A DNA stretch of 64,000 bases, from the NCBI GenBank assembly GCA_017355425.1, contig CP070233.1, positions 5,637,272 to 5,701,271 of the forward strand, written 5' to 3'. Each line of letters opens with the position of its first letter. Within the stretch, counting starts at the first letter, position 1. The translations under genes and the position numbers were made by a program. Below the pieces are notes generated by a model, which was given only the letters and a program-made list of their open reading frames with translations, was not told the DNA's origin and searched no databases. Below, piece after piece: positions 1 to 64,000 of the stretch. The DNA comes from Dolichospermum sp. DET69. Its GTDB lineage: Bacteria > Cyanobacteriota > Cyanobacteriia > Cyanobacteriales > Nostocaceae.

Positions 1-562
1 CGTGCTTGTCTGCTGGTTTTTCGGCTAAACCTGCTAATACTTCTTCAACTTGTAAATAACCCAGTTTGAGAGCAATATTAATTTCATCTAAAAGAACTAA
101 TTTAAAATCGGGGTTTTTGATAAATTCTAGGGATTTTTCCCAAGCAGCAGCAGCTTTATCGAGATCACGATCACGATCTTGGGTTTCCCATGTAAAACCT
201 TCACCCATTGCGTGAAATTCTAGTTGGTTTTCCCAATGACTAAAAGCGCGTTTCTCTGCTGGTTCCCATGAGCCTTTGATAAATTGAACTATTGCTACTT
301 TATATCCATGTCCAAGCGATCGCAAAACCATTCCCAAAGCCGCAGTAGTTTTACCTTTACCATGACCAGTATTGACAATAATTAAGCCTTTTTCGGGTAT
401 GGCTTTAGCTATGCGTTGATCTTGGACTTCTTTCCGTCGCTGCATTTTTTGACGATACTTATCATCAGACTTATCATCAGGTTGAGATGATGATATTACC
501 TCATCAATTAACCGAGAAATTTCTTGATCTGTGTTTAATTCTTCTGGAGTGTCGTTTTTCAT
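1..562 (-). CDS. cobO: cob(I)alamin adenosyltransferase, CobO/BtuR family (3' end outside window)
   Basis: ATP:corrinoid adenosyltransferase, which transfers the adenosyl group of ATP to the cobalt of cobalamin or cobinamide in the cytoplasm, a late step in making coenzyme B12. I translated it by hand from the ATG at 562 to the window edge, giving 187 residues without a stop. The P-loop GHGKGKTT is at residues 66-73, and LVLLDEINIALKLGYL follows near the cut end; both are typical of CobO/BtuR. The acidic N-terminal extension (about 35 residues, rich in D, E and S) is common in cyanobacterial copies. Only the C-terminus is missing, by truncation at the window boundary and not by mutation. Confidence 0.93.
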   Translation of the reverse strand, partial: MKNDTPEELNTDQEISRLIDEVISSSQPDDKSDDKYRQKMQRRKEVQDQRIAKAIPEKGLIIVNTGHGKGKTTAALGMVLRSLGHGYKVAIVQFIKGSWEPAEKRAFSHWENQLEFHAMGEGFTWETQDRDRDLDKAAAAWEKSLEFIKNPDFKLVLLDEINIALKLGYLQVEEVLAGLAEKPADKH

Positions 563-678
563 AAACCCTGTTGATAAATAACTGTTAAGACTAAGAGAAT
601 GAAGTATAATTTCTCTGCTTCGACAAATTCATTAGTCATGATAAACCAGAAATCATATAAATTCTGTTAGCTGCGATC

Positions 679-966
679 TTAATAATTTGTTTTATATTCT
701 ACTTCAAATCGTTGACATTCTTCTTGATATCGAGTGAATTCAATATCTAGTGATTCCTTATTAGCATAATAATAAGCCAACGCAGTGTAAATACCTGCAA
801 TTGTCAAATAAGGTTTATCTTCCATAATTTCTTCTGGAGTCATACCAGATTTAATCTCATTCATAATATACTGAACAGTAATGCGAGTGTCAGCAATTCG
901 CGGACGACCACCACAAGTATCTGGTGTGCTAACAATCAAAGTGGAAATATCTGTGATGGTTGGCAT
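679..966 (-). CDS. DUF433 domain protein, antitoxin-like (VapB45 type)
   Basis: A 95-residue protein with the DUF433 pattern: CGGRPRIADTRITVQYI followed by the GMTPEEIMEDKPYLT helix-turn-helix-like part. DUF433 proteins are small DNA-binding antitoxins that usually sit directly before a DUF5615 PIN-like toxin. Here the next 110 bases downstream on the same strand hold no gene, and then cobO begins, so the toxin partner is absent. The C-terminal tail, rich in Y, E and K, lies outside the domain. Family assignment is from motif recognition; antitoxin activity is inference. Confidence 0.75.
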   Translation of the reverse strand: MPTITDISTLIVSTPDTCGGRPRIADTRITVQYIMNEIKSGMTPEEIMEDKPYLTIAGIYTALAYYYANKESLDIEFTRYQEECQRFEVEYKTNY

Positions 967-1107
967 CGGTTTCTGACTTAATCCTCTGGAATAATCTTAT
1001 TGTAAACCGAAAAGAGCGATCGCTAATTGCTATTTAGTAATCACTTAAATTATTCCATTGAGCATTACCACTAATTTATATCGCTACAAAATATTTTAGT
1101 AACTTCC

Positions 1108-1150
1108 GTACATTTGAATACGATAACATTGTATTCGGCATATTTACTAT
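1108..1150 (+). promoter_or_regulatory. Putative NtcA-activated promoter of the homospermidine synthase gene
   Basis: GTA (1108-1110), eight bases, TAC (1119-1121) is an exact match to the NtcA consensus GTA-N8-TAC. A TAN3T-type -10 candidate, TACTAT at 1145-1150, begins 23 bases after TAC; NtcA class II promoters usually have about 22. An AGGA lies at 1153-1156, before the ATG at 1167. Because the RBS is so close, the exact -10 is uncertain. NtcA is the global nitrogen activator of cyanobacteria. Confidence 0.45.
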
Positions 1151-1166
1151 TCAGGATTTCCCAAAA

Positions 1167-2312
1167 ATGTCACAACAACAAGGTAAGAAAATTGCCCCTA
1201 TCCCAATGTCTAACAATGTTAGCGTGGTTGACTTGATTGATACCTATTTTACCGCTTACAACTCAGCCCGGTTGCGGGAAGCCTGTCAACTGCTGACTCA
1301 GGAAGTGTTTCAAGAGGGTGTCACTGTGGGAGTTAGCCTTTCCGGGGCTATGACACCCGCAGGTTTTGGCGTTTCTGCCCTTGCACCCCTAATTCGCAAT
1401 GGTTTTATTGATTGGATGATTAGCACTGGTGCGAATCTTTACCATGATATGCACTATGGTTTAGGTTTTGAACTATTTGCTGGTAGTCCCTTTTTAGATG
1501 ATGTCAAATTGCGAGAAGAAGGGACAATCAGGATTTATGACATTATTTTTGGTTACGACGTACTGCTAGAAACTGACGCTTTTATTCGTAAAGTTCTCCA
1601 AGCAGAACCTTTCCAAAAACGCATGGGAACGGCTGAATTTCATTATTTACTGGGTAAGTGCGTCTGGGAAATAGAAAAGCAATTGGGTGTCAAAAATTCC
1701 TGTCTATTGGCGACAGCTTATGAATGTGGCGTACCTATTTATACTTCTTCTCCTGGAGATAGTTCCATAGGGATGAATGTCGCTGCTTTGGCTTTAGAAG
1801 GTTCAAAGTTGGTAATAGATCCCTCCATTGACGTAAATGAAACAGCAGCGATTGTGTATGGGGCGAGAGAAAACGACGGTACAAGTGCAGCGGTAATTAT
1901 TGGTGGTGGTAGTCCTAAAAACTTTTTATTACAAACACAACCGCAACTTCACGAGGTTTTAGGATTGGAAGAACGGGGACATGATTTCTTTGTGCAGTTT
2001 ACTGACGCACGTCCTGATACTGGTGGTTTGTCTGGGGCGACTCCCGCAGAAGCTGTGAGTTGGGGGAAAATTGATCCAGATGAGTTACCTAGTGCCATTG
2101 TTTGTTATACCGATAGTACAATTGCTTTGCCTTTGGTGACTGCTTATGTCCTGAATCAATGTCCACCTCGTCCCCTGAAGCGGTTGTATGATGGACGTGA
2201 GGCTTTACTAGATACATTGCAAAAAGACTATCTAGCAGCTAAAGATCAGCCTGTTGAGGGTACCAAAGAAAAAGTCGCTACTTATCCCTGCGGTACACCA
2301 GTTAAAAGTTAA
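1167..2312 (+). CDS. speY: Deoxyhypusine synthase-like homospermidine biosynthesis protein
   Basis: A 381-residue member of the deoxyhypusine synthase fold. In bacteria lacking hypusine, including cyanobacteria, this family is assigned to polyamine synthesis (homospermidine, from putrescine or spermidine by NAD-dependent aminobutyl transfer). Visible landmarks are the [13 protein letters not shown] segment near residue 250 and AVSWGKI near residue 307, whose Lys corresponds to the catalytic lysine of human deoxyhypusine synthase. Length and both motifs are complete. It is monocistronic, with a putative NtcA site directly upstream. sym-Homospermidine is the typical polyamine of heterocystous cyanobacteria, which fits the window. 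The precise acceptor cannot be read from the sequence. Confidence 0.88.
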
Positions 2313-2345
2313 TCAGGTAAACCTTTTAGCCTTTTAATATTCCAC

Positions 2346-2505
2346 TCTTGTGGTGCGGGCATCTTGCCCGCTTTTGACATAAAATACTAAGAGAACTACA
2401 CAAAAAAGATGAACTGCTTGCAGCAGCGCTTCGCTATCCAATTTTGTGGGATGGGCATCTGGTCCCTCCCTGTATTATTAGGGAACCAGATGCCCGCACC
2501 ACAAG
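2346..2505. repeat. 160-bp palindromic interspersed element (MITE-like)
   Basis: CTTGTGGTGCGGGCATCT at 2346-2363 is matched by its perfect reverse complement at 2488-2505. A second inner stem pairs 2453-2467 with 2480-2495. The interior holds a further small repeat around AACTGCTTGCAGCAG, which recurs near 57350. Partial copies of the whole element occur at 5023-5047 and 56013-56096. It contains no reading frame. Confidence 0.8.
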
Positions 2506-2630
2506 AAATTTTGGATATTTTTTTAATTGAAAGTCTCTAAAGAAACAATAATACTTTTGAAAGCAACTTACCATAACCAATTAAATTATACAATAATACC
2601 CTTAGTGTTAACGCCAAAAAAGAAGAATAA

Positions 2631-2686
2631 GGGGGTTGACATCCGGTTAAAAATTTGTTATGGTAAACTTGATAAGGAAGAACTAT
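2631..2686 (+). promoter_or_regulatory. Copy 1 of a repeated promoter/5'-leader module (small-RNA candidate)
   Basis: TTGACA at 2636-2641, exactly 17 bp, then TATGGT at 2659-2664, followed by GATAAGGAAGAACTAT (2671-2686). The same layout with the same 17-bp spacer and the same GGAAGAACTAT recurs at 9793-9848 and 41395-41450. No reading frame with a normal start follows. The likely start of transcription is near 2671. Downstream, the stretch AAAAATGGGCGTGCTTTTTT near 2720 could be a weak end signal. The 2506-2983 interval holds nothing else I recognise. Confidence 0.55.
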
Positions 2687-3013
2687 CTGTCAATTCATAG
2701 AAGTTGAAAACGTAAACACAAAAATGGGCGTGCTTTTTTAATAGTGTCAGAATCAAGATCATTATAAATTAGAATCAGTTGATGTTCTACATAAATCCAT
2801 TGATTAACGCACTTTTATCCGCGTTTATCTGCGTACCCTTCGGGAAGCAAGCTACATCCACGTTCCATTATTCTTATATTCTTTCCAAAGATTGATTTTT
2901 ACATAAATTAACTAATTACAAATAAAAACCAATTATCTCTAAAGATTGATTCAATCAATGTTTAATTCAATTACCATGCAGTATTGAAGCAAGAAATAAA
3001 CATAAAATATCAA

Positions 3014-3379
3014 ATGAAAATTCTTGATTTTGCTATATCTAGATTACAGTTAGCATCCAGACTTTTATTTGTGGTCTTTGCCTGTGCCTTCCTATTTTTA
3101 ACTACTGCTTTTCCGGCATTAGCTATCAGTAGTTATCAAAGTAACCCCAGGGAGGGAACAACACAACTATTAGAAACCCAACGCCAAACAGATAAAGCCG
3201 CTAAAGCTGCGCCGTTGGGACTGAAAGAAACTCAAGAAAAAACAAAAAAAGGACTTAATGAAGTTCAGGGAGATGCTGATATTGATAAAATGAAGAATCC
3301 CGAAAATTCACAACGTGCAACTTCAGCAACGGAGGAAGTAGAAGGCTTCTTGGAAAAAATTACAGGCAATAAAAAGTAA
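3014..3379 (+). CDS. Small exported protein, low-temperature-induced-like
   Basis: About 121 residues from the ATG at 3014; a TTG at 2984 would add ten residues but places the signal peptide less well. A signal peptide covers roughly residues 1-37 (hydrophobic LLFVVFACAFLFLTTAF, cleavage near PALA-IS). The mature part is short, charged and rich in K, T, Q and E, and probably helical. It lies just upstream of dps. A similar signal-peptide protein next to dps is known in Anabaena, where the pair has been annotated as low-temperature induced; I rest the label on that context and not on a domain. Function unknown; probably periplasmic or thylakoid-lumenal. Confidence 0.65.
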   Translation: MKILDFAISRLQLASRLLFVVFACAFLFLTTAFPALAISSYQSNPREGTTQLLETQRQTDKAAKAAPLGLKETQEKTKKGLNEVQGDADIDKMKNPENSQRATSATEEVEGFLEKITGNKK

Positions 3380-3403
3380 ATATCATTTATAAAAGATAAG
3401 CAC

Positions 3404-3438
3404 CATATCCCCATTTTCTTCAAGAATTTGGGGATATG
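3404..3438 (+). terminator. Hairpin after the small exported protein gene
   Basis: CATATCCCCA (3404-3413) pairs perfectly with TGGGGATATG (3429-3438) across a 15-base loop. The T-run after it is poor (AACGATTTTC), so it may be a transcript-end stabiliser and not a strong intrinsic terminator. Confidence 0.45.
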
Positions 3439-3600
3439 AACGATTTTCACAGTCGGCTTGATTATAAAAGAAAATAATCAACATATTCCTAAATATATAA
3501 AAGTAATGAAACGTTAATCTTACCTTTGATTGATGTTAATTATATCAATATTAAGAAAACTTATATTAAGCTATTTACGTGCTAATCGGGATAAACAATT

Positions 3601-4146
3601 ATGACCATACATAAAATAAACATTGGTTTGACAGAAGAACAGCGCCAGGGTGTCATGAATTTATTAAATCAAGATTTAGCAGATGCTTATGTACTGCTAG
3701 TGAAAACGAAAAAGTATCATTGGGATGTTGTCGGTCCTCAGTTTCGCACCCTGCACAAACTTTGGGAAGAACACTATCAAGAACTGACAAAAAATATTGA
3801 TAAAATCGCGGAAAGGATTCGGACTTTGGGGTGTTATCCAACTGGCACAATGGAAGGATTTTTGAATCTTGCTACCCTCAAAGAACATAGCGGGGAAATT
3901 CCGACAGCAACGGGAATGGTAACTCAATTGGTGGAAGATCATGAGCAGGTTATTCGCAACTTAAGAAACCATATAGATCAGTGTAGTGAAGAATTTCATG
4001 ATCAGGGTTCTGCTGACTTTTTAACTGGTTTGATGGAAAGACATGAAGAAATGGCTTGGATGTTGCGCTCATTTATTGAAGGAGAAGCAGTAGCACCAGA
4101 TGGTAAAAAACAACCAGGAAAAACCAAAGTTCCGGTCGGTGTGTAA
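3601..4146 (+). CDS. dps: Dps family ferritin-like DNA-protection protein
   Basis: A 181-residue Dps/ferritin-like protein that oxidises and stores iron and protects DNA against peroxide as a dodecamer. The helix-one motif KTKKYHWDVVGPQFRTLHKLWEEHY carries the conserved His and Asp of the inter-subunit ferroxidase site, split here as KKYHWDV and FRTLHKLWEEHY. The second helical half contains DHEQVIRNLR and DFLTGLMERHEEMAWMLRSF. A basic, proline-rich tail (GKKQPGKTKVPVGV) may contact DNA. It is followed closely by the ChaB-domain protein, so the two probably form a stress operon. Confidence 0.93.
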   Translation: MTIHKINIGLTEEQRQGVMNLLNQDLADAYVLLVKTKKYHWDVVGPQFRTLHKLWEEHYQELTKNIDKIAERIRTLGCYPTGTMEGFLNLATLKEHSGEIPTATGMVTQLVEDHEQVIRNLRNHIDQCSEEFHDQGSADFLTGLMERHEEMAWMLRSFIEGEAVAPDGKKQPGKTKVPVGV

Positions 4147-4168
4147 TTGATAATTGTCCACACAAAAT

Positions 4169-4951
4169 ATGAGGATTAAAAAAGTGCCAGAAGTATATCA
4201 AGCAGAGCGTACCATCTCCGCCGTATTTAAAGAAGAGAAACAAATTGACAGTGTAATTCGGCGGTTACTAGATAGAAATGTTCCCAAAGATAATATTTCA
4301 GTAATGGGGCGAAATTTTCAGTCAGAAACGCGAATTTCTGGTTTTATTACGAAGCGAGATGTAATTTTAGGAGGTTTGCGAACAGGAGCAATTTTTGGTT
4401 CTTTGTTTGGTTCTTTCCTGAGTTTACTTACAGGTGTAGGTGTATTGTTTGTTCCCTTTGTTGGGCCAATTGTGGCAGCAGGTCCCATTGGGGCGATATT
4501 ATTGGGGGCTGCAAGTGGAGCGCTCGCTGGTAGTGCTGGTGCAGGTTTAGTCTCAGTTCTCACGGCTTTGGGAATGTCAGAAGATAAAGCTACACTCTAT
4601 CAAACCCGCTTAGAAGCTGGTGAATTTTTAGTCATGGTAGAAGTACCAAGCGATCGCACAGGTGAATTTCAATTAATCTTAGAAAGTGCAGGTGGTGAAG
4701 AAATTAATACAATTGGAAAAACACTACCTCACCCTTGTCCTGGAAAATGCAACAGTGCAGATGATTTATCTCCTGAAGTTCGCACCCATCTTTCCCCAGA
4801 AGCCCAGCGGGTATTCATGCAACGTTATAACACTGCACTAAATGAAAATATGGACGAACTTACATCTGAACAAATGGCTTGGGATGAAGTTCACAAGCGA
4901 TTTGATGAAGATGAAAATGGAGTTTGGTCAAAAGAAAAAGTTTTGCGCTAG
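4169..4951 (+). CDS. General stress protein with glycine-zipper membrane segment and ChaB domain
   Basis: About 260 residues. I prefer the ATG at 4169 to the TTG at 4154, which adds five residues. The N-terminal region ([19 protein letters not shown]) resembles the YflT/GSP17M heat-stress domain. A long Gly/Ala-rich hydrophobic stretch with FGSLFGSF and [19 protein letters not shown] follows, a glycine-zipper-like double membrane segment. The C-terminus ([17 protein letters not shown] and [18 protein letters not shown]) matches ChaB. It lies 22 bases after dps, likely co-transcribed. The molecular role is unknown; the neighbours suggest stress response at a membrane. Confidence 0.78.
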
Positions 4952-5022
4952 GAATATGCAAACAATAAATTGCACAATCTAGCAAAAAAATATTTACCCA
5001 GTCATTAATCTGGATAAATACT

Positions 5023-5047
5023 CTTGTGGTGCGGGCATCTTGCCCGC
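5023..5047. repeat. Half copy of the CTTGTGGTGCGGGCATC element
   Basis: Identical to the left end of the 160-bp element at 2346, including the GGGCATCTTGCCCGC hairpin. It lies between the convergent ChaB and Rpn genes and may act as a bidirectional transcript end. Confidence 0.7.
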
Positions 5048-5098
5048 TATCTAGATATAGGAACAAGTTAATTGCCCCTATATATATTCATCAAATAT

Positions 5099-5881
5099 CT
5101 ATTTACTACTTTGCTTTTTGATTGCTTGTTTCACCACTTCGATATCTAACTCAAATATACGAGCAATTTGTTCTACAGTTAGCCCTTCATTTAACAGTCT
5201 AGGAATCGTTGTTAACTTAGTTTCTAACTCCGTCTCTTCTTTTACTTCTTGATAAAATCGGGTTTGCTGCCATTCTGTTAATCCAAACATTGCTTCTAAC
5301 TCCTGACGGCTATAGGATGAAAATTTGTAAACCAGCATTCTTTCTACTAATTCTAAAAGATTTCGACTCTTGGCCGCATCTGCTTTTTCTACCAAATTGA
5401 TCAAAGTTTTTGCTTGTTGGATAGCCTCATTTTCAGGCACAACTACTAATTTAATAATACCTAAACCAATTGAAGATGATGTATCGGTTAATTCATCTAA
5501 GTAAACGACATGAATTAGCCCAGCACTTAGTAAAGTTTGATATGCTAAGGGTATACCAGGATCAAGATCCCGATTTGCCCACAATACTACAGCTTGCCAT
5601 GTTCTTTGAGGTTTATATTGGTTTAAGTAAAGAAATGCTTCTGTAATTAATCGCCAGTATAAATTATCATCGCTTTGAAATTGTACTTCCACAAAATAAA
5701 TTGGGTCTTGTGGGTACTCTGGTTTTGGTAAAAATAAGCCATCTATCCGTCGGGCTAATTCTTTGATTTCCACAGAGGAAAATTCGTAGTGTAAGGCTAG
5801 TGTGGGGGGCTGTTCTAGCAGTTCAAATAACACACTGGGGAGATTTTGCAGTAATGTGTAAAATATCGTGTCTGTCTTCAT
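5099..5881 (-). CDS. Rpn-family (DUF2887) PD-(D/E)XK nuclease-like protein
   Basis: 260 residues of the DUF2887 group of Rpn recombination-promoting nuclease/putative transposase proteins, very common in cyanobacteria. The nuclease core is visible as RRIDGLF (D47) and YFVEVQFQSD (E65, Q67), with the surrounding LYWRLITEAFLYLNQY typical of the family. The C-terminal helical part ends in a short HTH-like region (EGLTVEQIARIFELDIEVV). The family is known for recA-independent recombination in E. coli RpnA; whether this copy is active is unknown. It lies 16 bases downstream of the restriction enzyme gene on the same strand. Confidence 0.85.
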   Translation of the reverse strand: MKTDTIFYTLLQNLPSVLFELLEQPPTLALHYEFSSVEIKELARRIDGLFLPKPEYPQDPIYFVEVQFQSDDNLYWRLITEAFLYLNQYKPQRTWQAVVLWANRDLDPGIPLAYQTLLSAGLIHVVYLDELTDTSSSIGLGIIKLVVVPENEAIQQAKTLINLVEKADAAKSRNLLELVERMLVYKFSSYSRQELEAMFGLTEWQQTRFYQEVKEETELETKLTTIPRLLNEGLTVEQIARIFELDIEVVKQAIKKQSSK

Positions 5882-5897
5882 ATCTTGTTGCTAACTA

Positions 5898-8800
5898 TTA
5901 TTCTAACGGAAAACTGCCATATTTTTCAATAATTATATCAATATCTTCCATAATCTTAATCGTCTCTGATATGATAGAAATAATATTTTGATAATGATTA
6001 ATATCATCAAAATTCAATTCTCTTCCTTTTCTATCTTTCAGCCATTTTTGACAAACTTGATAACCACCAATATAAAAATTCCATATTTGCGGAGGAACTT
6101 GATCAAAATATTGTTCAGAATTTATCCAAATTTGTTGATGATTTTCATTATATTTGACTTGTTCCACAATATCAGAACCAGGAATAGGATAAGTAGAAAT
6201 TTCTGTTCCTGTTTCTTTCATTAAATGATATTTAACTAATTTATCACCTTTGATTACTAACTCCCAAAAAAGCGCGGAATTGGAAGTTAAGGGAACACGC
6301 GGAAAATCAATCTTTAAAAATTCGGCGTAACGTTGACGGTAGTTAGGAGAATGAAAGATAGCGTAAATGTAATTAAAAATATCCTCTGGTGCAAAGGTTT
6401 TAGTTTTATCTCCTTTTCCATCAGAAATAAATTCTAAACCTAGTTTTTGGGAAAATTCAGTAATAAATTCTGGGGATAAATTCGGTTTACGTCCTCCAGG
6501 TGCGTTAGTTGGTGGAGAATCAAATAAAGTTGGGGTATTTGTTGGGTAAAGATAAAGAGGGAAAATGTTTGTTCCACGATCATGAGAACAAGTTTTCATC
6601 TCAATTATATATTCGGTACAAAGTATATGAGAAAACGTTAAGCTAGTAATTTGACGAGTAGCTATTAAACCTAAGTTATCGCAATTAATTATATGCTGTA
6701 TTACATCTTGTCGTGGTAATTCGACTACATCTTGATGGTGATAATATTCTCTAAAATCAAAAGGACGATATAAACATTTAGTAAAATATTTTTTCCACTC
6801 ATTATTCTTAGATAAAGATTTTCTTGTATGATTTATTTGCCAATCTCTCGTATCTTTAAGATTATATTTTTCTTCAATTTCTTTATCCCTAATATCCAAA
6901 TTCCTGAAATCTTCTATCCTTTTTTGTAAATCTCCTGAATCAAAACTGATGACAAAATGATCTCTGTGAGTTTTTACACCTGTAGAATTAGTTAACATAA
7001 TTTCTGTTATTTTCCACCCCTGTTCATATTCTGGTAATAAATCGGTATTCTGAGGACTAAATAAATAAAATTCCTTTTGAGGATTTAAAATTTTCCAATC
7101 AGTTGAACTAATATCATTTTCCGATAACCAATGATATTTACCACCAACTAACTCTTTATTTTCATAAACCTCTCTCATACCCCATAAATCAGCATGATAA
7201 ACAGATGCTAATTTTTGCTGACTATTTTCATATTTAATAAAAATACTAATTGCTACACCTTGCTGAATATCAAATACATTTTTATCCTGTGAACCGTCAG
7301 GACAAACTTCTTTTTTCTTACTATTACCATGTAAATCTAAAACATAAATTTCATCAAAAGTTTGCATCAAATTTTGACGCATACCTCGAAAAGTCGGATT
7401 ATCTAAATAACCATGATTCGTAATTAAAGCCACAATACCATAACCAGTTTCCGAAACTCGATGTTGAGCAAAACGGATAAACTTTACATAATCATCTAAT
7501 AATCCTTTCGGGTTTCTTTCTCCTAAAGGTTTCCCGTCCACTTGATAATAATCTCTAACTAATCCCACAATCCAAGGGTCAGTATTTATAGATTCATAAG
7601 AATAAGGAGGATTTCCTAAAATCACCATCACAGGAACATCTTGTTTTACATCCTTTGCTGCTTCTGCTTCATCTCGAATCCTATTCATAAAACCATCAGC
7701 AGCAGGAATCTGAAAAGCTTCTTGTAATGTATTAGTTAAATAAATCCTTAACCGCTCCTCAGAACTAAAATCATAACCCAATTCTTGCAACTGTAACCCC
7801 AGTTTCATGTGTGCTACAGTATAAGGTGCCATCAACAATTCAAACCCAAATAAACGGGGTAATAAATGTTGACTAACATAACTTGACCACATCCCTTTTT
7901 GAGATTTAAACTTATCATAAATAAAATCAATCACACTGTGCATAAAAGTCCCTGTTCCCACCGCAGGATCTAAAATCAAAACTTGATGGGTTTCTATAGT
8001 TCCTTCCCCTTTAGGATTAGGAATTTTAATTTTTTTAGAATCTGCTAAACCTTTACTAATATTAAACTTATGTTTGAGAATATAATCCACACTTTTAACA
8101 ATATAATCAACCACAGGTTCAGGAGTATAATAAACCCCTCTTGATTCCCGCATTTTCGGATCATATTCTGCCAAAAACGTCTCATAAAAATGGACAACAG
8201 GATCTTCTCTGCGAGTCCGTTTACCAAAATCTTGGAGAATTTCTGCCATTTCCGTTTGTTGCAGAATATTCGCTAAATTATCCACAGCCCAACTAATTCT
8301 ATCATCTAAATCAGGTCCGGCTATTTGTCCAAAAATACTCCTCAAAAATGGATTAGTTTTTGGTAATTTAAAAGCTGCTGTTTCCCGCGAAAAAGTATGA
8401 GGATTATCAGTATTACATCTGGCTGCAAATAATCCATAACAAATAGTTTGGGCGTACATATCTGCAAATTGTTCTACCGTCAAATCCTTAATTAATACTC
8501 GTTGAAATGACTCTAACTGCTGACGTAACATTCCCCCATTATCTACATCCTGTAAAGCACTTTTGATAGCATCTCTCATTAACTGCGCTAAACTAGCCAT
8601 ACGTTTAGCTAAATCCTTCGGTGTGGTGACTTGGGGAACTTTAGCTAATAAAAATTGCCGTAAAAGTTGGTCAACCTCTTGTATTCCTTCCTTATCAACT
8701 TTGATTTTTTTGTTTTTATCAATTGTTCCTAAAGAAGCAGATAATTTTAATTCTCCTTGAATATACCAACGAAATTCTAAATAATCAGTTAAAATCAAAT

Positions 8801-9107
8801 TACCTAAAGCCTGAAAATAACGCCCCATTTGGGCAGTTTTTTCTACTTTCTTGAGAGAAATACCAATATCTTTAGCTTCAATATGTCCAACTTCCAAAAT
8901 ACCATTTTTCACCACAAAATCTGGCGCACCGCAAGCGATTCTTTTCGGTTCATTAATAGCTTGAATTTGAGAATCTAAAGAATCTATTAACTTCTTTAAT
9001 GCTGGGCGATATGTATGTTCTGTGGCATTTTGTTGTTGATAAATTTGTGTAACTTCTTGGATGTAGGTTTGTAGATTATTCATATAATGTATAGGATTTG
9101 AAAACAA
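5898..9107 (-). CDS. Single-polypeptide restriction-modification enzyme, type ISP-like but without helicase
   Basis: 1069 residues combining nuclease, N6-adenine methyltransferase and target recognition. The N-terminal nuclease shows GAPDFVV (D63) and GHIEAKD (E77, K79), a PD-(D/E)XK arrangement. Methyltransferase motif I is DPAVGTGTF (from residue 380) and motif IV is NPPY (from residue 499). The region after about 560, with YRPFDFREYYHH and a C-terminal helical part, resembles type ISP specificity domains. Between nuclease and methyltransferase I see no Walker A/B helicase motifs, and the protein is about 500 residues shorter than LlaGI/LlaBIII-type enzymes, so in architecture it is closer to type IIG. 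It probably cuts and methylates one asymmetric site. No separate methylase or specificity gene is nearby. Confidence 0.85.
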   Translation of the reverse strand: MFSNPIHYMNNLQTYIQEVTQIYQQQNATEHTYRPALKKLIDSLDSQIQAINEPKRIACGAPDFVVKNGILEVGHIEAKDIGISLKKVEKTAQMGRYFQALGNLILTDYLEFRWYIQGELKLSASLGTIDKNKKIKVDKEGIQEVDQLLRQFLLAKVPQVTTPKDLAKRMASLAQLMRDAIKSALQDVDNGGMLRQQLESFQRVLIKDLTVEQFADMYAQTICYGLFAARCNTDNPHTFSRETAAFKLPKTNPFLRSIFGQIAGPDLDDRISWAVDNLANILQQTEMAEILQDFGKRTRREDPVVHFYETFLAEYDPKMRESRGVYYTPEPVVDYIVKSVDYILKHKFNISKGLADSKKIKIPNPKGEGTIETHQVLILDPAVGTGTFMHSVIDFIYDKFKSQKGMWSSYVSQHLLPRLFGFELLMAPYTVAHMKLGLQLQELGYDFSSEERLRIYLTNTLQEAFQIPAADGFMNRIRDEAEAAKDVKQDVPVMVILGNPPYSYESINTDPWIVGLVRDYYQVDGKPLGERNPKGLLDDYVKFIRFAQHRVSETGYGIVALITNHGYLDNPTFRGMRQNLMQTFDEIYVLDLHGNSKKKEVCPDGSQDKNVFDIQQGVAISIFIKYENSQQKLASVYHADLWGMREVYENKELVGGKYHWLSENDISSTDWKILNPQKEFYLFSPQNTDLLPEYEQGWKITEIMLTNSTGVKTHRDHFVISFDSGDLQKRIEDFRNLDIRDKEIEEKYNLKDTRDWQINHTRKSLSKNNEWKKYFTKCLYRPFDFREYYHHQDVVELPRQDVIQHIINCDNLGLIATRQITSLTFSHILCTEYIIEMKTCSHDRGTNIFPLYLYPTNTPTLFDSPPTNAPGGRKPNLSPEFITEFSQKLGLEFISDGKGDKTKTFAPEDIFNYIYAIFHSPNYRQRYAEFLKIDFPRVPLTSNSALFWELVIKGDKLVKYHLMKETGTEISTYPIPGSDIVEQVKYNENHQQIWINSEQYFDQVPPQIWNFYIGGYQVCQKWLKDRKGRELNFDDINHYQNIISIISETIKIMEDIDIIIEKYGSFPLE

Positions 9108-9153
9108 TTTAGATTGAATTAAGTAATAAGTAACTTAACTTTAAAGGATTTTT

Positions 9154-9228
9154 GTAGGTTGGGTTGAACGATAGTGAAATCCAACAAATGCCCGTAAATG
9201 TTGGGTTTCGTTCCTCAACCCAACCTAC
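9154..9228. repeat. Inverted-repeat element GTAGGTTGGGTTGA
   Basis: GTAGGTTGGGTTGA at 9154-9167 is inverted at the other end as TCAACCCAACCTAC (9215-9228), with the inner halves (AATCCAACA / TGTTGGGTTT) also complementary. This palindromic family is common in cyanobacterial intergenic DNA. The rest of the 9108-9321 gap shows nothing else. Confidence 0.75.
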
Positions 9229-9321
9229 GTATTTTCGTTTTTTAGCTTTAACCGAACAGTATTGACTAAGATATGATTAAGTTAGAATTGAATTCCCACC
9301 AGATCCAAGAGTAATATAATC

Positions 9322-9558
9322 ATGGATAGACTAGAGTTTCCCGTAGAATACAGTTTTGATATTGATAGCAACATGGTAATTGCTACCATACCCCAACTCA
9401 ATTATATTTCTTCCTTTGGTCAAGATTTTGCTGAAGCAGAAAAAAATGTTACTGAAGCAGTATTAGCTTATTTAGAAGCATTAGAAAAACAAGGTTTACC
9501 TATTCCCAAAATCAAGAAAAATTCTGGAACAGTTCTAATTGTCGAGTTAGTTTCATGA
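9322..9558 (+). CDS. hicB: HicB-family antitoxin
   Basis: A 78-residue HicB-type protein with a degraded-RNase-H-like fold: FPVEYSFDIDSNMVIATIPQ is followed by FGQDFAEAEKNVTEAVLAYLEAL. It binds and neutralises HicA and usually represses the operon. It ends in ATGA overlapping the HicA start, so translation is coupled. The antitoxin-first order is the reverse of the classical hicAB order but is common in cyanobacteria. There is no obvious C-terminal HTH or ribbon-helix-helix domain, so autoregulation would need another DNA-binding surface. Confidence 0.85.
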   Translation: MDRLEFPVEYSFDIDSNMVIATIPQLNYISSFGQDFAEAEKNVTEAVLAYLEALEKQGLPIPKIKKNSGTVLIVELVS

Positions 9559-9779
9559 GTGATAAATTATCTGCTATTACTCCTAAAAAAGCATTACGTA
9601 AATTAAAGAAAGCCGGATTTATAGAAAATCATCAAAAAGGTAGTCATTTAGTTTTAGAACATTCCGATGGCAGAATGGTTGTATTACCAATGCACAGTAA
9701 AGATATTCCAATTGGCACATTACACGCTATTGTAATTCATCAAGCTAAATTGAGTTTAGAAGCATGGCAAAATCTCTAA
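9555..9779 (+). CDS. hicA: HicA-family mRNA interferase toxin
   Basis: 74 residues with the HicA double-stranded-RNA-binding fold. KKALRKLKKAGF is followed by KGSHLVLEHSDGR, whose His31 is the catalytic residue of the family, and by VLPMHSKDIPIGTLHAI. It cleaves mRNA independently of the ribosome when not bound by HicB. It overlaps hicB by four bases. All key residues look intact. Confidence 0.9.
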   Translation: MSDKLSAITPKKALRKLKKAGFIENHQKGSHLVLEHSDGRMVVLPMHSKDIPIGTLHAIVIHQAKLSLEAWQNL

Positions 9780-9792
9780 AATGGGAGATCAA

Positions 9793-9848
9793 GGGGGTTG
9801 ACATTTGCTTTTAAATTTGTTATCATAAAGTTGATAAGGAAGAACTAT
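9793..9848 (+). promoter_or_regulatory. Copy 2 of the repeated promoter/5'-leader module (small-RNA candidate)
   Basis: TTGACA at 9798-9803, 17 bp, then TATCAT at 9821-9826, with GATAAGGAAGAACTAT at 9833-9848. It shares the AATTTGTTA block before and in the -10 with the copies at 2631 and 41395. It lies just after hicA and fires toward the 3' end of dnaK, so any transcript of about 65 bases would run antisense into the dnaK terminator hairpin (9865-9898). Confidence 0.55.
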
Positions 9849-9864
9849 TTTAACCACCATAAAA

Positions 9865-9898
9865 AATACCCATCCAGTCATGGTGCTGGGTGGGTATT
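9865..9898 (-). terminator. Intrinsic terminator of dnaK
   Basis: AATACCCATCCAG (9865-9877) pairs with CTGGGTGGGTATT (9886-9898) with one G-U pair and an 8-base loop. On the minus strand the stem is followed by TTTTTT, the layout expected for termination of dnaK. On the plus strand it lacks a T-run but could still form the 3' end of the small RNA proposed at 9833. Confidence 0.75.
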
Positions 9899-9907
9899 AA
9901 TCAGTAG

Positions 9908-9926
9908 GGGCGGGGTTTCCCCGCCC
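9908..9926. repeat. GC-rich hairpin repeat GGGCGGGGTTTCCCCGCCC
   Basis: A perfect 8-bp stem with a 3-base loop in an otherwise AT-rich spacer, between the dnaK stop and its terminator. This type of palindrome is widely scattered in Nostocales genomes. Confidence 0.65.
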
Positions 9927-9943
9927 TCAATAAGAATTTATGA

Positions 9944-11842
9944 CTATTTGCTTTCAGTGAAATCAGCATCAATGACATCATCACCAGAGGGAGCAGAACC
10001 ACCGCTTGGAGGTTCATTACCAGCAGCACCAGCATCACCACCAGCTTGTTGATAGATATTGCTACCAATCGCAAACAAAGCTTGTTGCAATTCTGGCATT
10101 AACTTCTCGATTTGAGCATCATTTTCTTGAGCAACAGCTTCTCGCACTTCCTTGATTAAACCTTCAACCTTAGTCTTATCAGCAGCGGGAACCTTATCAC
10201 CCAACTCTTCCAACTGCTTTTCAGCTTGATAAGCTAAAGAATCAGCTTGGTTTTTGCGTTCAATCTTCTCACGACGTTCCTTATCAGAAGAAGCATTTTG
10301 TTCAGCTTCTCTAACCATGCGTTCTACATCATTCTTATCGAGAGTAGAAGCACCGGTAATACTGATAGATTGTTCCTTACCAGTCCCCTTATCCTTCGCC
10401 GCCACGTTGAGAATACCGTTAGCGTCAATATCAAAGGTCACTTCAATTTGAGGAACACCACGAGGAGCAGGAGGAATACCATCCAAACGGAAAGTTCCTA
10501 AACTCTTATTATCGTTAGCAAATTCTCTCTCACCTTGGAGAACATGAATTTCCACATTGCTTTGTCCGTCTACAGCCGTAGAGAAGACTTCTGATTTCTT
10601 AGTAGGAATTGTGGTGTTGCGAGGAATAATCTTAGTCATCACCCCACCCAAGGTTTCTACACCCAAGGATAATGGTGTTACGTCTAACAACAAGATACCT
10701 GTAACATCACCAGCCAAAACACCCGCTTGAATAGCCGCACCAACAGCTACAACTTCATCAGGGTTAACAGTTTGGTTAGGATCTTTACCTAACACCCGTT
10801 TGACCACATCTTGAACAGCGGGAATCCGGGTAGAACCACCAACGAGAACCACTTCATCAATATTGGTCTTATTTAATTTCGCACCTTTGAGCGCGTCTTC
10901 TACAGGAATGCGGCAACGGTCAATTAAATCAGAACAAAGTTCTTCAAACTTAGCGCGAGTGAGAGTTGTATCTAAATGCTTGGGACCCTCTTGGGTAGCG
11001 GTAATAAATGGCAGGTTAATTTCTGCCTGACTAACGCTAGAAAGTTCAATTTTAGCTTTTTCTGCCGCTTCAGTCAGTCGTTGTAAAGCTTGTTTATCTT
11101 TACGCAGGTCAATACCTTCGTCTTTTTTGAACTGTTCAGCTAAGAAATCAACGATTTTTTTATCAAAGTCGTCACCACCAAGGTGAGTATCACCGGATGT
11201 TGATAATACTTCAAATACACCGTCACCTACTTCTAGAACGGATACGTCGAAAGTACCACCACCCAAGTCAAATACCAGAATGGTTTCATTGCTCTTCTTA
11301 TCAAAACCATAGGCTAGGGAAGCAGCAGTAGGTTCATTGATAATGCGGAGAACATCAATACCGGCGATTTTTCCAGCGTCTTTTGTCGCTTGGCGCTGAG
11401 AGTCATTGAAGTAAGCAGGAACGGTAATTACAGCTTGGGTAACAGTTTCACCCAGATATTTACTAGCATCTTCAACTAATTTGCGAAGAACTTTCGCTGA
11501 AATTTCTTCAGGAGCAAATTGTTTACCAGCACCGGGAGAATCTACCTTAACGTTACCGCCACTACTGAGAACTTTATAAGAAACTTCTGTAGCTTCATTG
11601 GTAATTTCCTCAAAACGACGACCAATAAAGCGTTTCACCGAATAAAAAGTATTTTCTGGGTTCATTACCGCTTGGCGTTTAGCGATTTGACCCACTAAAT
11701 TGTCGCCATTTTTAGCAAACGCAACCACTGAGGGTGTTGTCCGAAAACCTTCCGCATTAGCGATAACAGTGGGTTTACCGCCTTCCATTACTGCCACGCA
11801 AGAGTTTGTCGTCCCTAAATCAATTCCAACTACTTTTGCCAT
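9944..11842 (-). CDS. dnaK: Chaperone DnaK (Hsp70)
   Basis: 632 residues, full length for bacterial Hsp70. It uses ATP to bind and release unfolded segments together with DnaJ and GrpE in the cytoplasm. The N-terminal [18 protein letters not shown]-type start is seen as [15 protein letters not shown]. Further landmarks are [24 protein letters not shown] and [12 protein letters not shown], then the substrate domain ([14 protein letters not shown]) and a helical lid with [12 protein letters not shown] and the DDVIDADF tail. It has a single-gene layout with its own terminator. I found no CIRCE element upstream. It resembles the essential cyanobacterial DnaK2 group. A separate grpE lies at 56711. 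Confidence 0.97.
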
Positions 11843-12305
11843 TTTGGGTGTTTACTCCGTATAAAATTACTAAATGAATTCAGAGAGAATATAAAATTGC
11901 ATTAACTAACTGCTAATAACAATCAGTTGGGTTAGGCTTTGCTGGGAATAAAATCTCCAACTTGGCTAATATCATAAAAACTCACTGGTAGCCATCCATG
12001 AAGGGTGGTTTACCGAACCGTTAGGGGAACGGTGAATTTTATAAATTATGTCTAGTGGTTTTATGGATGAATGTGCCTTCACATTGACTAATGTATGGGA
12101 ATTAATACTTTCAGGAATTGGGGTGAACCGTAACTTTATAGTCGTATTTGCCGTCAAACCCTGTTGGGAATTAAAAATTAAGAATTAAAAATTAAAAATG
12201 ATACTCCTTACTCCGTAATAAAGGCATTGGTGATTGGTGATTGGGAAACATAAGGTAGGGTGGGCAATGCCCACCAAAATTCATCTATTTTGAAGTTTGA
12301 ATTTT
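11843..12305. other. Spacer upstream of dnaK
   Basis: 463 bases without a convincing gene. It holds a small hairpin ACCGTTAGGGGAACGGT (12017-12033), an A-rich tandem of about 10 bases (AATTAAAAATTAAGAATTA) near 12170-12200, and a palindrome GGTGGGCAATGCCCACC (12259-12275) that lies just after the stop of the next minus-strand gene and may end its transcript. I saw no CIRCE sequence and no clear heat-shock promoter. Confidence 0.6.
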
Positions 12306-13178
12306 TTAAGAAGCAGGTATACCAGAGCGTTCTCCTTGTTGAAACTTCAGCCATGCCTGTTCTAGAAATTTAGGGGCAGGATTAGTGGCATCATAAATAA
12401 CAATTACATTAGTTAAAGGTCTACCAGCAGGAACTACAATATTAGTTTTGCTGGCTAAAGCTCTAGATGCTCCACCATCTAAATTCATAGCTTCGTAACA
12501 ACCGATTGCTTTCATGGCTTCAGCCTCTTGCCGTAAAGAAAGATTAATTTCAAAGTTCGCTAGAATCAGTTTTGTGCGATCCTGAGTAAAACCAATGGCT
12601 GTTCGGGCGCTATTACCTAAAACATTGGGATCTTTAAACCCTTCAATACTGGGGTTTAGCCATATTTCCCCTTGTCGCAATAATCTCGGTCCACAAGTTA
12701 GAGAAAACCAATGTTTATGCCATTCTGGTTTGCCCTCTACTCTTGCTGTCACCATTTCTGGTTTGTTGCCAACTCCTAATCCCAAGGTAGTACCAAAGTT
12801 TTCCCAATGACTGTATTTGACAAATTTGCCCCCGGCTACCATATTACCCATAACTGTTTTTTGAGGATTTTTGGCAAAAAATGTGCCGTTAGCAACTACG
12901 GCAGCCTTATAACGCGCCACTAATTTACTAAATTCTTCATCACCACTGGTTTTTTGAATTGTGTTAGCAAAGGCGGCATTTTTGGCTAACCCCATTGTGA
13001 TAAAAGTCTTTGGATCTGTGAGGTCAACTATGGTTTGATAAAAAGGGATACCATTAATTTGACTTTTGTTTACCTGTACAACTTGGGCATGACTAGGTAA
13101 TGTTAGGGTTAACCCTTGTGCTAAGGTTGCTCCACCAAGAAATAAAAAGGATCTGCGGCTGATTTTGCTAATTGTCAT
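12306..13178 (-). CDS. Exported phosphodiester glycosidase-like protein (NAGPA domain)
   Basis: 290 residues. The N-terminus has a twin-arginine signal (SRRSFLFLGG, residues 8-17) and a cleavage candidate at SHAQ, so the protein is exported folded, probably to the periplasm. The body matches the NAGPA family (phosphodiester alpha-GlcNAcase type): VVANGTFFAKN, GTTLGLGV, TCGPRLL, SARTAIGF and the signature AMNLDGGASRAL. Such bacterial proteins are thought to act on sugar phosphodiesters or exopolysaccharide; the substrate is unknown. It is monocistronic. Confidence 0.83.
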   Translation of the reverse strand: MTISKISRRSFLFLGGATLAQGLTLTLPSHAQVVQVNKSQINGIPFYQTIVDLTDPKTFITMGLAKNAAFANTIQKTSGDEEFSKLVARYKAAVVANGTFFAKNPQKTVMGNMVAGGKFVKYSHWENFGTTLGLGVGNKPEMVTARVEGKPEWHKHWFSLTCGPRLLRQGEIWLNPSIEGFKDPNVLGNSARTAIGFTQDRTKLILANFEINLSLRQEAEAMKAIGCYEAMNLDGGASRALASKTNIVVPAGRPLTNVIVIYDATNPAPKFLEQAWLKFQQGERSGIPAS

Positions 13179-13227
13179 AATAGATGTTTATCAAGTAGTC
13201 GAACAAAATTAAATTAATTCGTAAAGT

Positions 13228-13266
13228 CAGGGAACAGGGAACAGGGAACAGGGAACAGAGAACAGA
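13228..13266. repeat. STRR tandem heptamer (GGGAACA)n
   Basis: Four to five copies of GGGAACA, the last ones degenerate (GAGAACA). This is the short tandemly repeated type known from heterocystous cyanobacteria. Confidence 0.85.
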
Positions 13267-13315
13267 AAAACAATGTGTGTCATTAATTATGTAGCTATAG
13301 ATACAAGAGACGTTC

Positions 13316-13357
13316 ACTCCTAACTCCTAACTCCTGACTCCTAACTCCTAACTCCTC
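13316..13357. repeat. STRR tandem heptamer (ACTCCTA)n
   Basis: About six copies of ACTCCTA/ACTCCTG directly before the pseudouridine synthase start. The repeat ends only a few bases upstream of the start codon, so it replaces the usual ribosome-binding region. Confidence 0.85.
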
Positions 13358-13366
13358 CCATATTTT

Positions 13367-13951
13367 ATGAATAATCGGTATATTATTTTTCACAAACCCT
13401 ATGGCGTTTTAAGCCAATTTACCCAAGAAAGTCCTAAACATATTACTCTTAAAGAGTATATAGATGTTCCCGATGTTTATCCTGTAGGGCGTTTAGATTG
13501 GGATAGTGAAGGGTTGCTGTTATTAACAAATGATGGACAGTTGCAACATCGTCTGGCACATCCGCGTTTTGGTCATCAACGTACCTATTGGGCGCAGGTA
13601 GAACGTATCCCCGACGTTGATGCAATTCATAAGCTACAAACTGGGGTAGAAATTCAAGATTACCGGACTCGTCCTGCTCAAGTTAGGTTATTGTTAGAAG
13701 AACCATCGGTAGTCCAACGCATTCCACCCATTAGATTTCGGAAAAGTATTCCCACGGCTTGGTTAGAAATGACTCTGACTGAAGGTAAAAATCGCCAAGT
13801 CCGTCGGATGACGGCTACTGTGGGTTTTCCAACTTTGCGGTTAATCAGAGTCAGTATTGGTAATATTCAATTACACGATTTAGCACCAGGACAATGGCGA
13901 GAACTCAATCTCTTAGAAGTTACAAGGCTGAATTATGCGCCGGAGAGCTAA
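13367..13951 (+). CDS. rluE: Pseudouridine synthase, RsuA/RluE family
   Basis: 194 residues, short form without the N-terminal S4 domain, as in RluE, which modifies one uridine of 23S rRNA. The catalytic block is [20 protein letters not shown] near residues 40-60, with the nucleophilic Asp in [24 protein letters not shown] is the second family motif. The upstream region is an STRR with no clear Shine-Dalgarno. RsuA-group synthases look alike, so the exact rRNA target is inference. Confidence 0.88.
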
Positions 13952-14104
13952 GTTAATGTACTGTAGTATCAGTATAGCGTAGAGTGTCAACTATGCCATC
14001 CAATTCCCATGTTACACAATTTTAATTCAGTCAGCTAATTGTGGCACTTGTAAATATTAATGACTAGAAAAGCACCTTAGCAGGAAAATCAAGGAAGTCC
14101 CACT

Positions 14105-16018
14105 ATGCTGATCTGCCCCCAGTGTAAATTTGAAAACTCTAATAGTAATAAGTTTTGTCAAAGCTGTGGTATATCCCTAGCTCATAAAATCTGTCCTGAA
14201 TGCAGTAATGATGTAGCTCTAAATGCACAATATTGTCATAAATGTGGTGCAGAATCTGGACCAGTTTGGTATGCTCTCATTACTCAGGTAGTACATAAGG
14301 TAGTTTCTGTTATGGCGGAAACTGCGGAATTCAGCCAAAATTTAGAAAATATAGCAAATGGGGGCGGTGATTCTGGTCTGTTCTCCAAGTTTGTTTTAGA
14401 TTCTTATTTAGATTTCCAGCAGCGTTATCGTTTATTGGCATCTCCACTAACTCCAGAAGTGATTGGGAATCATAGTGAGATAAAAGTCAGGGTTTTAGAT
14501 TGCCAACCTTACGAAATATCACTAATTGGGGCAATGCTTCTGTCTGAAACCAAGATGAATACGACTACAATTCCGGATCTAGCACAAGCTTATCTAAAAT
14601 TGCAGATGGAGATGCACTTAGGAATACCCAAAATTCATGATGCTTGGCAGCAAGATCATCTTCAAGTAATCTTGTTGGCAGATAGATCCAATTGGCCAAT
14701 GTTGCTTGATGTTTGGCAAAGAGACACAACCAGTACATTGGAAATTTTAGATTGGTTGTATCAGATGACTCAACTTTGGGAGTTGCTAGAAGGTGTGAGT
14801 TGTCGCCAAAGTTTGTTAGAGTTGTCAAATTTGCGGTTGGATGAAGACCAATCCGTGGTACTACAAAGGTTATATGTAGAGCCATTAATTACGGAATTAC
14901 CACAAGATAAACAACAAACTTTAACTCTCAAAAGTTTGGGTCAGATGTGGCAAACTTTGTTCACAGAATCCCAACGCACTCAATTTGGCTATGTGCTACA
15001 GGTATTGGCGGATATAGAATCTGGGCATATTCAAACTCTGACACAGTTGCTATCACACTTAGAAAAAATAGCCACAGAAATAGAAGCAGTCTCTACTCAG
15101 GAAAAACCCAATTTTTCTGCAACTATCTTGCAACCAGGTAGTAAAATAGAAACCAAACATGATGATGCCCCAACTATGGTTCTATCCACATTCCTAAGTA
15201 GTTTGGAATATGCAGCATATACTAATGTTGGTCGTCAACGAGATCACAATGAAGACTATTTTGGTGTTGATAGTAAAGTCCACAAGCTAGAATTACCAAG
15301 AGATAGCACGGTGACAGCACAAGGTTTGTATATTCTTTGTGATGGTATGGGTGGTCATGCTGGAGGTGAAGTAGCCAGTGAATTAGCTGTGAAGACTATC
15401 CGTAAATATTTCCAAGAAACCTGGGTAGATACAGAATTACCTCGGAAGGAATCTATTCGTCATGCCGTTTACTTAGCTAATCAAGCTATTTATGAGCTTA
15501 ATCAAAAGGAAGCTCGTTCCGGTATTGGTCGCATGGGTACTACTTTGGTCATGCTGTTACTTCAGAATAATCAAGCTGCAATTGCTCATGTGGGAGATAG
15601 TCGTCTTTATTGCCTGACTCGCAAGCAAGAACTAGAACAAATAACTATAGATCATGAAGTTGGTCAAAGAGAAATTGCTAGGGGTATAGAACCCAGTATC
15701 GCCTATGGACGTGCAGATGCTTACCAACTTACCCAAGCATTAGGTCCACGCAATGAAAATTTCCTTCATCCTGATGTGGAATTCTTTGATATTGATGAAG
15801 ATATGCTTTTGATATTAGTATCAGATGGTTTATCAGATAATGACTGCCTAGAGACTCATTGGCAAACTCATCTTCAACCTTTACTGAGTTCTGCTAGTAA
15901 CTTAGAAGTGGGTATTCAAAATTTAATTGAATTGGGCAATGAACATAACGGTCATGACAATCTTACAGCTATACTAGTACGAGTAAAAGTCCGGCCATCT
16001 CAGCAAAGTTGCTTCTAA
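14105..16018 (+). CDS. Zinc-ribbon PP2C-type Ser/Thr protein phosphatase
   Basis: 637 residues. The N-terminus holds two zinc ribbons: CPQCKFENSNSNKFCQSCG (residues 4-22) and CPECSNDVALNAQYCHKCG. Residues 60-365 form a middle part with no domain I recognise, probably helical. A PP2C phosphatase domain occupies about 368-632, with metal-binding motifs RQRDHNED, CDGMGGHAGGEVAS, MGTTLV, HVGDSRLY and SDGLSDND. It removes phosphate from Ser/Thr in a metal-dependent way. The FHA/kinase gene starts 34 bases downstream, making a kinase-phosphatase pair that probably shares targets. Confidence 0.9.
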   Translation: MLICPQCKFENSNSNKFCQSCGISLAHKICPECSNDVALNAQYCHKCGAESGPVWYALITQVVHKVVSVMAETAEFSQNLENIANGGGDSGLFSKFVLDSYLDFQQRYRLLASPLTPEVIGNHSEIKVRVLDCQPYEISLIGAMLLSETKMNTTTIPDLAQAYLKLQMEMHLGIPKIHDAWQQDHLQVILLADRSNWPMLLDVWQRDTTSTLEILDWLYQMTQLWELLEGVSCRQSLLELSNLRLDEDQSVVLQRLYVEPLITELPQDKQQTLTLKSLGQMWQTLFTESQRTQFGYVLQVLADIESGHIQTLTQLLSHLEKIATEIEAVSTQEKPNFSATILQPGSKIETKHDDAPTMVLSTFLSSLEYAAYTNVGRQRDHNEDYFGVDSKVHKLELPRDSTVTAQGLYILCDGMGGHAGGEVASELAVKTIRKYFQETWVDTELPRKESIRHAVYLANQAIYELNQKEARSGIGRMGTTLVMLLLQNNQAAIAHVGDSRLYCLTRKQELEQITIDHEVGQREIARGIEPSIAYGRADAYQLTQALGPRNENFLHPDVEFFDIDEDMLLILVSDGLSDNDCLETHWQTHLQPLLSSASNLEVGIQNLIELGNEHNGHDNLTAILVRVKVRPSQQSCF

Positions 16019-16052
16019 AATTAGTTTTTGATCTTAAATTTTAGGTTGTATT

Positions 16053-17309
16053 GTGATTACTCTGACCCTATTAGAAAAAGCACAAAAAATACCGCTCAAA
16101 CAGTGGTGCTTTGAGGGTTCTACCGTCATTCGCATCGGTCGGGCGGTAGATAATCACGTTATTTTGGCTGACAATTTAGTTTCTCGGTATCATTTAGAAC
16201 TGAAATTAGTTACTAATGCCAGAGGAGATGATTGGGAATTAATTAGTCAAGGGACTAATGGCACTTTCCTCAATGGCTCGTTAGTTTCTAAATGTATCGT
16301 TGCTGATAATTCTTTACTGCAATTAGCTCAGGGTGGTCCTGTTCTCAAGGTACAAATTCAGGAATCATCTCCTCTAATTACCCAATCCTCACGGTCAGAG
16401 GGTGATGAAATTAGTTCAAAGATGATACCAGAACACTCCAGCACTAGTTGTACTCATGAAGGGAATCATCCCCAGAATGTATTTTGTGTTCACTGTGGTC
16501 AACCTGTTTTGGTACAAAAGACTATTCGCCATTATCAGGTATTACGCACTTTAGGCAAGGGTGGTATGGGTACTACCTATTTAGCTTGTGATGGTGCAAG
16601 TAAACTTACTGAAGTACCACAATTACTAGTCATCAAACAGATGAATGCTGACATGGTGAAAATTCCCAAGGCTCAAGAGTTATTCATTCGGGAAGCTAGT
16701 ATTCTCAAGCATCTTAATCATGCTGGAGTTCCCAAATATTATGACTTTTTTGTAGAAGATGGTAAAAAATACTTGGCCATGGAATTAATTCACGGACAGG
16801 ATTTAGACAAACGAATTCGCTCAACCGGACCTGTAACACCAAAACAGGCGATCGCTTGGATGGTGCAAACTTGTGATATTCTCGATTATCTTCATCACCA
16901 ACAAACACCACTAATTCACCGGGATATTAAGCCGGCTAATTTAATGGTGCGGAGTGGTAATAATAGTATTGTGGTTTTGGATTTTGGTGCTGTTAAGGAA
17001 ATTGGCACGAAACCAGGGACAAGAATCGGTGCAGAGGGTTTTTGCGCCCCTGAACAGGAACGGGGACAACCTCTTACCCAATCTGATTTGTATGCTATTG
17101 GTCCGACCTTGATTTTTTTATTAACTGGGGAAAATCCTTTAAAATTTTATCGGCAAAGGGGACGCAATTTTCGTTTTGAGATCAAAGGTATCCCGACAAT
17201 TACTGATCAATTGAGACAGGTAATTGATTGTGTGACAGAACCTTTACCACGCGATCGCTATCATACTGCAAAAGAATTAGCTCAGGCATTAATGTCAGTC
17301 CGCAGTTAG
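16053..17309 (+). CDS. FHA-domain Ser/Thr protein kinase
   Basis: 418 residues from a GTG start. An FHA phosphothreonine-binding domain lies at about 23-100 (IRIGRAVDNHVILAD, VSRYHLEL, NGTFLNGSLV). A linker contains a single Cys-pair segment (CTHEGNHPQNVFCVHCG) like half a zinc ribbon, echoing the partner phosphatase. The kinase domain occupies about 158-415: glycine loop LGKGGMGTTYLA, lysine in VIKQM, catalytic HRDIKPANLMV, and DFGAV in place of DFG-hydrophobic variants. The activation segment is short, with GTRIGAEGFCAPEQ. There is no membrane segment, so it is cytoplasmic. Probably co-transcribed with the phosphatase. Confidence 0.92.
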   Translation: MITLTLLEKAQKIPLKQWCFEGSTVIRIGRAVDNHVILADNLVSRYHLELKLVTNARGDDWELISQGTNGTFLNGSLVSKCIVADNSLLQLAQGGPVLKVQIQESSPLITQSSRSEGDEISSKMIPEHSSTSCTHEGNHPQNVFCVHCGQPVLVQKTIRHYQVLRTLGKGGMGTTYLACDGASKLTEVPQLLVIKQMNADMVKIPKAQELFIREASILKHLNHAGVPKYYDFFVEDGKKYLAMELIHGQDLDKRIRSTGPVTPKQAIAWMVQTCDILDYLHHQQTPLIHRDIKPANLMVRSGNNSIVVLDFGAVKEIGTKPGTRIGAEGFCAPEQERGQPLTQSDLYAIGPTLIFLLTGENPLKFYRQRGRNFRFEIKGIPTITDQLRQVIDCVTEPLPRDRYHTAKELAQALMSVRS

Positions 17310-17569
17310 CAAAATCTGGTTAGCGGTTAAGTTCAATTCAGGAAAAATATGGGAAGTTATTTGCTCATAACTTACTTACATTTATCAAAACCCTTGGTTA
17401 AGATAAGATACTGAATCCGAGATCATTATTGTGCTAAATCCATAACAGAATTATGGCGGAATTTCACCTACCATAAAAACAAGGACAAAGTTTTACCCTT
17501 GCTATTATAGGTGAAAGTAGGTTTATTCACGCCAATCTGTGCTAAAGATAGCCGATATAATTTAGATAT

Positions 17570-17788
17570 TTAATCGTCATCCCAGTTTTCTACCGCCAGT
17601 AAATCGCTAATTGGATCTTGGGTGCTAAATCCAAAGTCTAGCAACTCTTGTTTCCAATGCTGCCATTCATCGCCGTAGAGTAAGGCAATTTTCCAAATTT
17701 TATCATTGGGTTTGATAATATTGGATTCTACGAGTGATTGCACGTTGCGCTGCAATTTCACCATTGGGTGAATTAATTGCTGAATCAT
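17570..17788 (-). CDS. Small cyanobacterial hypothetical protein (possibly DUF4327-like)
   Basis: About 72 residues from the ATG at 17788; an upstream ATG at 17851 gives a less natural N-terminus. The order of features MIQQLIHPMVKLQRNVQSLV, IWKIALLYG, EW and a closing DPISDLLAVE recalls the short cyanobacterial DUF4327 proteins, but I cannot confirm membership. Acidic C-terminus (ENWDDD). No operon partner; function unknown. Confidence 0.55.
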   Translation of the reverse strand: MIQQLIHPMVKLQRNVQSLVESNIIKPNDKIWKIALLYGDEWQHWKQELLDFGFSTQDPISDLLAVENWDDD

Positions 17789-18446
17789 AACCTCGGTGTA
17801 TTTCAGATTTTGGTGTGTAAATTCTTGATTAAAACAGCTTTCCGTTGGCAATTATTACCTGTGCGTAGAGCAATTATGGTTTTGCAAAGCTAGTTCTAAC
17901 TTCTTTACTATACCATAACTAACAATAGTAAGTTGCTTGGGAATTCGGTTTTGTTCGGTAATTACCACTACTAACCGCTATTGATGCTGAACAGTGGTGG
18001 CAAAATGCAGTTTACAAGGTTTTTAGGCTTGCCATCGCTATCATAACGCAACTAGAGAAGATTGACACAAATTTCTCAATTTTAATTTTGCGATTTTATT
18101 GCAAAGTGCTTATATCTAAAACATATAATATTGATACAAGTTAATGCATATAGTATTCATCTGGCAAGTTAAGACAGACAGTGATCATATAGCGGTATGC
18201 CTCAAGTTCTTTTTTTACGAACCGCAGAGGGAGGAAAAATTTATACTGTTCTTTTATGAACCTGCCGTTATGATCATGTTTAATTTTTAATTGCTATTAA
18301 GTGAATATCGTCTGTTTAGTTACAGTTATGATTTGACAAATTAAGTAAAAATAAAGATTCATAATTCAATTCTGACTCGGTGACTTCTGAATTCTTTCTT
18401 GATAACTGATATGTAGCCTTTTATATAAATATTATGTTGCGGTTTT
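17789..18446. other. Long spacer before the RCK channel gene
   Basis: About 660 bases with no gene, tRNA or clear repeat that I can see. A strong AGGGAGGAAAA (near 18228) is not followed by a usable reading frame. Confidence 0.5.
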
Positions 18447-20135
18447 ATGAAACCTCGAATTATTGTTTGTGGACTAGGAAGAACTGGATATAAAATTTTT
18501 CGCTTACTCAGACAACAAGGGGCTTTAGTAGTAGGTATTCATCGCAAACCCGTTTCTGGTGAAACTGCGGCGAATGTCATTGTTGGTGAGTTACAAGCAG
18601 CTTCTACTTTGCAAGCAGCGGGAATTGCAGAGGCACATACTTTGGTAATTGCAACTTCTGATGATGCGGTAAATTTGTCAATTATGATGCAAGCACGGGT
18701 ACTTAATCCCCAAATTCGGATTATTAATCGTTTTTATAATACGAATTTAGGTGAACGTCTTGATCAAACCTTATCAAATCATTTAAGTATGAGTGTTGTG
18801 GGTTTAGCAGCCCCAGTATTTACTTTTGCTGCTTTAGGAAATAAAGCTATTGGCCAAATTAAATTACTTGAACAAATTTGGCCAATTCAAGAAGAATATA
18901 TTCACGAAAATCATCCTTGGAAAGGCAGAAAAATCAGCGATTTATGGGAAGATCCCACGCGGATGCTGATTTATTATGTAGCTGTGGAAGGAAAACTAAA
19001 TTTAGTGTCTGCGGTACTATTAGAACAACAATTAAGAGTAGGTGATCGCTTAATTATTGGTACTCAACCCCGCATTCGTCCACAACGTAAATCATTAGTC
19101 AGAAAACTTCTCAAAGTCTTTGCCAATATTCGGGAGTTTCAGAAACACGCCCAATCAGTTGTCGGGATGGCGATCGCTTTATTCGTAATTATTTTACTAT
19201 CTACATTTACATATCTTGCTAGTAAACATAGTATCTCTTTTATTGATGCTTTATATTTCGCTGTGGGGATGATTACCGGGGCTGGTGGTAATGATAAAGT
19301 TGTCGAAAATGCACCTGATAGCATTAAATTATTTACCGTTGTGATTATGCTCGTTGGGGCGGCAGTAATTGGGATTTGGTACGCTATGCTGACGGACTTT
19401 ATCCTGGGTAGTCGCTTAAAACAATTTTTGGATGCTGCGAGAATTCCTCAACATCATCATTATATTGTTTGTGGTTTAAGTGGTATCGGCATTAGAATTG
19501 TTCAACAACTACATCTGAGTGGCCATGAAGTGGTAGTAATTGAAACAGATGCTAATAATAGATATGTGACTACTGCTAGAAGCATGAGTATTCCTGTGAT
19601 ACTTGCTGATGCCAGTTTTCGCGCTACTTTACAAGCTAGTAATATCAACACCGCTACCGCAGTTTTAGCTGTCACTGGTAATGATGCGACTAATTTGGAA
19701 ATTGCCCTCAAAGCTAAGGCTTTAGCCCCAAAAATTCCTGTAATTGTCAACTATGCTGATCCCGATTTTGCTAGTATGGCACAGCAAGTATTTGACTTTG
19801 AAGCTGTATTTAGCCCTGCTGAACTCGCTGCTCCTGCTTTCGCTGCGGCTGCTCTCGGTGGTAGGATTATCGGTAATGGCATTATTGCTGATAATTTATG
19901 GGTAGCTTTTGCAACTACAATTACACCAATCCACCCTTTTTGTGATGAGTGGGTGAAAGATGTGGCTAAGTTTGCGGATTTTGTGCCTTTGTACGTGGAA
20001 ATTAACCACGAAATTGTCCAAGGCTGGGATTTATTAGAAACTATTCTCACCCCTGGAGATGTTCTCTATTTAACTATGCCTGCTAACAGGTTAAATCAGT
20101 TATGGCGGGAAGAAGGAAAAGGCATTGGAGTGTGA
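18447..20135 (+). CDS. Two-RCK (TrkA-N) ion-channel protein with atypical pore
   Basis: 562 residues arranged RCK - membrane channel - RCK. The first nucleotide-binding fold starts IIVCGLGRTGYKIF (GxGxxG at 9-14) and is followed by a TrkA-C-like part to about 210. Two membrane helices lie at about 237-258 and 292-315, with a pore loop between. In place of the potassium filter TxGYGD it has T277-G-A-G-G-N-D283. The second RCK begins YIVCGLSGIGIRIV near 339, and a second TrkA-C-like part follows. The fold is clearly of the GsuK/MthK kind, but the changed filter makes simple K+ selectivity doubtful. Located in the inner or thylakoid membrane. Confidence 0.85.
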   Translation: MKPRIIVCGLGRTGYKIFRLLRQQGALVVGIHRKPVSGETAANVIVGELQAASTLQAAGIAEAHTLVIATSDDAVNLSIMMQARVLNPQIRIINRFYNTNLGERLDQTLSNHLSMSVVGLAAPVFTFAALGNKAIGQIKLLEQIWPIQEEYIHENHPWKGRKISDLWEDPTRMLIYYVAVEGKLNLVSAVLLEQQLRVGDRLIIGTQPRIRPQRKSLVRKLLKVFANIREFQKHAQSVVGMAIALFVIILLSTFTYLASKHSISFIDALYFAVGMITGAGGNDKVVENAPDSIKLFTVVIMLVGAAVIGIWYAMLTDFILGSRLKQFLDAARIPQHHHYIVCGLSGIGIRIVQQLHLSGHEVVVIETDANNRYVTTARSMSIPVILADASFRATLQASNINTATAVLAVTGNDATNLEIALKAKALAPKIPVIVNYADPDFASMAQQVFDFEAVFSPAELAAPAFAAAALGGRIIGNGIIADNLWVAFATTITPIHPFCDEWVKDVAKFADFVPLYVEINHEIVQGWDLLETILTPGDVLYLTMPANRLNQLWREEGKGIGV

Positions 20136-20536
20136 ATTACTGACTCCAAGCCTAGAGGCAGCGACCCTTGGTGGTACGTAATTTATTGACATCTCGTGTT
20201 TTTAAACTACTTCCTTCATATCACATAAAATGTCTAATATGTTGAATATGTCTAGCAAATTATTGTCCTATCTTTAACTCCTAGTTGCCTAAGTTTGAGG
20301 GTAATGAACAGACTATTTGCCATGCTTAGATTTAAATTTAGGAAATCCAGCACAGCACTTTACCACAATACATATTTGTGATAAAGTACCGAAATAAAAT
20401 AATTGGGAATTATTCATCCATCCAAAATTTGTTTTTACTGTTGGTTTAAAATCAGTTCCAGATCCAATCCTCATTCCCCGCTCACAATCCCCACTTTATG
20501 AGTACATTTAGGGTGGGGAATTCCGCGATATGTTAA
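20136..20536. other. Spacer between the channel and MATE genes
   Basis: About 400 bases with no gene or repeat that I recognise. The GC-skewed stretch just before the MATE start contains GGTGGGGAATTCC but no clear promoter. Confidence 0.4.
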
Positions 20537-21907
20537 ATGAATACCAAATTTTTTTCTCAATACGATTTTCTATATCGTTTTATAAAAGCTGCTACTGTCA
20601 ACGCAGCGTCAAACATGATGATTCCCTTGGCAGGTGCAATTAGCGTAGCTTTCATGGGACATTTACCCAATATTAATTATTTAGCAGGGGTAGCATTAGG
20701 CGCGATTTTGTTTAGTTTTCTCTACGAAAGTTGTTCTTTCATCAAGTCAGGAACAACGGTTATGACATCTCAAGCAGTCGGTAGAGATGACAGAGAAGCA
20801 ATGCTTTTAGCAGGGCTACAAAATGGTTTAATCGCTTTAGGATTAGGTCTACTTTTCCTGCTGTTGCAATATCCCCTAGGTAAGCTAGGCTTTATGTTAT
20901 TGAGTGCTACAACTGATGTAAAACTTGCCGGAATTGCTTATTTTAATAGCCGGATTTGGGGAGCGCCTGCGGCTTTAGTTAACTTAGTCTTAATAGGATG
21001 GTTGCTGGCCAGAGAAAAAAATCGTCAAGTTTGGTTACTAACTATCATTGGTAATGTTGCTAATGTTGTTCTGGATTACCTTCTTATTATCCTTTGGGAT
21101 TGGTCAAGTATGGGTGCGGGATTGTCCCAAGCTATCAGCCAATATCTAACTTTATTTGTAGGAATGGTAATGATTAGCCGTGAAGTTTCCTACCAAGAAA
21201 TTGCTAATTTAATAGCAAAAGTTTGCAATTTTTCGGCTTTAAAAGCTATTTTTGTGATCAATGGTAATCTCTCTGTGAGGTCTACAGTTATAGTATCTAT
21301 TTTTGTCCTGTTCACTGCTTTTAGCTCTACACTGGGAACCGATGTTTTGGCAGAAAATGTTTTACTGCTGCAAATAGTCGCATTGAGTATGTATATGTGT
21401 GATGGCGTAGAATATGCCACCGTAACTTTAACTGGTAACTTTCAAGGTCAAGAAGCAAAACATAAATTTGTGCCACTTTTGCAAATTGCCTTAGTTATTA
21501 ATTTAGCGATCACTTTAGTAATTGGTTTGCTGGCTATCTTGTTTCCTGACCCTATATTTCAGATATTCACTAATCATGCTGAATTAATAGCAACAATTAA
21601 AGTTTATATCCCTTGGGTAATCCTGGTTATAGTTGGATCTGGATTTGCTTATATTCTTGATGGATATTTCGCCGGTTTGGGTGAGGGAACTATTATTCGG
21701 AATACTTATTTGATCAGTGGCTCTCTGGGATTTATTTCTCTAACTTTATCAACATTTTATTTTCATAGTAATCATGGTTTATGGTTATCTTTATCCATAT
21801 TTATGATATCTTCTGCTTTAATTCTGGGAATACAAATACCCATGACTTTGCCATCAAATGAAGATAAGGAAGCTGTAACAACGAATGAAATACAGACAAT
21901 TGGGTAA
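20537..21907 (+). CDS. MATE-family efflux transporter
   Basis: 456 residues with about twelve predicted membrane helices in two repeats, typical of MATE exporters that use an ion gradient to expel organic cations or natural products. Landmarks are NMMIPLAGAISVAFMGHLP near the start, TTVMTSQAVGRDD in the first repeat and GVEYATVTLTGNFQGQE in the second. It overlaps the aldo/keto reductase start by 23 bases, so the two are translationally coupled. The transported compound is unknown; the pairing with a reductase suggests a small secondary metabolite or detoxification. Confidence 0.88.
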   Translation: MNTKFFSQYDFLYRFIKAATVNAASNMMIPLAGAISVAFMGHLPNINYLAGVALGAILFSFLYESCSFIKSGTTVMTSQAVGRDDREAMLLAGLQNGLIALGLGLLFLLLQYPLGKLGFMLLSATTDVKLAGIAYFNSRIWGAPAALVNLVLIGWLLAREKNRQVWLLTIIGNVANVVLDYLLIILWDWSSMGAGLSQAISQYLTLFVGMVMISREVSYQEIANLIAKVCNFSALKAIFVINGNLSVRSTVIVSIFVLFTAFSSTLGTDVLAENVLLLQIVALSMYMCDGVEYATVTLTGNFQGQEAKHKFVPLLQIALVINLAITLVIGLLAILFPDPIFQIFTNHAELIATIKVYIPWVILVIVGSGFAYILDGYFAGLGEGTIIRNTYLISGSLGFISLTLSTFYFHSNHGLWLSLSIFMISSALILGIQIPMTLPSNEDKEAVTTNEIQTIG

Positions 21908-22835
21908 TAGCAAACTACATATTTCTGAAATTAGTCTTGGTTCTTGGGGCGTTGATGAAGGTGTAGCTAAGGAAAATGCCAAGGCTTGTATTTACAAAGC
22001 CCTTGATCTGGGAATTAACTTCATTGATACTTCTAATTCTTACGCTGCCGGTGGTGCTGAGTCATTTTTAGGGGAAGTATTAACAGGAATTGAGCGATCA
22101 TCTTATCTCTTAGCTACCAAGGTCTTCTATCCCACTTCACCCACTGATCAAGGATTATCAGCAGCCCAGATTAAAAAACAAATTGATGCTTCCTTAAAGC
22201 GATTGCGTACCGATTATGTTGACCTGTATCAATGCCATAACTACGATCTCAATACACCCTTAGAGGAAACCATGACAGCACTGACTGAGGTGGTACGTCA
22301 GGGAAAAGCTCGTTATATCGGCTTTAGTTGCTGGAGTTCTGAGCAAATTCAAGCCGCGTTTAATATTGCTGATGTGGAATATTTTGTTTCTAGTCAACCT
22401 CAGTATTCTCTACTGTGGCGCGAACCAGAAACGGCAGTTTTTCCACTGTGTGCAGCTAATGGCGTTGGTCAAATTGTTTGGTCGCCATTAGCTCAAGGTG
22501 TACTTACGGGCAAATACCAGCCAGGACAAGTTCCACCTGAGAATTCTCGCGCTGCTAATGCCAAAATGAATTGGTATATGCTGGAGGAGTTGTTTAGCGA
22601 TCGCATTCTCACAGCAGTACAAAAACTCAAACCCATTGCTGAAGATTTGGGCTTGACTATGGCACAGTTAGCTCTGGCTTGGGTACTCCGTTCTGAATAC
22701 GTATCTTCAGCCATTATCGGGGCTAGTCGTCCTCAACAAATTATTGATAATGCTACAGCATCAGGAGTAAAACTGAATACAGAGGTATTAGCAACAATTG
22801 ACCAAATACTAATACAGCACTTCCTGCTATTATGA
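21885..22835 (+). CDS. Aldo/keto reductase; 3' end encoded by a repeat element
   Basis: 316 residues, a TIM-barrel NADPH-dependent oxidoreductase of the voltage-gated K-channel beta-subunit-like group (YQLGNSK... LGSWGVD start). The catalytic tetrad is complete: D48 in NFIDTSNSY, Y53, K79 in LLATKVF, and His in LYQCHNYD. The cofactor site GASRPQQIIDNA is present. The final residues (about IQHFLLL) and the stop lie inside the left end of the inverted-repeat cassette at 22812-23742, so the native C-terminus was replaced or trimmed. Overlaps the MATE gene by 23 bases. Confidence 0.9.
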   Translation: MKYRQLGNSKLHISEISLGSWGVDEGVAKENAKACIYKALDLGINFIDTSNSYAAGGAESFLGEVLTGIERSSYLLATKVFYPTSPTDQGLSAAQIKKQIDASLKRLRTDYVDLYQCHNYDLNTPLEETMTALTEVVRQGKARYIGFSCWSSEQIQAAFNIADVEYFVSSQPQYSLLWREPETAVFPLCAANGVGQIVWSPLAQGVLTGKYQPGQVPPENSRAANAKMNWYMLEELFSDRILTAVQKLKPIAEDLGLTMAQLALAWVLRSEYVSSAIIGASRPQQIIDNATASGVKLNTEVLATIDQILIQHFLLL

Positions 22836-22863
22836 GGTATATCATAACCCCCTCATCGCTTGC

Positions 22864-23061
22864 CTACGGTGTACACACAAGTGATCTAATTATCCAAAAA
22901 AAGCCCTGGCGACTAGAAGTCGCGGAACCACACAAACAAAGTCCACCTCCGTGGACTAAGAAAAACTATTTGTTTTCAACCCACGCAGGTGGGTTTTGCC
23001 TGTGTAGATGAGGTTTCTAACCGCCGATTTAATATTAATAAGACTTGTGTGTACACCGTAG
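22864..23061. mobile_element. 198-bp MITE with perfect 19-bp terminal inverted repeats
   Basis: CTACGGTGTACACACAAGT (22864-22882) and its exact reverse complement (23043-23061). The interior includes small hairpins around GCCCTGGCGACTAGAAGTCGC and CCACCTCCGTGGAC, and no gene. It is inserted in the left arm of the S23 cassette. The same termini appear at 36906, 36977, 37382 and 37486. Confidence 0.8.
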
Positions 23062-23156
23062 CATTGCTTGCGAGGAGGGGGTTGGGGGCTGACAGGTGTA
23101 GGTTTTTTACATTGAGATTTATAATAGGGGCCAGACTTGGCAGACAAGGAGGGAAA

Positions 23157-23558
23157 GTGGACAAGGAAGAAGAACAAAGAAGAATTAAAACCCATGAAGA
23201 TTTAGTGATATATCAAAAAGCGTTTAATGCAGCGATGAAAATCTTTGAGTTATCAAAACAGTTTCCGGTGGAAGAAAGATATTCACTGACTGACCAAATA
23301 CGTCGTTCCTCCCGTTCAGTTTGTGCAAATTTCGCAGAGGCGTGGAGAAAAAGAAGATATCAAGCATCATTTATAGCTAAATTGAATGACTGTGAATCAG
23401 AAGCAGCAGAAACTCAAGTGTGGCTGAAATTTGCCGTAAAATGTCAATATATTTCTGTAGAGGAAGGAAGGGATTTATATAGTACATATAATCAAGTTTT
23501 AAGTGGATTAGTAAAAATGATTAATCATCCAGAAAGTTGGCTAATTGGTAACAAGTGA
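23157..23558 (+). CDS. Four-helix-bundle protein, S23/rRNA-intervening-sequence type
   Basis: About 133 residues. The start is best placed at GTG 23157, preceded by AGGAGG at 23147-23152; an ATG at 23194 is out of frame, and the longer upstream frame runs through repeat DNA. The family signature is HEDLVIYQKAFNAAMKIFEL, then FPVEERYSLTDQIRRSSRSV and NFAEAW, ending in helix four with LSGLVKMINHPESWL. These proteins were first found inside 23S rRNA intervening sequences and are related to the Avd protein of diversity-generating retroelements. Function is unknown, but the bundle is basic and probably binds nucleic acid. It lies inside long inverted repeats. Confidence 0.85.
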   Translation: MDKEEEQRRIKTHEDLVIYQKAFNAAMKIFELSKQFPVEERYSLTDQIRRSSRSVCANFAEAWRKRRYQASFIAKLNDCESEAAETQVWLKFAVKCQYISVEEGRDLYSTYNQVLSGLVKMINHPESWLIGNK

Positions 23559-23771
23559 TTATTGCTGCCACAGGGAACATATCGAGCAGAATTTTCCGGT
23601 TCTTTCTCTTCAAACTCCCTTGTCTACTTTCCTTCCTTGTCTTCCAAGTCCTGCCTTCACCCAATTGTAAAAAACCTACACCTGTCAGGGGGGTTGGGGG
23701 TGGGGTTCATGTACCTCACTCAATCAAAAACCGCTGTATCAGTTATTCGCTAGTAAGGAAAGTATTTATCA

Positions 23772-24212
23772 ATGCAACTTAATCCATTTTTTCAAAAAGT
23801 TTTTAAATTTCTGATCGGTGGCGGTATCACCACCTGTTTTAATTTATTATTGATTTTTCTGCTAGTTGATTGGTGGGGATGGAATACTCCTTTATTGCAC
23901 AATATAGCCAATGCTATTTCCATTGAACTCTCTGTATTATTAAGTTTTTTCATTTATCGCATTTGGGTATGGACTGATGGCGAATGGAATATTAAAGAAG
24001 TTTTATTTAAACAACTTCCTCTGTTTCATTTAGCAGCAGGAAGTGCAGTAGTTGTGCGAATTTTTTTCCTATTTCCCCTGCTAGATTATTTGAGTATTGA
24101 TTTTATACTGAATACCTTGGCTGGAGGTTTATTTGGAGCAGGAATCAATTATATTATGAGCGATCGCCTGGTTTTTAAAAGTAACAATGATCAACAAACA
24201 GACTTAATATAA
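23772..24212 (+). CDS. GtrA-family membrane protein
   Basis: 146 residues with four membrane helices, the GtrA fold: VFKFLIGGGITTCFNLLLIF, then IANAISIELSVLLSFFIYRIWVW split over two helices, and a closing GAGINYIMSDRLVF. GtrA proteins are thought to move undecaprenyl- or polyprenyl-phosphate-linked sugars across the membrane. The cognate glycosyltransferase of GtrB type may be the GT2 gene at 35181. It begins 30 bases after the S23 cassette ends. Confidence 0.88.
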   Translation: MQLNPFFQKVFKFLIGGGITTCFNLLLIFLLVDWWGWNTPLLHNIANAISIELSVLLSFFIYRIWVWTDGEWNIKEVLFKQLPLFHLAAGSAVVVRIFFLFPLLDYLSIDFILNTLAGGLFGAGINYIMSDRLVFKSNNDQQTDLI

Positions 24213-24253
24213 CTTTTGAACAAATCGTTAACATCTATCAGGTATTAATACAA

Positions 24254-25012
24254 ATGGAATCTCAAATGTACCAGGAAATGATGGAAGTCGAAGACAAACA
24301 TTGGTGGTTTGTGGCCCGACGATCAATCATTGAACAAGTTATTAAAAAGTTGAATTTACCCGCAAATGCAGAAATATTTGAAGCGGGTTGTGGAACTGGA
24401 GGTAACTTAGCTATGCTTAGTCATCATGGAAAAGTCTATGGTATGGAGTTAGATGAAACAGCACAAAATTTTGCTAATGACCTGAAAATAGGAGAAATTC
24501 AGCCCGGTTTTTTACCAAATAATATTCCATTTCCTGAACAAAAGTTCGACCTCATAGTATTATTAGATGTCTTGGAACATCTGGAAGAAGATACTGCATC
24601 TTTGCAAGCTTTGTCTGCAAAACTGAAGCCGTCTGGATGGTTGTTAATTACTGTTCCTGCTTATCCTTGGCTTTGGTCTAAACATGATGAGCTTCTTCAT
24701 CATCAACGGAGATATTTACTCAATAACTTGCGGCAAATTGTTGGTAGTGCTGACTATAATATAAATTTCGCCAGTTATTTTAATTCTGTATTATTTCCTG
24801 TAATTGCAGTTGCTCTCCTATTACAAAAACTATTTAATAAAGGAGGTAATGAACAAAATATACCACCGAAGTTAATTAATCAAATCTTAACCTTCCTGTT
24901 TGGAATTGAGCGTTATTTGATAGGACGTTTATCTATCCCCTTTGGTGTATCAATCTTACTCTTAGCGCAAAAAAATGAAATAGTATCTGTAGGGTGCGTT
25001 AATGAAATGTAA
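24254..25012 (+). CDS. Class I SAM-dependent methyltransferase
   Basis: 252 residues. The SAM-binding motif EAGCGTGGNLAML lies at about 41-53, with acidic post-I residue MELDE and motif II LIVLLDVLEHLEED. The C-terminal half has a hydrophobic stretch (YFNSVLFPVIAVALLLQKLF), suggesting membrane contact, as in methyltransferases acting on lipid-linked sugars. The last codons (VGCVNEM) are provided by a GGTGCGTTA palindrome, so the original C-terminus is altered. Neighbours suggest a role in glycolipid or polysaccharide tailoring. Confidence 0.85.
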   Translation: MESQMYQEMMEVEDKHWWFVARRSIIEQVIKKLNLPANAEIFEAGCGTGGNLAMLSHHGKVYGMELDETAQNFANDLKIGEIQPGFLPNNIPFPEQKFDLIVLLDVLEHLEEDTASLQALSAKLKPSGWLLITVPAYPWLWSKHDELLHHQRRYLLNNLRQIVGSADYNINFASYFNSVLFPVIAVALLLQKLFNKGGNEQNIPPKLINQILTFLFGIERYLIGRLSIPFGVSILLLAQKNEIVSVGCVNEM

Positions 25013-25018
25013 CGCACC
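24993..25018. repeat. GGTGCGTTA...TAACGCACC palindrome
   Basis: GGTGCGTTA (24993-25001) and TAACGCACC (25010-25018) with an 8-base loop; a widespread cyanobacterial intergenic palindrome. It overlaps the 3' end of the methyltransferase and provides its stop codon. Confidence 0.8.
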
Positions 25019-25061
25019 ATTAATCAAATTTACTCAAAATCAATCAGGGAATTATTTATTT

Positions 25062-26885
25062 ATGGTATTACCAAATCAGTTAGTTAGAAATATTGTAATT
25101 TTAGCCATTATTACTTTTATCGCTCATTTTTGGCATTATCAAAACTTAGGATTATATGAAGATGATTATTTTTTAATCGCTCAACCAATGTCCATGAACT
25201 TTCATGATTTTGGTGATTTCTTTAAATGGCATATTCTTCATTATGATGCTACAGAAGGTCGTCCTTTACTCTACATTATTGAGTTTTCAGTGGGTTTTTT
25301 AGGTAAATTAATTGGAAATTTCCAATCTCTTTATTTAATCAATTATTTAGTTCTTTTAATCAACAATATTCTAGTATATCTATTTCTCAGTTCTCTTTGG
25401 AGACAACCCATTTTTATCATCACGGGAACTCTAGCTTTTACTCTATTTCCAGCAGACACTAATCATGCCTATTTAACTCATATATTTCTATATTCATCTT
25501 TTACATTTCTATTGTTAGCTTTTCTCTCCTATTTATCTGGTAGACAATTATTATCATACTTACTGATTTTCGCATCTCTTTTATGTTACGAAACAATGTT
25601 ACCTCTATTTATTACCGCTCCATTATTTAAAAATCAGTGGAACAAAAACTTAGTTAAGGAAATGCTCAGACATACTCTAATTTTAGCAGCTATGTTAGGG
25701 ACGATTGCAATTATACGCAAGATAACAGGTGAAGCTAGAGTTGATGGTTTAGATATTATCAAACTTATGCTGATTCCCATTCGCCAAATGCTAATCGGAC
25801 CCTTTGTGAGTTTAAGTATGTTTTTCTATCGTCCTGCTCAAACTCTGCTAAATTTGAAAGGAGAATTATTAGTTTTTATACCTCTATGTATTTTAGGTTT
25901 TACATTACTTTTGTCTAATCTAAAAATTGAAGCAGAAGACAATAAAACTGAAGATGATTTGCCTATTTTATCACCGATTAAAAAGTTAGCATTTTTGGGG
26001 TTAGCGTTATTAATTTTATCTTATCCTTTATTTTTTACCGTTGCAGCCACTGAAATTAATGGCCGTAATTCGCGGGTTCATATGACAGCAGCATTAGGAG
26101 CTTCAATCCTCATTGGTTTGTTCTGTTATCTAATTATTAATCTCTGCCATAATAATAACTTGGCAAAAAATCTCGCTAATACAAGTTTAGCTGTATTGTT
26201 CTCCTTAATATTAGGATTTGGCTTAATCGTACAGCAAGAAAATCAGAAAACCTGGGAATACCAACGAGCTTTTTGGACTGATATTGTACATCTTGCTCCA
26301 GATATTGAACCAGACACAATAATTTTAGTTGATAGCCCTCATTTAAACACTGGGAAACATCTACACTCTTTTATTGAGTGGGGTGTACCTATGACATTGA
26401 GACAAATTTATCAATTTCCAAAAACATGGGAACGTCTGGATGAATTACCTCAAAGTGAAGATAAACCTAGATGGTATTTTTGGCAGAAGTACACACTTTA
26501 TCCTAAAGTATATAGGTTGAGTGTTAACTGGCAGGACACAATAGTAAATCAAGGTAAATTTGATTTTAACCCTAATAGCAAAGCATTTGATTATTTTCTA
26601 CAATGGGAATTACCTCGCCTTATTGACAGTCATAATATTATTTTGTTGCAGGAACAGAATGGAAAATTATTCCGTAGAACTGAGCCTTTGAAAATTGCCA
26701 ATCAAATCTTTAATTTTAAACCCATTTCTGAGTCAACACTTGATTTTGAAAAAGGTGCTTTATATAGTTCCTTGATTAAACCAGATGATGAACTTTCTCC
26801 TAGTTATTTTGATAGTAAGATTGTGCTGACTCCCAAAGAAAAGAAATTAGAAGAATTGGGAATAACAACAAATTTTTTGAATTGA
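25062..26885 (+). CDS. Polytopic membrane protein, glycosyltransferase-like
   Basis: About 607 residues from ATG 25062; an upstream ATG at 25002 would lie in the palindrome repeat and is unlikely. Roughly ten membrane helices fill the first 400 residues, followed by a soluble C-terminal domain of about 200. The early GLYEDDYFLIAQP (two adjacent Asp in the first loop) resembles the catalytic loop of GT-C-fold, lipid-sugar-dependent glycosyltransferases such as ArnT/PMT. I do not recognise a named family. Between GtrA/methyltransferase and EamA genes, it could be the final transferase of a surface glycosylation route. Confidence 0.6.
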   Translation: MVLPNQLVRNIVILAIITFIAHFWHYQNLGLYEDDYFLIAQPMSMNFHDFGDFFKWHILHYDATEGRPLLYIIEFSVGFLGKLIGNFQSLYLINYLVLLINNILVYLFLSSLWRQPIFIITGTLAFTLFPADTNHAYLTHIFLYSSFTFLLLAFLSYLSGRQLLSYLLIFASLLCYETMLPLFITAPLFKNQWNKNLVKEMLRHTLILAAMLGTIAIIRKITGEARVDGLDIIKLMLIPIRQMLIGPFVSLSMFFYRPAQTLLNLKGELLVFIPLCILGFTLLLSNLKIEAEDNKTEDDLPILSPIKKLAFLGLALLILSYPLFFTVAATEINGRNSRVHMTAALGASILIGLFCYLIINLCHNNNLAKNLANTSLAVLFSLILGFGLIVQQENQKTWEYQRAFWTDIVHLAPDIEPDTIILVDSPHLNTGKHLHSFIEWGVPMTLRQIYQFPKTWERLDELPQSEDKPRWYFWQKYTLYPKVYRLSVNWQDTIVNQGKFDFNPNSKAFDYFLQWELPRLIDSHNIILLQEQNGKLFRRTEPLKIANQIFNFKPISESTLDFEKGALYSSLIKPDDELSPSYFDSKIVLTPKEKKLEELGITTNFLN

Positions 26886-26983
26886 TGTTGTTATAGAAAT
26901 TTATTAAAAGTGGGAAATCAATATGACCAAAGAAACAATAATTATGCTAAATTAATAGAAATCAATCATTTAGGGATGTAACA

Positions 26984-27987
26984 ATGTTGAATTTTTTCAG
27001 TGATTCTGAAGCTAAGAATGACTTAGATAAGTCATTTTATGCGGTTACTACACCATTTTTATTTTTGATTCTTGGGATATTTGCTATATCTTCCACTGCT
27101 ATTTTTATCAAACTTGCACTTAATGAACTAAGCGTAGAAGCTATAATTTTTGATCGTTTATTGATTGCTACAATCACATTTGTTTGTGGGAATTTAGTTT
27201 CACATCTTTGGAAATCTCCAACGGATAATGATAATGATACTATTTCTCCAACAGCAAAGGAAGCTAATCAAATAAATTGGATTATTGTCGGTTTGATGAT
27301 ACTAGAGAGTATCACTCATTTAACAGGACGCTATATATGTGGGCATTACAAAACACTACTGCGGTGAATGCTCTGACTTTATCCAACTTCACACCAATTT
27401 TCACATTCTTAGTGGCTTGGTTATTTATTGGTAAGCAGTTTGATCGCCGTTTTTTGATGGGATTAGCGATTGCTGTAGGAGGAAGCATTTGCTTAACCCT
27501 AGAAGATTGGTTACATTCAGAAAATCAATTATTTGAAATAAAGGCAATACTAGGAGATGGAGCAGCCTTATTGTCTGCTATGGTTTATGCTTTAGCTATG
27601 TTACAGATGGAAAAATTGCTAAGATATTTACCAAATATCACTTTTTTAACATGGCGTTGTATTATTAGTTTGATTTTGATTACACCATTTGTATGGATTA
27701 AAGGTGATTCAATTTTTCCTAGCACTACTACAGGATGGTTAGCAATTTTAGGTTTAGGATTAATTTGTGAAGTAATTGCCCGTAGTTTAATTACTTATAG
27801 TTTTAAACATTTTTCTTCTACTTTTTTGACTATCTTTTTTTTGATAGAACCTTTCCCAGTTGCTTTTTTTGCTTGGATTTTCGTAGGGGAATTTCTCTCA
27901 CCATTCAATGTCATGGGATTTGTTCTAATTGCTGTGGGTATTTATTTAGCTAAAACTGGGAAAGGTTCTGATCGTGACAATGACTAA
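26984..27987 (+). pseudogene. EamA/DMT-family transporter, frameshifted at a TA repeat
   Basis: Two overlapping frames together encode one EamA protein closely related to the intact copy at 31208 (shared AIFIKLA, ILGDGAALLSA, CEVIARSLITYS and the ending GIYLAKTGKGSD). The first frame runs to 27367, the second continues to 27987. The break lies in TATATAT (27332-27338): removing one TA restores GRYMWALQNTTAVNALTLSN without any other change. EamA proteins have ten membrane helices and export metabolites or lipid-linked sugars. The rest of both halves is well conserved, so the mutation is recent, a slippage switch, or a sequencing error. Confidence 0.85.
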
Positions 27988-28016
27988 CTCTCTTTTACTT
28001 TATTGAGGACTATTAA

Positions 28017-29171
28017 CTATTTCGACCATTCATTATTAGAAAGTGTTTTTGCTAATACATATCTTTGTTTTTCTAATGGATTCACAAAAAAATGAATAAT
28101 AACCACAGAAGCTAATATTGTTATTAGTGCAGATATTTTACCTAGCCAAGATTCTGATATACTACAATAGGGAATTATAATCTGTGAAATTTTAATAACT
28201 ATTGTATGGATTAAATAGATTGGATATGACAAATTTCCAATGTATCTATCTAATTTATTATTAGCTGTTAGTTGAAATAATATAGGAATGATTGCCATCC
28301 AAATTAAGTAGGAAATTAAATAAGCATAATTCATCTTAATTATGCTCCCTAGTTGCTGGGTTGCAAATTTTGTGAGAAAGAAGAAAAGCAAAATAAAACC
28401 ACAATAAAAAATATAGTATTTGTTACTAATCTGCAAGTTTATAGGCAATTTTTTGGTTAAATTAATTAACCAATTTGAATACAACCTAAAGCTGAAAATT
28501 CCCATTACAAATAAAGCGATCGCACATACAAAAAACCTATGAATCCAACCATTATACTTCACTCCAATCATTTCGTAAAAGAAAATACGGATTGTCAATG
28601 AAGATAGCAAGATTAAAAGTAATTTTTTGTTGGTAAATTTCACTATAACTGGAGCGAAAAAATAAAAAATTAATTCAACACTAATTGACCAAGCTGGTGG
28701 ATCGAGTAGATATTTATAAAAAGGATATTGTCCCTCTGAAAGATCAATACTAAAATTTAATGCCGAAGGTAAATCATAGCTTAAAATAAAAACTAAATCC
28801 TGAAAAAAGATTGTTAAGTTAGAAAAGGTTGCAAATATCATTAAGAAAGTCGCATACAAGCTATTTTTTGCTACAGAGAAATTAATAAATGGCTCTAATT
28901 CTAACCATTCTCCCCACACAATGCCAAATATTAGACTCAGCGTTAAAATCATTCCACATATTAAGAAATAGGGAATAAAAATTCGGAGGAATCTGTTGAA
29001 GTAAAATTCCATTACATTAGAGTATTTTGGCAAAATCATAGCCATATAAAAACCAGAAATCATAAAAAATATTTCTACTGATTCTAAACCATCATGGACA
29101 AGCCACGGAAGTACAGAATTTGAGTGTTCTGCAATCACACATAATGCTAAATAAAACCTTAATATTCCCAT
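28017..29171 (-). CDS. Acyltransferase 3 family membrane protein (OafA/YrhL-like)
   Basis: 384 residues with about ten membrane helices. The N-terminal MGILRFYLALCVIAEHS contains the family's conserved His (H16), and GLESVEIFFMISGFYMA is typical of acyltransferase 3. It transfers acetyl or other acyl groups to sugars of surface polysaccharide or glycolipid in the cytoplasmic membrane. Encoded opposite to its neighbours and alone. There is no SGNH domain at the C-terminus, so it would act through the membrane part only. Confidence 0.88.
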   Translation of the reverse strand: MGILRFYLALCVIAEHSNSVLPWLVHDGLESVEIFFMISGFYMAMILPKYSNVMEFYFNRFLRIFIPYFLICGMILTLSLIFGIVWGEWLELEPFINFSVAKNSLYATFLMIFATFSNLTIFFQDLVFILSYDLPSALNFSIDLSEGQYPFYKYLLDPPAWSISVELIFYFFAPVIVKFTNKKLLLILLSSLTIRIFFYEMIGVKYNGWIHRFFVCAIALFVMGIFSFRLYSNWLINLTKKLPINLQISNKYYIFYCGFILLFFFLTKFATQQLGSIIKMNYAYLISYLIWMAIIPILFQLTANNKLDRYIGNLSYPIYLIHTIVIKISQIIIPYCSISESWLGKISALITILASVVIIHFFVNPLEKQRYVLAKTLSNNEWSK

Positions 29172-29408
29172 GTCGTTTAATCTGTATTTTTTATTTTTTT
29201 AAACCCAGGAGATTGCTTATAAAATAGTTAAATTTTATTTCCGTCAGAGGATGCTTAAAAAATTTTTGGCGCATATAATAGAGCCTCCAGCACACTCCGC
29301 AAACGCTACTACATAAGTCCATGAGATATAATATCATTAAATAATGTGACTTTATCAGATGACTTAATGATAAAATATTCGTATAAAATTTTTATACCTA
29401 AAACAAAA

Positions 29409-30596
29409 ATGAACCGAAAAATAAAACTGACCTATATCTTTACTCATCAAATCCGTTGGGTTCAGTTTGAGTGGGTTGCCCAATATACCGATAATTCTAA
29501 GTTTGACATTGATTATCTGATTTTAAATGAAGGTGATCCCATAGTTGATTTTTTACAACAGATGGAAATTCCTTATAAAACAACCTTTTACAACGATTAT
29601 AGAAATACCCCTGAAGTTGTTAAATTTATTTATGATCATTTAGTAGAAAACAAAACAGATATAGTACATACCCATTGGTTTGCTGGCCATTTAGCAGGAT
29701 TACAAGCTGCTTACTATGCCAAAGTTCCAGTCAGGGTTTATACGACAGAAAATACAGGTATAAAATGGACAAGACACGCTCGCAGTAAATATGAGTTAAT
29801 TTGGCAATTTGCCACTAATGCGATCGCCGTTACAAATCAGGTAAAAGCGGGTATGATTGCCGATGGTGTGCCAGAAGATCAAATAACAGTCATTCCCAGT
29901 GGATTTGATCTCACACAGTATGAAAATATAGATCCCCAAAGAATTAAACAACTTCAAGACAAATATCTCAAAAATCACACTGGACCAGTTATTGGTGTAT
30001 CGGCAAGGTATGTTAAATGGAAAGGAGTTGAATATATAATTGAAGCATTTAAAAAGGTACTAGAAACTCATCCTAATGCCCTTTTACTGTTATCAGGAAC
30101 TCATACAGATACAAAGAATATACAAGAGCAATTCCAAAACATCACAAAAGATAGTACCAATAAACCTAACTATGCAGAGGCTTTGAGTGTAGTAGATAAA
30201 TTGGCAGAATTACCTGCTGATAGCTATGTTGAAATCTATTTTGAAGAGGATCTTTTTGCCTTATTTCGTCTCTTTGATATCTTTGTTCATGTTTCTGATC
30301 CCATGATCGAAGCATTTGGACAATCTCCTATTGATGCAATGTTATCGGAAGTTCCTTCTGTGATTACAGCAACGGGTATTGCTCAGGATTTTGCGATCCA
30401 CAAAGAACACGCTTGGATTGTTGATTATCAAAATAGTCAACAAATTGCTGAGGGAATTTTAACCTTATTAGAGGATAAGTCATTGAGGGAAAAAATCAAA
30501 CAAAATGCTCTTATTTCTGCAAAAAATTATAGTATTCAAAATAAAATGCTCAAATTGGAAGAACTATATCTAAGAGGATGTTTTAAAAGTTCTTGA
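29409..30596 (+). CDS. Glycosyltransferase family 4 (GT-B fold)
   Basis: About 395 residues. I take ATG 29409 (MNRKIKLTYIFTHQIRW); GTG 29346 or ATG 29367 would add a tail unlike the family. GT-B features: acceptor side with DIVHTHWFAGHLAG, donor side with VSARYVKWKGVEYIIEAF, and the EX7E region EAFGQSPIDAMLSEVPSV. It transfers a nucleotide-activated sugar to a lipid or glycan acceptor. The last eight residues (LRGCFKSS) and the stop are encoded by an interspersed repeat end, so the natural C-terminus is truncated. Confidence 0.88.
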   Translation: MNRKIKLTYIFTHQIRWVQFEWVAQYTDNSKFDIDYLILNEGDPIVDFLQQMEIPYKTTFYNDYRNTPEVVKFIYDHLVENKTDIVHTHWFAGHLAGLQAAYYAKVPVRVYTTENTGIKWTRHARSKYELIWQFATNAIAVTNQVKAGMIADGVPEDQITVIPSGFDLTQYENIDPQRIKQLQDKYLKNHTGPVIGVSARYVKWKGVEYIIEAFKKVLETHPNALLLLSGTHTDTKNIQEQFQNITKDSTNKPNYAEALSVVDKLAELPADSYVEIYFEEDLFALFRLFDIFVHVSDPMIEAFGQSPIDAMLSEVPSVITATGIAQDFAIHKEHAWIVDYQNSQQIAEGILTLLEDKSLREKIKQNALISAKNYSIQNKMLKLEELYLRGCFKSS

Positions 30597-30657
30597 TGAT
30601 GTATCAAATATTTATTACCCCCCTTAATCCCCCCTTATCAAGGGGAGAAACAAGAAA
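30573..30657. repeat. AGAGGATGTTTTAAAAG repeat with CCCCCCTTAATCCCCCC arm
   Basis: From AGAGGATGTTTTAAAAGT through TTATTACCCCCCTTAATCCC to GAAACAAGAAAAT. The reverse complement of nearly the entire stretch is at about 37530-37615. It overlaps the end of the GT4 gene and runs up to the DUF1349 start codon, so it also forms the whole leader of that gene. Confidence 0.8.
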
Positions 30658-31206
30658 ATGAAAAAATGGCACAATGAACCACCAGATTGGAAACATCAGG
30701 AACAAACACTATCAGTCACTTCGGGACTGAAAACAGACTTTTGGCGCAAAACTCATTACGGTTTTATCCGTGATAACGGACACTTTTACTATCAAGAAGT
30801 CACAGGTAATTTTAGGGCTGATCTGAAAATTATCGGCAAGTATGAGGTGCTTTATGACCAAGCAGGATTAATGATCCGCGAAAACGATTTAACATGGTTA
30901 AAGTGTGGAATTGAATTTGTAAACGATGTACAATATGCCAGTGCTGTAGTTACACGGGATTATTCTGATTGGTCTGTAGTGCAGCTACCTCAAAACACAG
31001 CTTACTTGTGGCTAAGATTGGAACGATTTGAAGGTGCTGTGGAGGTGAAATATTCCCTTGACGGTGAACAATATACAATGCTCAGACTAGCGTATTTGAG
31101 TGAAGCACAAACTTTACAGGTTGGCCCTATGTGTGCATCACCTGAACGGGAAGGTTTTCAAGTAATTTTTGAAGATTTCCAAATTACACCATTAACTAAT
31201 GTATAA
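30658..31206 (+). CDS. DUF1349 domain protein
   Basis: 182 residues, a single concanavalin-like beta-sandwich domain of the DUF1349 family (WRKTHYGFIRDNGHFYY, DQAGLMIRENDLTWLKCGIE, VQLPQNTAYLWLRLER, FEDFQITPL). Members are related to YeeI and are thought to bind carbohydrate; no enzymatic activity is established. No signal peptide, so cytoplasmic. The leader is entirely repeat DNA, and the gene converges on the EamA gene with only one base between them. Confidence 0.8.
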   Translation: MKKWHNEPPDWKHQEQTLSVTSGLKTDFWRKTHYGFIRDNGHFYYQEVTGNFRADLKIIGKYEVLYDQAGLMIRENDLTWLKCGIEFVNDVQYASAVVTRDYSDWSVVQLPQNTAYLWLRLERFEGAVEVKYSLDGEQYTMLRLAYLSEAQTLQVGPMCASPEREGFQVIFEDFQITPLTNV

Positions 31207-31207
31207 C

Positions 31208-32209
31208 TTATTCTTTATCCGCTCCTTTGCCTGTTTTTGCCAGATATATACCTTGTAAGATGAAACTAAGCGCTAAAAGGTTAACCAAACTTAGGCTTTC
31301 TGAAAAGATGAACCAAGCTAAAATTGCAGTCATGACTGGTTCAAGTAGCAGAAATATTGTCACGAAGGATGATGATAAATACTTGAGACTGTAGACTACT
31401 AATCCATGTCCTAGAACTTCGCAAATAGCAGCTAATCCAAATACCGTGAGCCAACCAAACCAGGAAATAGGAAAAATTTGCTCTTCAAAGGTTAGCACCA
31501 CTGGGAGGATAAACAAAGTACCTAAAAAGCAGCGCCATACAAGTATATTTTGTACAGGTAATCTAGTTCGCAGTCGTTCGATCATCAGGAAACTAGCTGC
31601 ATAAAACACAGACGATAACAAAGCAGCCGCGTCACCAATAATAGCTTTTTGGCTGATTACCAGATTTTCAGACCAGAAGAAGTCATCTAATCCTAAAGTA
31701 AATGCCCCCGCAAGGGCAATTACCATCCCAATCACGAATCTGCGGTTAAAAGTTTTACCTAATATCAACCAAGCCCCTAACGTGGTGAATAATGGGGGGA
31801 GATTCGACAGTACAGTAGCATTAGCAGCCGTGGTTTGAGTCAAAGACCAACTCCAGAGAACTCGACCCACGACATGAACAACAGCTACTGCGACTAAAAG
31901 TATGATGTCTCTTAATTGGTAAGGTTCTTTGGGTATAATCTGATCATCTAATTTTTGGTCGGTTAATTTTTTGGTGCGTAATTCATTAATTCCATTCCAT
32001 AACCCAAAAATAATTGTTGCTATCCACAGACGATTAAATACTGTGGCGTTAGCACTAATTTCGCGGACTGATAGCTTAATAAAGATTGCTGTAAAGGATA
32101 GAGCAATTAAGGCAACAGATAATAAAATAAATGCCATCACATTTGATGACTTCTCTATATTTAACTCTGTTGATTCCGGCTTTGTTAATTCGAGTTTATT
32201 CGTTGTCAT
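31208..32209 (-). CDS. EamA/DMT-family transporter (intact copy)
   Basis: 333 residues, ten membrane helices in two EamA repeats (FTAIFIKLSVREISANA, VVHVVGRVLWSWSL, ILGKTFNRRFVIGM; then IIGDAAALLSSVFYA and LAAICEVLGHGLVVYSL). Likely exports a metabolite or flips a lipid-linked sugar. It is the intact paralogue of the frameshifted gene at 26984 and may compensate for it. Strand and position are convergent with DUF1349. Confidence 0.9.
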   Translation of the reverse strand: MTTNKLELTKPESTELNIEKSSNVMAFILLSVALIALSFTAIFIKLSVREISANATVFNRLWIATIIFGLWNGINELRTKKLTDQKLDDQIIPKEPYQLRDIILLVAVAVVHVVGRVLWSWSLTQTTAANATVLSNLPPLFTTLGAWLILGKTFNRRFVIGMVIALAGAFTLGLDDFFWSENLVISQKAIIGDAAALLSSVFYAASFLMIERLRTRLPVQNILVWRCFLGTLFILPVVLTFEEQIFPISWFGWLTVFGLAAICEVLGHGLVVYSLKYLSSSFVTIFLLLEPVMTAILAWFIFSESLSLVNLLALSFILQGIYLAKTGKGADKE

Positions 32210-32753
32210 TGATTCTCAATTATATTATTAAAATCATTAAAATAGGACTTACGTATTGATAGAAAATACTAAATATGGATTATGATAAAAATATGTCTCT
32301 ACTGAAACAAGCTATTTCGGTAAAAGTATAGCATGATTAATTTGTAAAGTGAGTAAGTTCTCAAGAAATTCAATGAAAAAAGATTCAAAGCCTTTATTAC
32401 CGCCCGTGTCGTTTCCCTCTCACCGGCTTTAGCCGCTGAGTTTCCCACTTACCGGGTATTCTTATGAAGAAAGATAAGATTTAGTTATTAGTGATATAAT
32501 TAAAAATCATTTATCATTATCAATGACTATTTGTTGCAGGAGTATGATTATGATATTGTATAATCCTGAACAGACTAACAATAGTTTATTTTGAAAAAAT
32601 AAGTTAAATATTAATTATAAACTCAGAAGTCAGAACTAGTTAGCTTTCAATTAAGATACACCAATCAACTAAATTGTTCTGCACTAAGTTTTCAATTTGA
32701 TGCAGGCTTTAAAGTTGTTTATTTATTACCAGTTGTAAATTATCAAACTAACC
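32210..32753. other. Spacer between divergent EamA and DegT genes
   Basis: 544 bases with no gene. It contains AATAGGACTTACGTATTGATAG (22 bases at about 32239-32260), shown here as AGGACTTACGTATTGA, which resembles a common cyanobacterial repeat end, and a small hairpin around CGGCTTTAGCCG near 32420. Two divergent promoters must lie here, but I cannot place them. Confidence 0.4.
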
Positions 32754-33842
32754 ATGATTATTCAAGTTGAACCTTGGATTGATGAAAAAGAGTTCGAGCA
32801 AGTTAAGCGCGTTATGGACTCTACATACCTCACAGAAAACAAAGTTACTGCTGAATTTGAAGCAGGAATCCAACAATTAACCCAGTCTAAACATAGCATA
32901 GCTACTTCCAACGGAACTACGGCTTTATACTGTGGATTAAAAGCCTTAAATATTGGTAATGGTGATGAAGTAATTGTTCCGAATTTTACATTTGTTGCTT
33001 CATCTAATGCTGTAATTATGACTGGAGCTAAACCTGTATTTTGTGAAGTAAAACCAGGTACACTTTGTATTGATGTTGAGGCAGCAGCAGAATTAGTAAC
33101 AGAACGAACTAAAGCGATAATGCCAGTCCATTTATATGGGCAAAGTGCTGATATGGTTGCAGTGATGGAATTTGCTCAACAGTATAATCTGAAAGTAATT
33201 GAAGATGCTGCTCAAGGAATTGGCGTTAAGTTTAAGGGAGAACACGTAGGATTAAAAGCTGATGTCAGTGCGATTTCATTCTATGGTAATAAAACCATTA
33301 CCTGTGGTGAAGGAGGAATCATACTCACCCAAAGTGATACAATTGCCCAAGCTTGTCGGCGCTTAAAAAATCACGGCCGCGATACCAGAGGTACATTTGT
33401 CCACGAACATATAGGCTTTAACTTCTCCATTACCGAACTACAATCAGCAATTGGTGTGGCACAACTCCAGAAACTGCCAGAAATTATTCGTCGTAAGCAG
33501 GAGATTTGTGACATTTATAGTCAAGCATTAGCAGATATACCTCAACTACAAATACTGCCAATAGATGAACGCTGTGAACCTGTGTATTGGTTTACTTCCT
33601 ATTATGCCCAAAATCGAGCCGAATTAGCAAACTTTTTGTTAACTAATGAAATTCAAACACGGCGCTTTTTCTGTCCTCTGCATTTACAGCCTTGTTACCA
33701 AGATATAGTTGATCCCAATCTCAAATATCCTATTAGCGAAAAGGCTTATGAACAAGGAATTTCTTTACCCTCAGCTTATGGATTAAAGCCAGAAGATCAA
33801 GCTTATGTAATTGAAAAAATTAGAGAATTTTATTTAGGTTAA
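32754..33842 (+). CDS. DegT/DnrJ/EryC1/StrS-family PLP aminotransferase
   Basis: 362 residues, full length for sugar aminotransferases that convert nucleotide keto-sugars to amino-sugars. PLP-site features: ATSNGTTALYCGLKAL, DEVIVPNFTFVASSNAV, EDAAQGIG, and the Schiff-base Lys180 in FYGNKTITCGEGG. The closing segment (SLPSAYGLKPEDQAYVIEKI) is typical. It overlaps the next gene by one base (TAATG), so the two are translationally coupled. It probably supplies an amino-sugar for the surrounding glycosylation genes. Confidence 0.92.
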   Translation: MIIQVEPWIDEKEFEQVKRVMDSTYLTENKVTAEFEAGIQQLTQSKHSIATSNGTTALYCGLKALNIGNGDEVIVPNFTFVASSNAVIMTGAKPVFCEVKPGTLCIDVEAAAELVTERTKAIMPVHLYGQSADMVAVMEFAQQYNLKVIEDAAQGIGVKFKGEHVGLKADVSAISFYGNKTITCGEGGIILTQSDTIAQACRRLKNHGRDTRGTFVHEHIGFNFSITELQSAIGVAQLQKLPEIIRRKQEICDIYSQALADIPQLQILPIDERCEPVYWFTSYYAQNRAELANFLLTNEIQTRRFFCPLHLQPCYQDIVDPNLKYPISEKAYEQGISLPSAYGLKPEDQAYVIEKIREFYLG

Positions 33843-34792
33843 TGAGCAATTTTGAATTTACTCAATGCCTAAAAAAACTTGTTGCCCAACTAGTAAATTT
33901 ACCTAATGGTGAAGTTTTAGCTGAAGCTTTGGCAATGGGAAAAGACTATATCACACTACTTGATTACCAAGAAATTCAAGGCATCACAGATATTAGTATT
34001 ATTAGCGGACAAGCTCCTCAAAATATTGGAGGAGAACCTGTAAATACTAACTTTCATGAGTACCTAAACAACATTATTCAACCGCAAATTGTATCAGGAG
34101 AAATTTCTGATGGCACACAAAGTAAATATGATGATAGAAAAGTCAGATGGTCTGGAGCAGGTATCAGAGGAAATTGGTTTTGTAGAAATGAAGTTTTATA
34201 TTTAGAAGTTGGACCGGCAACCTATCCTAGATATCGTCAAGATATTGAAAGAACTAAAATTGAGTCTTTAGCATTAATGCTCAAAGGGTTAGAGAAATAT
34301 CATGATCCCTTTGTGTATTTTGCTAGGACAATGGGTGTAACTGTAATTCCTATAACTAAACAAGGTAGCATTTACATTGGAGAACGATCTGCAAATGTTG
34401 ATTGTCCTGGATTACTCAATTTTGTAGCTGGTTTGGCTACATTTAATAAAATTCCGGAAAATATTAACTTTTATGCTGATGCTCAACAAGAGTTAAAAGA
34501 AGAAGTTGGTATTTGTATGAAACTGAATAATTCTAATGCTCGATTGATTGGCATTGCGGGAAATCCTTTTACTAGTGAAAATGATTTAGTTTTTGTCGTG
34601 CAAAGTTCTGTTAATGAAGACCATTTTGAATCACAAAGATTGAGTGAACACTCTCGACTTGTACGTTTAAATAATAAATCTGATGCTCAGAAATTACTTG
34701 AGCAAGAATTGCTACCGGGAGAAAAGACCAAAAAAGCGATCGCTTATGGTTCTAGAATAGGATTAGAATACTGGGTTAAAAATATATTGTGA
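33842..34792 (+). CDS. Hypothetical protein with a Nudix-like box
   Basis: 316 residues of unknown family. The segment ADAQQELKEEVGICM near residue 220 fits the second half of a Nudix box (the consensus RExxEExGx, with Gln in place of Arg), and GNPFTSENDLVFVV follows as in Nudix folds. The N-terminal 150 residues show nothing familiar; GPATYPRYRQDIERT is a likely conserved patch. Translation is coupled to the DegT aminotransferase, which suggests hydrolysis or binding of a nucleotide sugar, but that is inference. Confidence 0.6.
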   Translation: MSNFEFTQCLKKLVAQLVNLPNGEVLAEALAMGKDYITLLDYQEIQGITDISIISGQAPQNIGGEPVNTNFHEYLNNIIQPQIVSGEISDGTQSKYDDRKVRWSGAGIRGNWFCRNEVLYLEVGPATYPRYRQDIERTKIESLALMLKGLEKYHDPFVYFARTMGVTVIPITKQGSIYIGERSANVDCPGLLNFVAGLATFNKIPENINFYADAQQELKEEVGICMKLNNSNARLIGIAGNPFTSENDLVFVVQSSVNEDHFESQRLSEHSRLVRLNNKSDAQKLLEQELLPGEKTKKAIAYGSRIGLEYWVKNIL

Positions 34793-34811
34793 AATTATGT
34801 TTTTAAACAAT

Positions 34812-35151
34812 CTATAGCGATATGCACTTGCATGAGATACATCCTAAGCCCCCTCTCGAAGAGCGGGGTGGGGGTTGCTGACAAGTGTAGGTTTTTTACA
34901 TTGTCTTGAGGACAAGACTTGGTGGACAAGGTAGACAAGGTGACAAGGGAGGAAAACCGGACAAATGAATGTATAATTAGTAACAAAACAACCCATGAAT
35001 TGAGTATTTTGTGGATAAAATCCTCCTTGTCTACTTTCCTTCCTTGTCTTCCCGGTCTGGCCTTTACAGAGAATATTAAAAACCTACACCTGTCAGGGTG
35101 GGGGTTGGGGGTTGGGTTCTTGTATCTCACTCAACAAAAGAACCGTTATAG
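34812..35151. mobile_element. Gene-less derivative of the S23 inverted-repeat cassette (340 bp)
   Basis: The left end CTATAGCG (34812) with CATGAGATACAT, then GCTGACAAGTGTAGGTTTTT near 34876-34895, then (GACAAGG)-rich DNA. The right side carries the inverse: CTTGTCTACTTTCCTTCC near 35028-35045, AAAAACCTACACCTGTCAG near 35078-35096, GTATCTCACTCAAC and CGTTATAG (ends 35151). Between the arms is a short unique core of about 60 bases. It matches the arms of the element at 22812-23742, with the protein gene deleted. Confidence 0.7.
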
Positions 35152-35180
35152 TATAAATCAACTTAATTGTAAATAATACG

Positions 35181-36326
35181 ATGATCACAATTGAAGCTAT
35201 TGCCAATATAACAAAAGATTCTCAAGTGACAATTACAGTTCCCGATAATATTCCTCCAGGTATTCACAAAATGGTACTAACTATTGATGAGCAATCAATA
35301 GATAATCAAAGACATCCAATTAAATCAAACTTGGATTTTGTAGAGTTGTCTATAGTAGTACCTTTACACAATGAAGAAGATAATATTGATCACTTATTTG
35401 AGCGGATTACTTCAGTTTTGAATAAATTAAATATTACCTATGAAATCATCTGTATAGACGATGGTAGTAAAGACAATACTTTGAAATATTTGATCGATCA
35501 CTGCGATCGCAATCCAGCTATTAAAGTAGTGAGTTTCTCCCGTAATTTTGGGAAAGAAATTGCCTTAACAGCAGGAATTGACTACGCACAGGGAAAAGCG
35601 GTTATTCCCATTGATGCCGATCTTCAAGATCCCCCAGAACTGATTGAGCAACTTATAAATAAATGGCGTGAAGGGTATAATGTGGTTTATGCTCAACGGC
35701 GTTTACGATTAGATGATAGTTGGATAAAAAAATTAACAGCATCATCATTTTATTGGACTATATCCAAACTAAGTCCTGTGGATATTCCTGCAAATGTAGG
35801 TGATTTTCGATTATTAGATCGACGAGTTGTAGAAGCATTAAAACAGATGCCAGAAAGAACTCGGTTTATGAAAGGTTTATTTGCTTGGGTTGGCTTTAAA
35901 CAATGCCTAATTTCCTATGATCGTCAACCGCGTTACCAAGGACAAACCAAGTGGAATTATTGGAAACTGTGGAATTTTGCCCTGGATGGAATTATTTCTT
36001 TTAGTCTGATTCCTTTAAAGATTTGGACTTACTTGGGATTAACTATCTCAGTTTTGTCATTCTTATATGCAGCTTATTTAATTATTTTGACGATCATAGA
36101 AGGAATTACAGTTCCAGGTTATGTTTCATTAATGGTTGTTTTACTTTTTCTCGGTGGTATCCAGTTGATAGGATTAGGTGTAATTGGAGAATACTTGGGA
36201 CGAATTTATGAAGAAGCTAAACAGCGCCCATTGTATTTAGTTCAAGAATCTCATGGCTTTAATAATAATTCTCTAGATATAGAATCCAAAAAAACAAATT
36301 TACAATGTACTAGCTTTCATGTATGA
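35181..36326 (+). CDS. Glycosyltransferase family 2, polyprenyl-phosphate sugar transferase-like, with unusual N-terminal extension
   Basis: 381 residues. Residues about 55-290 are a GT2 domain: LSIVVPLHNEEDNIDHLF, CIDDGSKDNTL, SFSRNFGKEIALTAG, IDADLQDPPELI (metal site), and RYQGQTKWNYWKLWN. Two C-terminal membrane helices complete the DPMS/GtrB/ArnC layout. It puts a sugar onto a polyprenyl phosphate on the cytoplasmic side. The first 50 residues (ITIEAIANITKDSQVTITVP then IPPGIHKMVLTIDEQ) are not part of GT2 and resemble the small beta-rich VapB-like peptides of cyanobacteria. Likely partner: GtrA at 23772. Confidence 0.9.
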   Translation: MITIEAIANITKDSQVTITVPDNIPPGIHKMVLTIDEQSIDNQRHPIKSNLDFVELSIVVPLHNEEDNIDHLFERITSVLNKLNITYEIICIDDGSKDNTLKYLIDHCDRNPAIKVVSFSRNFGKEIALTAGIDYAQGKAVIPIDADLQDPPELIEQLINKWREGYNVVYAQRRLRLDDSWIKKLTASSFYWTISKLSPVDIPANVGDFRLLDRRVVEALKQMPERTRFMKGLFAWVGFKQCLISYDRQPRYQGQTKWNYWKLWNFALDGIISFSLIPLKIWTYLGLTISVLSFLYAAYLIILTIIEGITVPGYVSLMVVLLFLGGIQLIGLGVIGEYLGRIYEEAKQRPLYLVQESHGFNNNSLDIESKKTNLQCTSFHV

Positions 36327-36360
36327 TTTACCTATCCTCTTAAAATTTGCATAAAATCCT

Positions 36361-36762
36361 ATGAATAATTTAACTAATAAGGAAGTTGTGAGACTATTTT
36401 TTGAAATCTATAATCATCAAGATTACGAAGCCGCATATAAGTATATTGCGCCAAATTATATAGATCATGGATTACCTCAAGTGCGAAGCGTCGAGGATGC
36501 AATTGAGATATTGAAAAGTACACATAAATCCTTTCCAGATATTAAAGTTGTGATTGATGATCTGATCGAAGAAAATGACAAAGTTGTATTTCGGGGTCAC
36601 TTTACAGCTACGCATTTAGGTGAGTTTGTTAGTATCGCTCCCACTGGAGTAAAAGTAGAATTTGAGGCGTTAGAAATCTTCAAGATTGAGAATCAGAAAA
36701 TTACAGAATCTTGGGGATATTGGCCAATGTTAGCCATTTTAGATCAGATTCAGGCTTGTTGA
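36361..36762 (+). CDS. SnoaL-like ester cyclase domain protein
   Basis: 133 residues, cone-shaped alpha+beta barrel of the SnoaL/NTF2 superfamily. Visible: EIYNHQDYEAAYKYIAPNYI, DHGLPQV, ILKSTHKSFPDIKVVIDDLI, DKVVFRGHFTATHLGEF and WGYWPMLAILDQI. Members bind small hydrophobic ligands, and some are polyketide cyclases or hydratases. Here it could be any small-molecule-binding protein; no polyketide genes are nearby. Short spacing (34 bases) suggests co-transcription with the GT2 gene. Confidence 0.8.
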   Translation: MNNLTNKEVVRLFFEIYNHQDYEAAYKYIAPNYIDHGLPQVRSVEDAIEILKSTHKSFPDIKVVIDDLIEENDKVVFRGHFTATHLGEFVSIAPTGVKVEFEALEIFKIENQKITESWGYWPMLAILDQIQAC

Positions 36763-36905
36763 GAAGCTTCATCTGTAATCCTATTTTTAAACATCCTCTA
36801 ATGATAATGTCAAGAAAGATAGTCCTGATTTCAGAGGTTGTTTTAAAAGTATTATTCTGTAATTTTTATCACAGTTATACCCCACCCCAACCCTCCCCTT
36901 TTGAA

Positions 36906-37047
36906 CTACGGTGTACACACAAGTCTTCTAGAGTTGCCCCACAACGTTTAGATCCCCCCAACCCCCCTTAAAAAGGCTACGGTGTACACACAAGTCTTCT
37001 AGAGTTGCCCCACAACGTTTAGATCCCCCCAACCCCCCTTAAAAAGG
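36906..37047. repeat. 71-bp tandem duplication (left arm)
   Basis: Two perfect copies, starting CTACGGTGTACACACAAGTC at 36906 and 36977, each running through CTAGAGTTGCCCCACAACG and AACCCCCCTTAAAAAGG. Confidence 0.85.
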
Positions 37048-37078
37048 GGGGCTAAATTCTTCAAAGTCCCCCTTTTTA

Positions 37079-37294
37079 AGCTATCCATTACCCACATCTT
37101 TCTTAACAATCTTGAAACATTTATGTGGCAACGGTTTCAACGCTTGAAAATTTCCCTACTCTTGACAAAATGTACCTTATTCTTCTTGATAAAACCCTGA
37201 TTTTATTGAGAATCATCAACGGAGGATTAAGGTTTGGGGTTTGAGAGCGATCGCTCTTATCGAATGTTAAGAAAGATCCCGGTAATGGATAGCT
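37079..37294. mobile_element. 216-bp MITE with 30-bp terminal inverted repeats
   Basis: AGCTATCCATTACC (37079) ... TCTTTCTTAACA at the left is inverted at the right as TGTTAAGAAAGA ... GGTAATGGATAGCT (37265-37294), with three or four mismatches. The interior has no gene and contains one GCGATCGC. It is the innermost insertion of the nested island; TTTTTA on both sides may be a target duplication. Confidence 0.75.
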
Positions 37295-37296
37295 TT

Positions 37297-37500
37297 TTAA
37301 GGGGGGCTAAATTCTTCAAAGTCCCCCTTTTTAAGGGGGATTTAGGGGGATCGGATCACGTTTAGCATCCTGTCTAGAGATGTGTGTACACCGTAGCTTA
37401 AAAAGGGGGGCTAAATTCTTCAAAGTCCCCCTTTTTAAGGGGGATTTAGGGGGATCGGATCACGTTTAGCATCCTGTCTAGAGATGTGTGTACACCGTAG
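37297..37500. repeat. 104-bp tandem duplication (right arm)
   Basis: Two copies with a period of 104 bases (GGGGGGCTAAATTC at 37301 and 37405), each ending AGAGATGTGTGTACACCGTAG, the inverted terminus of the CTACGGTGTACACAC element. Confidence 0.85.
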
Positions 37501-37725
37501 CCCCTTTTGAAGGGGAGGGGACTAGATTTTCTTGTTTCCCCCCTTCACAAGGGGGGATTAAGGGGGGTAATAAATATTTGATACATCATCAGGGACTTTT
37601 AAAACATCCTCTCAGGTTGTCCCCGTTTCTTGTTAAAATTTTTTAATTGGCAGAAATTGTTTTTGAATTTTAAAGTTTGAATTTTTATCTGCTGTTGTAT
37701 TCCCAAATAAAAAATAAAAAATAGC

Positions 37726-38577
37726 GTGTCAATTCAAGAACATAAAATTACAGTAAATTCCCTAGAATGGTTTTATCGGGAAGCTGAACCGATTGGTAGA
37801 ACTGATTTAATTCCTGTATTATGCTTACATGGGATAGTTTCTCAAAGTTATAGTTGGAGAAATGTTATTCCCAGTTTAGCAGCACAGGGAAATAGAGCGA
37901 TCGCACCTGACTGGATTGGTTACGGATTTTCCAGTAAACCAGAAAAACAGGATTTTGCTTATACTCCCGACGCATTTATTACAGCTTTGGAAGGATTTGT
38001 TAAAGCCTTAGAATTAGAAAGATTTTCCTTAGTTGTCCAAGGCTTTTTAGGTTCAGTTGGGTTACAATACGCCTTACGTCATCCTGAACAGGTTGCTAAT
38101 ATAGCTATTTTAAATACACCAATTTCTACTTCTGCAAAAATCCCTTGGAAAATCAAACAAATGGGTTTACCTTTAGCTGGAGATATCATTACCCAAGATC
38201 CTTTATTGGTTGATAGAACCTTGGAAGGGGGTAGTCGTTACCGCATTGAAGATGAAGATTTAGATATTTATAGAAAACCATTTTTGAAAAGTTCTGCTTC
38301 TGGAAGAAGTCTATTAGCAACAATTCGCAATTTCCAACTAGAAAAAGCGATGATAGAAATAGAAAATGGCTTTAAAGGATGGCAACAACCTATTTTAGCA
38401 CAATGGGGAATGATTGATCCTTGGTTATCTGTAGATATGGCGGAAAGTTTTGTAAAATCTGTAGCTAATGGTGAATTAATCAAACTTAATAATGTGGGAC
38501 ATTATCCCCAAGAACATTATTATGAAGTGATTTTACAAGATTTACTCCCATTTGTCCGGCGTTCCCAATCGAATTAG
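37726..38577 (+). CDS. Alpha/beta-hydrolase-fold protein lacking the usual nucleophile
   Basis: 283 residues from a GTG start. The order is that of epoxide hydrolase/haloalkane dehalogenase-like proteins: oxyanion loop LCLHGIVSQSYSWRNVIP, APDWIGYGFSSKP, nucleophile elbow, cap region, AQWGMIDPWLSVDMA and the catalytic-His region NNVGHYPQEHY. At the elbow it reads LVVQGFLGSVGLQ: Gly106 occupies the place of the Asp or Ser nucleophile. Either a nearby Ser acts instead or the protein is catalytically silent. No operon partner is evident. Confidence 0.82.
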   Translation: MSIQEHKITVNSLEWFYREAEPIGRTDLIPVLCLHGIVSQSYSWRNVIPSLAAQGNRAIAPDWIGYGFSSKPEKQDFAYTPDAFITALEGFVKALELERFSLVVQGFLGSVGLQYALRHPEQVANIAILNTPISTSAKIPWKIKQMGLPLAGDIITQDPLLVDRTLEGGSRYRIEDEDLDIYRKPFLKSSASGRSLLATIRNFQLEKAMIEIENGFKGWQQPILAQWGMIDPWLSVDMAESFVKSVANGELIKLNNVGHYPQEHYYEVILQDLLPFVRRSQSN

Positions 38578-38689
38578 TTATAAACCTGTGTTTCTTACTA
38601 TCCCTTTTTTAACAAATAGGAATATTGTTTAGAGGTTGTTTGATAGCGAAGCGTGGCGTTAGCCATAAAGTATTATATGAAACCGATAA

Positions 38690-38790
38690 TCTCCAAAAAC
38701 CTAACCCCCCTACCCCCCTTCCCTACGAGGGAAGGGGGGTTTCAAAGCCTCTCCCTGCTTCGGGGAGAGGTTTACAAGAGGGGTTTGTTT
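38690..38790. repeat. C/G-rich hairpin repeats in the spacer
   Basis: A 13-bp perfect stem ACCCCCCTTCCCT/AGGGAAGGGGGGT (38712-38740, loop ACG) and a second stem CCTCTCCC/GGGAGAGG (38748-38770). They lie between the hydrolase and methyltransferase genes and could end the upstream transcript. Confidence 0.7.
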
Positions 38791-38890
38791 ATACATTAAA
38801 AACTTGTTCATTCATCCTCTTAGAAGAAGGATAGTAAATTTAAAACCATATATTATTTCTTGAATTTGTTTTATTTATTCATCAAAAATA

Positions 38891-39784
38891 ATGATTGAAC
38901 ATTATAAAAATCGACAACATACTATCTTTCATGGTGATGCTATTAGCATTTTATCAAATCATATTCCTTCAGAATCAGTAGATTTAATTTTTATCGATCC
39001 TCCCTATAATATAGGTAAGAAATTTAGTAATTTCCATGATAAATGGGAATCAGAGGAAGAATATATTAATTGGTCATATCAATGGCTTGATGAATGTATT
39101 CGCATTCTTAAACAAAATGGTACAATTTATGTGATGACAAGTACCCAAGCAATTCCTTATTTTGATATTTACTTAAGAAAAAAATTAACTATTCTCAGTC
39201 GCATAATATGGCATTATGATAGTTCTGGAGTTCAAGCCACAAAATACTTTGGTTCAATGTATGAACCTATTCTTCATTGTGTGAAAGATAAAAACAATTA
39301 TATTTTTAATGCAGATGATATTAAAGTTGAAGCCAAAACAGGTTCACAACGTAAATTAATTGATTACAGAAAATCAGTTCCTACTCCCTATAATACAGAA
39401 AAAGTACCTGGGAATGCTTGGTATTTTTCCCGTGTGAGATATCGCATGGAAGAATACGAAAACCATCCTTCACAAAAACCAGAGTCATTACTAGAAAGAA
39501 TCATTTTAGCAAGTAGTCATGAAGGAAGTTTAATACTTGACCCTTTTGCTGGAACTTTTACAACTGCTGCTGTAGCTAAACGTTTAGGTAGAAAATCTAT
39601 CAGTATTGAATTAGAAGAAGAATATCTAAAAATTGGCTTGAGAAGAGTTTTAGAGTGGACAGAATATCAAGGAGAAAAACTTTTACCAGAACAGAAAAAC
39701 CATAATATCAAAAATAAAAATGGTAAAAAAGTAGATTTAGATTTTATCCAAGGGAGTATCTTTGATGAAAATACTACAGCATGA
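38891..39784 (+). CDS. Site-specific DNA methyltransferase, beta class
   Basis: 297 residues of a type II beta-class amino-methyltransferase. The catalytic motif IV DPPYNIGKKF comes first (near residue 36), the target-recognition part lies in the middle, and SAM motif I DPFAGTFTTAAVA comes last, the circular order that defines the beta class. DPPY suggests N6-adenine or N4-cytosine as the target base. HPSQKPESLLERIILASS is typical. The downstream restriction gene is truncated (39765-39905), so this is probably a solitary protective or regulatory methylase. The recognition site is unknown. Confidence 0.92.
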   Translation: MIEHYKNRQHTIFHGDAISILSNHIPSESVDLIFIDPPYNIGKKFSNFHDKWESEEEYINWSYQWLDECIRILKQNGTIYVMTSTQAIPYFDIYLRKKLTILSRIIWHYDSSGVQATKYFGSMYEPILHCVKDKNNYIFNADDIKVEAKTGSQRKLIDYRKSVPTPYNTEKVPGNAWYFSRVRYRMEEYENHPSQKPESLLERIILASSHEGSLILDPFAGTFTTAAVAKRLGRKSISIELEEEYLKIGLRRVLEWTEYQGEKLLPEQKNHNIKNKNGKKVDLDFIQGSIFDENTTA

Positions 39785-39905
39785 TTTCACGAAAACAATA
39801 ATTAATATTCTTAATAACTATTTTCCTGGATATGGAAATATTATTTTAAGTAACAGTCAATTATTAGAGTATATTAAAACTAAATATAAGATTTACACTT
39901 CTTAA
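39765..39905 (+). pseudogene. Remnant of a type II restriction endonuclease gene
   Basis: 46 codons starting at ATG 39765 inside the end of the methylase gene, with a good Shine-Dalgarno AGGGAG eight bases upstream. The translation begins MKILQHDFTKTIINILNNYF and ends KYKIYTS then stop. The 20-base overlap and RBS are what one expects for a cognate restriction gene coupled to its methylase. After the stop the sequence changes character, so the rest of the gene is lost. The identity as an endonuclease is inferred from position. Confidence 0.5.
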
Positions 39906-39995
39906 CCCACCGACATCCTTGCTGTGAAATCACCTTAACCCGATAATGAGAGTAGATGCAATCATTTGTAAATTGATTAAAGTAGGTTAAAATTC

Positions 39996-40574
39996 ATGGC
40001 GTATTCGTGGTTTAAAGCATTTCACATTATTGGCTTTGTGGTTTGGTTTGCGGGGTTATTTTACCTTGTCCGTCTGTTTATCTACCACGTTGAAGCTAAC
40101 CTTGAACCAGAACCAGCAAAAACGATACTGAAAAATCAGTATCAACTCATGGAAAAGCGTCTTTACGATATTATTACCACTCCAGGTATGTTCGTAACCG
40201 TAGCAATGGCTATTGGTATTTTATCAACCAATATGGAACTGTTAAAAGAACCCTGGTTACATTTTAAATTAGGGTTTGTAGCTGTTTTAATTGGCTATCA
40301 TTATTACTGCGGTAGATTAATGAAGCAGTTAGCAGCGGACGAATGTAAATGGAGTGGTCAAAGTTTACGCGCTTTAAATGAAGCCCCAACACTTCTATTA
40401 GTTGTAATTGTCATGTTGGCTATCTTCAAGAATAATTTACCAACTGACCTCACTGCTTGGTTAATTTTTGGTTTAGTGATTTTTATGGCTGTGAGTATTC
40501 AACTTTACGCCAAAATCCGCAGACGCAACAAAGAAAAGCTGACAGCAGAATTAAATCAAATTCCCCAAGCGTAA
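39996..40574 (+). CDS. hemJ: Protoporphyrinogen IX oxidase HemJ
   Basis: 192 residues with four to five membrane helices. HemJ oxidises protoporphyrinogen IX to protoporphyrin IX, the last common step before haem and chlorophyll, and is the usual form in cyanobacteria. Family marks: WFKAFHIIGFVVWFAGLFYL (His10 region), RLYDIITTPGM, WLHFKLGFVAVLIGYHYY and LRALNEAPTLLLV. Complete in length. Monocistronic. Confidence 0.92.
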   Translation: MAYSWFKAFHIIGFVVWFAGLFYLVRLFIYHVEANLEPEPAKTILKNQYQLMEKRLYDIITTPGMFVTVAMAIGILSTNMELLKEPWLHFKLGFVAVLIGYHYYCGRLMKQLAADECKWSGQSLRALNEAPTLLLVVIVMLAIFKNNLPTDLTAWLIFGLVIFMAVSIQLYAKIRRRNKEKLTAELNQIPQA

Positions 40575-40625
40575 TCATGTATTTCTTCCTTTGCGTCTTT
40601 GCGCGAAACAAAAATAATGATCCGG

Positions 40626-41276
40626 TTATCGAACACTTCCAGCTTCACAATCTCGTAACCATAGTTTAACACCTTGAGCGATCGCACCATTACTACTATC
40701 TCTAGGTGGGGCAATAGGTGGTTTAACTGGATAGGCGCTAGTTTGGGTAAACATCATTACCACAGTCCAGCCTATATTAGTTTTTGTCAAAAATAGCCTG
40801 TGGAATTCTTGCAATTCTACAGCTTTTTTATGAATATATTTTCTTTCTAAGGTAGTAAAAAAAACTTGTTTTACTCCTTCTGCATTATATTTATCTCCAT
40901 TATCAATACCGGGATTTAATGGTAAAGATTGAAACTCTGGTTTACCAGCAGCCAATATGTAGGAAAAAGTATCAACACTCCGTTTCAGACGACGCGCACG
41001 TTGAATAGAACGATTTGCATAGCTAGGCAAATCTAACATTAACTGAGTTGTTAATGTTTCTAAACTTTGCTCAGAACAAGAATTACTAATCTCTGGATTT
41101 ACAGGTTTGGGAGGAATATTGTTAGCATAAGCAGCATAGTGAAATCCAGGAGAGATAAATAGCCAGCAATTATAGGCTATTAAATATAAGCACCAAAAAG
41201 CAGGAGAGAAATTTACTTTCTTCTTCCTGCTTCTTTTTTCCTCTTGAATTCCTAAACTACAGTCAGGGTTTAGCAT
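40626..41276 (-). CDS. Hypothetical protein with membrane anchor or signal peptide
   Basis: 216 residues. The N-terminus has a charged region (EEKRSRKKKV) followed by a hydrophobic stretch near residues 26-50 (FWCLYLIAYNCWLFIS) and then an extracytoplasmic body of about 165 residues. Two Cys in the mature part (SNSCSEQ and RDCEAGS) could form a disulfide. SYANRSIQRARRLKR and TNIGWTVVMMFTQTSAYP look conserved. I do not recognise the family. Probably periplasmic or lumenal and membrane anchored. Confidence 0.65.
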   Translation of the reverse strand: MLNPDCSLGIQEEKRSRKKKVNFSPAFWCLYLIAYNCWLFISPGFHYAAYANNIPPKPVNPEISNSCSEQSLETLTTQLMLDLPSYANRSIQRARRLKRSVDTFSYILAAGKPEFQSLPLNPGIDNGDKYNAEGVKQVFFTTLERKYIHKKAVELQEFHRLFLTKTNIGWTVVMMFTQTSAYPVKPPIAPPRDSSNGAIAQGVKLWLRDCEAGSVR

Positions 41277-41394
41277 TGCTCATTTTTACTACAATTGGTG
41301 TTTAACTAACATAAACGTAAAACCGATTTGATTTGAATAATTTATTTGCTCGTTATTAAATTACCTCCAACAAAAGCAAAAAAATAGTATTAAG

Positions 41395-41450
41395 GGGGGT
41401 TGACAATTGATTTTGAATTTGTTAGGATGAAACCGACGAGGAAGAACTAT
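41395..41450 (+). promoter_or_regulatory. Copy 3 of the repeated promoter/5'-leader module (small-RNA candidate)
   Basis: TTGACA at 41400-41405, 17 bp, then TAGGAT at 41423-41428, followed by GACGAGGAAGAACTAT at 41435-41450. The GGGGGTTGACA, AATTTGTTA and GGAAGAACTAT blocks match the copies at 2631 and 9793. A hairpin of the CAGGGAAT repeat at 41495-41514 would end a transcript of about 80 bases. It points toward the 3' end of pyrF, which is on the other strand. Confidence 0.55.
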
Positions 41451-41494
41451 CTTGATAATTAATTTTAGGTACTTAATAGAGAAGAGTCTTTAGA

Positions 41495-41543
41495 CCAGGG
41501 AATAAATTCCCTGTCTCAGAAGTAAAGCCCGTTAAAAGCGACT
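41495..41543. repeat. CCAGGGAATAAATTCCCTG repeat, copy beside pyrF 3' end
   Basis: The hairpin CCAGGGAATAAATTCCCTG is followed by a diverged GTTAAAAGCGAC palindrome half. An inverted copy is at 42336-42384. It is positioned where a pyrF terminator would be. Confidence 0.75.
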
Positions 41544-41557
41544 AGTTGTAGTCTATT

Positions 41558-42274
41558 TCATGCAACTATTTCTAACTCCTGAACAATTTGATTCCAAGCT
41601 AACTCAGGTTCAGCCGCAGCGGTAATAGGACGACCAATAACTAGATAATTTGCACCCGCTGTGATAGCTTGGGAGGGAGTAAGCGATCGCTTTTGATCTC
41701 CTTTATCAGCCCAACTAGGACGCACTCCTGGACAAACTAGCAAAAAGTCATTTTCACAACTTGTTCTTAATTGTCGCACCTCTTGGGGAGAACATACCGC
41801 CCCATTTAAACCTGAGTTTTGGGCTAAAAGTGCCATTTCTAAAGCAAATTCTGGCAATTCTAAGGGAATTTTTAAATCAAACGCCAATTGTCGCGCCGAA
41901 ATACTGGTTAACAAGGTAATAGCAATTAATTTTGGTGGTTTTGTTCCAACTTTTTCCGCTCCAACTTGTACTGCCTCCGCAGCAGCCTTGAGAGCATCAG
42001 TACCACAAGTTGCGTGAATTGTCAATAAATCTACTCCATAACCAGCCGCAGCCCGACAAGCACCAGCAACAGTGTTGGGGATATCGTGAAACTTCAAATC
42101 GAGGAAAATTCGCTTTTCTTGAGATTTGAGGATTTCCAAAATCTTTGGACCAGAGCTGGTAAACAACTCCAAACCAACCTTCCAAAAAGTAACTTGGGGA
42201 AGTTTTTCAATTAGAGCGATCGCACTATCTAAATCTGGTACATCTAAAGGAACGATAATTTTATCAACAGTCAT
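41558..42274 (-). CDS. pyrF: Orotidine 5'-phosphate decarboxylase
   Basis: 238 residues, full length. Decarboxylates OMP to UMP, the last step of de novo pyrimidine synthesis. Active-site loop [14 protein letters not shown] carries the catalytic Lys and Asp; [14 protein letters not shown] opens the barrel, and [16 protein letters not shown] is the phosphate loop. It sits between two inverted copies of an interspersed repeat. Confidence 0.96.
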
Positions 42275-42335
42275 GATGAAAAAGGAGATCGAGGAGTGAG
42301 GATATCAATAAATTTTCAAAAAAGATCTTAAACAT

Positions 42336-42384
42336 AGTCGGTTTTAACCGACTTTAGCTATTAGACAGGGAATTTATTCCCTGG
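42336..42384. repeat. Inverted copy of the CAGGGAAT/AGTCGGTT repeat
   Basis: GTCGGTTTTAACCGAC (42337-42352) followed by CAGGGAATTTATTCCCTGG (42366-42384). Reverse complement of the 41495-41543 copy in content and order. Confidence 0.75.
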
Positions 42385-42415
42385 CTTGAGGCTGGCTTGA
42401 GGCTGGCTTGAGGCT
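42383..42415. repeat. Tandem 11-bp repeat GGCTTGAGGCT x3
   Basis: Three perfect head-to-tail copies directly after the repeat element and before the stop of tyrS on the minus strand. Confidence 0.85.
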
Positions 42416-42427
42416 GACGGCTGATAG

Positions 42428-43624
42428 CTACTTTACTAAACGCACAAAATTCTTCTTACCAACCTGTAACACCTGATCATATAAATCACTAGGTTCAGCA
42501 AAAGTCAAATCCACATCAGTAACTTTATCACCATCTAGGCGAACACCACCTTCTTGAATTTTCCGCTTACCTTCAGCATTACTTTTACACAAACCAGTAA
42601 CACCGAGGATATAAGCTAATTTAACGGGAAATTGCAAAACAGCAGCTAGAGAAAATTCCGGCAATGCTCCCTCCTTCCCACCACTTTTTGCCGCTTCCTT
42701 CGCCTCATTAGCCGCTTGTTCACCGTGATACTGACGGACAATTTCCCAAGCCAAACATTCTTGGCGATCGCGGGGGTTTTCTGGCAAACTATCTAAAGGT
42801 AAATCTGTGAGCAGTTCAAAATACTGTGACAGTAAATTATCTGGTACAGCTTGTAGTTTTTGATACTTTTGGGAAGGATGTTCACCCAATCCCACATAAT
42901 TACCTAAAGACTTAGACATTTTTTGTACACCATCAGTCCCAATCAAAATTGGTAACAACAGCCCAAACTGAGGTTTTAGACCAAAATGGCGTTGTAGATC
43001 TCGTCCCACAGCAATATTAAATTTTTGATCAGTCCCCCCCAATTCCACATCAGCTTCCACAGCTACAGAATCATAACCTTGCATCAGTGGATACAGGAAC
43101 TCATGGAGAAAAATGGGACTCTCTTGTTTATAACGTTCTGCAAAACCTTCCTTAGCTAACATTTGGCCTACTGTCATAGTCGAAAGTAACTCCAAAGTTT
43201 TCCCCAAATCTAGAGAAGAAAGCCATTCCGAATTATAACGTACCTCTAACCGACCAGGAGTATCAAAATCTAAAATAGGACGCACTTGGTCAAGATAAGT
43301 TTGGGCATTTTGTGCTACATCAGCTTCTGTTAACTGACGACGAACCTCTGATTTACCAGTAGGATCACCAATACGGGCTGTAAAATCACCAATAATGAGA
43401 ACCGCTGTATGACCAGCATCTTGAAAAGCTCGCAATTTTCGGACAGGTATGCTATGACCGAGATGAATATCTGCTCCAGTAGGGTCAATACCGAGCTTGA
43501 TCCGTAACGGACGGTCAGAATTGAGTAACTGCTTTTCCAGACTTTCCGTGTCATTACCAACATCATGGGGTTGTGGAAAAATTTCTGCCACACCACGATG
43601 CAACCAAAAGAAATTTTGCGTCAT
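42428..43624 (-). CDS. tyrS: Tyrosyl-tRNA synthetase
   Basis: About 398 residues from ATG 43624 ([18 protein letters not shown]), a better start than one 21 codons upstream, which would add residues unlike the family. Class I synthetase: HIGH-like HLGHS, KMSKS at [11 protein letters not shown], and a C-terminal S4 RNA-binding domain ([18 protein letters not shown]). It attaches tyrosine to its tRNA. All motifs are intact. Confidence 0.96.
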
Positions 43625-43797
43625 ACTAAGAAATTCACTATTAACTATACTTTCCACTCTAAAAGTTAAATCTGTTATGTTCACCAACCTATTATCTGTT
43701 CTTTGCTCTGTCAGACTACTATAATTGCAAAAAATTAACTGTCTTTTTCCATTTAATGAATTACATTTAAATTTACAAGTGAGGAAGTGAGATCGCC

Positions 43798-45720
43798 GTG
43801 TCGTCTAGGACTTTTGCAAACAAACAACCACAAGAGCAGGATTCATCTGGATTTGAGTTTTTTAAAGGAGTAGGTCAGATAACTGGTGGTACTCTACTAT
43901 CCATGACACTCCTAACCAGCTCTATTGTCGCGGGAACACTAGTGGGTTTAGCCATTAGTTTCCGTAATTTACCAGATGTTAGACAAATAAAAAACTTTTT
44001 CCCCTCGGAAACAACTTACATTTATGATATAAAAGGCAAACTTTTAACTGGTATTCACGGAGAAGCTAACCGAGAAGTAGTCCCCCTGAATAAAGTTTCC
44101 CCTAACCTGAAACGCGCAGTTTTAGCCAGTGAAGATGGTCATTTTTACGATCATCATGGCATTAACCCGACGGGTGTAGGCCGTGCTATCGTCGTCAACA
44201 TGGTAGCAGGTGGCGTGAAAGAAGGTGGTTCTACTATTACCATGCAGTTGGTAAAAAACCTATTCTTATCTCAGAAACGGGCGTTTACGCGGAAATTAGC
44301 AGAGGCTGTACTAGCAATTCGTTTAGAACAAATTCTTAGTAAAGACGAAATTTTAGAAATGTACCTCAATCAAGTGTATTGGGGTCATAACAATTACGGT
44401 GTACAAACAGCAGCACGCAGTTATTTTAATAAATCAGCAGAATATTTAACTTTGGGTGAATCAGCAATGATGGCGGGTTTAATCCAAGCACCAGAAGAGT
44501 TTAGCCCTTTTGCCAGTATGAAATTGGCCAAACAGAAACAAAAGGAAGTTCTGGGGCGAATGATCGAGTTGAATTGGATTACCCAAAAAGAATATGATGA
44601 TGCCCTAAAACAACCAATTAAACTGGGTAAAATCAGGTCTTTTCAAGGTAGTGCCTCACCTTATATTACCAATACTGTAGCTCAAGAGTTGGCGAAAAAA
44701 TTTGGACGTGATGCCCTGACCAAAGGGGGAATGCGTGTACAGACTACGGTTGATGCTAAATTCCAAATCATGGCTGAAGAAACTGTCAAAGAATGGCATG
44801 AAAAGCTTCAGTCTCAAGGGTTATCTAAAAATCAAATGGCCTTGGTAGCAATTGATCCTCGCACCCATTTTGTCAAAGCCCTAGTTGGTGGTGTAGATTA
44901 TAAAGTCAGTGAATTTAACCGCGCTACCCAAGCTCAACGGCAACCAGGTTCTTCATTCAAGCCTTTTGTTTATTATACTGCCTTTGCTACTGGCAAATAT
45001 GCACCAGATAGTACAGTTGTCGATGCGCCAGTGAGTTATCAAGATGGTAATGGTTGGTACTACCCAAGAAACTACGATGGTGGCTTTTCGGGAGCAATGT
45101 CAATTCGCAAAGCCCTCGCCCAATCTCGCAACATCCCAGTGATTAAACTTGGTAAAGCGGTGGGAATGAATAAAGTGATTGAAACCTGCCGCACTTTAGG
45201 GATTATGAGTCCCATGGAACCCGTTACCTCTTTACCTTTGGGTGCTATTGGTGTCACTCCTTTAGAAATGGCTAGTGCCTATGCTACCTTTGCTAATTAT
45301 GGCTGGCAGTCACCACCGACTGTAATTGTCCGCATTACTGACAGTGCTGGTAATGTAATTCTCGATAATACACCCAAACCTAAACAAGTTCTTGATCCTT
45401 GGGCATCAGCAGCGACCATTGATATCATGACTTCGGTAATGACTGAAGGTACAGGTAAAGGTGCTGCAATAGATCGTCCTGCTGCTGGGAAGACAGGAAC
45501 TACATCCTCTGAAAAAGATATTTGGTTTGTCGGTACTGTGCCGCAGCTAACCACTGCTGTCTGGGTAGGCAGAGACGACAGCAAACAACTAGCTAGTGGG
45601 GCAACTGGTGGTGTTATGGTAGCTCCTATTTGGCGGGACTTTATGATGAAAGCACTCAAGGATGTCCCTGTAGAGAAGTTTAAGCCTACTTCCCAGTTCA
45701 CACGTCCTAAATCAAATTAA
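43798..45720 (+). CDS. Class A penicillin-binding protein (PBP1A family)
   Basis: 640 residues from a GTG start. A short cytoplasmic tail, one membrane anchor (about 30-57), then a GT51 transglycosylase domain (about 75-250; [36 protein letters not shown]) and a transpeptidase domain (about 320-610) with SxxK in [11 protein letters not shown] in AQSRNIP and KTGTT. It polymerises and cross-links peptidoglycan on the periplasmic side. Full length, with no insertions of note. Confidence 0.95.
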
Positions 45721-45755
45721 TGGGTAATTGGTAATTGGTAATGGATAATTGGTAA
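45721..45755. repeat. STRR tandem heptamer (TAATTGG)n
   Basis: About four copies of GGTAATT/GGTAATG directly after the PBP stop codon. Confidence 0.75.
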
Positions 45756-45788
45756 GATTCAAGCCAGTCACCAATTCCCAATCCCTAA

Positions 45789-46112
45789 TCATTTTGTTTT
45801 TTCCAATTCCGCTTTCATCCTTTCTAAGGTTACGTTCATTTGCTCAAACATTTGTTGTGGAGTTACGCCAAACTGATCTAGTTGAGTTTTTAGTTGCTGT
45901 ATGGTCATTTGGGCCATGAAATCCTCTGATAGCTCGAAACGCTTCATAAAGATGCGATATCTATCCATCATGGATTCCATTTGCTCAATAAACAGCTTCT
46001 TGCCCTCGCGGTCAAATTTGCCGTAGCTGTTGCCAAGCTGAATTAGTGCTTGATAATCTTCAAACAACTGCTTGGCTTCTTGCTGCACTATTTCAGAGTC
46101 GAAGAATCCCAT
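45789..46112 (-). CDS. DUF1825 family cyanobacterial protein
   Basis: 107 residues, almost entirely helical; a short conserved protein found across cyanobacteria. FFDSEIVQQEAKQLFEDYQ, MDRYRIFMKRFELSEDF and MTIQQLKTQLDQFGVTP are family-typical. No signal peptide or membrane segment. No function is known for the family. Confidence 0.88.
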   Translation of the reverse strand: MGFFDSEIVQQEAKQLFEDYQALIQLGNSYGKFDREGKKLFIEQMESMMDRYRIFMKRFELSEDFMAQMTIQQLKTQLDQFGVTPQQMFEQMNVTLERMKAELEKTK

Positions 46113-46277
46113 TTTGCTTCTCTTTAACTGAGCGCTATTACTTCAGGAGCTTTAATTTTTGTATCCATATCCTATTTTAGTCTAGAGCATTCATCTGGGG
46201 AAACTACTTCGGTTAAAGTGGGGGTTTTTACCGAAATTTCACTACTTGACCTTAAGTGTATGGAGTTAGGGTAAATG

Positions 46278-47201
46278 TCAGTAAAGTTTCTGCGATAAAA
46301 ACTTACTTAATAAAGAAGCAATACCCACGGCTTTTGACATTGATTGAGACGTAACTGGTTCATTAACTTTAATTTGCAAGAGGGCGGCATATTTCAAAGC
46401 CAGTTGTTGTTGAGGATTAATTTTTAATGCTTGACGAATATAGACTTTAGCCATACCTAAAAATTTCTGTTGAAAATGTACTACGCCTAATAGTGCATAG
46501 TAATCAGCATTGGTTAAGTCTAATTTAATAGCATCTCGCAGTTCTTGTACTGCTAAACTCCAGTTTTCTTGGTTATAATAGTCTACAGCTCTCTCATAGT
46601 ACTGTTGAGCATAGTTTATTGGCTCTGATTTTGACTCTGTTTGCAGAATTGTGTTTGGAGATGAGGTGTCTGGAAGTACCTGGTTTTCTTCTGCGGGGAT
46701 GACAGGTTTATATTCATTAGTCAGTTGTTGATATGATAAGTAGACTATATTTAGAGCCCTTAACTGTTGTATCATCTGATATGATTGATGCAGTGAATAA
46801 TATTGAGAAGACGCATAGGATGCAACTACGTCTTCATAAAATAATTCTGCTTCTCCAGCAGACATTGTTGATATTGACTGAATGATAGAAATTTGGATGC
46901 CAACTGCTGTCTGTGGATCTAAAACTTGGGCTTCTGAACGCAGTAATGCTATAGTATTTAGACGTTTTTGTGTTTGCTTAAGTTTTTCATAAGCTGGGTT
47001 AATCAATTGTGTAAATACTATTTGAGCTAATTCTTGTTTCGGTTCGTTCTTATTTATATAGTTGTCAGGGTGTAACTGTTTGGTCAGAATATAATACCGC
47101 TTACTAATCTGACGATCATCAGCATTAACAGAAACCCCTAGTACTGCATAAGGATCAATAAGCAGATTTAGCCATTCTGTTGATAAGGAATTAAGTGACA
47201 T
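46278..47201 (-). CDS. J-domain and TPR protein
   Basis: 307 residues. An N-terminal J-like domain (about 15-75) has YAVLGVSVNADDRQISKRYY and HPD at 44-46 (KQLHPDN), so it can stimulate an Hsp70. After a helical linker, two or three TPR repeats lie at about 205-280 (AQQYYERAVDYYNQENWSLA, YYALLGVVHFQQKFLGMAKV, IRQALKINPQQQLALKY). It probably recruits DnaK to bound protein partners. Full-length TPR spacing; nothing broken. Confidence 0.85.
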   Translation of the reverse strand: MSLNSLSTEWLNLLIDPYAVLGVSVNADDRQISKRYYILTKQLHPDNYINKNEPKQELAQIVFTQLINPAYEKLKQTQKRLNTIALLRSEAQVLDPQTAVGIQISIIQSISTMSAGEAELFYEDVVASYASSQYYSLHQSYQMIQQLRALNIVYLSYQQLTNEYKPVIPAEENQVLPDTSSPNTILQTESKSEPINYAQQYYERAVDYYNQENWSLAVQELRDAIKLDLTNADYYALLGVVHFQQKFLGMAKVYIRQALKINPQQQLALKYAALLQIKVNEPVTSQSMSKAVGIASLLSKFLSQKLY

Positions 47202-47920
47202 TGTATGATTATTGATGAAATTTTTGACTGCTACTGGGTTTTATATTGAAATTTAAGTCAGTATGGTAATCATGATTTTTGAGTATTTACTAATATAGTT
47301 TTAGTAAACATGAATGTATGAAAGTAGATTTAATCAATTCCTGGTAAGTAAAATATTTTGATTAATTTTACTATATGAGTAATATATCCGTTATAAAGTA
47401 TTCTTTTTAATATCTTTGATTTTATGAGTTTATTGTGATGTAACATTTCAATCAGATGAACTACCCACAGTTGGCTTCGCCTGAACTGTGAGTTTCTATA
47501 TCCGTTCTATAAAACTTACCCAAAATTACCAAAGTCTGTTTCGCCTTAGTCCCTGACTCTAAATAAAAAGAATCGTGCTGTCCTTTTTTCTTGAATCGGG
47601 GTGGTTTCGATGTTTTGGAAAAACACCTATTCCATGCTTGGCGTAAGTCAAGCTAAAACATTAACTGTAATAGATGCGTACCATTTACCATTACGGAAAA
47701 CGATGGTACAAGTAGTTGGTTTTCCCCAATATTTAGCTTGCCCACAGTGTTTTTATCTCCTGCGATTATGTTATATATTCTATAATATTGAGATCCTCTA
47801 ATTAATTAAATATGGATTAGTTATTTCCGCTTCGCTGCAATAAACCTCTCTAACCCCTAGCATATCAGTACATTAAGAGTAGGGACTGCCGCGAGTAGTT
47901 CAAAATCCAGTAGAACGGCT
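47202..47920. other. Spacer with one doubtful short frame
   Basis: About 720 bases. A hairpin CACAGTT...AACTGTG lies near 47466-47490. A 66-codon frame at 47601-47801 lacks a convincing RBS and its ending is hydrophobic without pattern, so I do not call it a gene. Otherwise AT-rich DNA without recognisable features. Confidence 0.45.
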
Positions 47921-48310
47921 ATGAATAAAATGATATTAACTAAACGAAAAAGCCGTGCCATTGCTACTGTTTTGGCCTTTTCGGGGATACTTCCAATTTC
48001 GGGTTTACATAAATTTTACTTGGGACAGCCACTTTGGGGAATAGTCTATGTTTTGTTATCTGTATCCGGTACACCTATTGCCATGATAGCTAGTGCTATT
48101 GAGGGGGTTTGGTATTTAACTCAAGAGGAAGAAACTTTTGATCGGTATTTTAATTTAGGTGAGTCACCAACAAAGGTATCTCCTCAAGTTGGTAATCAGG
48201 TAGAATCAGTGGCTAATGCTTTGCGTGAGTTAGAAGCACTCCGTCAAGATGGATTAATCTCTGAGTATGAGTTTGAGCAAAAACGTCGTCAGATGTTGGA
48301 TCAGATTTAG
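47921..48310 (+). CDS. TM2-domain protein with C-terminal SHOCT-like motif
   Basis: 129 residues. Two membrane helices form a TM2 domain: ATVLAFSGILPISGLHKFYL and GQPLWGIVYVLLSVSGTPIA, with the G-x-H-K-F-Y-L-G signature. The C-terminus (LRELEALRQDGLISEYEFEQ then KRRQMLDQI) is a SHOCT-like short helical oligomerisation motif. Inner-membrane protein of unknown function. The HhH gene follows 34 bases later, possibly co-transcribed. Confidence 0.85.
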   Translation: MNKMILTKRKSRAIATVLAFSGILPISGLHKFYLGQPLWGIVYVLLSVSGTPIAMIASAIEGVWYLTQEEETFDRYFNLGESPTKVSPQVGNQVESVANALRELEALRQDGLISEYEFEQKRRQMLDQI

Positions 48311-48344
48311 GAAATTCGTAATTGCTAAAAGGATCGGTGTGAGA

Positions 48345-48875
48345 ATGAATAAGTGGCTACCTTTAAATCTGAAATTGCAAAAGCTGCGTGCCAAGTTGCT
48401 AAGTGACCCCTATTATCGTTTACAATCTGGGGAAGAAATTCAAATGGCTGCTGAATTGGGTTTGGGTATTGATGCTAATCAAGCAACAGTGGATGATTGG
48501 CTACGTTTACCTGGGTTATCAATTCATCAAGGGCGATCGCTTGTGGAACTTTCCCGCGCTGGTGTGGTATTCTACTCTATTGAAGATGTAGCTGCGGCTT
48601 TGGGTTTGCCTTTACAGAGATTAGAACCGCTAAAACCCATGTTAAATTTTAATTATTATGATGATAGTTCTTTAGATAAACCTCAACCAGTTAATCCTAA
48701 TACGGCTTCGGTAGAGAGTTTATCGAAAATTCCTTTTATAGATTTATCTCTAGCGCAAAAAGTTGTAGAAAATCGTTTAGCTGTTGGTTATTATAAAAAT
48801 TTAGTAGATTTTCAACAAAGATTAGAATTATCAGGGGATGCGATCGCTCAGTTAATGTATTATCTAAGATTCTAG
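48345..48875 (+). CDS. Helix-hairpin-helix (ComEA-like) DNA-binding protein
   Basis: About 176 residues from ATG 48345; an upstream ATG at 48267 would overlap the TM2 gene in another frame. Two HhH units: WLRLPGLSIHQGRSLVELSR and a C-terminal ComEA-like VNPNTASVESLSKIPFIDLS, LAQKVVENR. HhH pairs bind the DNA backbone non-specifically. There is no signal peptide, so unlike ComEA it is intracellular; a role in recombination or repair is possible but not shown. Confidence 0.82.
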   Translation: MNKWLPLNLKLQKLRAKLLSDPYYRLQSGEEIQMAAELGLGIDANQATVDDWLRLPGLSIHQGRSLVELSRAGVVFYSIEDVAAALGLPLQRLEPLKPMLNFNYYDDSSLDKPQPVNPNTASVESLSKIPFIDLSLAQKVVENRLAVGYYKNLVDFQQRLELSGDAIAQLMYYLRF

Positions 48876-49085
48876 TTAAAGATTTATGCTTTTCCCATAA
48901 AATTTCATAATATAAATAATGATCTAAATACAAACTTTATATTATTGTTTTGCTACTAGTCGAAGTGTGGAACACACTTTTGCTTGGTTGATGGGGTATT
49001 GCCCTTTGGTCAGAGATTATGAGTTATAGCGGTTTTCAGTCGGATAAAGAAGGAGTCAGGAGTCAGTAGCCACTGAGTCAGAATC

Positions 49086-49151
49086 AATCAGTCGAGGATT
49101 CAGACCTGCGACTGATTAAAGACCACCAAATCGCAGATTTGGTGGGGGTCT
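49086..49151. repeat. Two consecutive hairpins in the spacer before the NRPS locus
   Basis: AATCAGTCG/CGACTGATT (49086-49117, 9-bp stem) followed by ACCAAATC-GCA-GATTTGGT inside AGACC...GGTCT (49120-49151). STRR-like GAGTCAG units precede them near 49050. The 48876-49442 spacer has no gene that I can support. Confidence 0.65.
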
Positions 49152-49442
49152 TAAACCCAGTTATTCATCCGCCACTCGCACAGAATACCCAACTGAATTC
49201 TGACTCTGTGACTCCTGAATTCTGTTTGATAAAATACAATCTAGGTCGCGGAGACACCGTCTCTAAAGGGTTTCACCTAAATGTATACCACTATATTGCC
49301 GGAAACATCAAAGACTTGCGTATATTGTGCTATAATCTGTATTTTAGTGAAACAACTTACTCAATTTTTAACTCTATCAAACTTTTCAAATAGCCTCTGA
49401 GACTTATTCTGCATAATTAATTACTTCATTTGTCTCTAAACG

Positions 49443-50117
49443 ATGAAACTCTACACACCAACTGAAATAGAAAAAATCCAGCAAGATCTTCCTTACTTAA
49501 TTGAAATTACAGCATGGGTAAATGCTTTTTTAGCAAGAGATCATCCCGACTTAGGTAGATCTGGAGCAGTTTGCCCTTATATACCTCATGCGCTCAAGTG
49601 TAATAACATTCAAATGTCAGTTATTCGGACTCAAAATTTAGATTTAGCGCAAATAGAAGATATTGTCGAAAACTACCGATCTGTTTTTTTAGAAACAGCC
49701 GCTACAGCAAAAGAAATAGCAGTATATAAAGCTTTCTTGCTGATTTTTCCTGATGTTGATATAGAAGCAGCAACTCAAATAATTGATCCTATTCAACAAA
49801 AACTGAAACCTTTATTTGTGGAATCAGGATTAATGATTGGGGAATTTCATAGACGGACTGAAAGTCCTGGATTACATAACTCTAACTTCCGTCCCCTCCG
49901 CAGTCCTACTCCGTTATTAGCTATCCGGTTCATGAATGAATTGGATTTACCATTTTTGCAAAGTCCAGATAATCCACATTTACGCATTAGATATCTTGAG
50001 GCTTATTTAAAGCAGTTTCATAATCAAATTCAAGATCAAACAAAGTTACAAAAGATTTATGAAAATTTAGCTTTAGCCAAAGCAGAAGTTCAAGCAGAAA
50101 ACTTAGTGAATTATTAA
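49443..50117 (+). CDS. DUF6875-like protein, partner of the NRPS
   Basis: 224 residues, no membrane segment or signal. DHPDLGRSGAVCPYIPHAL near residue 37 and GLMIGEFHRRTESPGLHNSN are the striking conserved-looking patches; the latter with FRPLRSPTPLLAIRFM could form a ligand or active site rich in His, Arg and Ser. Proteins like this are found next to NRPS genes in actinobacteria and cyanobacteria; I recognise it as DUF6875-like with moderate certainty. It ends 10 bases before the NRPS start, so co-transcription is nearly certain. The reaction is unknown. Confidence 0.65.
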   Translation: MKLYTPTEIEKIQQDLPYLIEITAWVNAFLARDHPDLGRSGAVCPYIPHALKCNNIQMSVIRTQNLDLAQIEDIVENYRSVFLETAATAKEIAVYKAFLLIFPDVDIEAATQIIDPIQQKLKPLFVESGLMIGEFHRRTESPGLHNSNFRPLRSPTPLLAIRFMNELDLPFLQSPDNPHLRIRYLEAYLKQFHNQIQDQTKLQKIYENLALAKAEVQAENLVNY

Positions 50118-50127
50118 TTTATCAAAG

Positions 50128-53100
50128 ATGAAAATAAATACCACAATTTCAACATTGAGCGAACTTGAAATATTGAATTTTCAGATAAATAATCAGGTTC
50201 TGTGCATTCATCAAATGTTTGAGATGCAGGTAAATTTAACTCCTGATGCTATTGCTGTAATATTTGAAAAAAGCCAACTTACCTATGAGCAATTAAATCA
50301 AAGAGCCAATCAATTAGCAAACTATCTGCGTGGATTAGGTGTAGGTAAAGATGTATTGGTGGGTGTTTGTTTAGAACGCTCTTTAGAGATGATTGTGGGA
50401 CTATTGGCAATTCTCAAAGCAGGAGGAGCTTATGTACCTTTAGATCCTGCATATCCCGCAGATAGATTAGCCTTTATTTTGGAAGATACCCAGACACCAA
50501 TTTTACTTACCCAAGAGAAATTTTTTCGGACTTTACCACCTCATCAAGCGCAAGTAGTTTGTTTAGATGTAGATTGGGAAATAATTGCTAAAAACAGTCA
50601 AGAAAATCCAGTTTTTGAAACTAATCCTGATCACCTAATTTATGCAATTTATACCTCTGGTTCGACAGGTCAACCTAAAGGTGTAATGATTACTCATCGA
50701 GGTATTTACAATCAACTTTCATGGCGACAAACAACTTTTCAACTAACATCAAATGATAAAGTTTTACAAAACATTTCTTTTAGTTTCGATCCTTCTGTCT
50801 GGCAAATATTTTGGCCTTTGTGCTATGGTGCAAAATTAGTTTTGGCTAAACCAGGAGGACATCAAGATACTGGCTATCTCATTAAACTTATAGACAAAGA
50901 GCAAATTACCGTCATTGCGTTAGTACCTTCCTTATTGCGGGTTTTATTAGAAGAACCAGACATTGAAAAATGTCAATATTTGCGACACATTACCTGTGGT
51001 GGTGAAGCATTATCAGTAGAACTCATAGAACGTTTCTTTGTACGTCTGAATTTAGATAATGTTTTGCATAATTGTTATGGACCAACAGAATATTCTATTG
51101 ATACCACTTTTTGGACTTGTCAACGCCAAACTAATCACACAATTGCACCAATTGGTCGCCCTATAGCAAATACACAAATTTATATTCTCGATGAAAATTT
51201 AAAACTTTTACCTATTGGTGAAGCAGGTGAATTATACATTGGTGGTGCAGGGTTAGCACGGGGTTATTTAAACCGTCCTCAACTCACACAAGAAAAATTT
51301 ATTTCTAATCCATTTGAGAGTTCAAAGTTATATAAAACCGGAGATTTAGCACGTTATTTACCAGATGGAAATATTGAATTTTTAGGTCGTATTGACTATC
51401 AAGTTAAAATTCGTGGGTTTCGGATTGAATTGGGAGAAATTGAAACTTTACTTCATCAACATTCAGGATTACAACAGAGTATTGTAATTGCGAGTGAAGA
51501 TGTTCCAGGTAATAAACAACTAATTGCATATCTTGTCGCTAACCCAGAACAAATTCTCAGTTCAGGAGAATTGCGCGACTTTTTACGAAAGCAATTACCT
51601 GATTATATGATTCCTGCGGCTTTTGTTTTCTTGGATAGTTTACCATTAAATCCTAACGGAAAAATAGATCGTCGTGCTTTACCTGTACCAAATTTATTTG
51701 ATTTTGGTGATTCAACTAATTTTGTAGCGCCAAGTAATCCTACAGAAGAGTTATTAGCAAATATTTGGAAAGAAGTTTTATCTTTAGAAAAAGTAGGCAT
51801 CCATGACAATTTTTTTGCCTTGGGTGGACATTCTCTATTAGCAACAAAAGTGATTTCTCGGTGTCGTCAAACCTTCGCTGTGGAAATGCCTTTACAAATT
51901 TTGTTTGAAAATCCTACTATAGCTGATTTAGCTGCCGCCATAACTGCAAGTCAAATTCAACATCATCAAACTATTCCCCAAATACCTAATCGTCACTCAG
52001 CACCGTTATCTTTTGCCCAATATCGGTTATGGTTTTTAGAACAATTAGAACCCAATAATCCGGCTTATATTATTTCTAAAGCTTTACGCTTGAAAGGACA
52101 GTTAAATGTCAGTGTTTTGCAAGAATCTTTGAATGAAATTTCTGTCCATCATGAAGCACTAAGAACTAATTTTATCTCCTCCTCTGATGGTAGCCCCATT
52201 CAGATTATTAATTCACCCCGTCCAGTCGAACTCACAATAGTTGATTTAACACAAGAATCAGAAAATCAAGAGCAAATCCAAAATATTTTACATCAAGCCG
52301 CACAACGACCTTTTAACCTCAAATCTGACTTGATGTTGCGAGTTACTTTACTGCAAATAAACCAGGAAGAATATATACTTTTGCTAGTTGTACATCATAT
52401 TGCTGCTGATGGTTGGTCATTAGGGATATTGTGGCAACAATTAGCCGCAGTTTATGACGCATTTCTGCATGAAAAGCCTTCACCTTTGTCAAAACTTCCG
52501 ATCCAATATGCAGATTTTGCAATATGGCAACGCCAACATTTATCTGGTGAGGTACTCGAAAAACAACTTACATATTGGAAAACTCAATTAGCAGATGCTA
52601 CCACGGTACTAGAACTACCTACAGACTATCCACGGTTACCCAGTCAAACTTATCGAGGAGCAGCCGAATGTCTTTTATTATCGCCCACTTTGGCCACATC
52701 TTTGACGACCCTTTCACGTCAAACAGGTGCAACTCTTTTCATGACATTGTTAGCAGCTTTTGGCACTCTATTACATCGTCATACAGGACAAGAAGATATT
52801 TTAATTGGTTCTCCTGTAGCTGGACGCGATCGCACTGAAATTGAAGGATTGATTGGATTTTTTATTAATACTGTAGTTTTACGAACTAACTTTTCTAAAC
52901 ATCCCAATTTTCAATCATTGCTAAGTCAAGTTCGACAAATGGCTTTAGCAGCTTATGCTCATCAAGATACACCCTTTGAAAAATTAGTAGAAGAACTACA
53001 CTGTCAAAGAGATTTAAGTCGTAACCCACTATTTCAAGTCTGGTTTAATATGTTGAACTTGGGGGACATTCAACTAGAACTATCGGGGATGTCTGTAGAA

Positions 53101-56004
53101 CATTTCCCCCTCTTAGAAACTACAGCAAAATTTGATTTAACCCTGTATGTTACTGAACAAAATCAGGGTATCCAACTGGAATTAGTTTATAATGCTGACC
53201 TGTTTCACGCCGATACAATGCAGCAAATGTTGATCCATTATCAAACATTGCTTGAAAGTATTGTTGCCAACCCAGAACAGTGTATTTCAACTTTACCACT
53301 ACTACCAAAAACAGCAGATAATGATTTATTAAATTCATCAAATCGGCGAAATTTAGTTAGTCCAACCAACTCGTTTATTGAATTTAGAAAACAAGATATT
53401 GAACAATCAATTTCTGCAAGATTTGTTGAACAAGTTAGGAAATATCCTCAAAATATTGCTGTCAAAACCAAAAATTATCAGTGGACTTATCAAGAATTAG
53501 ATCACCAAAGTAATTGTATAGCCAAAGAACTTCTCAAATATAGTGCATCTCAAGGAGAAAGAATCGCTCTTTTATTTGAACATGATGCCCCAATGATTGC
53601 AGCAATTTTAGGAGTTCTTAAAGCTGGTAAGATATACATTCCTTTAGATCCTGAATATCCCCGTGATCGAGTAGAATATATTCTCGAAGATGCTCTATCT
53701 AGTGCAGTTATTACCAATAATAAAAATCTCATTCGCGCTCAAGAATTAATTCAAGATAGTTTGCCATTGATTAATATTGATGAGATTAACTTAACTGAAA
53801 ATTCTGCTGATATTAAACTAGAAATTTTACCAGATACTATTGCCTATATTCTCTATACATCAGGTTCAACAGGTCAACCAAAAGGGGTAATTCAAAATCA
53901 TCGCCATGTTTTGCATTTCATTAGAAACTATACTAATAATTTGCATATTAATGATCAAGATAGCTTGACTCTGTTATCATCCTATAGTTTTGATGCTGCC
54001 ATCATGGATATTTTTGGTGCAATCTTAAATGGTGCTACTCTCTACCCCATAAATATTAGGGAAGACGGTCTAACTTATTTAGCTCAGTGTCTACTTAAAG
54101 AAAACATCACTATTTATCATTCTACACCAACGTTATATCGCCACTTCGTTAGTGTTTTAAGTAGCAGTCAACAATTACCAGAAATTCGTCTAATCGTCTT
54201 AGGAGGAGAAGAAGTAGTTCATAGAGATGTGCATTTATATCAAGAATATTTTGCAGATAAATGTATCTTTGTGAATGGTTTGGGTCCAACAGAATCTACA
54301 GTTACCTTACAGTATTTTATCAACAAAGAAACGAAAATTACTCGTAATTCTGTTTCAGTTGGTTATCCTGTAGAAGAAACTGAAATCTTATTGTTGAATG
54401 AATTTGGTGAAAAGACTGATATCTATGGGGAAATTGCCATTAGAAGTCCCTATATTGCTTTAGGATACTGGCAAAAACCTGAATTAACAACAGCGGTTTT
54501 CCTTCCTGATTCAGCAGGTGGTTCAAGACGAATTTACCGCACAGGAGATATGGGTCGTTTAAACTCAGATGGTAGTATTGAATTTTTAGGAAGAAAAGAT
54601 TTTCAAGTCAAAATTCGTGGTTTTAGAATTGAGTTAGGTGAGGTAGAATCAGTTATCAATCAATATCCTAATATTGCTGAAAATGTAGTCATAGCTAGAG
54701 AAGATATACCCGGAGATAAGCAGCTAGTAGCCTATATTGTACCTGAATCAAAACAGGTATTAACTGTTGAAGAATTACGACGGTTCATAAAAAAGAAACT
54801 ACCTGACTACATGATACCGACAAATTTTGTAATTCTCAACAGTTTGCCTCTTACTCCTAGCGGTAAAATTAACCGTCTAGCTTTACCCATACCGGAAACA
54901 AATCCAGAATTAACAAAAAATTTTATTGTTCCTCGTGATGAATTGGAACGCAAATTAATCCAAGTTTGGCAGAAAATTTTGGGGTTAGATTCTATTAGTA
55001 TTCAAGATAATTTCTTTGAATTAGGGGGACATTCCTTACTAGCAGTTAAACTGTTTTGGCAAATTGAACAAATATTTGGTCAACGTTTGCCTTTAGCAAC
55101 TCTTTTTCAATCAGGAACTGTCGAAGATTTAGCGCAAATTATCCGCGAAACAAGCAATAATCAATCAGGAATTGAACAACAGAATCAATTAAACAATTCT
55201 TGGACATCTTTGGTAGAAATTCAACCATTGGGTTCTAAACCACCATTCTTTTGTATTCATGGATTAGGTGGAGAAGTCCTATGTTTCCGTGATTTGTCCA
55301 AGCATTTAGGGACAGATCAACCATTTTATGCACTACAAGCACAAGGACTGAATGGAAATCAACCTTTTAATACCAAGGTTGAAGATATGGCATCTCACTA
55401 TATTCAAGAAATCAAGACCATTCAGCCCCAAGGCCCTTATTTTTTAGGAGGTTATTCCTTTGGTGGTCTGGTTGTTTTCGAGATGGCTAGACAACTCCAT
55501 GAACAAGGAGAAAAAATTGCTTTTCTGGCGGTTTTGGATACTTGTCTCGTTAATCATATTCAACGAGATTCTTTCTTGAAAAGAATATTATTGCATTTTC
55601 ATAATATCCAGCAAAAAGGACTTAGCTACCTTTTCCATAAAATTATTGACTGGAGTAAACTCGGTAAAGACCAAATCGAAAATAGTTATATGCTTTATTT
55701 GGAATCAATAAATGCTTTACCTGACAACGATAAGCATTTATTGATTACTAGCATAAATATAGAAGTTGCTAGTAAATATATAGTCCCTGTTTATCCTGGG
55801 CAAATGACTCTACTTCGCACTGAAGATCAGAGTCGTACATCGGCTGTAGGTTTTCGATACGATCCTCAATATGGCTGGGGTGATTTAGTTATGGGAGGAT
55901 TAAATATCCAATATGTTCCTGGATCTCACCATTCGCTATTGGAAGAACCCCATGTACAAGTGGTAGCTGAAAAATTGAAGGATTGCTTAGAGACTTACAA
56001 ATAA
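50128..56004 (+). CDS. Dipeptide non-ribosomal peptide synthetase, A-PCP-C-A-PCP-TE
   Basis: 1958 residues. A1 (about 25-530): A3 core YTSGSTGQPKG from 175, catalytic Lys at 512. PCP1: phosphopantetheine Ser569 in GGHSLLA. Condensation domain (about 630-1075): HHIAADGW from 756 with an intact HHxxxDG. A2 (about 1095-1595): YTSGSTGQPKG from 1243, Lys1580. PCP2: Ser1636. Thioesterase (about 1695-1955): Ser1777 in GGYSFGG, His1934. There is no starter condensation domain, epimerase or methylase, so it should make and release a dipeptide or diketopiperazine-like product. By-eye pocket codes: A1 D-P-W-A-I-C-C-I-D-K; A2 D-A-M-H-I-L-G-V-T-K. I cannot assign either to a known substrate. Confidence 0.93.
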   Translation: MKINTTISTLSELEILNFQINNQVLCIHQMFEMQVNLTPDAIAVIFEKSQLTYEQLNQRANQLANYLRGLGVGKDVLVGVCLERSLEMIVGLLAILKAGGAYVPLDPAYPADRLAFILEDTQTPILLTQEKFFRTLPPHQAQVVCLDVDWEIIAKNSQENPVFETNPDHLIYAIYTSGSTGQPKGVMITHRGIYNQLSWRQTTFQLTSNDKVLQNISFSFDPSVWQIFWPLCYGAKLVLAKPGGHQDTGYLIKLIDKEQITVIALVPSLLRVLLEEPDIEKCQYLRHITCGGEALSVELIERFFVRLNLDNVLHNCYGPTEYSIDTTFWTCQRQTNHTIAPIGRPIANTQIYILDENLKLLPIGEAGELYIGGAGLARGYLNRPQLTQEKFISNPFESSKLYKTGDLARYLPDGNIEFLGRIDYQVKIRGFRIELGEIETLLHQHSGLQQSIVIASEDVPGNKQLIAYLVANPEQILSSGELRDFLRKQLPDYMIPAAFVFLDSLPLNPNGKIDRRALPVPNLFDFGDSTNFVAPSNPTEELLANIWKEVLSLEKVGIHDNFFALGGHSLLATKVISRCRQTFAVEMPLQILFENPTIADLAAAITASQIQHHQTIPQIPNRHSAPLSFAQYRLWFLEQLEPNNPAYIISKALRLKGQLNVSVLQESLNEISVHHEALRTNFISSSDGSPIQIINSPRPVELTIVDLTQESENQEQIQNILHQAAQRPFNLKSDLMLRVTLLQINQEEYILLLVVHHIAADGWSLGILWQQLAAVYDAFLHEKPSPLSKLPIQYADFAIWQRQHLSGEVLEKQLTYWKTQLADATTVLELPTDYPRLPSQTYRGAAECLLLSPTLATSLTTLSRQTGATLFMTLLAAFGTLLHRHTGQEDILIGSPVAGRDRTEIEGLIGFFINTVVLRTNFSKHPNFQSLLSQVRQMALAAYAHQDTPFEKLVEELHCQRDLSRNPLFQVWFNMLNLGDIQLELSGMSVEHFPLLETTAKFDLTLYVTEQNQGIQLELVYNADLFHADTMQQMLIHYQTLLESIVANPEQCISTLPLLPKTADNDLLNSSNRRNLVSPTNSFIEFRKQDIEQSISARFVEQVRKYPQNIAVKTKNYQWTYQELDHQSNCIAKELLKYSASQGERIALLFEHDAPMIAAILGVLKAGKIYIPLDPEYPRDRVEYILEDALSSAVITNNKNLIRAQELIQDSLPLINIDEINLTENSADIKLEILPDTIAYILYTSGSTGQPKGVIQNHRHVLHFIRNYTNNLHINDQDSLTLLSSYSFDAAIMDIFGAILNGATLYPINIREDGLTYLAQCLLKENITIYHSTPTLYRHFVSVLSSSQQLPEIRLIVLGGEEVVHRDVHLYQEYFADKCIFVNGLGPTESTVTLQYFINKETKITRNSVSVGYPVEETEILLLNEFGEKTDIYGEIAIRSPYIALGYWQKPELTTAVFLPDSAGGSRRIYRTGDMGRLNSDGSIEFLGRKDFQVKIRGFRIELGEVESVINQYPNIAENVVIAREDIPGDKQLVAYIVPESKQVLTVEELRRFIKKKLPDYMIPTNFVILNSLPLTPSGKINRLALPIPETNPELTKNFIVPRDELERKLIQVWQKILGLDSISIQDNFFELGGHSLLAVKLFWQIEQIFGQRLPLATLFQSGTVEDLAQIIRETSNNQSGIEQQNQLNNSWTSLVEIQPLGSKPPFFCIHGLGGEVLCFRDLSKHLGTDQPFYALQAQGLNGNQPFNTKVEDMASHYIQEIKTIQPQGPYFLGGYSFGGLVVFEMARQLHEQGEKIAFLAVLDTCLVNHIQRDSFLKRILLHFHNIQQKGLSYLFHKIIDWSKLGKDQIENSYMLYLESINALPDNDKHLLITSINIEVASKYIVPVYPGQMTLLRTEDQSRTSAVGFRYDPQYGWGDLVMGGLNIQYVPGSHHSLLEEPHVQVVAEKLKDCLETYK

Positions 56005-56012
56005 AAAAATAT

Positions 56013-56096
56013 TCCAAAATTTCTTGTGGTGCAGTCATAAACAGCTTGTTAATAATACCAGGACGGGCAGGATGCCCATCCCACAATATTGGATAA
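56013..56096. repeat. Diverged copy of the CTTGTGGTGC palindromic element
   Basis: TTTCTTGTGGTGC at the left and GGATGCCCATCCCACAATAT at the right form the diverged inverted ends of the 2346-2505 element. It lies between the convergent NRPS and lepB genes. Confidence 0.65.
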
Positions 56097-56115
56097 TTTA
56101 TTTTTTGGAGTTCTC

Positions 56116-56688
56116 TTAGATTAAGCCAATGCGGTCGAGTGGCCAAAAGCGAAATGTAGCCCGACCGATGAGATTTTTACTAGGGACAAAACCCCAGTAG
56201 CGCGAATCATTACTATCATTGCGATTGTCTCCCATGACGAAAAATGAGCCTTCTGGAACTTTTATTTCTGGAAATGCGCTGTTTGGTGGTTCGGCAATAT
56301 AGTCTTCTGTTAAGGCTTTACCGTTGAGGTAAACTTTGCCTTGAGTGATGCTAATTACTGATCCTGGTTCACCAATTACCCGTTTAATAAAGGCTTGGTT
56401 TTGAGAATATCCGCGTCTTTGTAATTCTGGTGGTGAGTTAAAAACGACGATATCACCTATTTTGGGAGGGTGAAGACGATATGATACTTTTTCTATAACT
56501 AAGCGATCGCTTGTGTGCAAGGTAGGATACATTGATTCTGATGGAATCAAACGTGGTTCAGCAATAAATGTCCGAATTAGGAGAGCTAAACACAGGGCAA
56601 TAGTTATTAAAACTAAATTTTCCTGCCAACTACTCCATATTTTTGTTTGCCCAGAAGTATCTTTAATATCACTTTCGTGAGGAGTCAT
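56116..56688 (-). CDS. lepB: Signal peptidase I
   Basis: About 190 residues from ATG 56688 (MTPHESDIKD); longer in-frame starts would run back through the grpE gene. A single N-terminal membrane helix (NLVLITIALCLALLIRTFIA), then the catalytic Ser in IPSESMYPTL and Lys in AFIKRVIGEPG, and the box GDNRNDSNDSRYWGFVP. It cleaves signal peptides on the outer face of the cytoplasmic or thylakoid membrane. It lies 22 bases after grpE on the same strand, so possibly co-transcribed. Confidence 0.93.
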   Translation of the reverse strand: MTPHESDIKDTSGQTKIWSSWQENLVLITIALCLALLIRTFIAEPRLIPSESMYPTLHTSDRLVIEKVSYRLHPPKIGDIVVFNSPPELQRRGYSQNQAFIKRVIGEPGSVISITQGKVYLNGKALTEDYIAEPPNSAFPEIKVPEGSFFVMGDNRNDSNDSRYWGFVPSKNLIGRATFRFWPLDRIGLI

Positions 56689-56710
56689 AATTAACAGTGT
56701 AAGTAGGAGT

Positions 56711-57229
56711 TCAGGAGTCAGGAGTGGGAATAGTCGTAACATCACCATTATCTGACTTAGCGGTAATAACTTCTGCGGGACGGAGGACTTTTTCACCCCA
56801 TTGAAATCCGCGACGGACAATTTTAGTAATTGTTTGGTCTGGGATATCGGTTCTTTCTTCTCGATCAATGACGCAACACAAGTTAAAATCTGGTTCTGTG
56901 CCTTCCTGTAATTCTATAGGTAAAAGTTGGCGTTTTCCTAATACACTCAGAAACTTGCGATTAACTGCACCAATGGATTTGGGTAAGCGGTCTATAAATT
57001 CTGGACTAGGACTAGGATTGTTTTCTAAATAGTCTAATAAAGCTTCTAAGGCATCAGCAACTTCTAAAAGTTCTAAGAATAAATCTTCTGTTTGGGCTGT
57101 GGTTTGGATTTGCTGTTCTCTTAAAGACTGTTGTAATATCACATTGTCTTTTTGCAGAACGCCAAGTTTTTGTACGAGTAATTCTCGTAATTCTGAGCTA
57201 ATGAGATAGTTTGGGGATGAGTCAGGCAC
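56711..57229 (-). CDS. grpE: GrpE-type nucleotide exchange factor (cyanobacterial side branch)
   Basis: 172 residues. An N-terminal coiled coil (LVQKLGVLQKDNVILQQSLR) is followed by a short beta-domain whose ending RRGFQWGEKVLRPAEVITA matches the GrpE C-terminus. It would exchange ADP for ATP on an Hsp70. Compared with canonical GrpE, the helical part is shortened and carries a Pro/Ser-rich interruption (NNPSPSPEFIDRLPKS), so it may be a specialised paralogue. A decayed gene upstream in the same cluster might have been its partner chaperone. Confidence 0.78.
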   Translation of the reverse strand: MPDSSPNYLISSELRELLVQKLGVLQKDNVILQQSLREQQIQTTAQTEDLFLELLEVADALEALLDYLENNPSPSPEFIDRLPKSIGAVNRKFLSVLGKRQLLPIELQEGTEPDFNLCCVIDREERTDIPDQTITKIVRRGFQWGEKVLRPAEVITAKSDNGDVTTIPTPDS

Positions 57230-57297
57230 GGGAAATCTCTTTAGATAACATAATTAAAATTTTGTTAGCCCAAGTGTTGACTTGGGAATGGGGATGA

Positions 57298-57417
57298 TTA
57301 CTTAAAAGCTGACAACAGAGCAATGCCTAAGGATATTAAAGCGATAGCGAAGCACTGCTGCAAGCAGTTCGCGCTTTGCAATTGTCCACCCATTCGATAG
57401 GCTTTAATTAGCAACAT
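57298..57417 (-). CDS. Possible small membrane peptide interrupted by a repeat
   Basis: 39 codons, MLLIKAYRMGGQLQSANCLQ to ALISLGIALLSAFK. The middle (NCLQQCFAIA) is encoded by the interspersed repeat AACTGCTTGCAGCAG..., also found near 2412. The frame continues upstream to a stop without a normal start codon (…NYIQAQ). It ends in one hydrophobic helix. It may be a real small protein with an in-frame repeat insertion, or a remnant. Confidence 0.3.
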   Translation of the reverse strand: MLLIKAYRMGGQLQSANCLQQCFAIALISLGIALLSAFK

Positions 57418-57537
57418 TTGGGCTTGAATATAATTTTTCTTGGTTATTGCCCTCTTGACAACCGTAACAGTAATTTTTTAACTATTTATTTTAGTTTTCA
57501 GCTTTTTCATTAGCTTGTTGGAAGTTGTCAACTATAC

Positions 57538-58032
57538 TCATGAAGTTTTTCCTTTACAGCTACTAGGAATTTTTAACACCTGATCTATATCTAATTTATT
57601 TTCCCGTTTTTGTAATTCGGAGTTAGCTGCAACGATTAATTGCCAATCAGTAGGTTTACTACAAAACTTTTTGGCAATACTACTCAGAGTATCTCCTGAT
57701 TTAACGGTATAAGTAGCTAGTAATGGGGCTGGTTTGGGGATAACAGGGGTAATAACCTGTGGAGTCAGATTAGGATTAGTAGTAACTGTAGGCTTAGGGA
57801 CAGTTGCGGTATATATAGCTGTTTGCAGAGCAAAAATACTACCTGCTGCACCGATAGTCAGTCCGATGATCAGCATTAAGATGGCAATTCCTGTTGTCCA
57901 AGATTTTGGCCGCTGAGGCAATTCTTCTAAGGAGCGAATTAAAGAAACATCCGTATCACAATTAGGACAGGTATTGCTCTCAATTCCTTGATAGCCGCAA
58001 ACAGGACAGTCAATTTTAGTTTTAGTGTTCAT
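57538..58032 (-). CDS. Zinc-ribbon, membrane-anchored LysM protein
   Basis: About 164 residues from ATG 58032 (MNTKTKIDCPVC); a start 26 codons upstream would overlap remnant DNA. Order: zinc ribbon CPVCGYQGIESNTCPNC (cytoplasmic), one membrane helix near 53-76 (TGIAILMLIIGLTIGAAGSI), a Pro/Thr-rich linker, and a C-terminal LysM domain YTVKSGDTLSSIAKKF with two Cys. It probably tethers a cytoplasmic process to peptidoglycan. The upstream remnant overlaps its start by 11 bases, which suggests a former operon. Confidence 0.82.
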   Translation of the reverse strand: MNTKTKIDCPVCGYQGIESNTCPNCDTDVSLIRSLEELPQRPKSWTTGIAILMLIIGLTIGAAGSIFALQTAIYTATVPKPTVTTNPNLTPQVITPVIPKPAPLLATYTVKSGDTLSSIAKKFCSKPTDWQLIVAANSELQKRENKLDIDQVLKIPSSCKGKTS

Positions 58033-58341
58033 CGTGTAAGTCCCAAAGTTCTCGTCTGGTTTCTTTACTGTGATACTCCACAGAGGAGATATTATTAGTA
58101 TTAATAGCAAATTGTAATTCTTGACTCAACTTTTGTAATCGTTCTTGCTGAAGTTGGGGAATTATCACACCGCAAAAATTGATCAGGCGATCGCTTTGCT
58201 TACATTAAGCATCATATCAACCAAATACTCTGCTTCTAAGCGTTCAGGCGACAAAAATTTACCTAATTCAGTTGCTACTACTGAGCGTGTAAGTTTTCTA
58301 TCTGGGGGTGTGTTGTCATTAACTGTGACTACAGAATTTTT
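58022..58341 (-). pseudogene. Decayed reading frames upstream of the LysM gene
   Basis: Two fragments in different frames. The upstream one (58183-58341) reads KNSVVTVNDNTPPDRKLTRS... and stops after NVSKAIA; the downstream one (58022 to about 58200) contains LQQERLQKLSQELQFAINTN and ends LWDLHDEH at a stop overlapping the LysM start. They look like the C-terminal part of one gene broken at a GCGATCGC site. The position next to grpE would fit an Hsp70-like gene, but I see no diagnostic motif. Confidence 0.45.
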
Positions 58342-58436
58342 TTAATTAGAGTGCTGATTCTTTTCAAGAGTTTTTTATCAGTTTCCTGAAACCACAAATA
58401 ATCCTTCCATGCAGCTTCTGTAAATGTGAGTTTCAT
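58329..58436 (-). pseudogene. yoeB: Truncated YoeB toxin gene
   Basis: 35 codons, MKLTFTEAAWKDYLWFQETD then KKLLKRISTLIKKIL and a stop. This matches the N-terminal 40% of YoeB mRNA interferases (usual length about 85). The catalytic C-terminal half (Glu, Arg and His residues) is missing, replaced by unrelated DNA at about 58335. The ATG overlaps the yefM stop (ATGA). The toxin must be inactive. Confidence 0.8.
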
Positions 58437-58687
58437 TCTTCAATTAAGTCTCTCTCAATAAACTCACCCACTTTTGATGATTGAATTGAGCCAAGAAGAT
58501 GCTTGGCGTTAAAAGGATTTGACAATAAATACAATGTTTCTTGCCATGATGAAAACTCGTCTAGAGAAATTAAAATAGCCTTGTTGCCCTTATCATTACA
58601 AATGATAGTCGGTTCTACGTCTGCAATCACGCGATCTATCAAACCATCCAAGTCATAACTTGCTTGCTGAGTAGTTATTGCATCCAT
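58433..58687 (-). CDS. yefM: YefM/Phd-family antitoxin
   Basis: 84 residues: TTQQASYDLDGLIDRVIADV, EPTIICNDKGNKAILISLDE and FSSWQETLYLLSNPFNAKHL are the Phd/YefM pattern (DNA-binding N-terminus, toxin-binding C-terminus). It neutralises YoeB and represses the operon. Its partner toxin is truncated, so it is now an orphan. The upstream sequence has a strong Shine-Dalgarno, GGAGGATAAA, just before the ATG (seen on the plus strand near 58688-58697). Confidence 0.9.
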   Translation of the reverse strand: MDAITTQQASYDLDGLIDRVIADVEPTIICNDKGNKAILISLDEFSSWQETLYLLSNPFNAKHLLGSIQSSKVGEFIERDLIEE

Positions 58688-58805
58688 TTTATCCTCCTTT
58701 ATTTGTTAAGTAATTAGTTAAATTTTAGCTTAGAAATTTTAGGATTAAAATAAAAGTGAGGAAGAAATAGTGTTAGGTTTCTTTATAGCAAACCAACCAA
58801 AAATA

Positions 58806-59336
58806 TCAGCAATCACTCTGAAAATTCCTATATTTTCTTTTAATTATTGGTGATTGGTATTTAGAAAGCTTTGCAACACAAGCTTCCTCTTCGGCACTTG
58901 TTTCGTTTTCTGTTTGAATTTTCCAAGCATTGAGTATACCTAAAAACAACAAATGAACTTCTTTAGACTCGTTATGGAGTTTGGTTAAGAAAGCATCCGC
59001 AGCCATGCACCCTTCTCTTGTTTTCAAGTTCCATTCTGGAACTTCTTCGAGATTGTGGACGAAAGCATTCCGGTGGTTCAAAAACCTTTCAAGCAATTCA
59101 TCAACATCTGAATTTAAATCCGCTCTGAGTCGACGTGCTTTCAAAAAGTGGCCTAATGGCTTCTTTCGCTCCTTCTCGTTCAATCTATCAAGTACATTTA
59201 TAAAAAAGTCTTGTTCATCAGGTAAAGCAATTTGTATACAAACCTTGATTGTTTTTTCTGTCGATTGCAGGTGAAGGAGTAAATACCCAATTTTTCGTAA
59301 GATACTGCTGGCTGCTTGTGATATATCCATATACAC
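58806..59336 (-). CDS. Hypothetical helical protein with a HEPN-type RxxxxH motif
   Basis: 176 residues, mostly helical. FLNHRNAFVHNLEEVP contains R89-N90-x3-H94, the RNase signature of HEPN domains (Rx4-6H), in the right setting of a four-helix bundle. The N-terminus (SILRKIGYLLLHLQSTEKTI) resembles HEPN-like or pEK499-type proteins. No nucleotidyltransferase (MNT) partner is next to it. It could be a solitary toxin or RNA-binding protein. The family name is uncertain. Confidence 0.6.
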   Translation of the reverse strand: MYMDISQAASSILRKIGYLLLHLQSTEKTIKVCIQIALPDEQDFFINVLDRLNEKERKKPLGHFLKARRLRADLNSDVDELLERFLNHRNAFVHNLEEVPEWNLKTREGCMAADAFLTKLHNESKEVHLLFLGILNAWKIQTENETSAEEEACVAKLSKYQSPIIKRKYRNFQSDC

Positions 59337-59596
59337 TTATATGCTATGTGCCTAACCATCTTAGCTAATTTATGGGAAATTATGCGTATTATTTATACTA
59401 AGAATTTCCATTGATTAGACATGAATAACTCAGGTAGTTAAAGAATTACAACTATTTTATCTTTTAACGATACTATAAATTTTCCAGATAATTATGAAGC
59501 CATTGGCAAACACTTGAGAATAGAGAGTCTAAAATAAAACCTATCATTTCTCGACAAGCGATCGCGGAGCGCTGTTGTGGATGGAAGCCAAGAAGA

Positions 59597-59935
59597 TTAA
59601 TCCTCTACTTCCGGTTCACCGATTGTCTTCTGTGCTGCATGACGAATGTGGAGAATTCTCACCGTGGCAATAGTCTGGTCTTCAAGAACCGTGAATAGAA
59701 TGCGATAGGTTTGTTTTCCTTGACGGTAAAGAAGCTGGCGAATTTCTTGGGTAAAGAAGGCATCCTCACGGGCGATCGCACAGCGCTGAGGCATTTTTTG
59801 CAGGGAGACGATTGCATCAATCAGTCCTTGATACCAGGTTTGGGCGCGTTCTCCTGTCGTAAACTGAGAAAGAATTAAGAAGGCAGCATCCGCTTCAGCT
59901 TTCGCAACACTAGAGAAATCAATATGGTACGTCAT
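59597..59935 (-). CDS. RelE/ParE-family toxin
   Basis: 112 residues: IDFSSVAKAEADAAFLILSQ, AQTWYQGLIDAIVSLQKMPQ, QLLYRQGKQTYRILFTVLED and VRILHIRHAAQKTI follow the RelE/ParE fold. The conserved C-terminal RILHIRHA matches the ParE-like group. It overlaps the antitoxin by four bases. The length is slightly longer than usual, with an acidic tail (EPEVED). Confidence 0.85.
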   Translation of the reverse strand: MTYHIDFSSVAKAEADAAFLILSQFTTGERAQTWYQGLIDAIVSLQKMPQRCAIAREDAFFTQEIRQLLYRQGKQTYRILFTVLEDQTIATVRILHIRHAAQKTIGEPEVED

Positions 59936-60186
59936 GCTTCCAGAGACAGTCCATATTTTTGGTTTTGTTCGGCAATAAAATCCTCTAAACTCGAAAATTG
60001 CCCTCTTTCAAAATCATCAAGCCCGTGTTGGATTCCCTTTAAAGCCTCAAAAAAATCATTATCATCCAAACTCAGCCCCAAAGTCAGAACCGCGATCGCC
60101 ATTTGCGAAATATCTTGTCCGGTGCTTTCAGCCCGCTGTCGCAGCAGCCCCTCAATTTTCGGTGGCAGATCGAGTGTAATGGACAT
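59932..60186 (-). CDS. Antitoxin of the RelE/ParE module
   Basis: 84 residues. The N-terminus (ITLDLPPKIEGLLRQRAEST, DISQMAIAVLT) resembles a ribbon-helix-helix-like DNA-binding antitoxin; the C-terminus (FEALKGIQHGLDDFERGQFS, SLEDFIAEQNQKYG) is the toxin-binding part. Overlap with the toxin start gives coupled translation, antitoxin first. Confidence 0.82.
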   Translation of the reverse strand: MSITLDLPPKIEGLLRQRAESTGQDISQMAIAVLTLGLSLDDNDFFEALKGIQHGLDDFERGQFSSLEDFIAEQNQKYGLSLEA

Positions 60187-60640
60187 TGTTGATTTTTCCT
60201 CAGTGATACTGGTTTTATTATAGCGATCAGCTTCTTTAGGTGTTTTAGATGGGATATATTGCAGATTAAGTTAATTAACGTAAAGTTAAATTAATAATTA
60301 TTGACAAAATTAAGAGATAGTGCTTTGTACTATATTCCAAATTGCTTTAAAGTAACGGCGATCGCCCAGTAAAACCCCAACTATAGAAACGCTTGCAAAG
60401 CGTTCCATCAATAGTTACAATTTTTAAAATATTCTCATTTTTGTTTAGCGATCGCCCCAACACTCAAATAGCTAATTCTTGACAAAAGAACTTAAACTAT
60501 GGTAGTGCGTCGGTATTGCCAAACTCAAAATCAGCAATAATAAAACTCACAAGATACCTCTCATTAGCGGTTTCCGTTTTTTGGGAATCTCAGTAAGAAA
60601 ATTGCTTTGTAAACATAACTATCCAGGAGGCTTGTAGTCA
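60187..60640. promoter_or_regulatory. Leader and promoter region of psbB
   Basis: About 450 bases without a gene, including HIP1-like GCGATCGC sites near 60357 and 60449. A TTGACA at 60479-60484 is followed by TATGGT after only 13 bases, too short for a normal sigma-70 promoter, so I do not assign the start. The RBS is clear: AGGAGG at 60625-60630, ten bases before the ATG. Confidence 0.55.
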
Positions 60641-62167
60641 ATGGGACTACCTTGGTATCGAGTACATACAGTCGTTCTCAACGATCCAGGTCGGCTGATT
60701 TCTGTCCACTTAATGCACACCGCTTTAGTAGCTGGCTGGGCAGGTTCAATGGCACTGTACGAACTAGCCATTTATAACCCTAGTGATCCAGTTCTCAACC
60801 CCATGTGGCGACAAGGGATGTTCGTACTTCCCTTCATGGCCCGTTTAGGTGTTACCGAATCTTGGGGCGGTTGGAGCGTAACTGGTGGCACAGCAGTAGA
60901 CCCCGGCTTTTGGTCATTTGAAGGCGTTGCTGCTGCTCACATTGTTCTTTCCGGTTTATTATTCTTGGCTGCCGTTTGGCACTGGGTTTTCTGGGATTTG
61001 GAACTCTTTAGAGATCCTCGCACTGGTGAACCTGCGCTAGATTTGCCAAAAATGTTTGGTATTCACCTGTTCTTATCCGGTTTACTTTGTTTTGGCTTTG
61101 GTGCTTTCCACCTGACTGGACTATTTGGACCAGGAATGTGGGTGTCTGATGCCTTTGGTGTCACTGGCAGCATTCAACCAGTAGCTCCCGAATGGGGTCC
61201 GGCTGGGTTTAACCCCTTTAACCCCGGTGGTGTGGTTGCTCACCACATTGCGGCTGGTATCGTCGGTATTATCGCTGGTTTATTCCACCTGACAGTTAGA
61301 CCTCCTGAAAGGCTCTACAAAGCCCTACGGATGGGTAATATTGAAACCGTACTTTCTAGCAGTATCGCTGCTGTATTCTTCGCTGCTTTCATCGTAGCTG
61401 GAACTATGTGGTACGGTAACGCTACTACCCCAATTGAACTGTTTGGACCTACTCGCTACCAGTGGGATCAAAGCTACTTCGCGCAAGAAATTGAGCGTCG
61501 TGTGCAAACGAGTGTTGCCGAAGGTGCAACTCTTACCGAAGCTTGGGCGAAGATTCCTGAAAAGCTGGCTTTCTACGATTACGTTGGTAATAGCCCCGCT
61601 AAAGGTGGTTTATTCCGGACAGGGGCAATGGTGAATGGTGATGGTATTGCTGAATCTTGGCAAGGTCACGCTGTGTTCACAGATGCCGAAGGACGGGAAT
61701 TAACGGTTCGTCGTCTGCCTAACTTCTTTGAAACTTTCCCAGTTATTTTGACCGATAAAGATGGTGTTGTCCGTGCTGACATCCCCTTCCGTCGGGCAGA
61801 ATCTAGGTATAGTTTTGAACAAACTGGCGTAACTGTCAGTTTCTACGGTGGTAATCTGAATGGTAAAACCTTTACAGATCCCGCTGATGTCAAAAAGTAT
61901 GCCCGTAAGGCTCAAGGTGGAGAAATCTTTGAATTTGACAGAGAAACCTTGAAGTCTGACGGTGTATTCCGGACATCTCCCAGAGGTTGGTTTACCTTTG
62001 GTCATGCTGTATTCGCTCTATTATTCTTCTTTGGTCACTTGTGGCATGGTTCACGGACAATCTACCGTGATGTATTTGCCGGTGTGGAAATTGAAGAAGA
62101 ACAAGTTGAATGGGGTCTTTTCCAGAAGCTGGGTGACAAGACAACTCGCCGCAGAAAGGAAGCTTAA
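60641..62167 (+). CDS. psbB: Photosystem II CP47 chlorophyll-binding protein
   Basis: 508 residues, the exact usual length of CP47. The inner antenna protein of photosystem II carries chlorophyll a and beta-carotene and passes energy to the D1/D2 centre. It begins [20 protein letters not shown] and has six membrane helices with paired His ligands ([40 protein letters not shown] and the final [18 protein letters not shown]). The large lumenal loop lies between helices five and six. A strong AGGAGG precedes it. psbT follows. Confidence 0.98.
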
Positions 62168-62265
62168 AACTGGGATGAGGTGTGAAGTAGAAACATCTAC
62201 TTCATGCTTTTTCTCTGGTTTGGTAAACTAAAATTACTGGCTCAATAGGCACAGATCTGAAAAAT

Positions 62266-62370
62266 ATGGAAAGTGTTGCTTACATCTTGATTTTAGCCCT
62301 AGCAATAGGTGTACTCTTTTTTTCGATTGCCTTCCGCGAACCCCCTCGGTTTGAGAAAAAAGAGAAGTAG
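62266..62370 (+). CDS. psbT: Photosystem II reaction-centre protein T
   Basis: 34 residues, one membrane helix (MESVAYILILALAIGVLFFS) and a charged tail REPPRFEKKEK, the PsbT pattern. It sits at the dimer interface of photosystem II. It begins 98 bases after psbB, the usual cyanobacterial order. Confidence 0.96.
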   Translation: MESVAYILILALAIGVLFFSIAFREPPRFEKKEK

Positions 62371-62408
62371 GTTATTTATTCCCACTTTACTAGGGAATAT
62401 ATGCTAAT

Positions 62409-62446
62409 AATATCCGTTGTTACTGATGATAGTAGCAACGGATATT
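62409..62446 (+). terminator. Strong hairpin terminator of psbB-psbT
   Basis: AATATCCGTTGTTACT (62409-62424) pairs with AGTAGCAACGGATATT (62431-62446), 16 pairs with one G-U, loop GATGAT, followed by TTAGTTT. Confidence 0.85.
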
Positions 62447-62615
62447 TTAGTTTCAGTAGGGCTTGCATAAAAGAAAGCAATAGCGTTGATAGATAAAGGT
62501 TTACAGAGTTTTATCAGCAAACAGGTGCCAGATTATTGACAATAGATGTTTAAAACCCTTGCATTTTCACTCTTCAATAACCAGGTAAATTTGAGGACTC
62601 ATTAACGGACCCGTG

Positions 62616-62735
62616 TCTTCCTTCTTCTTCCTTCTTCTTCCTTCTTCTTCCTTCTTCTTCCTTCTTCTTCCTTCTTCTTCCTTTCTTCTTCCTTTCTCCT
62701 GACTCGGTGACTCCTGACTCGGTGACTCCTAACCC
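62616..62735. repeat. Tandem repeats: (CTTCTTCTTC)6 then (GACTCGGTGACTCCT)2
   Basis: Six exact 10-bp units of CTTCTTCTTC at 62621-62680 with degenerate ends, a strongly strand-asymmetric pyrimidine tract of about 80 bases. It is followed by two units of GACTCGGTGACTCCT (to about 62730) and a TACGCCACGCTACGCTA repeat. The 62447-62953 spacer has no gene. Confidence 0.9.
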
Positions 62736-62953
62736 ATGGCTTACGCCACGCTACGCTATCACGAAAAGACCTATTTCTTATTGACTGCTATATATGATAT
62801 AATTTTATGTCTGGAAGTTGATATGTGTTAAGACTAGCTATTTTAAGCTAGGATAAGACAGCAGTGTAAGTGGAAATTGTCCTCCCACTACTTACATATA
62901 AACTGAATTTATGACAAAACCTTTACGGAGACTAGACCCAGGAATACATTAGC

Positions 62954-64000
62954 ATGGTCAATCAGAACTTAACCGCTACAGAAATTGGATTTACCCACGA
63001 AGATTTCGCTGCTCTACTAGATAAATACGACTATCACTTCAGCCCTGGTGATGTCGTACCGGGTACAGTTTTCAGTATAGAGCCGCGCGGCGCTCTGATT
63101 GACATAGGTGCGAAAACCGCAGCATATATACCCATACAAGAAATGTCTATTAACCGGGTCGATGCCCCGGAAGAAGTCTTACAATCAAACGAAACACGGG
63201 AATTTTTCATCCTTACCGATGAAAATGAAGATGGTCAGCTCACCCTTTCAATTCGTCGGATTGAGTATATGCGGGCTTGGGAGCGAGTACGTCAGTTGCA
63301 AGCAGAAGATGCTACTGTTCGTTCTGGTGTTTTCGCAACCAACCGTGGTGGTGCATTAGTGCGAATTGAAGGATTACGCGGCTTTATCCCCGGTTCTCAT
63401 ATTAGCACTCGCAAACCCAAGGAAGATTTGGTAGGTGAAGACCTGCCTTTGAAATTCCTAGAAGTAGATGAAGAGCGTAACCGCTTAGTTCTTTCCCATC
63501 GTCGAGCGCTCGTTGAGCGGAAGATGAACCGTTTGGAAGTTGGCGAAGTGGTCATTGGTACTGTTCGCGGTATCAAACCTTACGGTGCTTTCATTGATAT
63601 CGGCGGCGTAAGCGGACTACTGCATATTTCCGAAATTTCCCACGAGCATATTGACACTCCTCATAGTGTATTCAATGTCAATGATGAAGTGAAAGTCATG
63701 ATCATTGACTTGGATGCAGAAAGAGGACGGATTTCGCTGTCTACTAAACAGTTGGAACCCGAACCTGGTGACATGATCAAGAACCGTGATTTGGTTTATG
63801 ATAAGGCTGAAGAAATGGCAGCTAAGTATCGGGAACAATTGCTTGCTAAACAGCAAGGTATTACTACACCTGTGGAAGCTACAGATGTGGAAGCTACAGA
63901 TGTAGAAGCTACAAATGTGGAAGCCGTTGCTGAAGAAGTTGCACCTGTGGAAGCTGTAGTTGAGGAAGAAATTCCCGCAGCCACAGAGATTGAAGAAGAG
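62954..64000 (+). CDS. rpsA: 30S ribosomal protein S1 (3' end outside window)
   Basis: 349 codons from ATG 62954 to the window edge without a stop. Three S1 (OB-fold) RNA-binding repeats: VVPGTVFSIEPRGALIDIGA (about 34-105), the second near 120-185 with GALVRIEGLRGFIPGSHIS, and VVIGTVRGIKPYGAFIDIGG (about 198-270). Three repeats are the cyanobacterial and plastid form. The acidic tail carries a near-perfect tandem VEATD repeat (VEATDVEATDVEATNVEA) and glutamate-rich DNA to the cut. S1 helps mRNA bind the small subunit. An unpaired leader with a GTAAGTGG/CCACTACTTAC stem near 62868 may play a part in autoregulation. Confidence 0.96.
   Translation, partial: MVNQNLTATEIGFTHEDFAALLDKYDYHFSPGDVVPGTVFSIEPRGALIDIGAKTAAYIPIQEMSINRVDAPEEVLQSNETREFFILTDENEDGQLTLSIRRIEYMRAWERVRQLQAEDATVRSGVFATNRGGALVRIEGLRGFIPGSHISTRKPKEDLVGEDLPLKFLEVDEERNRLVLSHRRALVERKMNRLEVGEVVIGTVRGIKPYGAFIDIGGVSGLLHISEISHEHIDTPHSVFNVNDEVKVMIIDLDAERGRISLSTKQLEPEPGDMIKNRDLVYDKAEEMAAKYREQLLAKQQGITTPVEATDVEATDVEATNVEAVAEEVAPVEAVVEEEIPAATEIEEE

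Follow-up and report, generated by a model that had tools for sequence, protein, structure and literature searches.

Putative mobile promoters are near-identical promoters that lie ahead of non-homologous genes and carry evidence of movement, and in cyanobacteria the NsiR1 locus is described as one tandem array upstream of hetF. As described in PMC3610870, NsiR1 of the Nostocales is a short RNA made from tandem repeats, with each repeat forming a unit, and the Yfr1/Yfr2-type non-coding RNAs are short, intergenic and in some cases multicopy (PMC2518516). The FopS RNAs of Bacteroides thetaiotaomicron, as described in PMC11697453, comprise 14 paralogues with canonical promoters, a conserved 5′ end, a divergent downstream part and a terminator; they include intergenic and antisense members, are bound by the protein RbpB, have a single-stranded 5′ end and bind near start codons.

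Here we describe a module that occurs three times in the window, by which we mean the whole 64,000-nucleotide stretch of Dolichospermum sp. DET69 that was analyzed. We interpret it as a multicopy family of small-RNA genes, dispersed through the genome, alike in their 5′ tag and organized like FopS, a prediction from DNA sequence alone that we regard as the best and most likely of the readings tested and to which we give a probability of about one half. Like FopS as described in PMC11697453, the module has many paralogous loci per genome, each with a canonical promoter (25 in its own genome, 8–47 across the genus), and joins a conserved 5′ stretch to divergent sequence downstream. Unlike FopS, it belongs to another phylum, has another sequence and reaches 25 copies (8–47 in relatives) rather than 14, and whereas FopS is bound by an RRM protein, the module is known here only as DNA. 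The likeness is one of organization and not of membership.

All three window copies share one register, namely TTGACA, a 17-bp spacer, TANNNT and GA(T/C)(A/G)AGGAAGAACTAT, which is the layout of −35, spacer, −10 and tag given in the preliminary description. The positions it listed (2631, 9793 and 41395) are G-runs just 5′ of the TTGACA boxes, which start at 2636, 9798 and 41400. The features in window coordinates are as follows.

2617–2621, forward strand: A-tract of copy 1, UP-element-like, 15–19 bp 5′ of TTGACA
2636–2664, forward strand: promoter core of copy 1, with the −35 TTGACA at 2636–2641 and an extended −10, TG-T-TATGGT, whose last base is 2664
2671–2686, forward strand: predicted start of copy 1 at G 2671, placed from spacing, and conserved 5′ tag GATAAGGAAGAACTAT
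9798–9826, forward strand: promoter core of copy 2, with the −35 at 9798–9803 and the −10 TATCAT at 9821–9826
9833–9848, forward strand: predicted start of copy 2 at G 9833 and tag GATAAGGAAGAACTAT
9865–9898, no strand assigned: hairpin of copy 2, AATACCCATCCAG/CTGGGTGGGTATT, 3′ of the tag, read from the sequence, predicted fold z −3.86
41400–41428, forward strand: promoter core of copy 3, with the −35 at 41400–41405 and the −10 TAGGAT at 41423–41428
41435–41450, forward strand: predicted start of copy 3 at G 41435 and tag GACGAGGAAGAACTAT
41496–41513, no strand assigned: hairpin of copy 3, CAGGGAATAAATTCCCTG, between the tag and the 3′ end of the convergent pyrF, read from the sequence

Copies 2 and 3 aim at the 3′ ends of the convergent genes dnaK and pyrF, 111 and 123 nt away, and the hairpin of copy 2, at the 3′ end of dnaK, may be the dnaK terminator. 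The hairpin region of copy 3 (query positions 116–180) resembles a repeat matched elsewhere in these genomes, and the predicted fold of the whole copy 3 RNA was no better than shuffles (z −0.21). That no open reading frame with a proper start follows any copy, as previously claimed, holds at close range; farther off, copy 1 is followed on the same strand by an ORF with its ATG at 3014, 343 nt 3′ of the predicted start. Within the window, the 12-mer alone at up to two mismatches was found 13 times against a mean of 8.2 expected, which is within chance. Copy 1 also contains a 15-nt inverted repeat (93% complementary) between window positions 2568–2582 in its upstream region and 2652–2666 in its −10 region, and 5′ of it lie a DUF433 gene (679–966) and a deoxyhypusine-synthase-family gene (1167–2312). 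Directly 5′ of copy 2, positions 9322–9779 hold a HicA toxin-family gene and a small ORF preceding it, for which a family search gave no match.

We profiled the module position by position in 243 unique copies, which were fetched by motif at up to three mismatches, with only identical copies removed and one genus dominant. Nearly fixed positions were those of TTGACA and TG.TA...T, together with G A Y R A G G A A G A A C T A counted from the predicted start; +3 was always T or C, and +4, apart from a single C, was A or G. Overall the promoter is consensus-like and of sigma-70 type, with an extended −10, TGNTANNNT; the spacer between −35 and −10 is loosely conserved, the stretch from −10 to the start is variable, and each position of the A-tract 15–19 bp 5′ of TTGACA is an A in 170–198 of the copies. 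Covariation among the variable positions near the start was not convincing in the same 243 copies. Contrary to the preliminary description, conservation does not stop sharply after about 16 transcribed bases: it continues weakly to about +28, and the A-tract extends it upstream.

An ungapped profile of 19 copies from the genome of the window lacked conserved outer ends, in agreement with the earlier view that the module is not a MITE. Likewise, unlike MITEs and REPIN/RAYT elements as described in PMC8049555, the module lacks conserved inverted-repeat ends in this profile, the one inverted repeat seen being that of copy 1, the only copy checked. Copies also occur in tandem, spaced 139–658 nt apart in the arrays read and often with the whole unit duplicated. 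This resembles NsiR1, whose repeats are whole units, but unlike NsiR1 as described the module is dispersed over many unrelated sites, with its arrays elsewhere in the loci read. Near elements, neither the tag nor its complement was clearly enriched in additional copies (134 non-redundant copies).

Although three copies is correct for the window, the genome contains about 25. Here the composite, unlike the 12-mer by itself, exceeds chance: the pattern TTGACA-N20..34-AGGAAGAACTAT matched 19 copies, every one of them 51 bp long even though the gap was free to vary, compared with none for the reversed pattern. A sequence-only model built on these 19 recovered 25 copies at E ≤ 3.3 × 10⁻⁶, with the next match reaching only 3 × 10⁻³; 19 of the 25 match by construction and six are additional. 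In the 6.04 Mb searched, the 11-mer AGGAAGAACTA was found 26 times, 23 of them inside elements, versus nine for the reversed control.

Beyond this genome, all 16 genomes of the genus that were searched carry the module, with 8–47 copies each, compared with 3 of 44 genomes outside the genus (both at up to two mismatches). It was present in 22 of 386 genomes and 12 of 142 genera of the phylum at up to one mismatch, and in 61 of 388 genomes and 30 of 149 genera of the order at up to three, where the reversed control gave 0. Decayed copies are under-counted in these numbers because the motif scans tolerate at most three mismatches (six in the orthologous-group comparison), and sites were also fetched through a neighboring gene (dnaK, pyrF or ndhO) to offset the bias of fetching by motif. 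Outside family f1, which we take as Nostocaceae, carriers in the order scan fell into nine families, with copies read in six (f2, f3, f9, f12, f54 and f58). Among the 80 stretches listed, of at least 120 that matched, the carrier genus comprises Dolichospermum and its relatives (Anabaena, Aphanizomenon, Cuspidothrix and Trichormus sp. NMC-1), and other carriers are Oscillatoria sp. PCC 10802, Argonema antarcticum and metagenome-assembled genomes from Microcoleaceae, Nodularia and Oscillatoriaceae. Genome G316, taken to be Nodularia spumigena CCY9414, has 12 copies; start sites have been mapped in this strain (PMC3610870), and the starts predicted here were not found in the main text of that paper. 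For 10 of the 12 copies, manual calculation places the predicted starts at 2601912, 2774797, 2774991, 2775184, 2775377, 2841418, 3152208, 3152402 and 3152595 on the minus strand and at 4002244 on the plus strand. We tentatively propose, as a possibility still short of an even chance, that the module is an ancient and very large small-RNA family of filamentous cyanobacteria (f1 together with further families of the order). Tens of loci in each genome would then share the same 16–17-nt 5′ tag ahead of unrelated bodies, and the tag would be a handle for a predicted trans-acting factor, an organization unlike that of antisense seeds.

The 5′ end had been proposed as a seed whose targets could be predicted, which our results do not support. 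Against 1254 gene starts (~27% of the genome) the tag had 34 predicted strong duplexes below −12 kcal/mol, versus 74–131 for ten shuffled tags and 48 for the reversed tag, a deficit rather than an excess of pairing across the 1254 tested. The strongest predicted pairing match lies near another element (380813–380886) and looks like a degenerate reverse copy. Mean unpaired probability of the tag was 0.547, whereas shuffled heads averaged 0.598 and the remainder 0.521, and the three occurrences of AGGAAGAACTA outside elements are all within coding regions, in sense orientation. These occurrences, the deficit of strong duplexes and the slightly lower accessibility of the tag leave a simple antisense seed unsupported. 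In this respect the module departs from FopS as described in PMC11697453, its tag having no excess of start-region pairing and its 5′ end not being specially open. Positions +1 to +16 are constrained whatever gene follows, which calls for a reader of those bases; with the seed unsupported, this leaves recognition by a protein, either of the RNA, which we prefer, or of the start-site DNA, or else recognition by an unsampled partner RNA. As the tag is the part that stays fixed, we infer that it is recognized in trans.

Downstream hairpins were stronger than expected. When 125 non-redundant copies were scanned over the 120 nt downstream, their best 40-nt hairpins were at −10.4 kcal/mol versus −7.3 for shuffles (p = 7 × 10⁻¹²), with a smaller difference upstream (−9.1 versus −7.9 kcal/mol, p = 0.017) and a paired downstream/upstream contrast at p = 2 × 10⁻⁴; for these and the accessibility statistics, copies were thinned for similarity, were mostly fetched by motif and came predominantly from one genus. 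Hairpin centers fell at +40 to +80 from the predicted start in 40 of the 74 copies with a good hairpin, and the 55 upstream ones were evenly spread. Clear examples occur at ndhO (AACCGC...GCGGTT plus a T-run), where a similar hairpin is also found in two loci without the element (L334 and L338), and at pyrF in genomes G007 and G015. Strict hairpin-plus-T-run terminators were found downstream in 49 of 244 copies, on the opposite strand in 57 of 244 and upstream in 26–27 of 236 (only identical copies removed), a parity between strands which indicates that convergent genes own many of them. Compared with the FopS terminator (PMC11697453), the module thus has a hairpin peak at +40 to +80, yet strict terminators are equally common on the other strand.

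A conserved RNA fold or consensus structure was not detected in 17 sequences. Searches of Rfam at the gathering cut-off gave 0 matches in the window and 16 copy loci, and in six Nodularia loci found only RNase P RNA, in control locus L355; at E up to 1, six loci gave four weak matches, all below cut-offs. A known Rfam RNA was ruled out on the basis of no match at the cut-off, as was a larger structured RNA at ndhO, where Rfam gave no match. Unlike the Yfr RNAs, the module has a tag that differs from the Yfr motif printed in PMC2518516. Literature searches with spellings of the motif returned no cyanobacterial paper by title among the matches listed, and no description of the module was found among those listed in the openly licensed literature, which is no proof of novelty.

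According to the small-RNA reading, each copy would be a stand-alone short transcription unit consisting of the A-tract, the −35 TTGACA, the 17-bp spacer and the extended −10. Its transcript would start at G, read GAYRAGGAAGAACUAU and continue through an A/U-rich linker, often into a hairpin 40–80 nt from the start. The products would be intergenic RNAs of ~60–120 nt with promoter and 5′ tag in common and with different bodies and terminators, the terminator often being common with a neighboring gene. Recognition of the tag in trans would more probably involve an RNA-binding protein or an as-yet unfound RNA partner than pairing with many mRNAs, and copies would multiply through tandem duplication and dispersal, with wholesale loss. 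The small-RNA proposal of the preliminary description thereby survives without its seed, with intergenic position, the lack of a clear orientation preference, orthologous conservation, hairpins and the absence of Rfam matches making it the best reading tested; against it, the predicted transcript bodies lack conservation in family f1. Computation supplies the copy number, register, orthologous conservation, hairpin excess and orientation result, whereas transcription, the start site, an RNA function and the trans-acting partner are predictions. If correct, the reading implies a trans-acting partner able to recognize a short 5′ tag. The family would belong to bloom-forming cyanobacteria, in which RNA regulation has received little study, and would, to our knowledge, be among the largest multicopy small-RNA families per bacterial genome.

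Genomic context was counted for 187 unique copies with enough flank, using a simple longest-ORF caller; orthologues were retained, most copies were fetched by motif, one genus was dominant, and loci that were too short or contained N were dropped before counting. Only seven of the 187 sit within an ORF. For 180 copies the next gene was on the same strand in 100 cases, convergent in 79 and absent in one, compared with 57 same-strand and 33 convergent genes at random intergenic control points, and there was no clear orientation preference. In the genome of the window, convergent neighbors include dnaK, pyrF, ftsH and homoserine dehydrogenase, and same-strand neighbors include alr, ndhO, a pdhC-like acyltransferase and an O-methyltransferase. 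The promoter is consensus-like, and at many sites it could yield nothing other than a short intergenic RNA. Outside f1, a convergent gene was faced by 11 of 12 loci examined (8 of 9 distinct sites; the 12 are part of 21 loci, L375–L395), an arrangement more in keeping with independent small-RNA genes than with promoters of neighboring genes. Similar O-methyltransferase genes adjoin the element on the same strand in f1 and convergently in genus g203 (L015, L370, L388 and L390), that of L015 being confirmed as Methyltransf_3 and the other three assigned by eye. No tRNA or tmRNA was found in 26 loci of the genome, apart from one tRNA-Gly that follows a weak match to the promoter in L045.

At orthologous sites, copies were either well preserved or absent. 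Fetched by neighboring gene, the dnaK site was intact in 12 of 16 species (0–1 mismatch over 26 motif positions) and without the element in four, with other DNA replacing everything until about +12 in G005 and G008; the pyrF site, fetched in the same way, held the element in 10 of 16 and had lost it in six. Neither site contained half-decayed copies in its 16 genomes, nor did either show a target duplication or a clean empty site, and the losses look like replacement by unrelated DNA. Relatives hold other genes 5′ of the dnaK-site element, so the 3′ side of dnaK looks like an insertion hot spot; more generally, similarity between loci of this genome and those of relatives often carries on downstream, and the upstream side often differs. 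At ndhO, 30 loci from 75 matching genomes were read by eye, with 10 of the 30 taken into the computed motif comparison: six were intact, in four genera and one with a single tag mismatch, two from genus g15 retained a recognizable promoter without the tag, and 22 had no recognizable copy. In the computed comparison of sites fetched by neighboring gene, L280, L281 and L283 were represented by a different copy close by and L331 by an unrelated stretch, so these four were judged by eye. The alr copy is common to CCY9414 (L360), and the methyltransferase copy to genus g49 (L370).

Across five orthologous groups, motif identity was 97.9–100%, compared with 65–98% for the spacer and 39–72% for the eight variable positions, which lie within the −10 and ahead of the start; aligned flanks were 71–86% identical, where shuffled sequence aligns at 73%. 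Only the ndhO, alr and methyltransferase groups span genera, members of the alr, methyltransferase and pdhC groups were fetched by motif, and in the dnaK group the spacer (97.8%) is conserved as much as the motif (97.9%), leaving no clean contrast. With the motif near-invariant and the intervening bases variable in place, the copies seem, on comparison of these sequences, to be kept by selection, and turnover of the bases between retained motif parts makes recent spread or gene conversion a poor explanation. The bases at +1 to −8 turn over faster than the −35/−10 spacer at orthologous sites, and changes at several of these positions are mostly purine–purine or pyrimidine–pyrimidine.

Three other readings account for parts of this evidence. 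If the copies were ordinary strong promoters of downstream genes, alike by ancestry and consensus and with a leader that aids initiation or stability, the consensus-like sigma-70-type promoter with its extended −10 would be expected, and in 10 of the 100 same-strand cases the element does start 38–53 nt ahead of the gene and resembles a plain promoter. However, 85 of those 100 genes begin at least 126 nt away, a hairpin separates element and gene at ndhO, and the tag is fixed regardless of what comes after, which together make this reading highly improbable; promotion of the next gene was ruled out as a general account, since 79 of 180 copies precede a convergent gene. We consider it somewhat unlikely that +1 to +16 acts at the DNA level, as an operator or initial-transcribed-region signal for a regulator or RNA polymerase, with the copies forming a promoter regulon and the RNAs incidental. 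The fixed spacing between tag and promoter, the strict pyrimidine–purine step at +3/+4 and the absence of both an RNA fold and target pairing fit such a site, as do the 100 of 180 copies with a same-strand next gene, which at some conserved sites is alr, ndhO, a pdhC-like gene or an O-methyltransferase gene. Yet convergent gene ends are faced by 79 of the 180, and by nearly all copies examined outside f1, where a regulated promoter would yield only short RNA, and hairpins come 40–80 nt downstream. Should the function lie in the DNA, a 50-bp promoter module that remains whole at tens of loci, its invariant parts separated by rapidly changing bases, would still be a sharply testable puzzle.

A putative mobile promoter or non-autonomous repeat, selfish or neutral and conserved in its core because the core is needed for spread, would explain why 8–47 dispersed copies occur with subfamilies and tandem arrays, show little orientation preference and often differ in upstream synteny. 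The module does share with mobile promoters and with REPIN/RAYT (PMC8049555) the dispersal of short near-identical sequences between unrelated genes; unlike in those systems as described, its conservation carries on beyond the start into transcribed sequence and is retained at orthologous sites. The module is dispersed and often lies before unrelated genes, yet 79 of 180 copies face convergent ones. Moreover, the motif is kept across genera at the same sites while intervening bases change, half-decayed copies, clean empty sites and target duplications were not seen at dnaK and pyrF, and conserved outer ends are lacking. Viral contigs gave no match to one exact pattern and phage and plasmid records none to a similarity search with copy 2, and on this one pattern and one query a phage or plasmid origin was set aside. 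We therefore regard mobility as an improbable explanation and retain the dispersed small-RNA family as the preferred reading.

Two further conserved sequences were noticed. In families f9, f12, f54 and f58, a second conserved block with consensus AGATTTCCATTATNTAANNATACC lies in nearly fixed register at +38 or +39 (22 cases; L375–L394, to +62); in genus g203 its reverse complement reads TTGACA-N16-TACAAT, so an opposing promoter is possible there. Separately, the genome of the window contains a second promoter-like tandem family on the forward strand of contig C1 (4163364–4164455, L469), whose strings had no match in the openly licensed literature. It consists of five units of the form TTGACA...TACACT that have GAAATCTGTCCGCGCATATATAG in common downstream of the promoter, and a related single copy lies at 493043 (L047). 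In genus g203, the second block also contains the string GGAAATCTGTC of this family, on its reverse strand.
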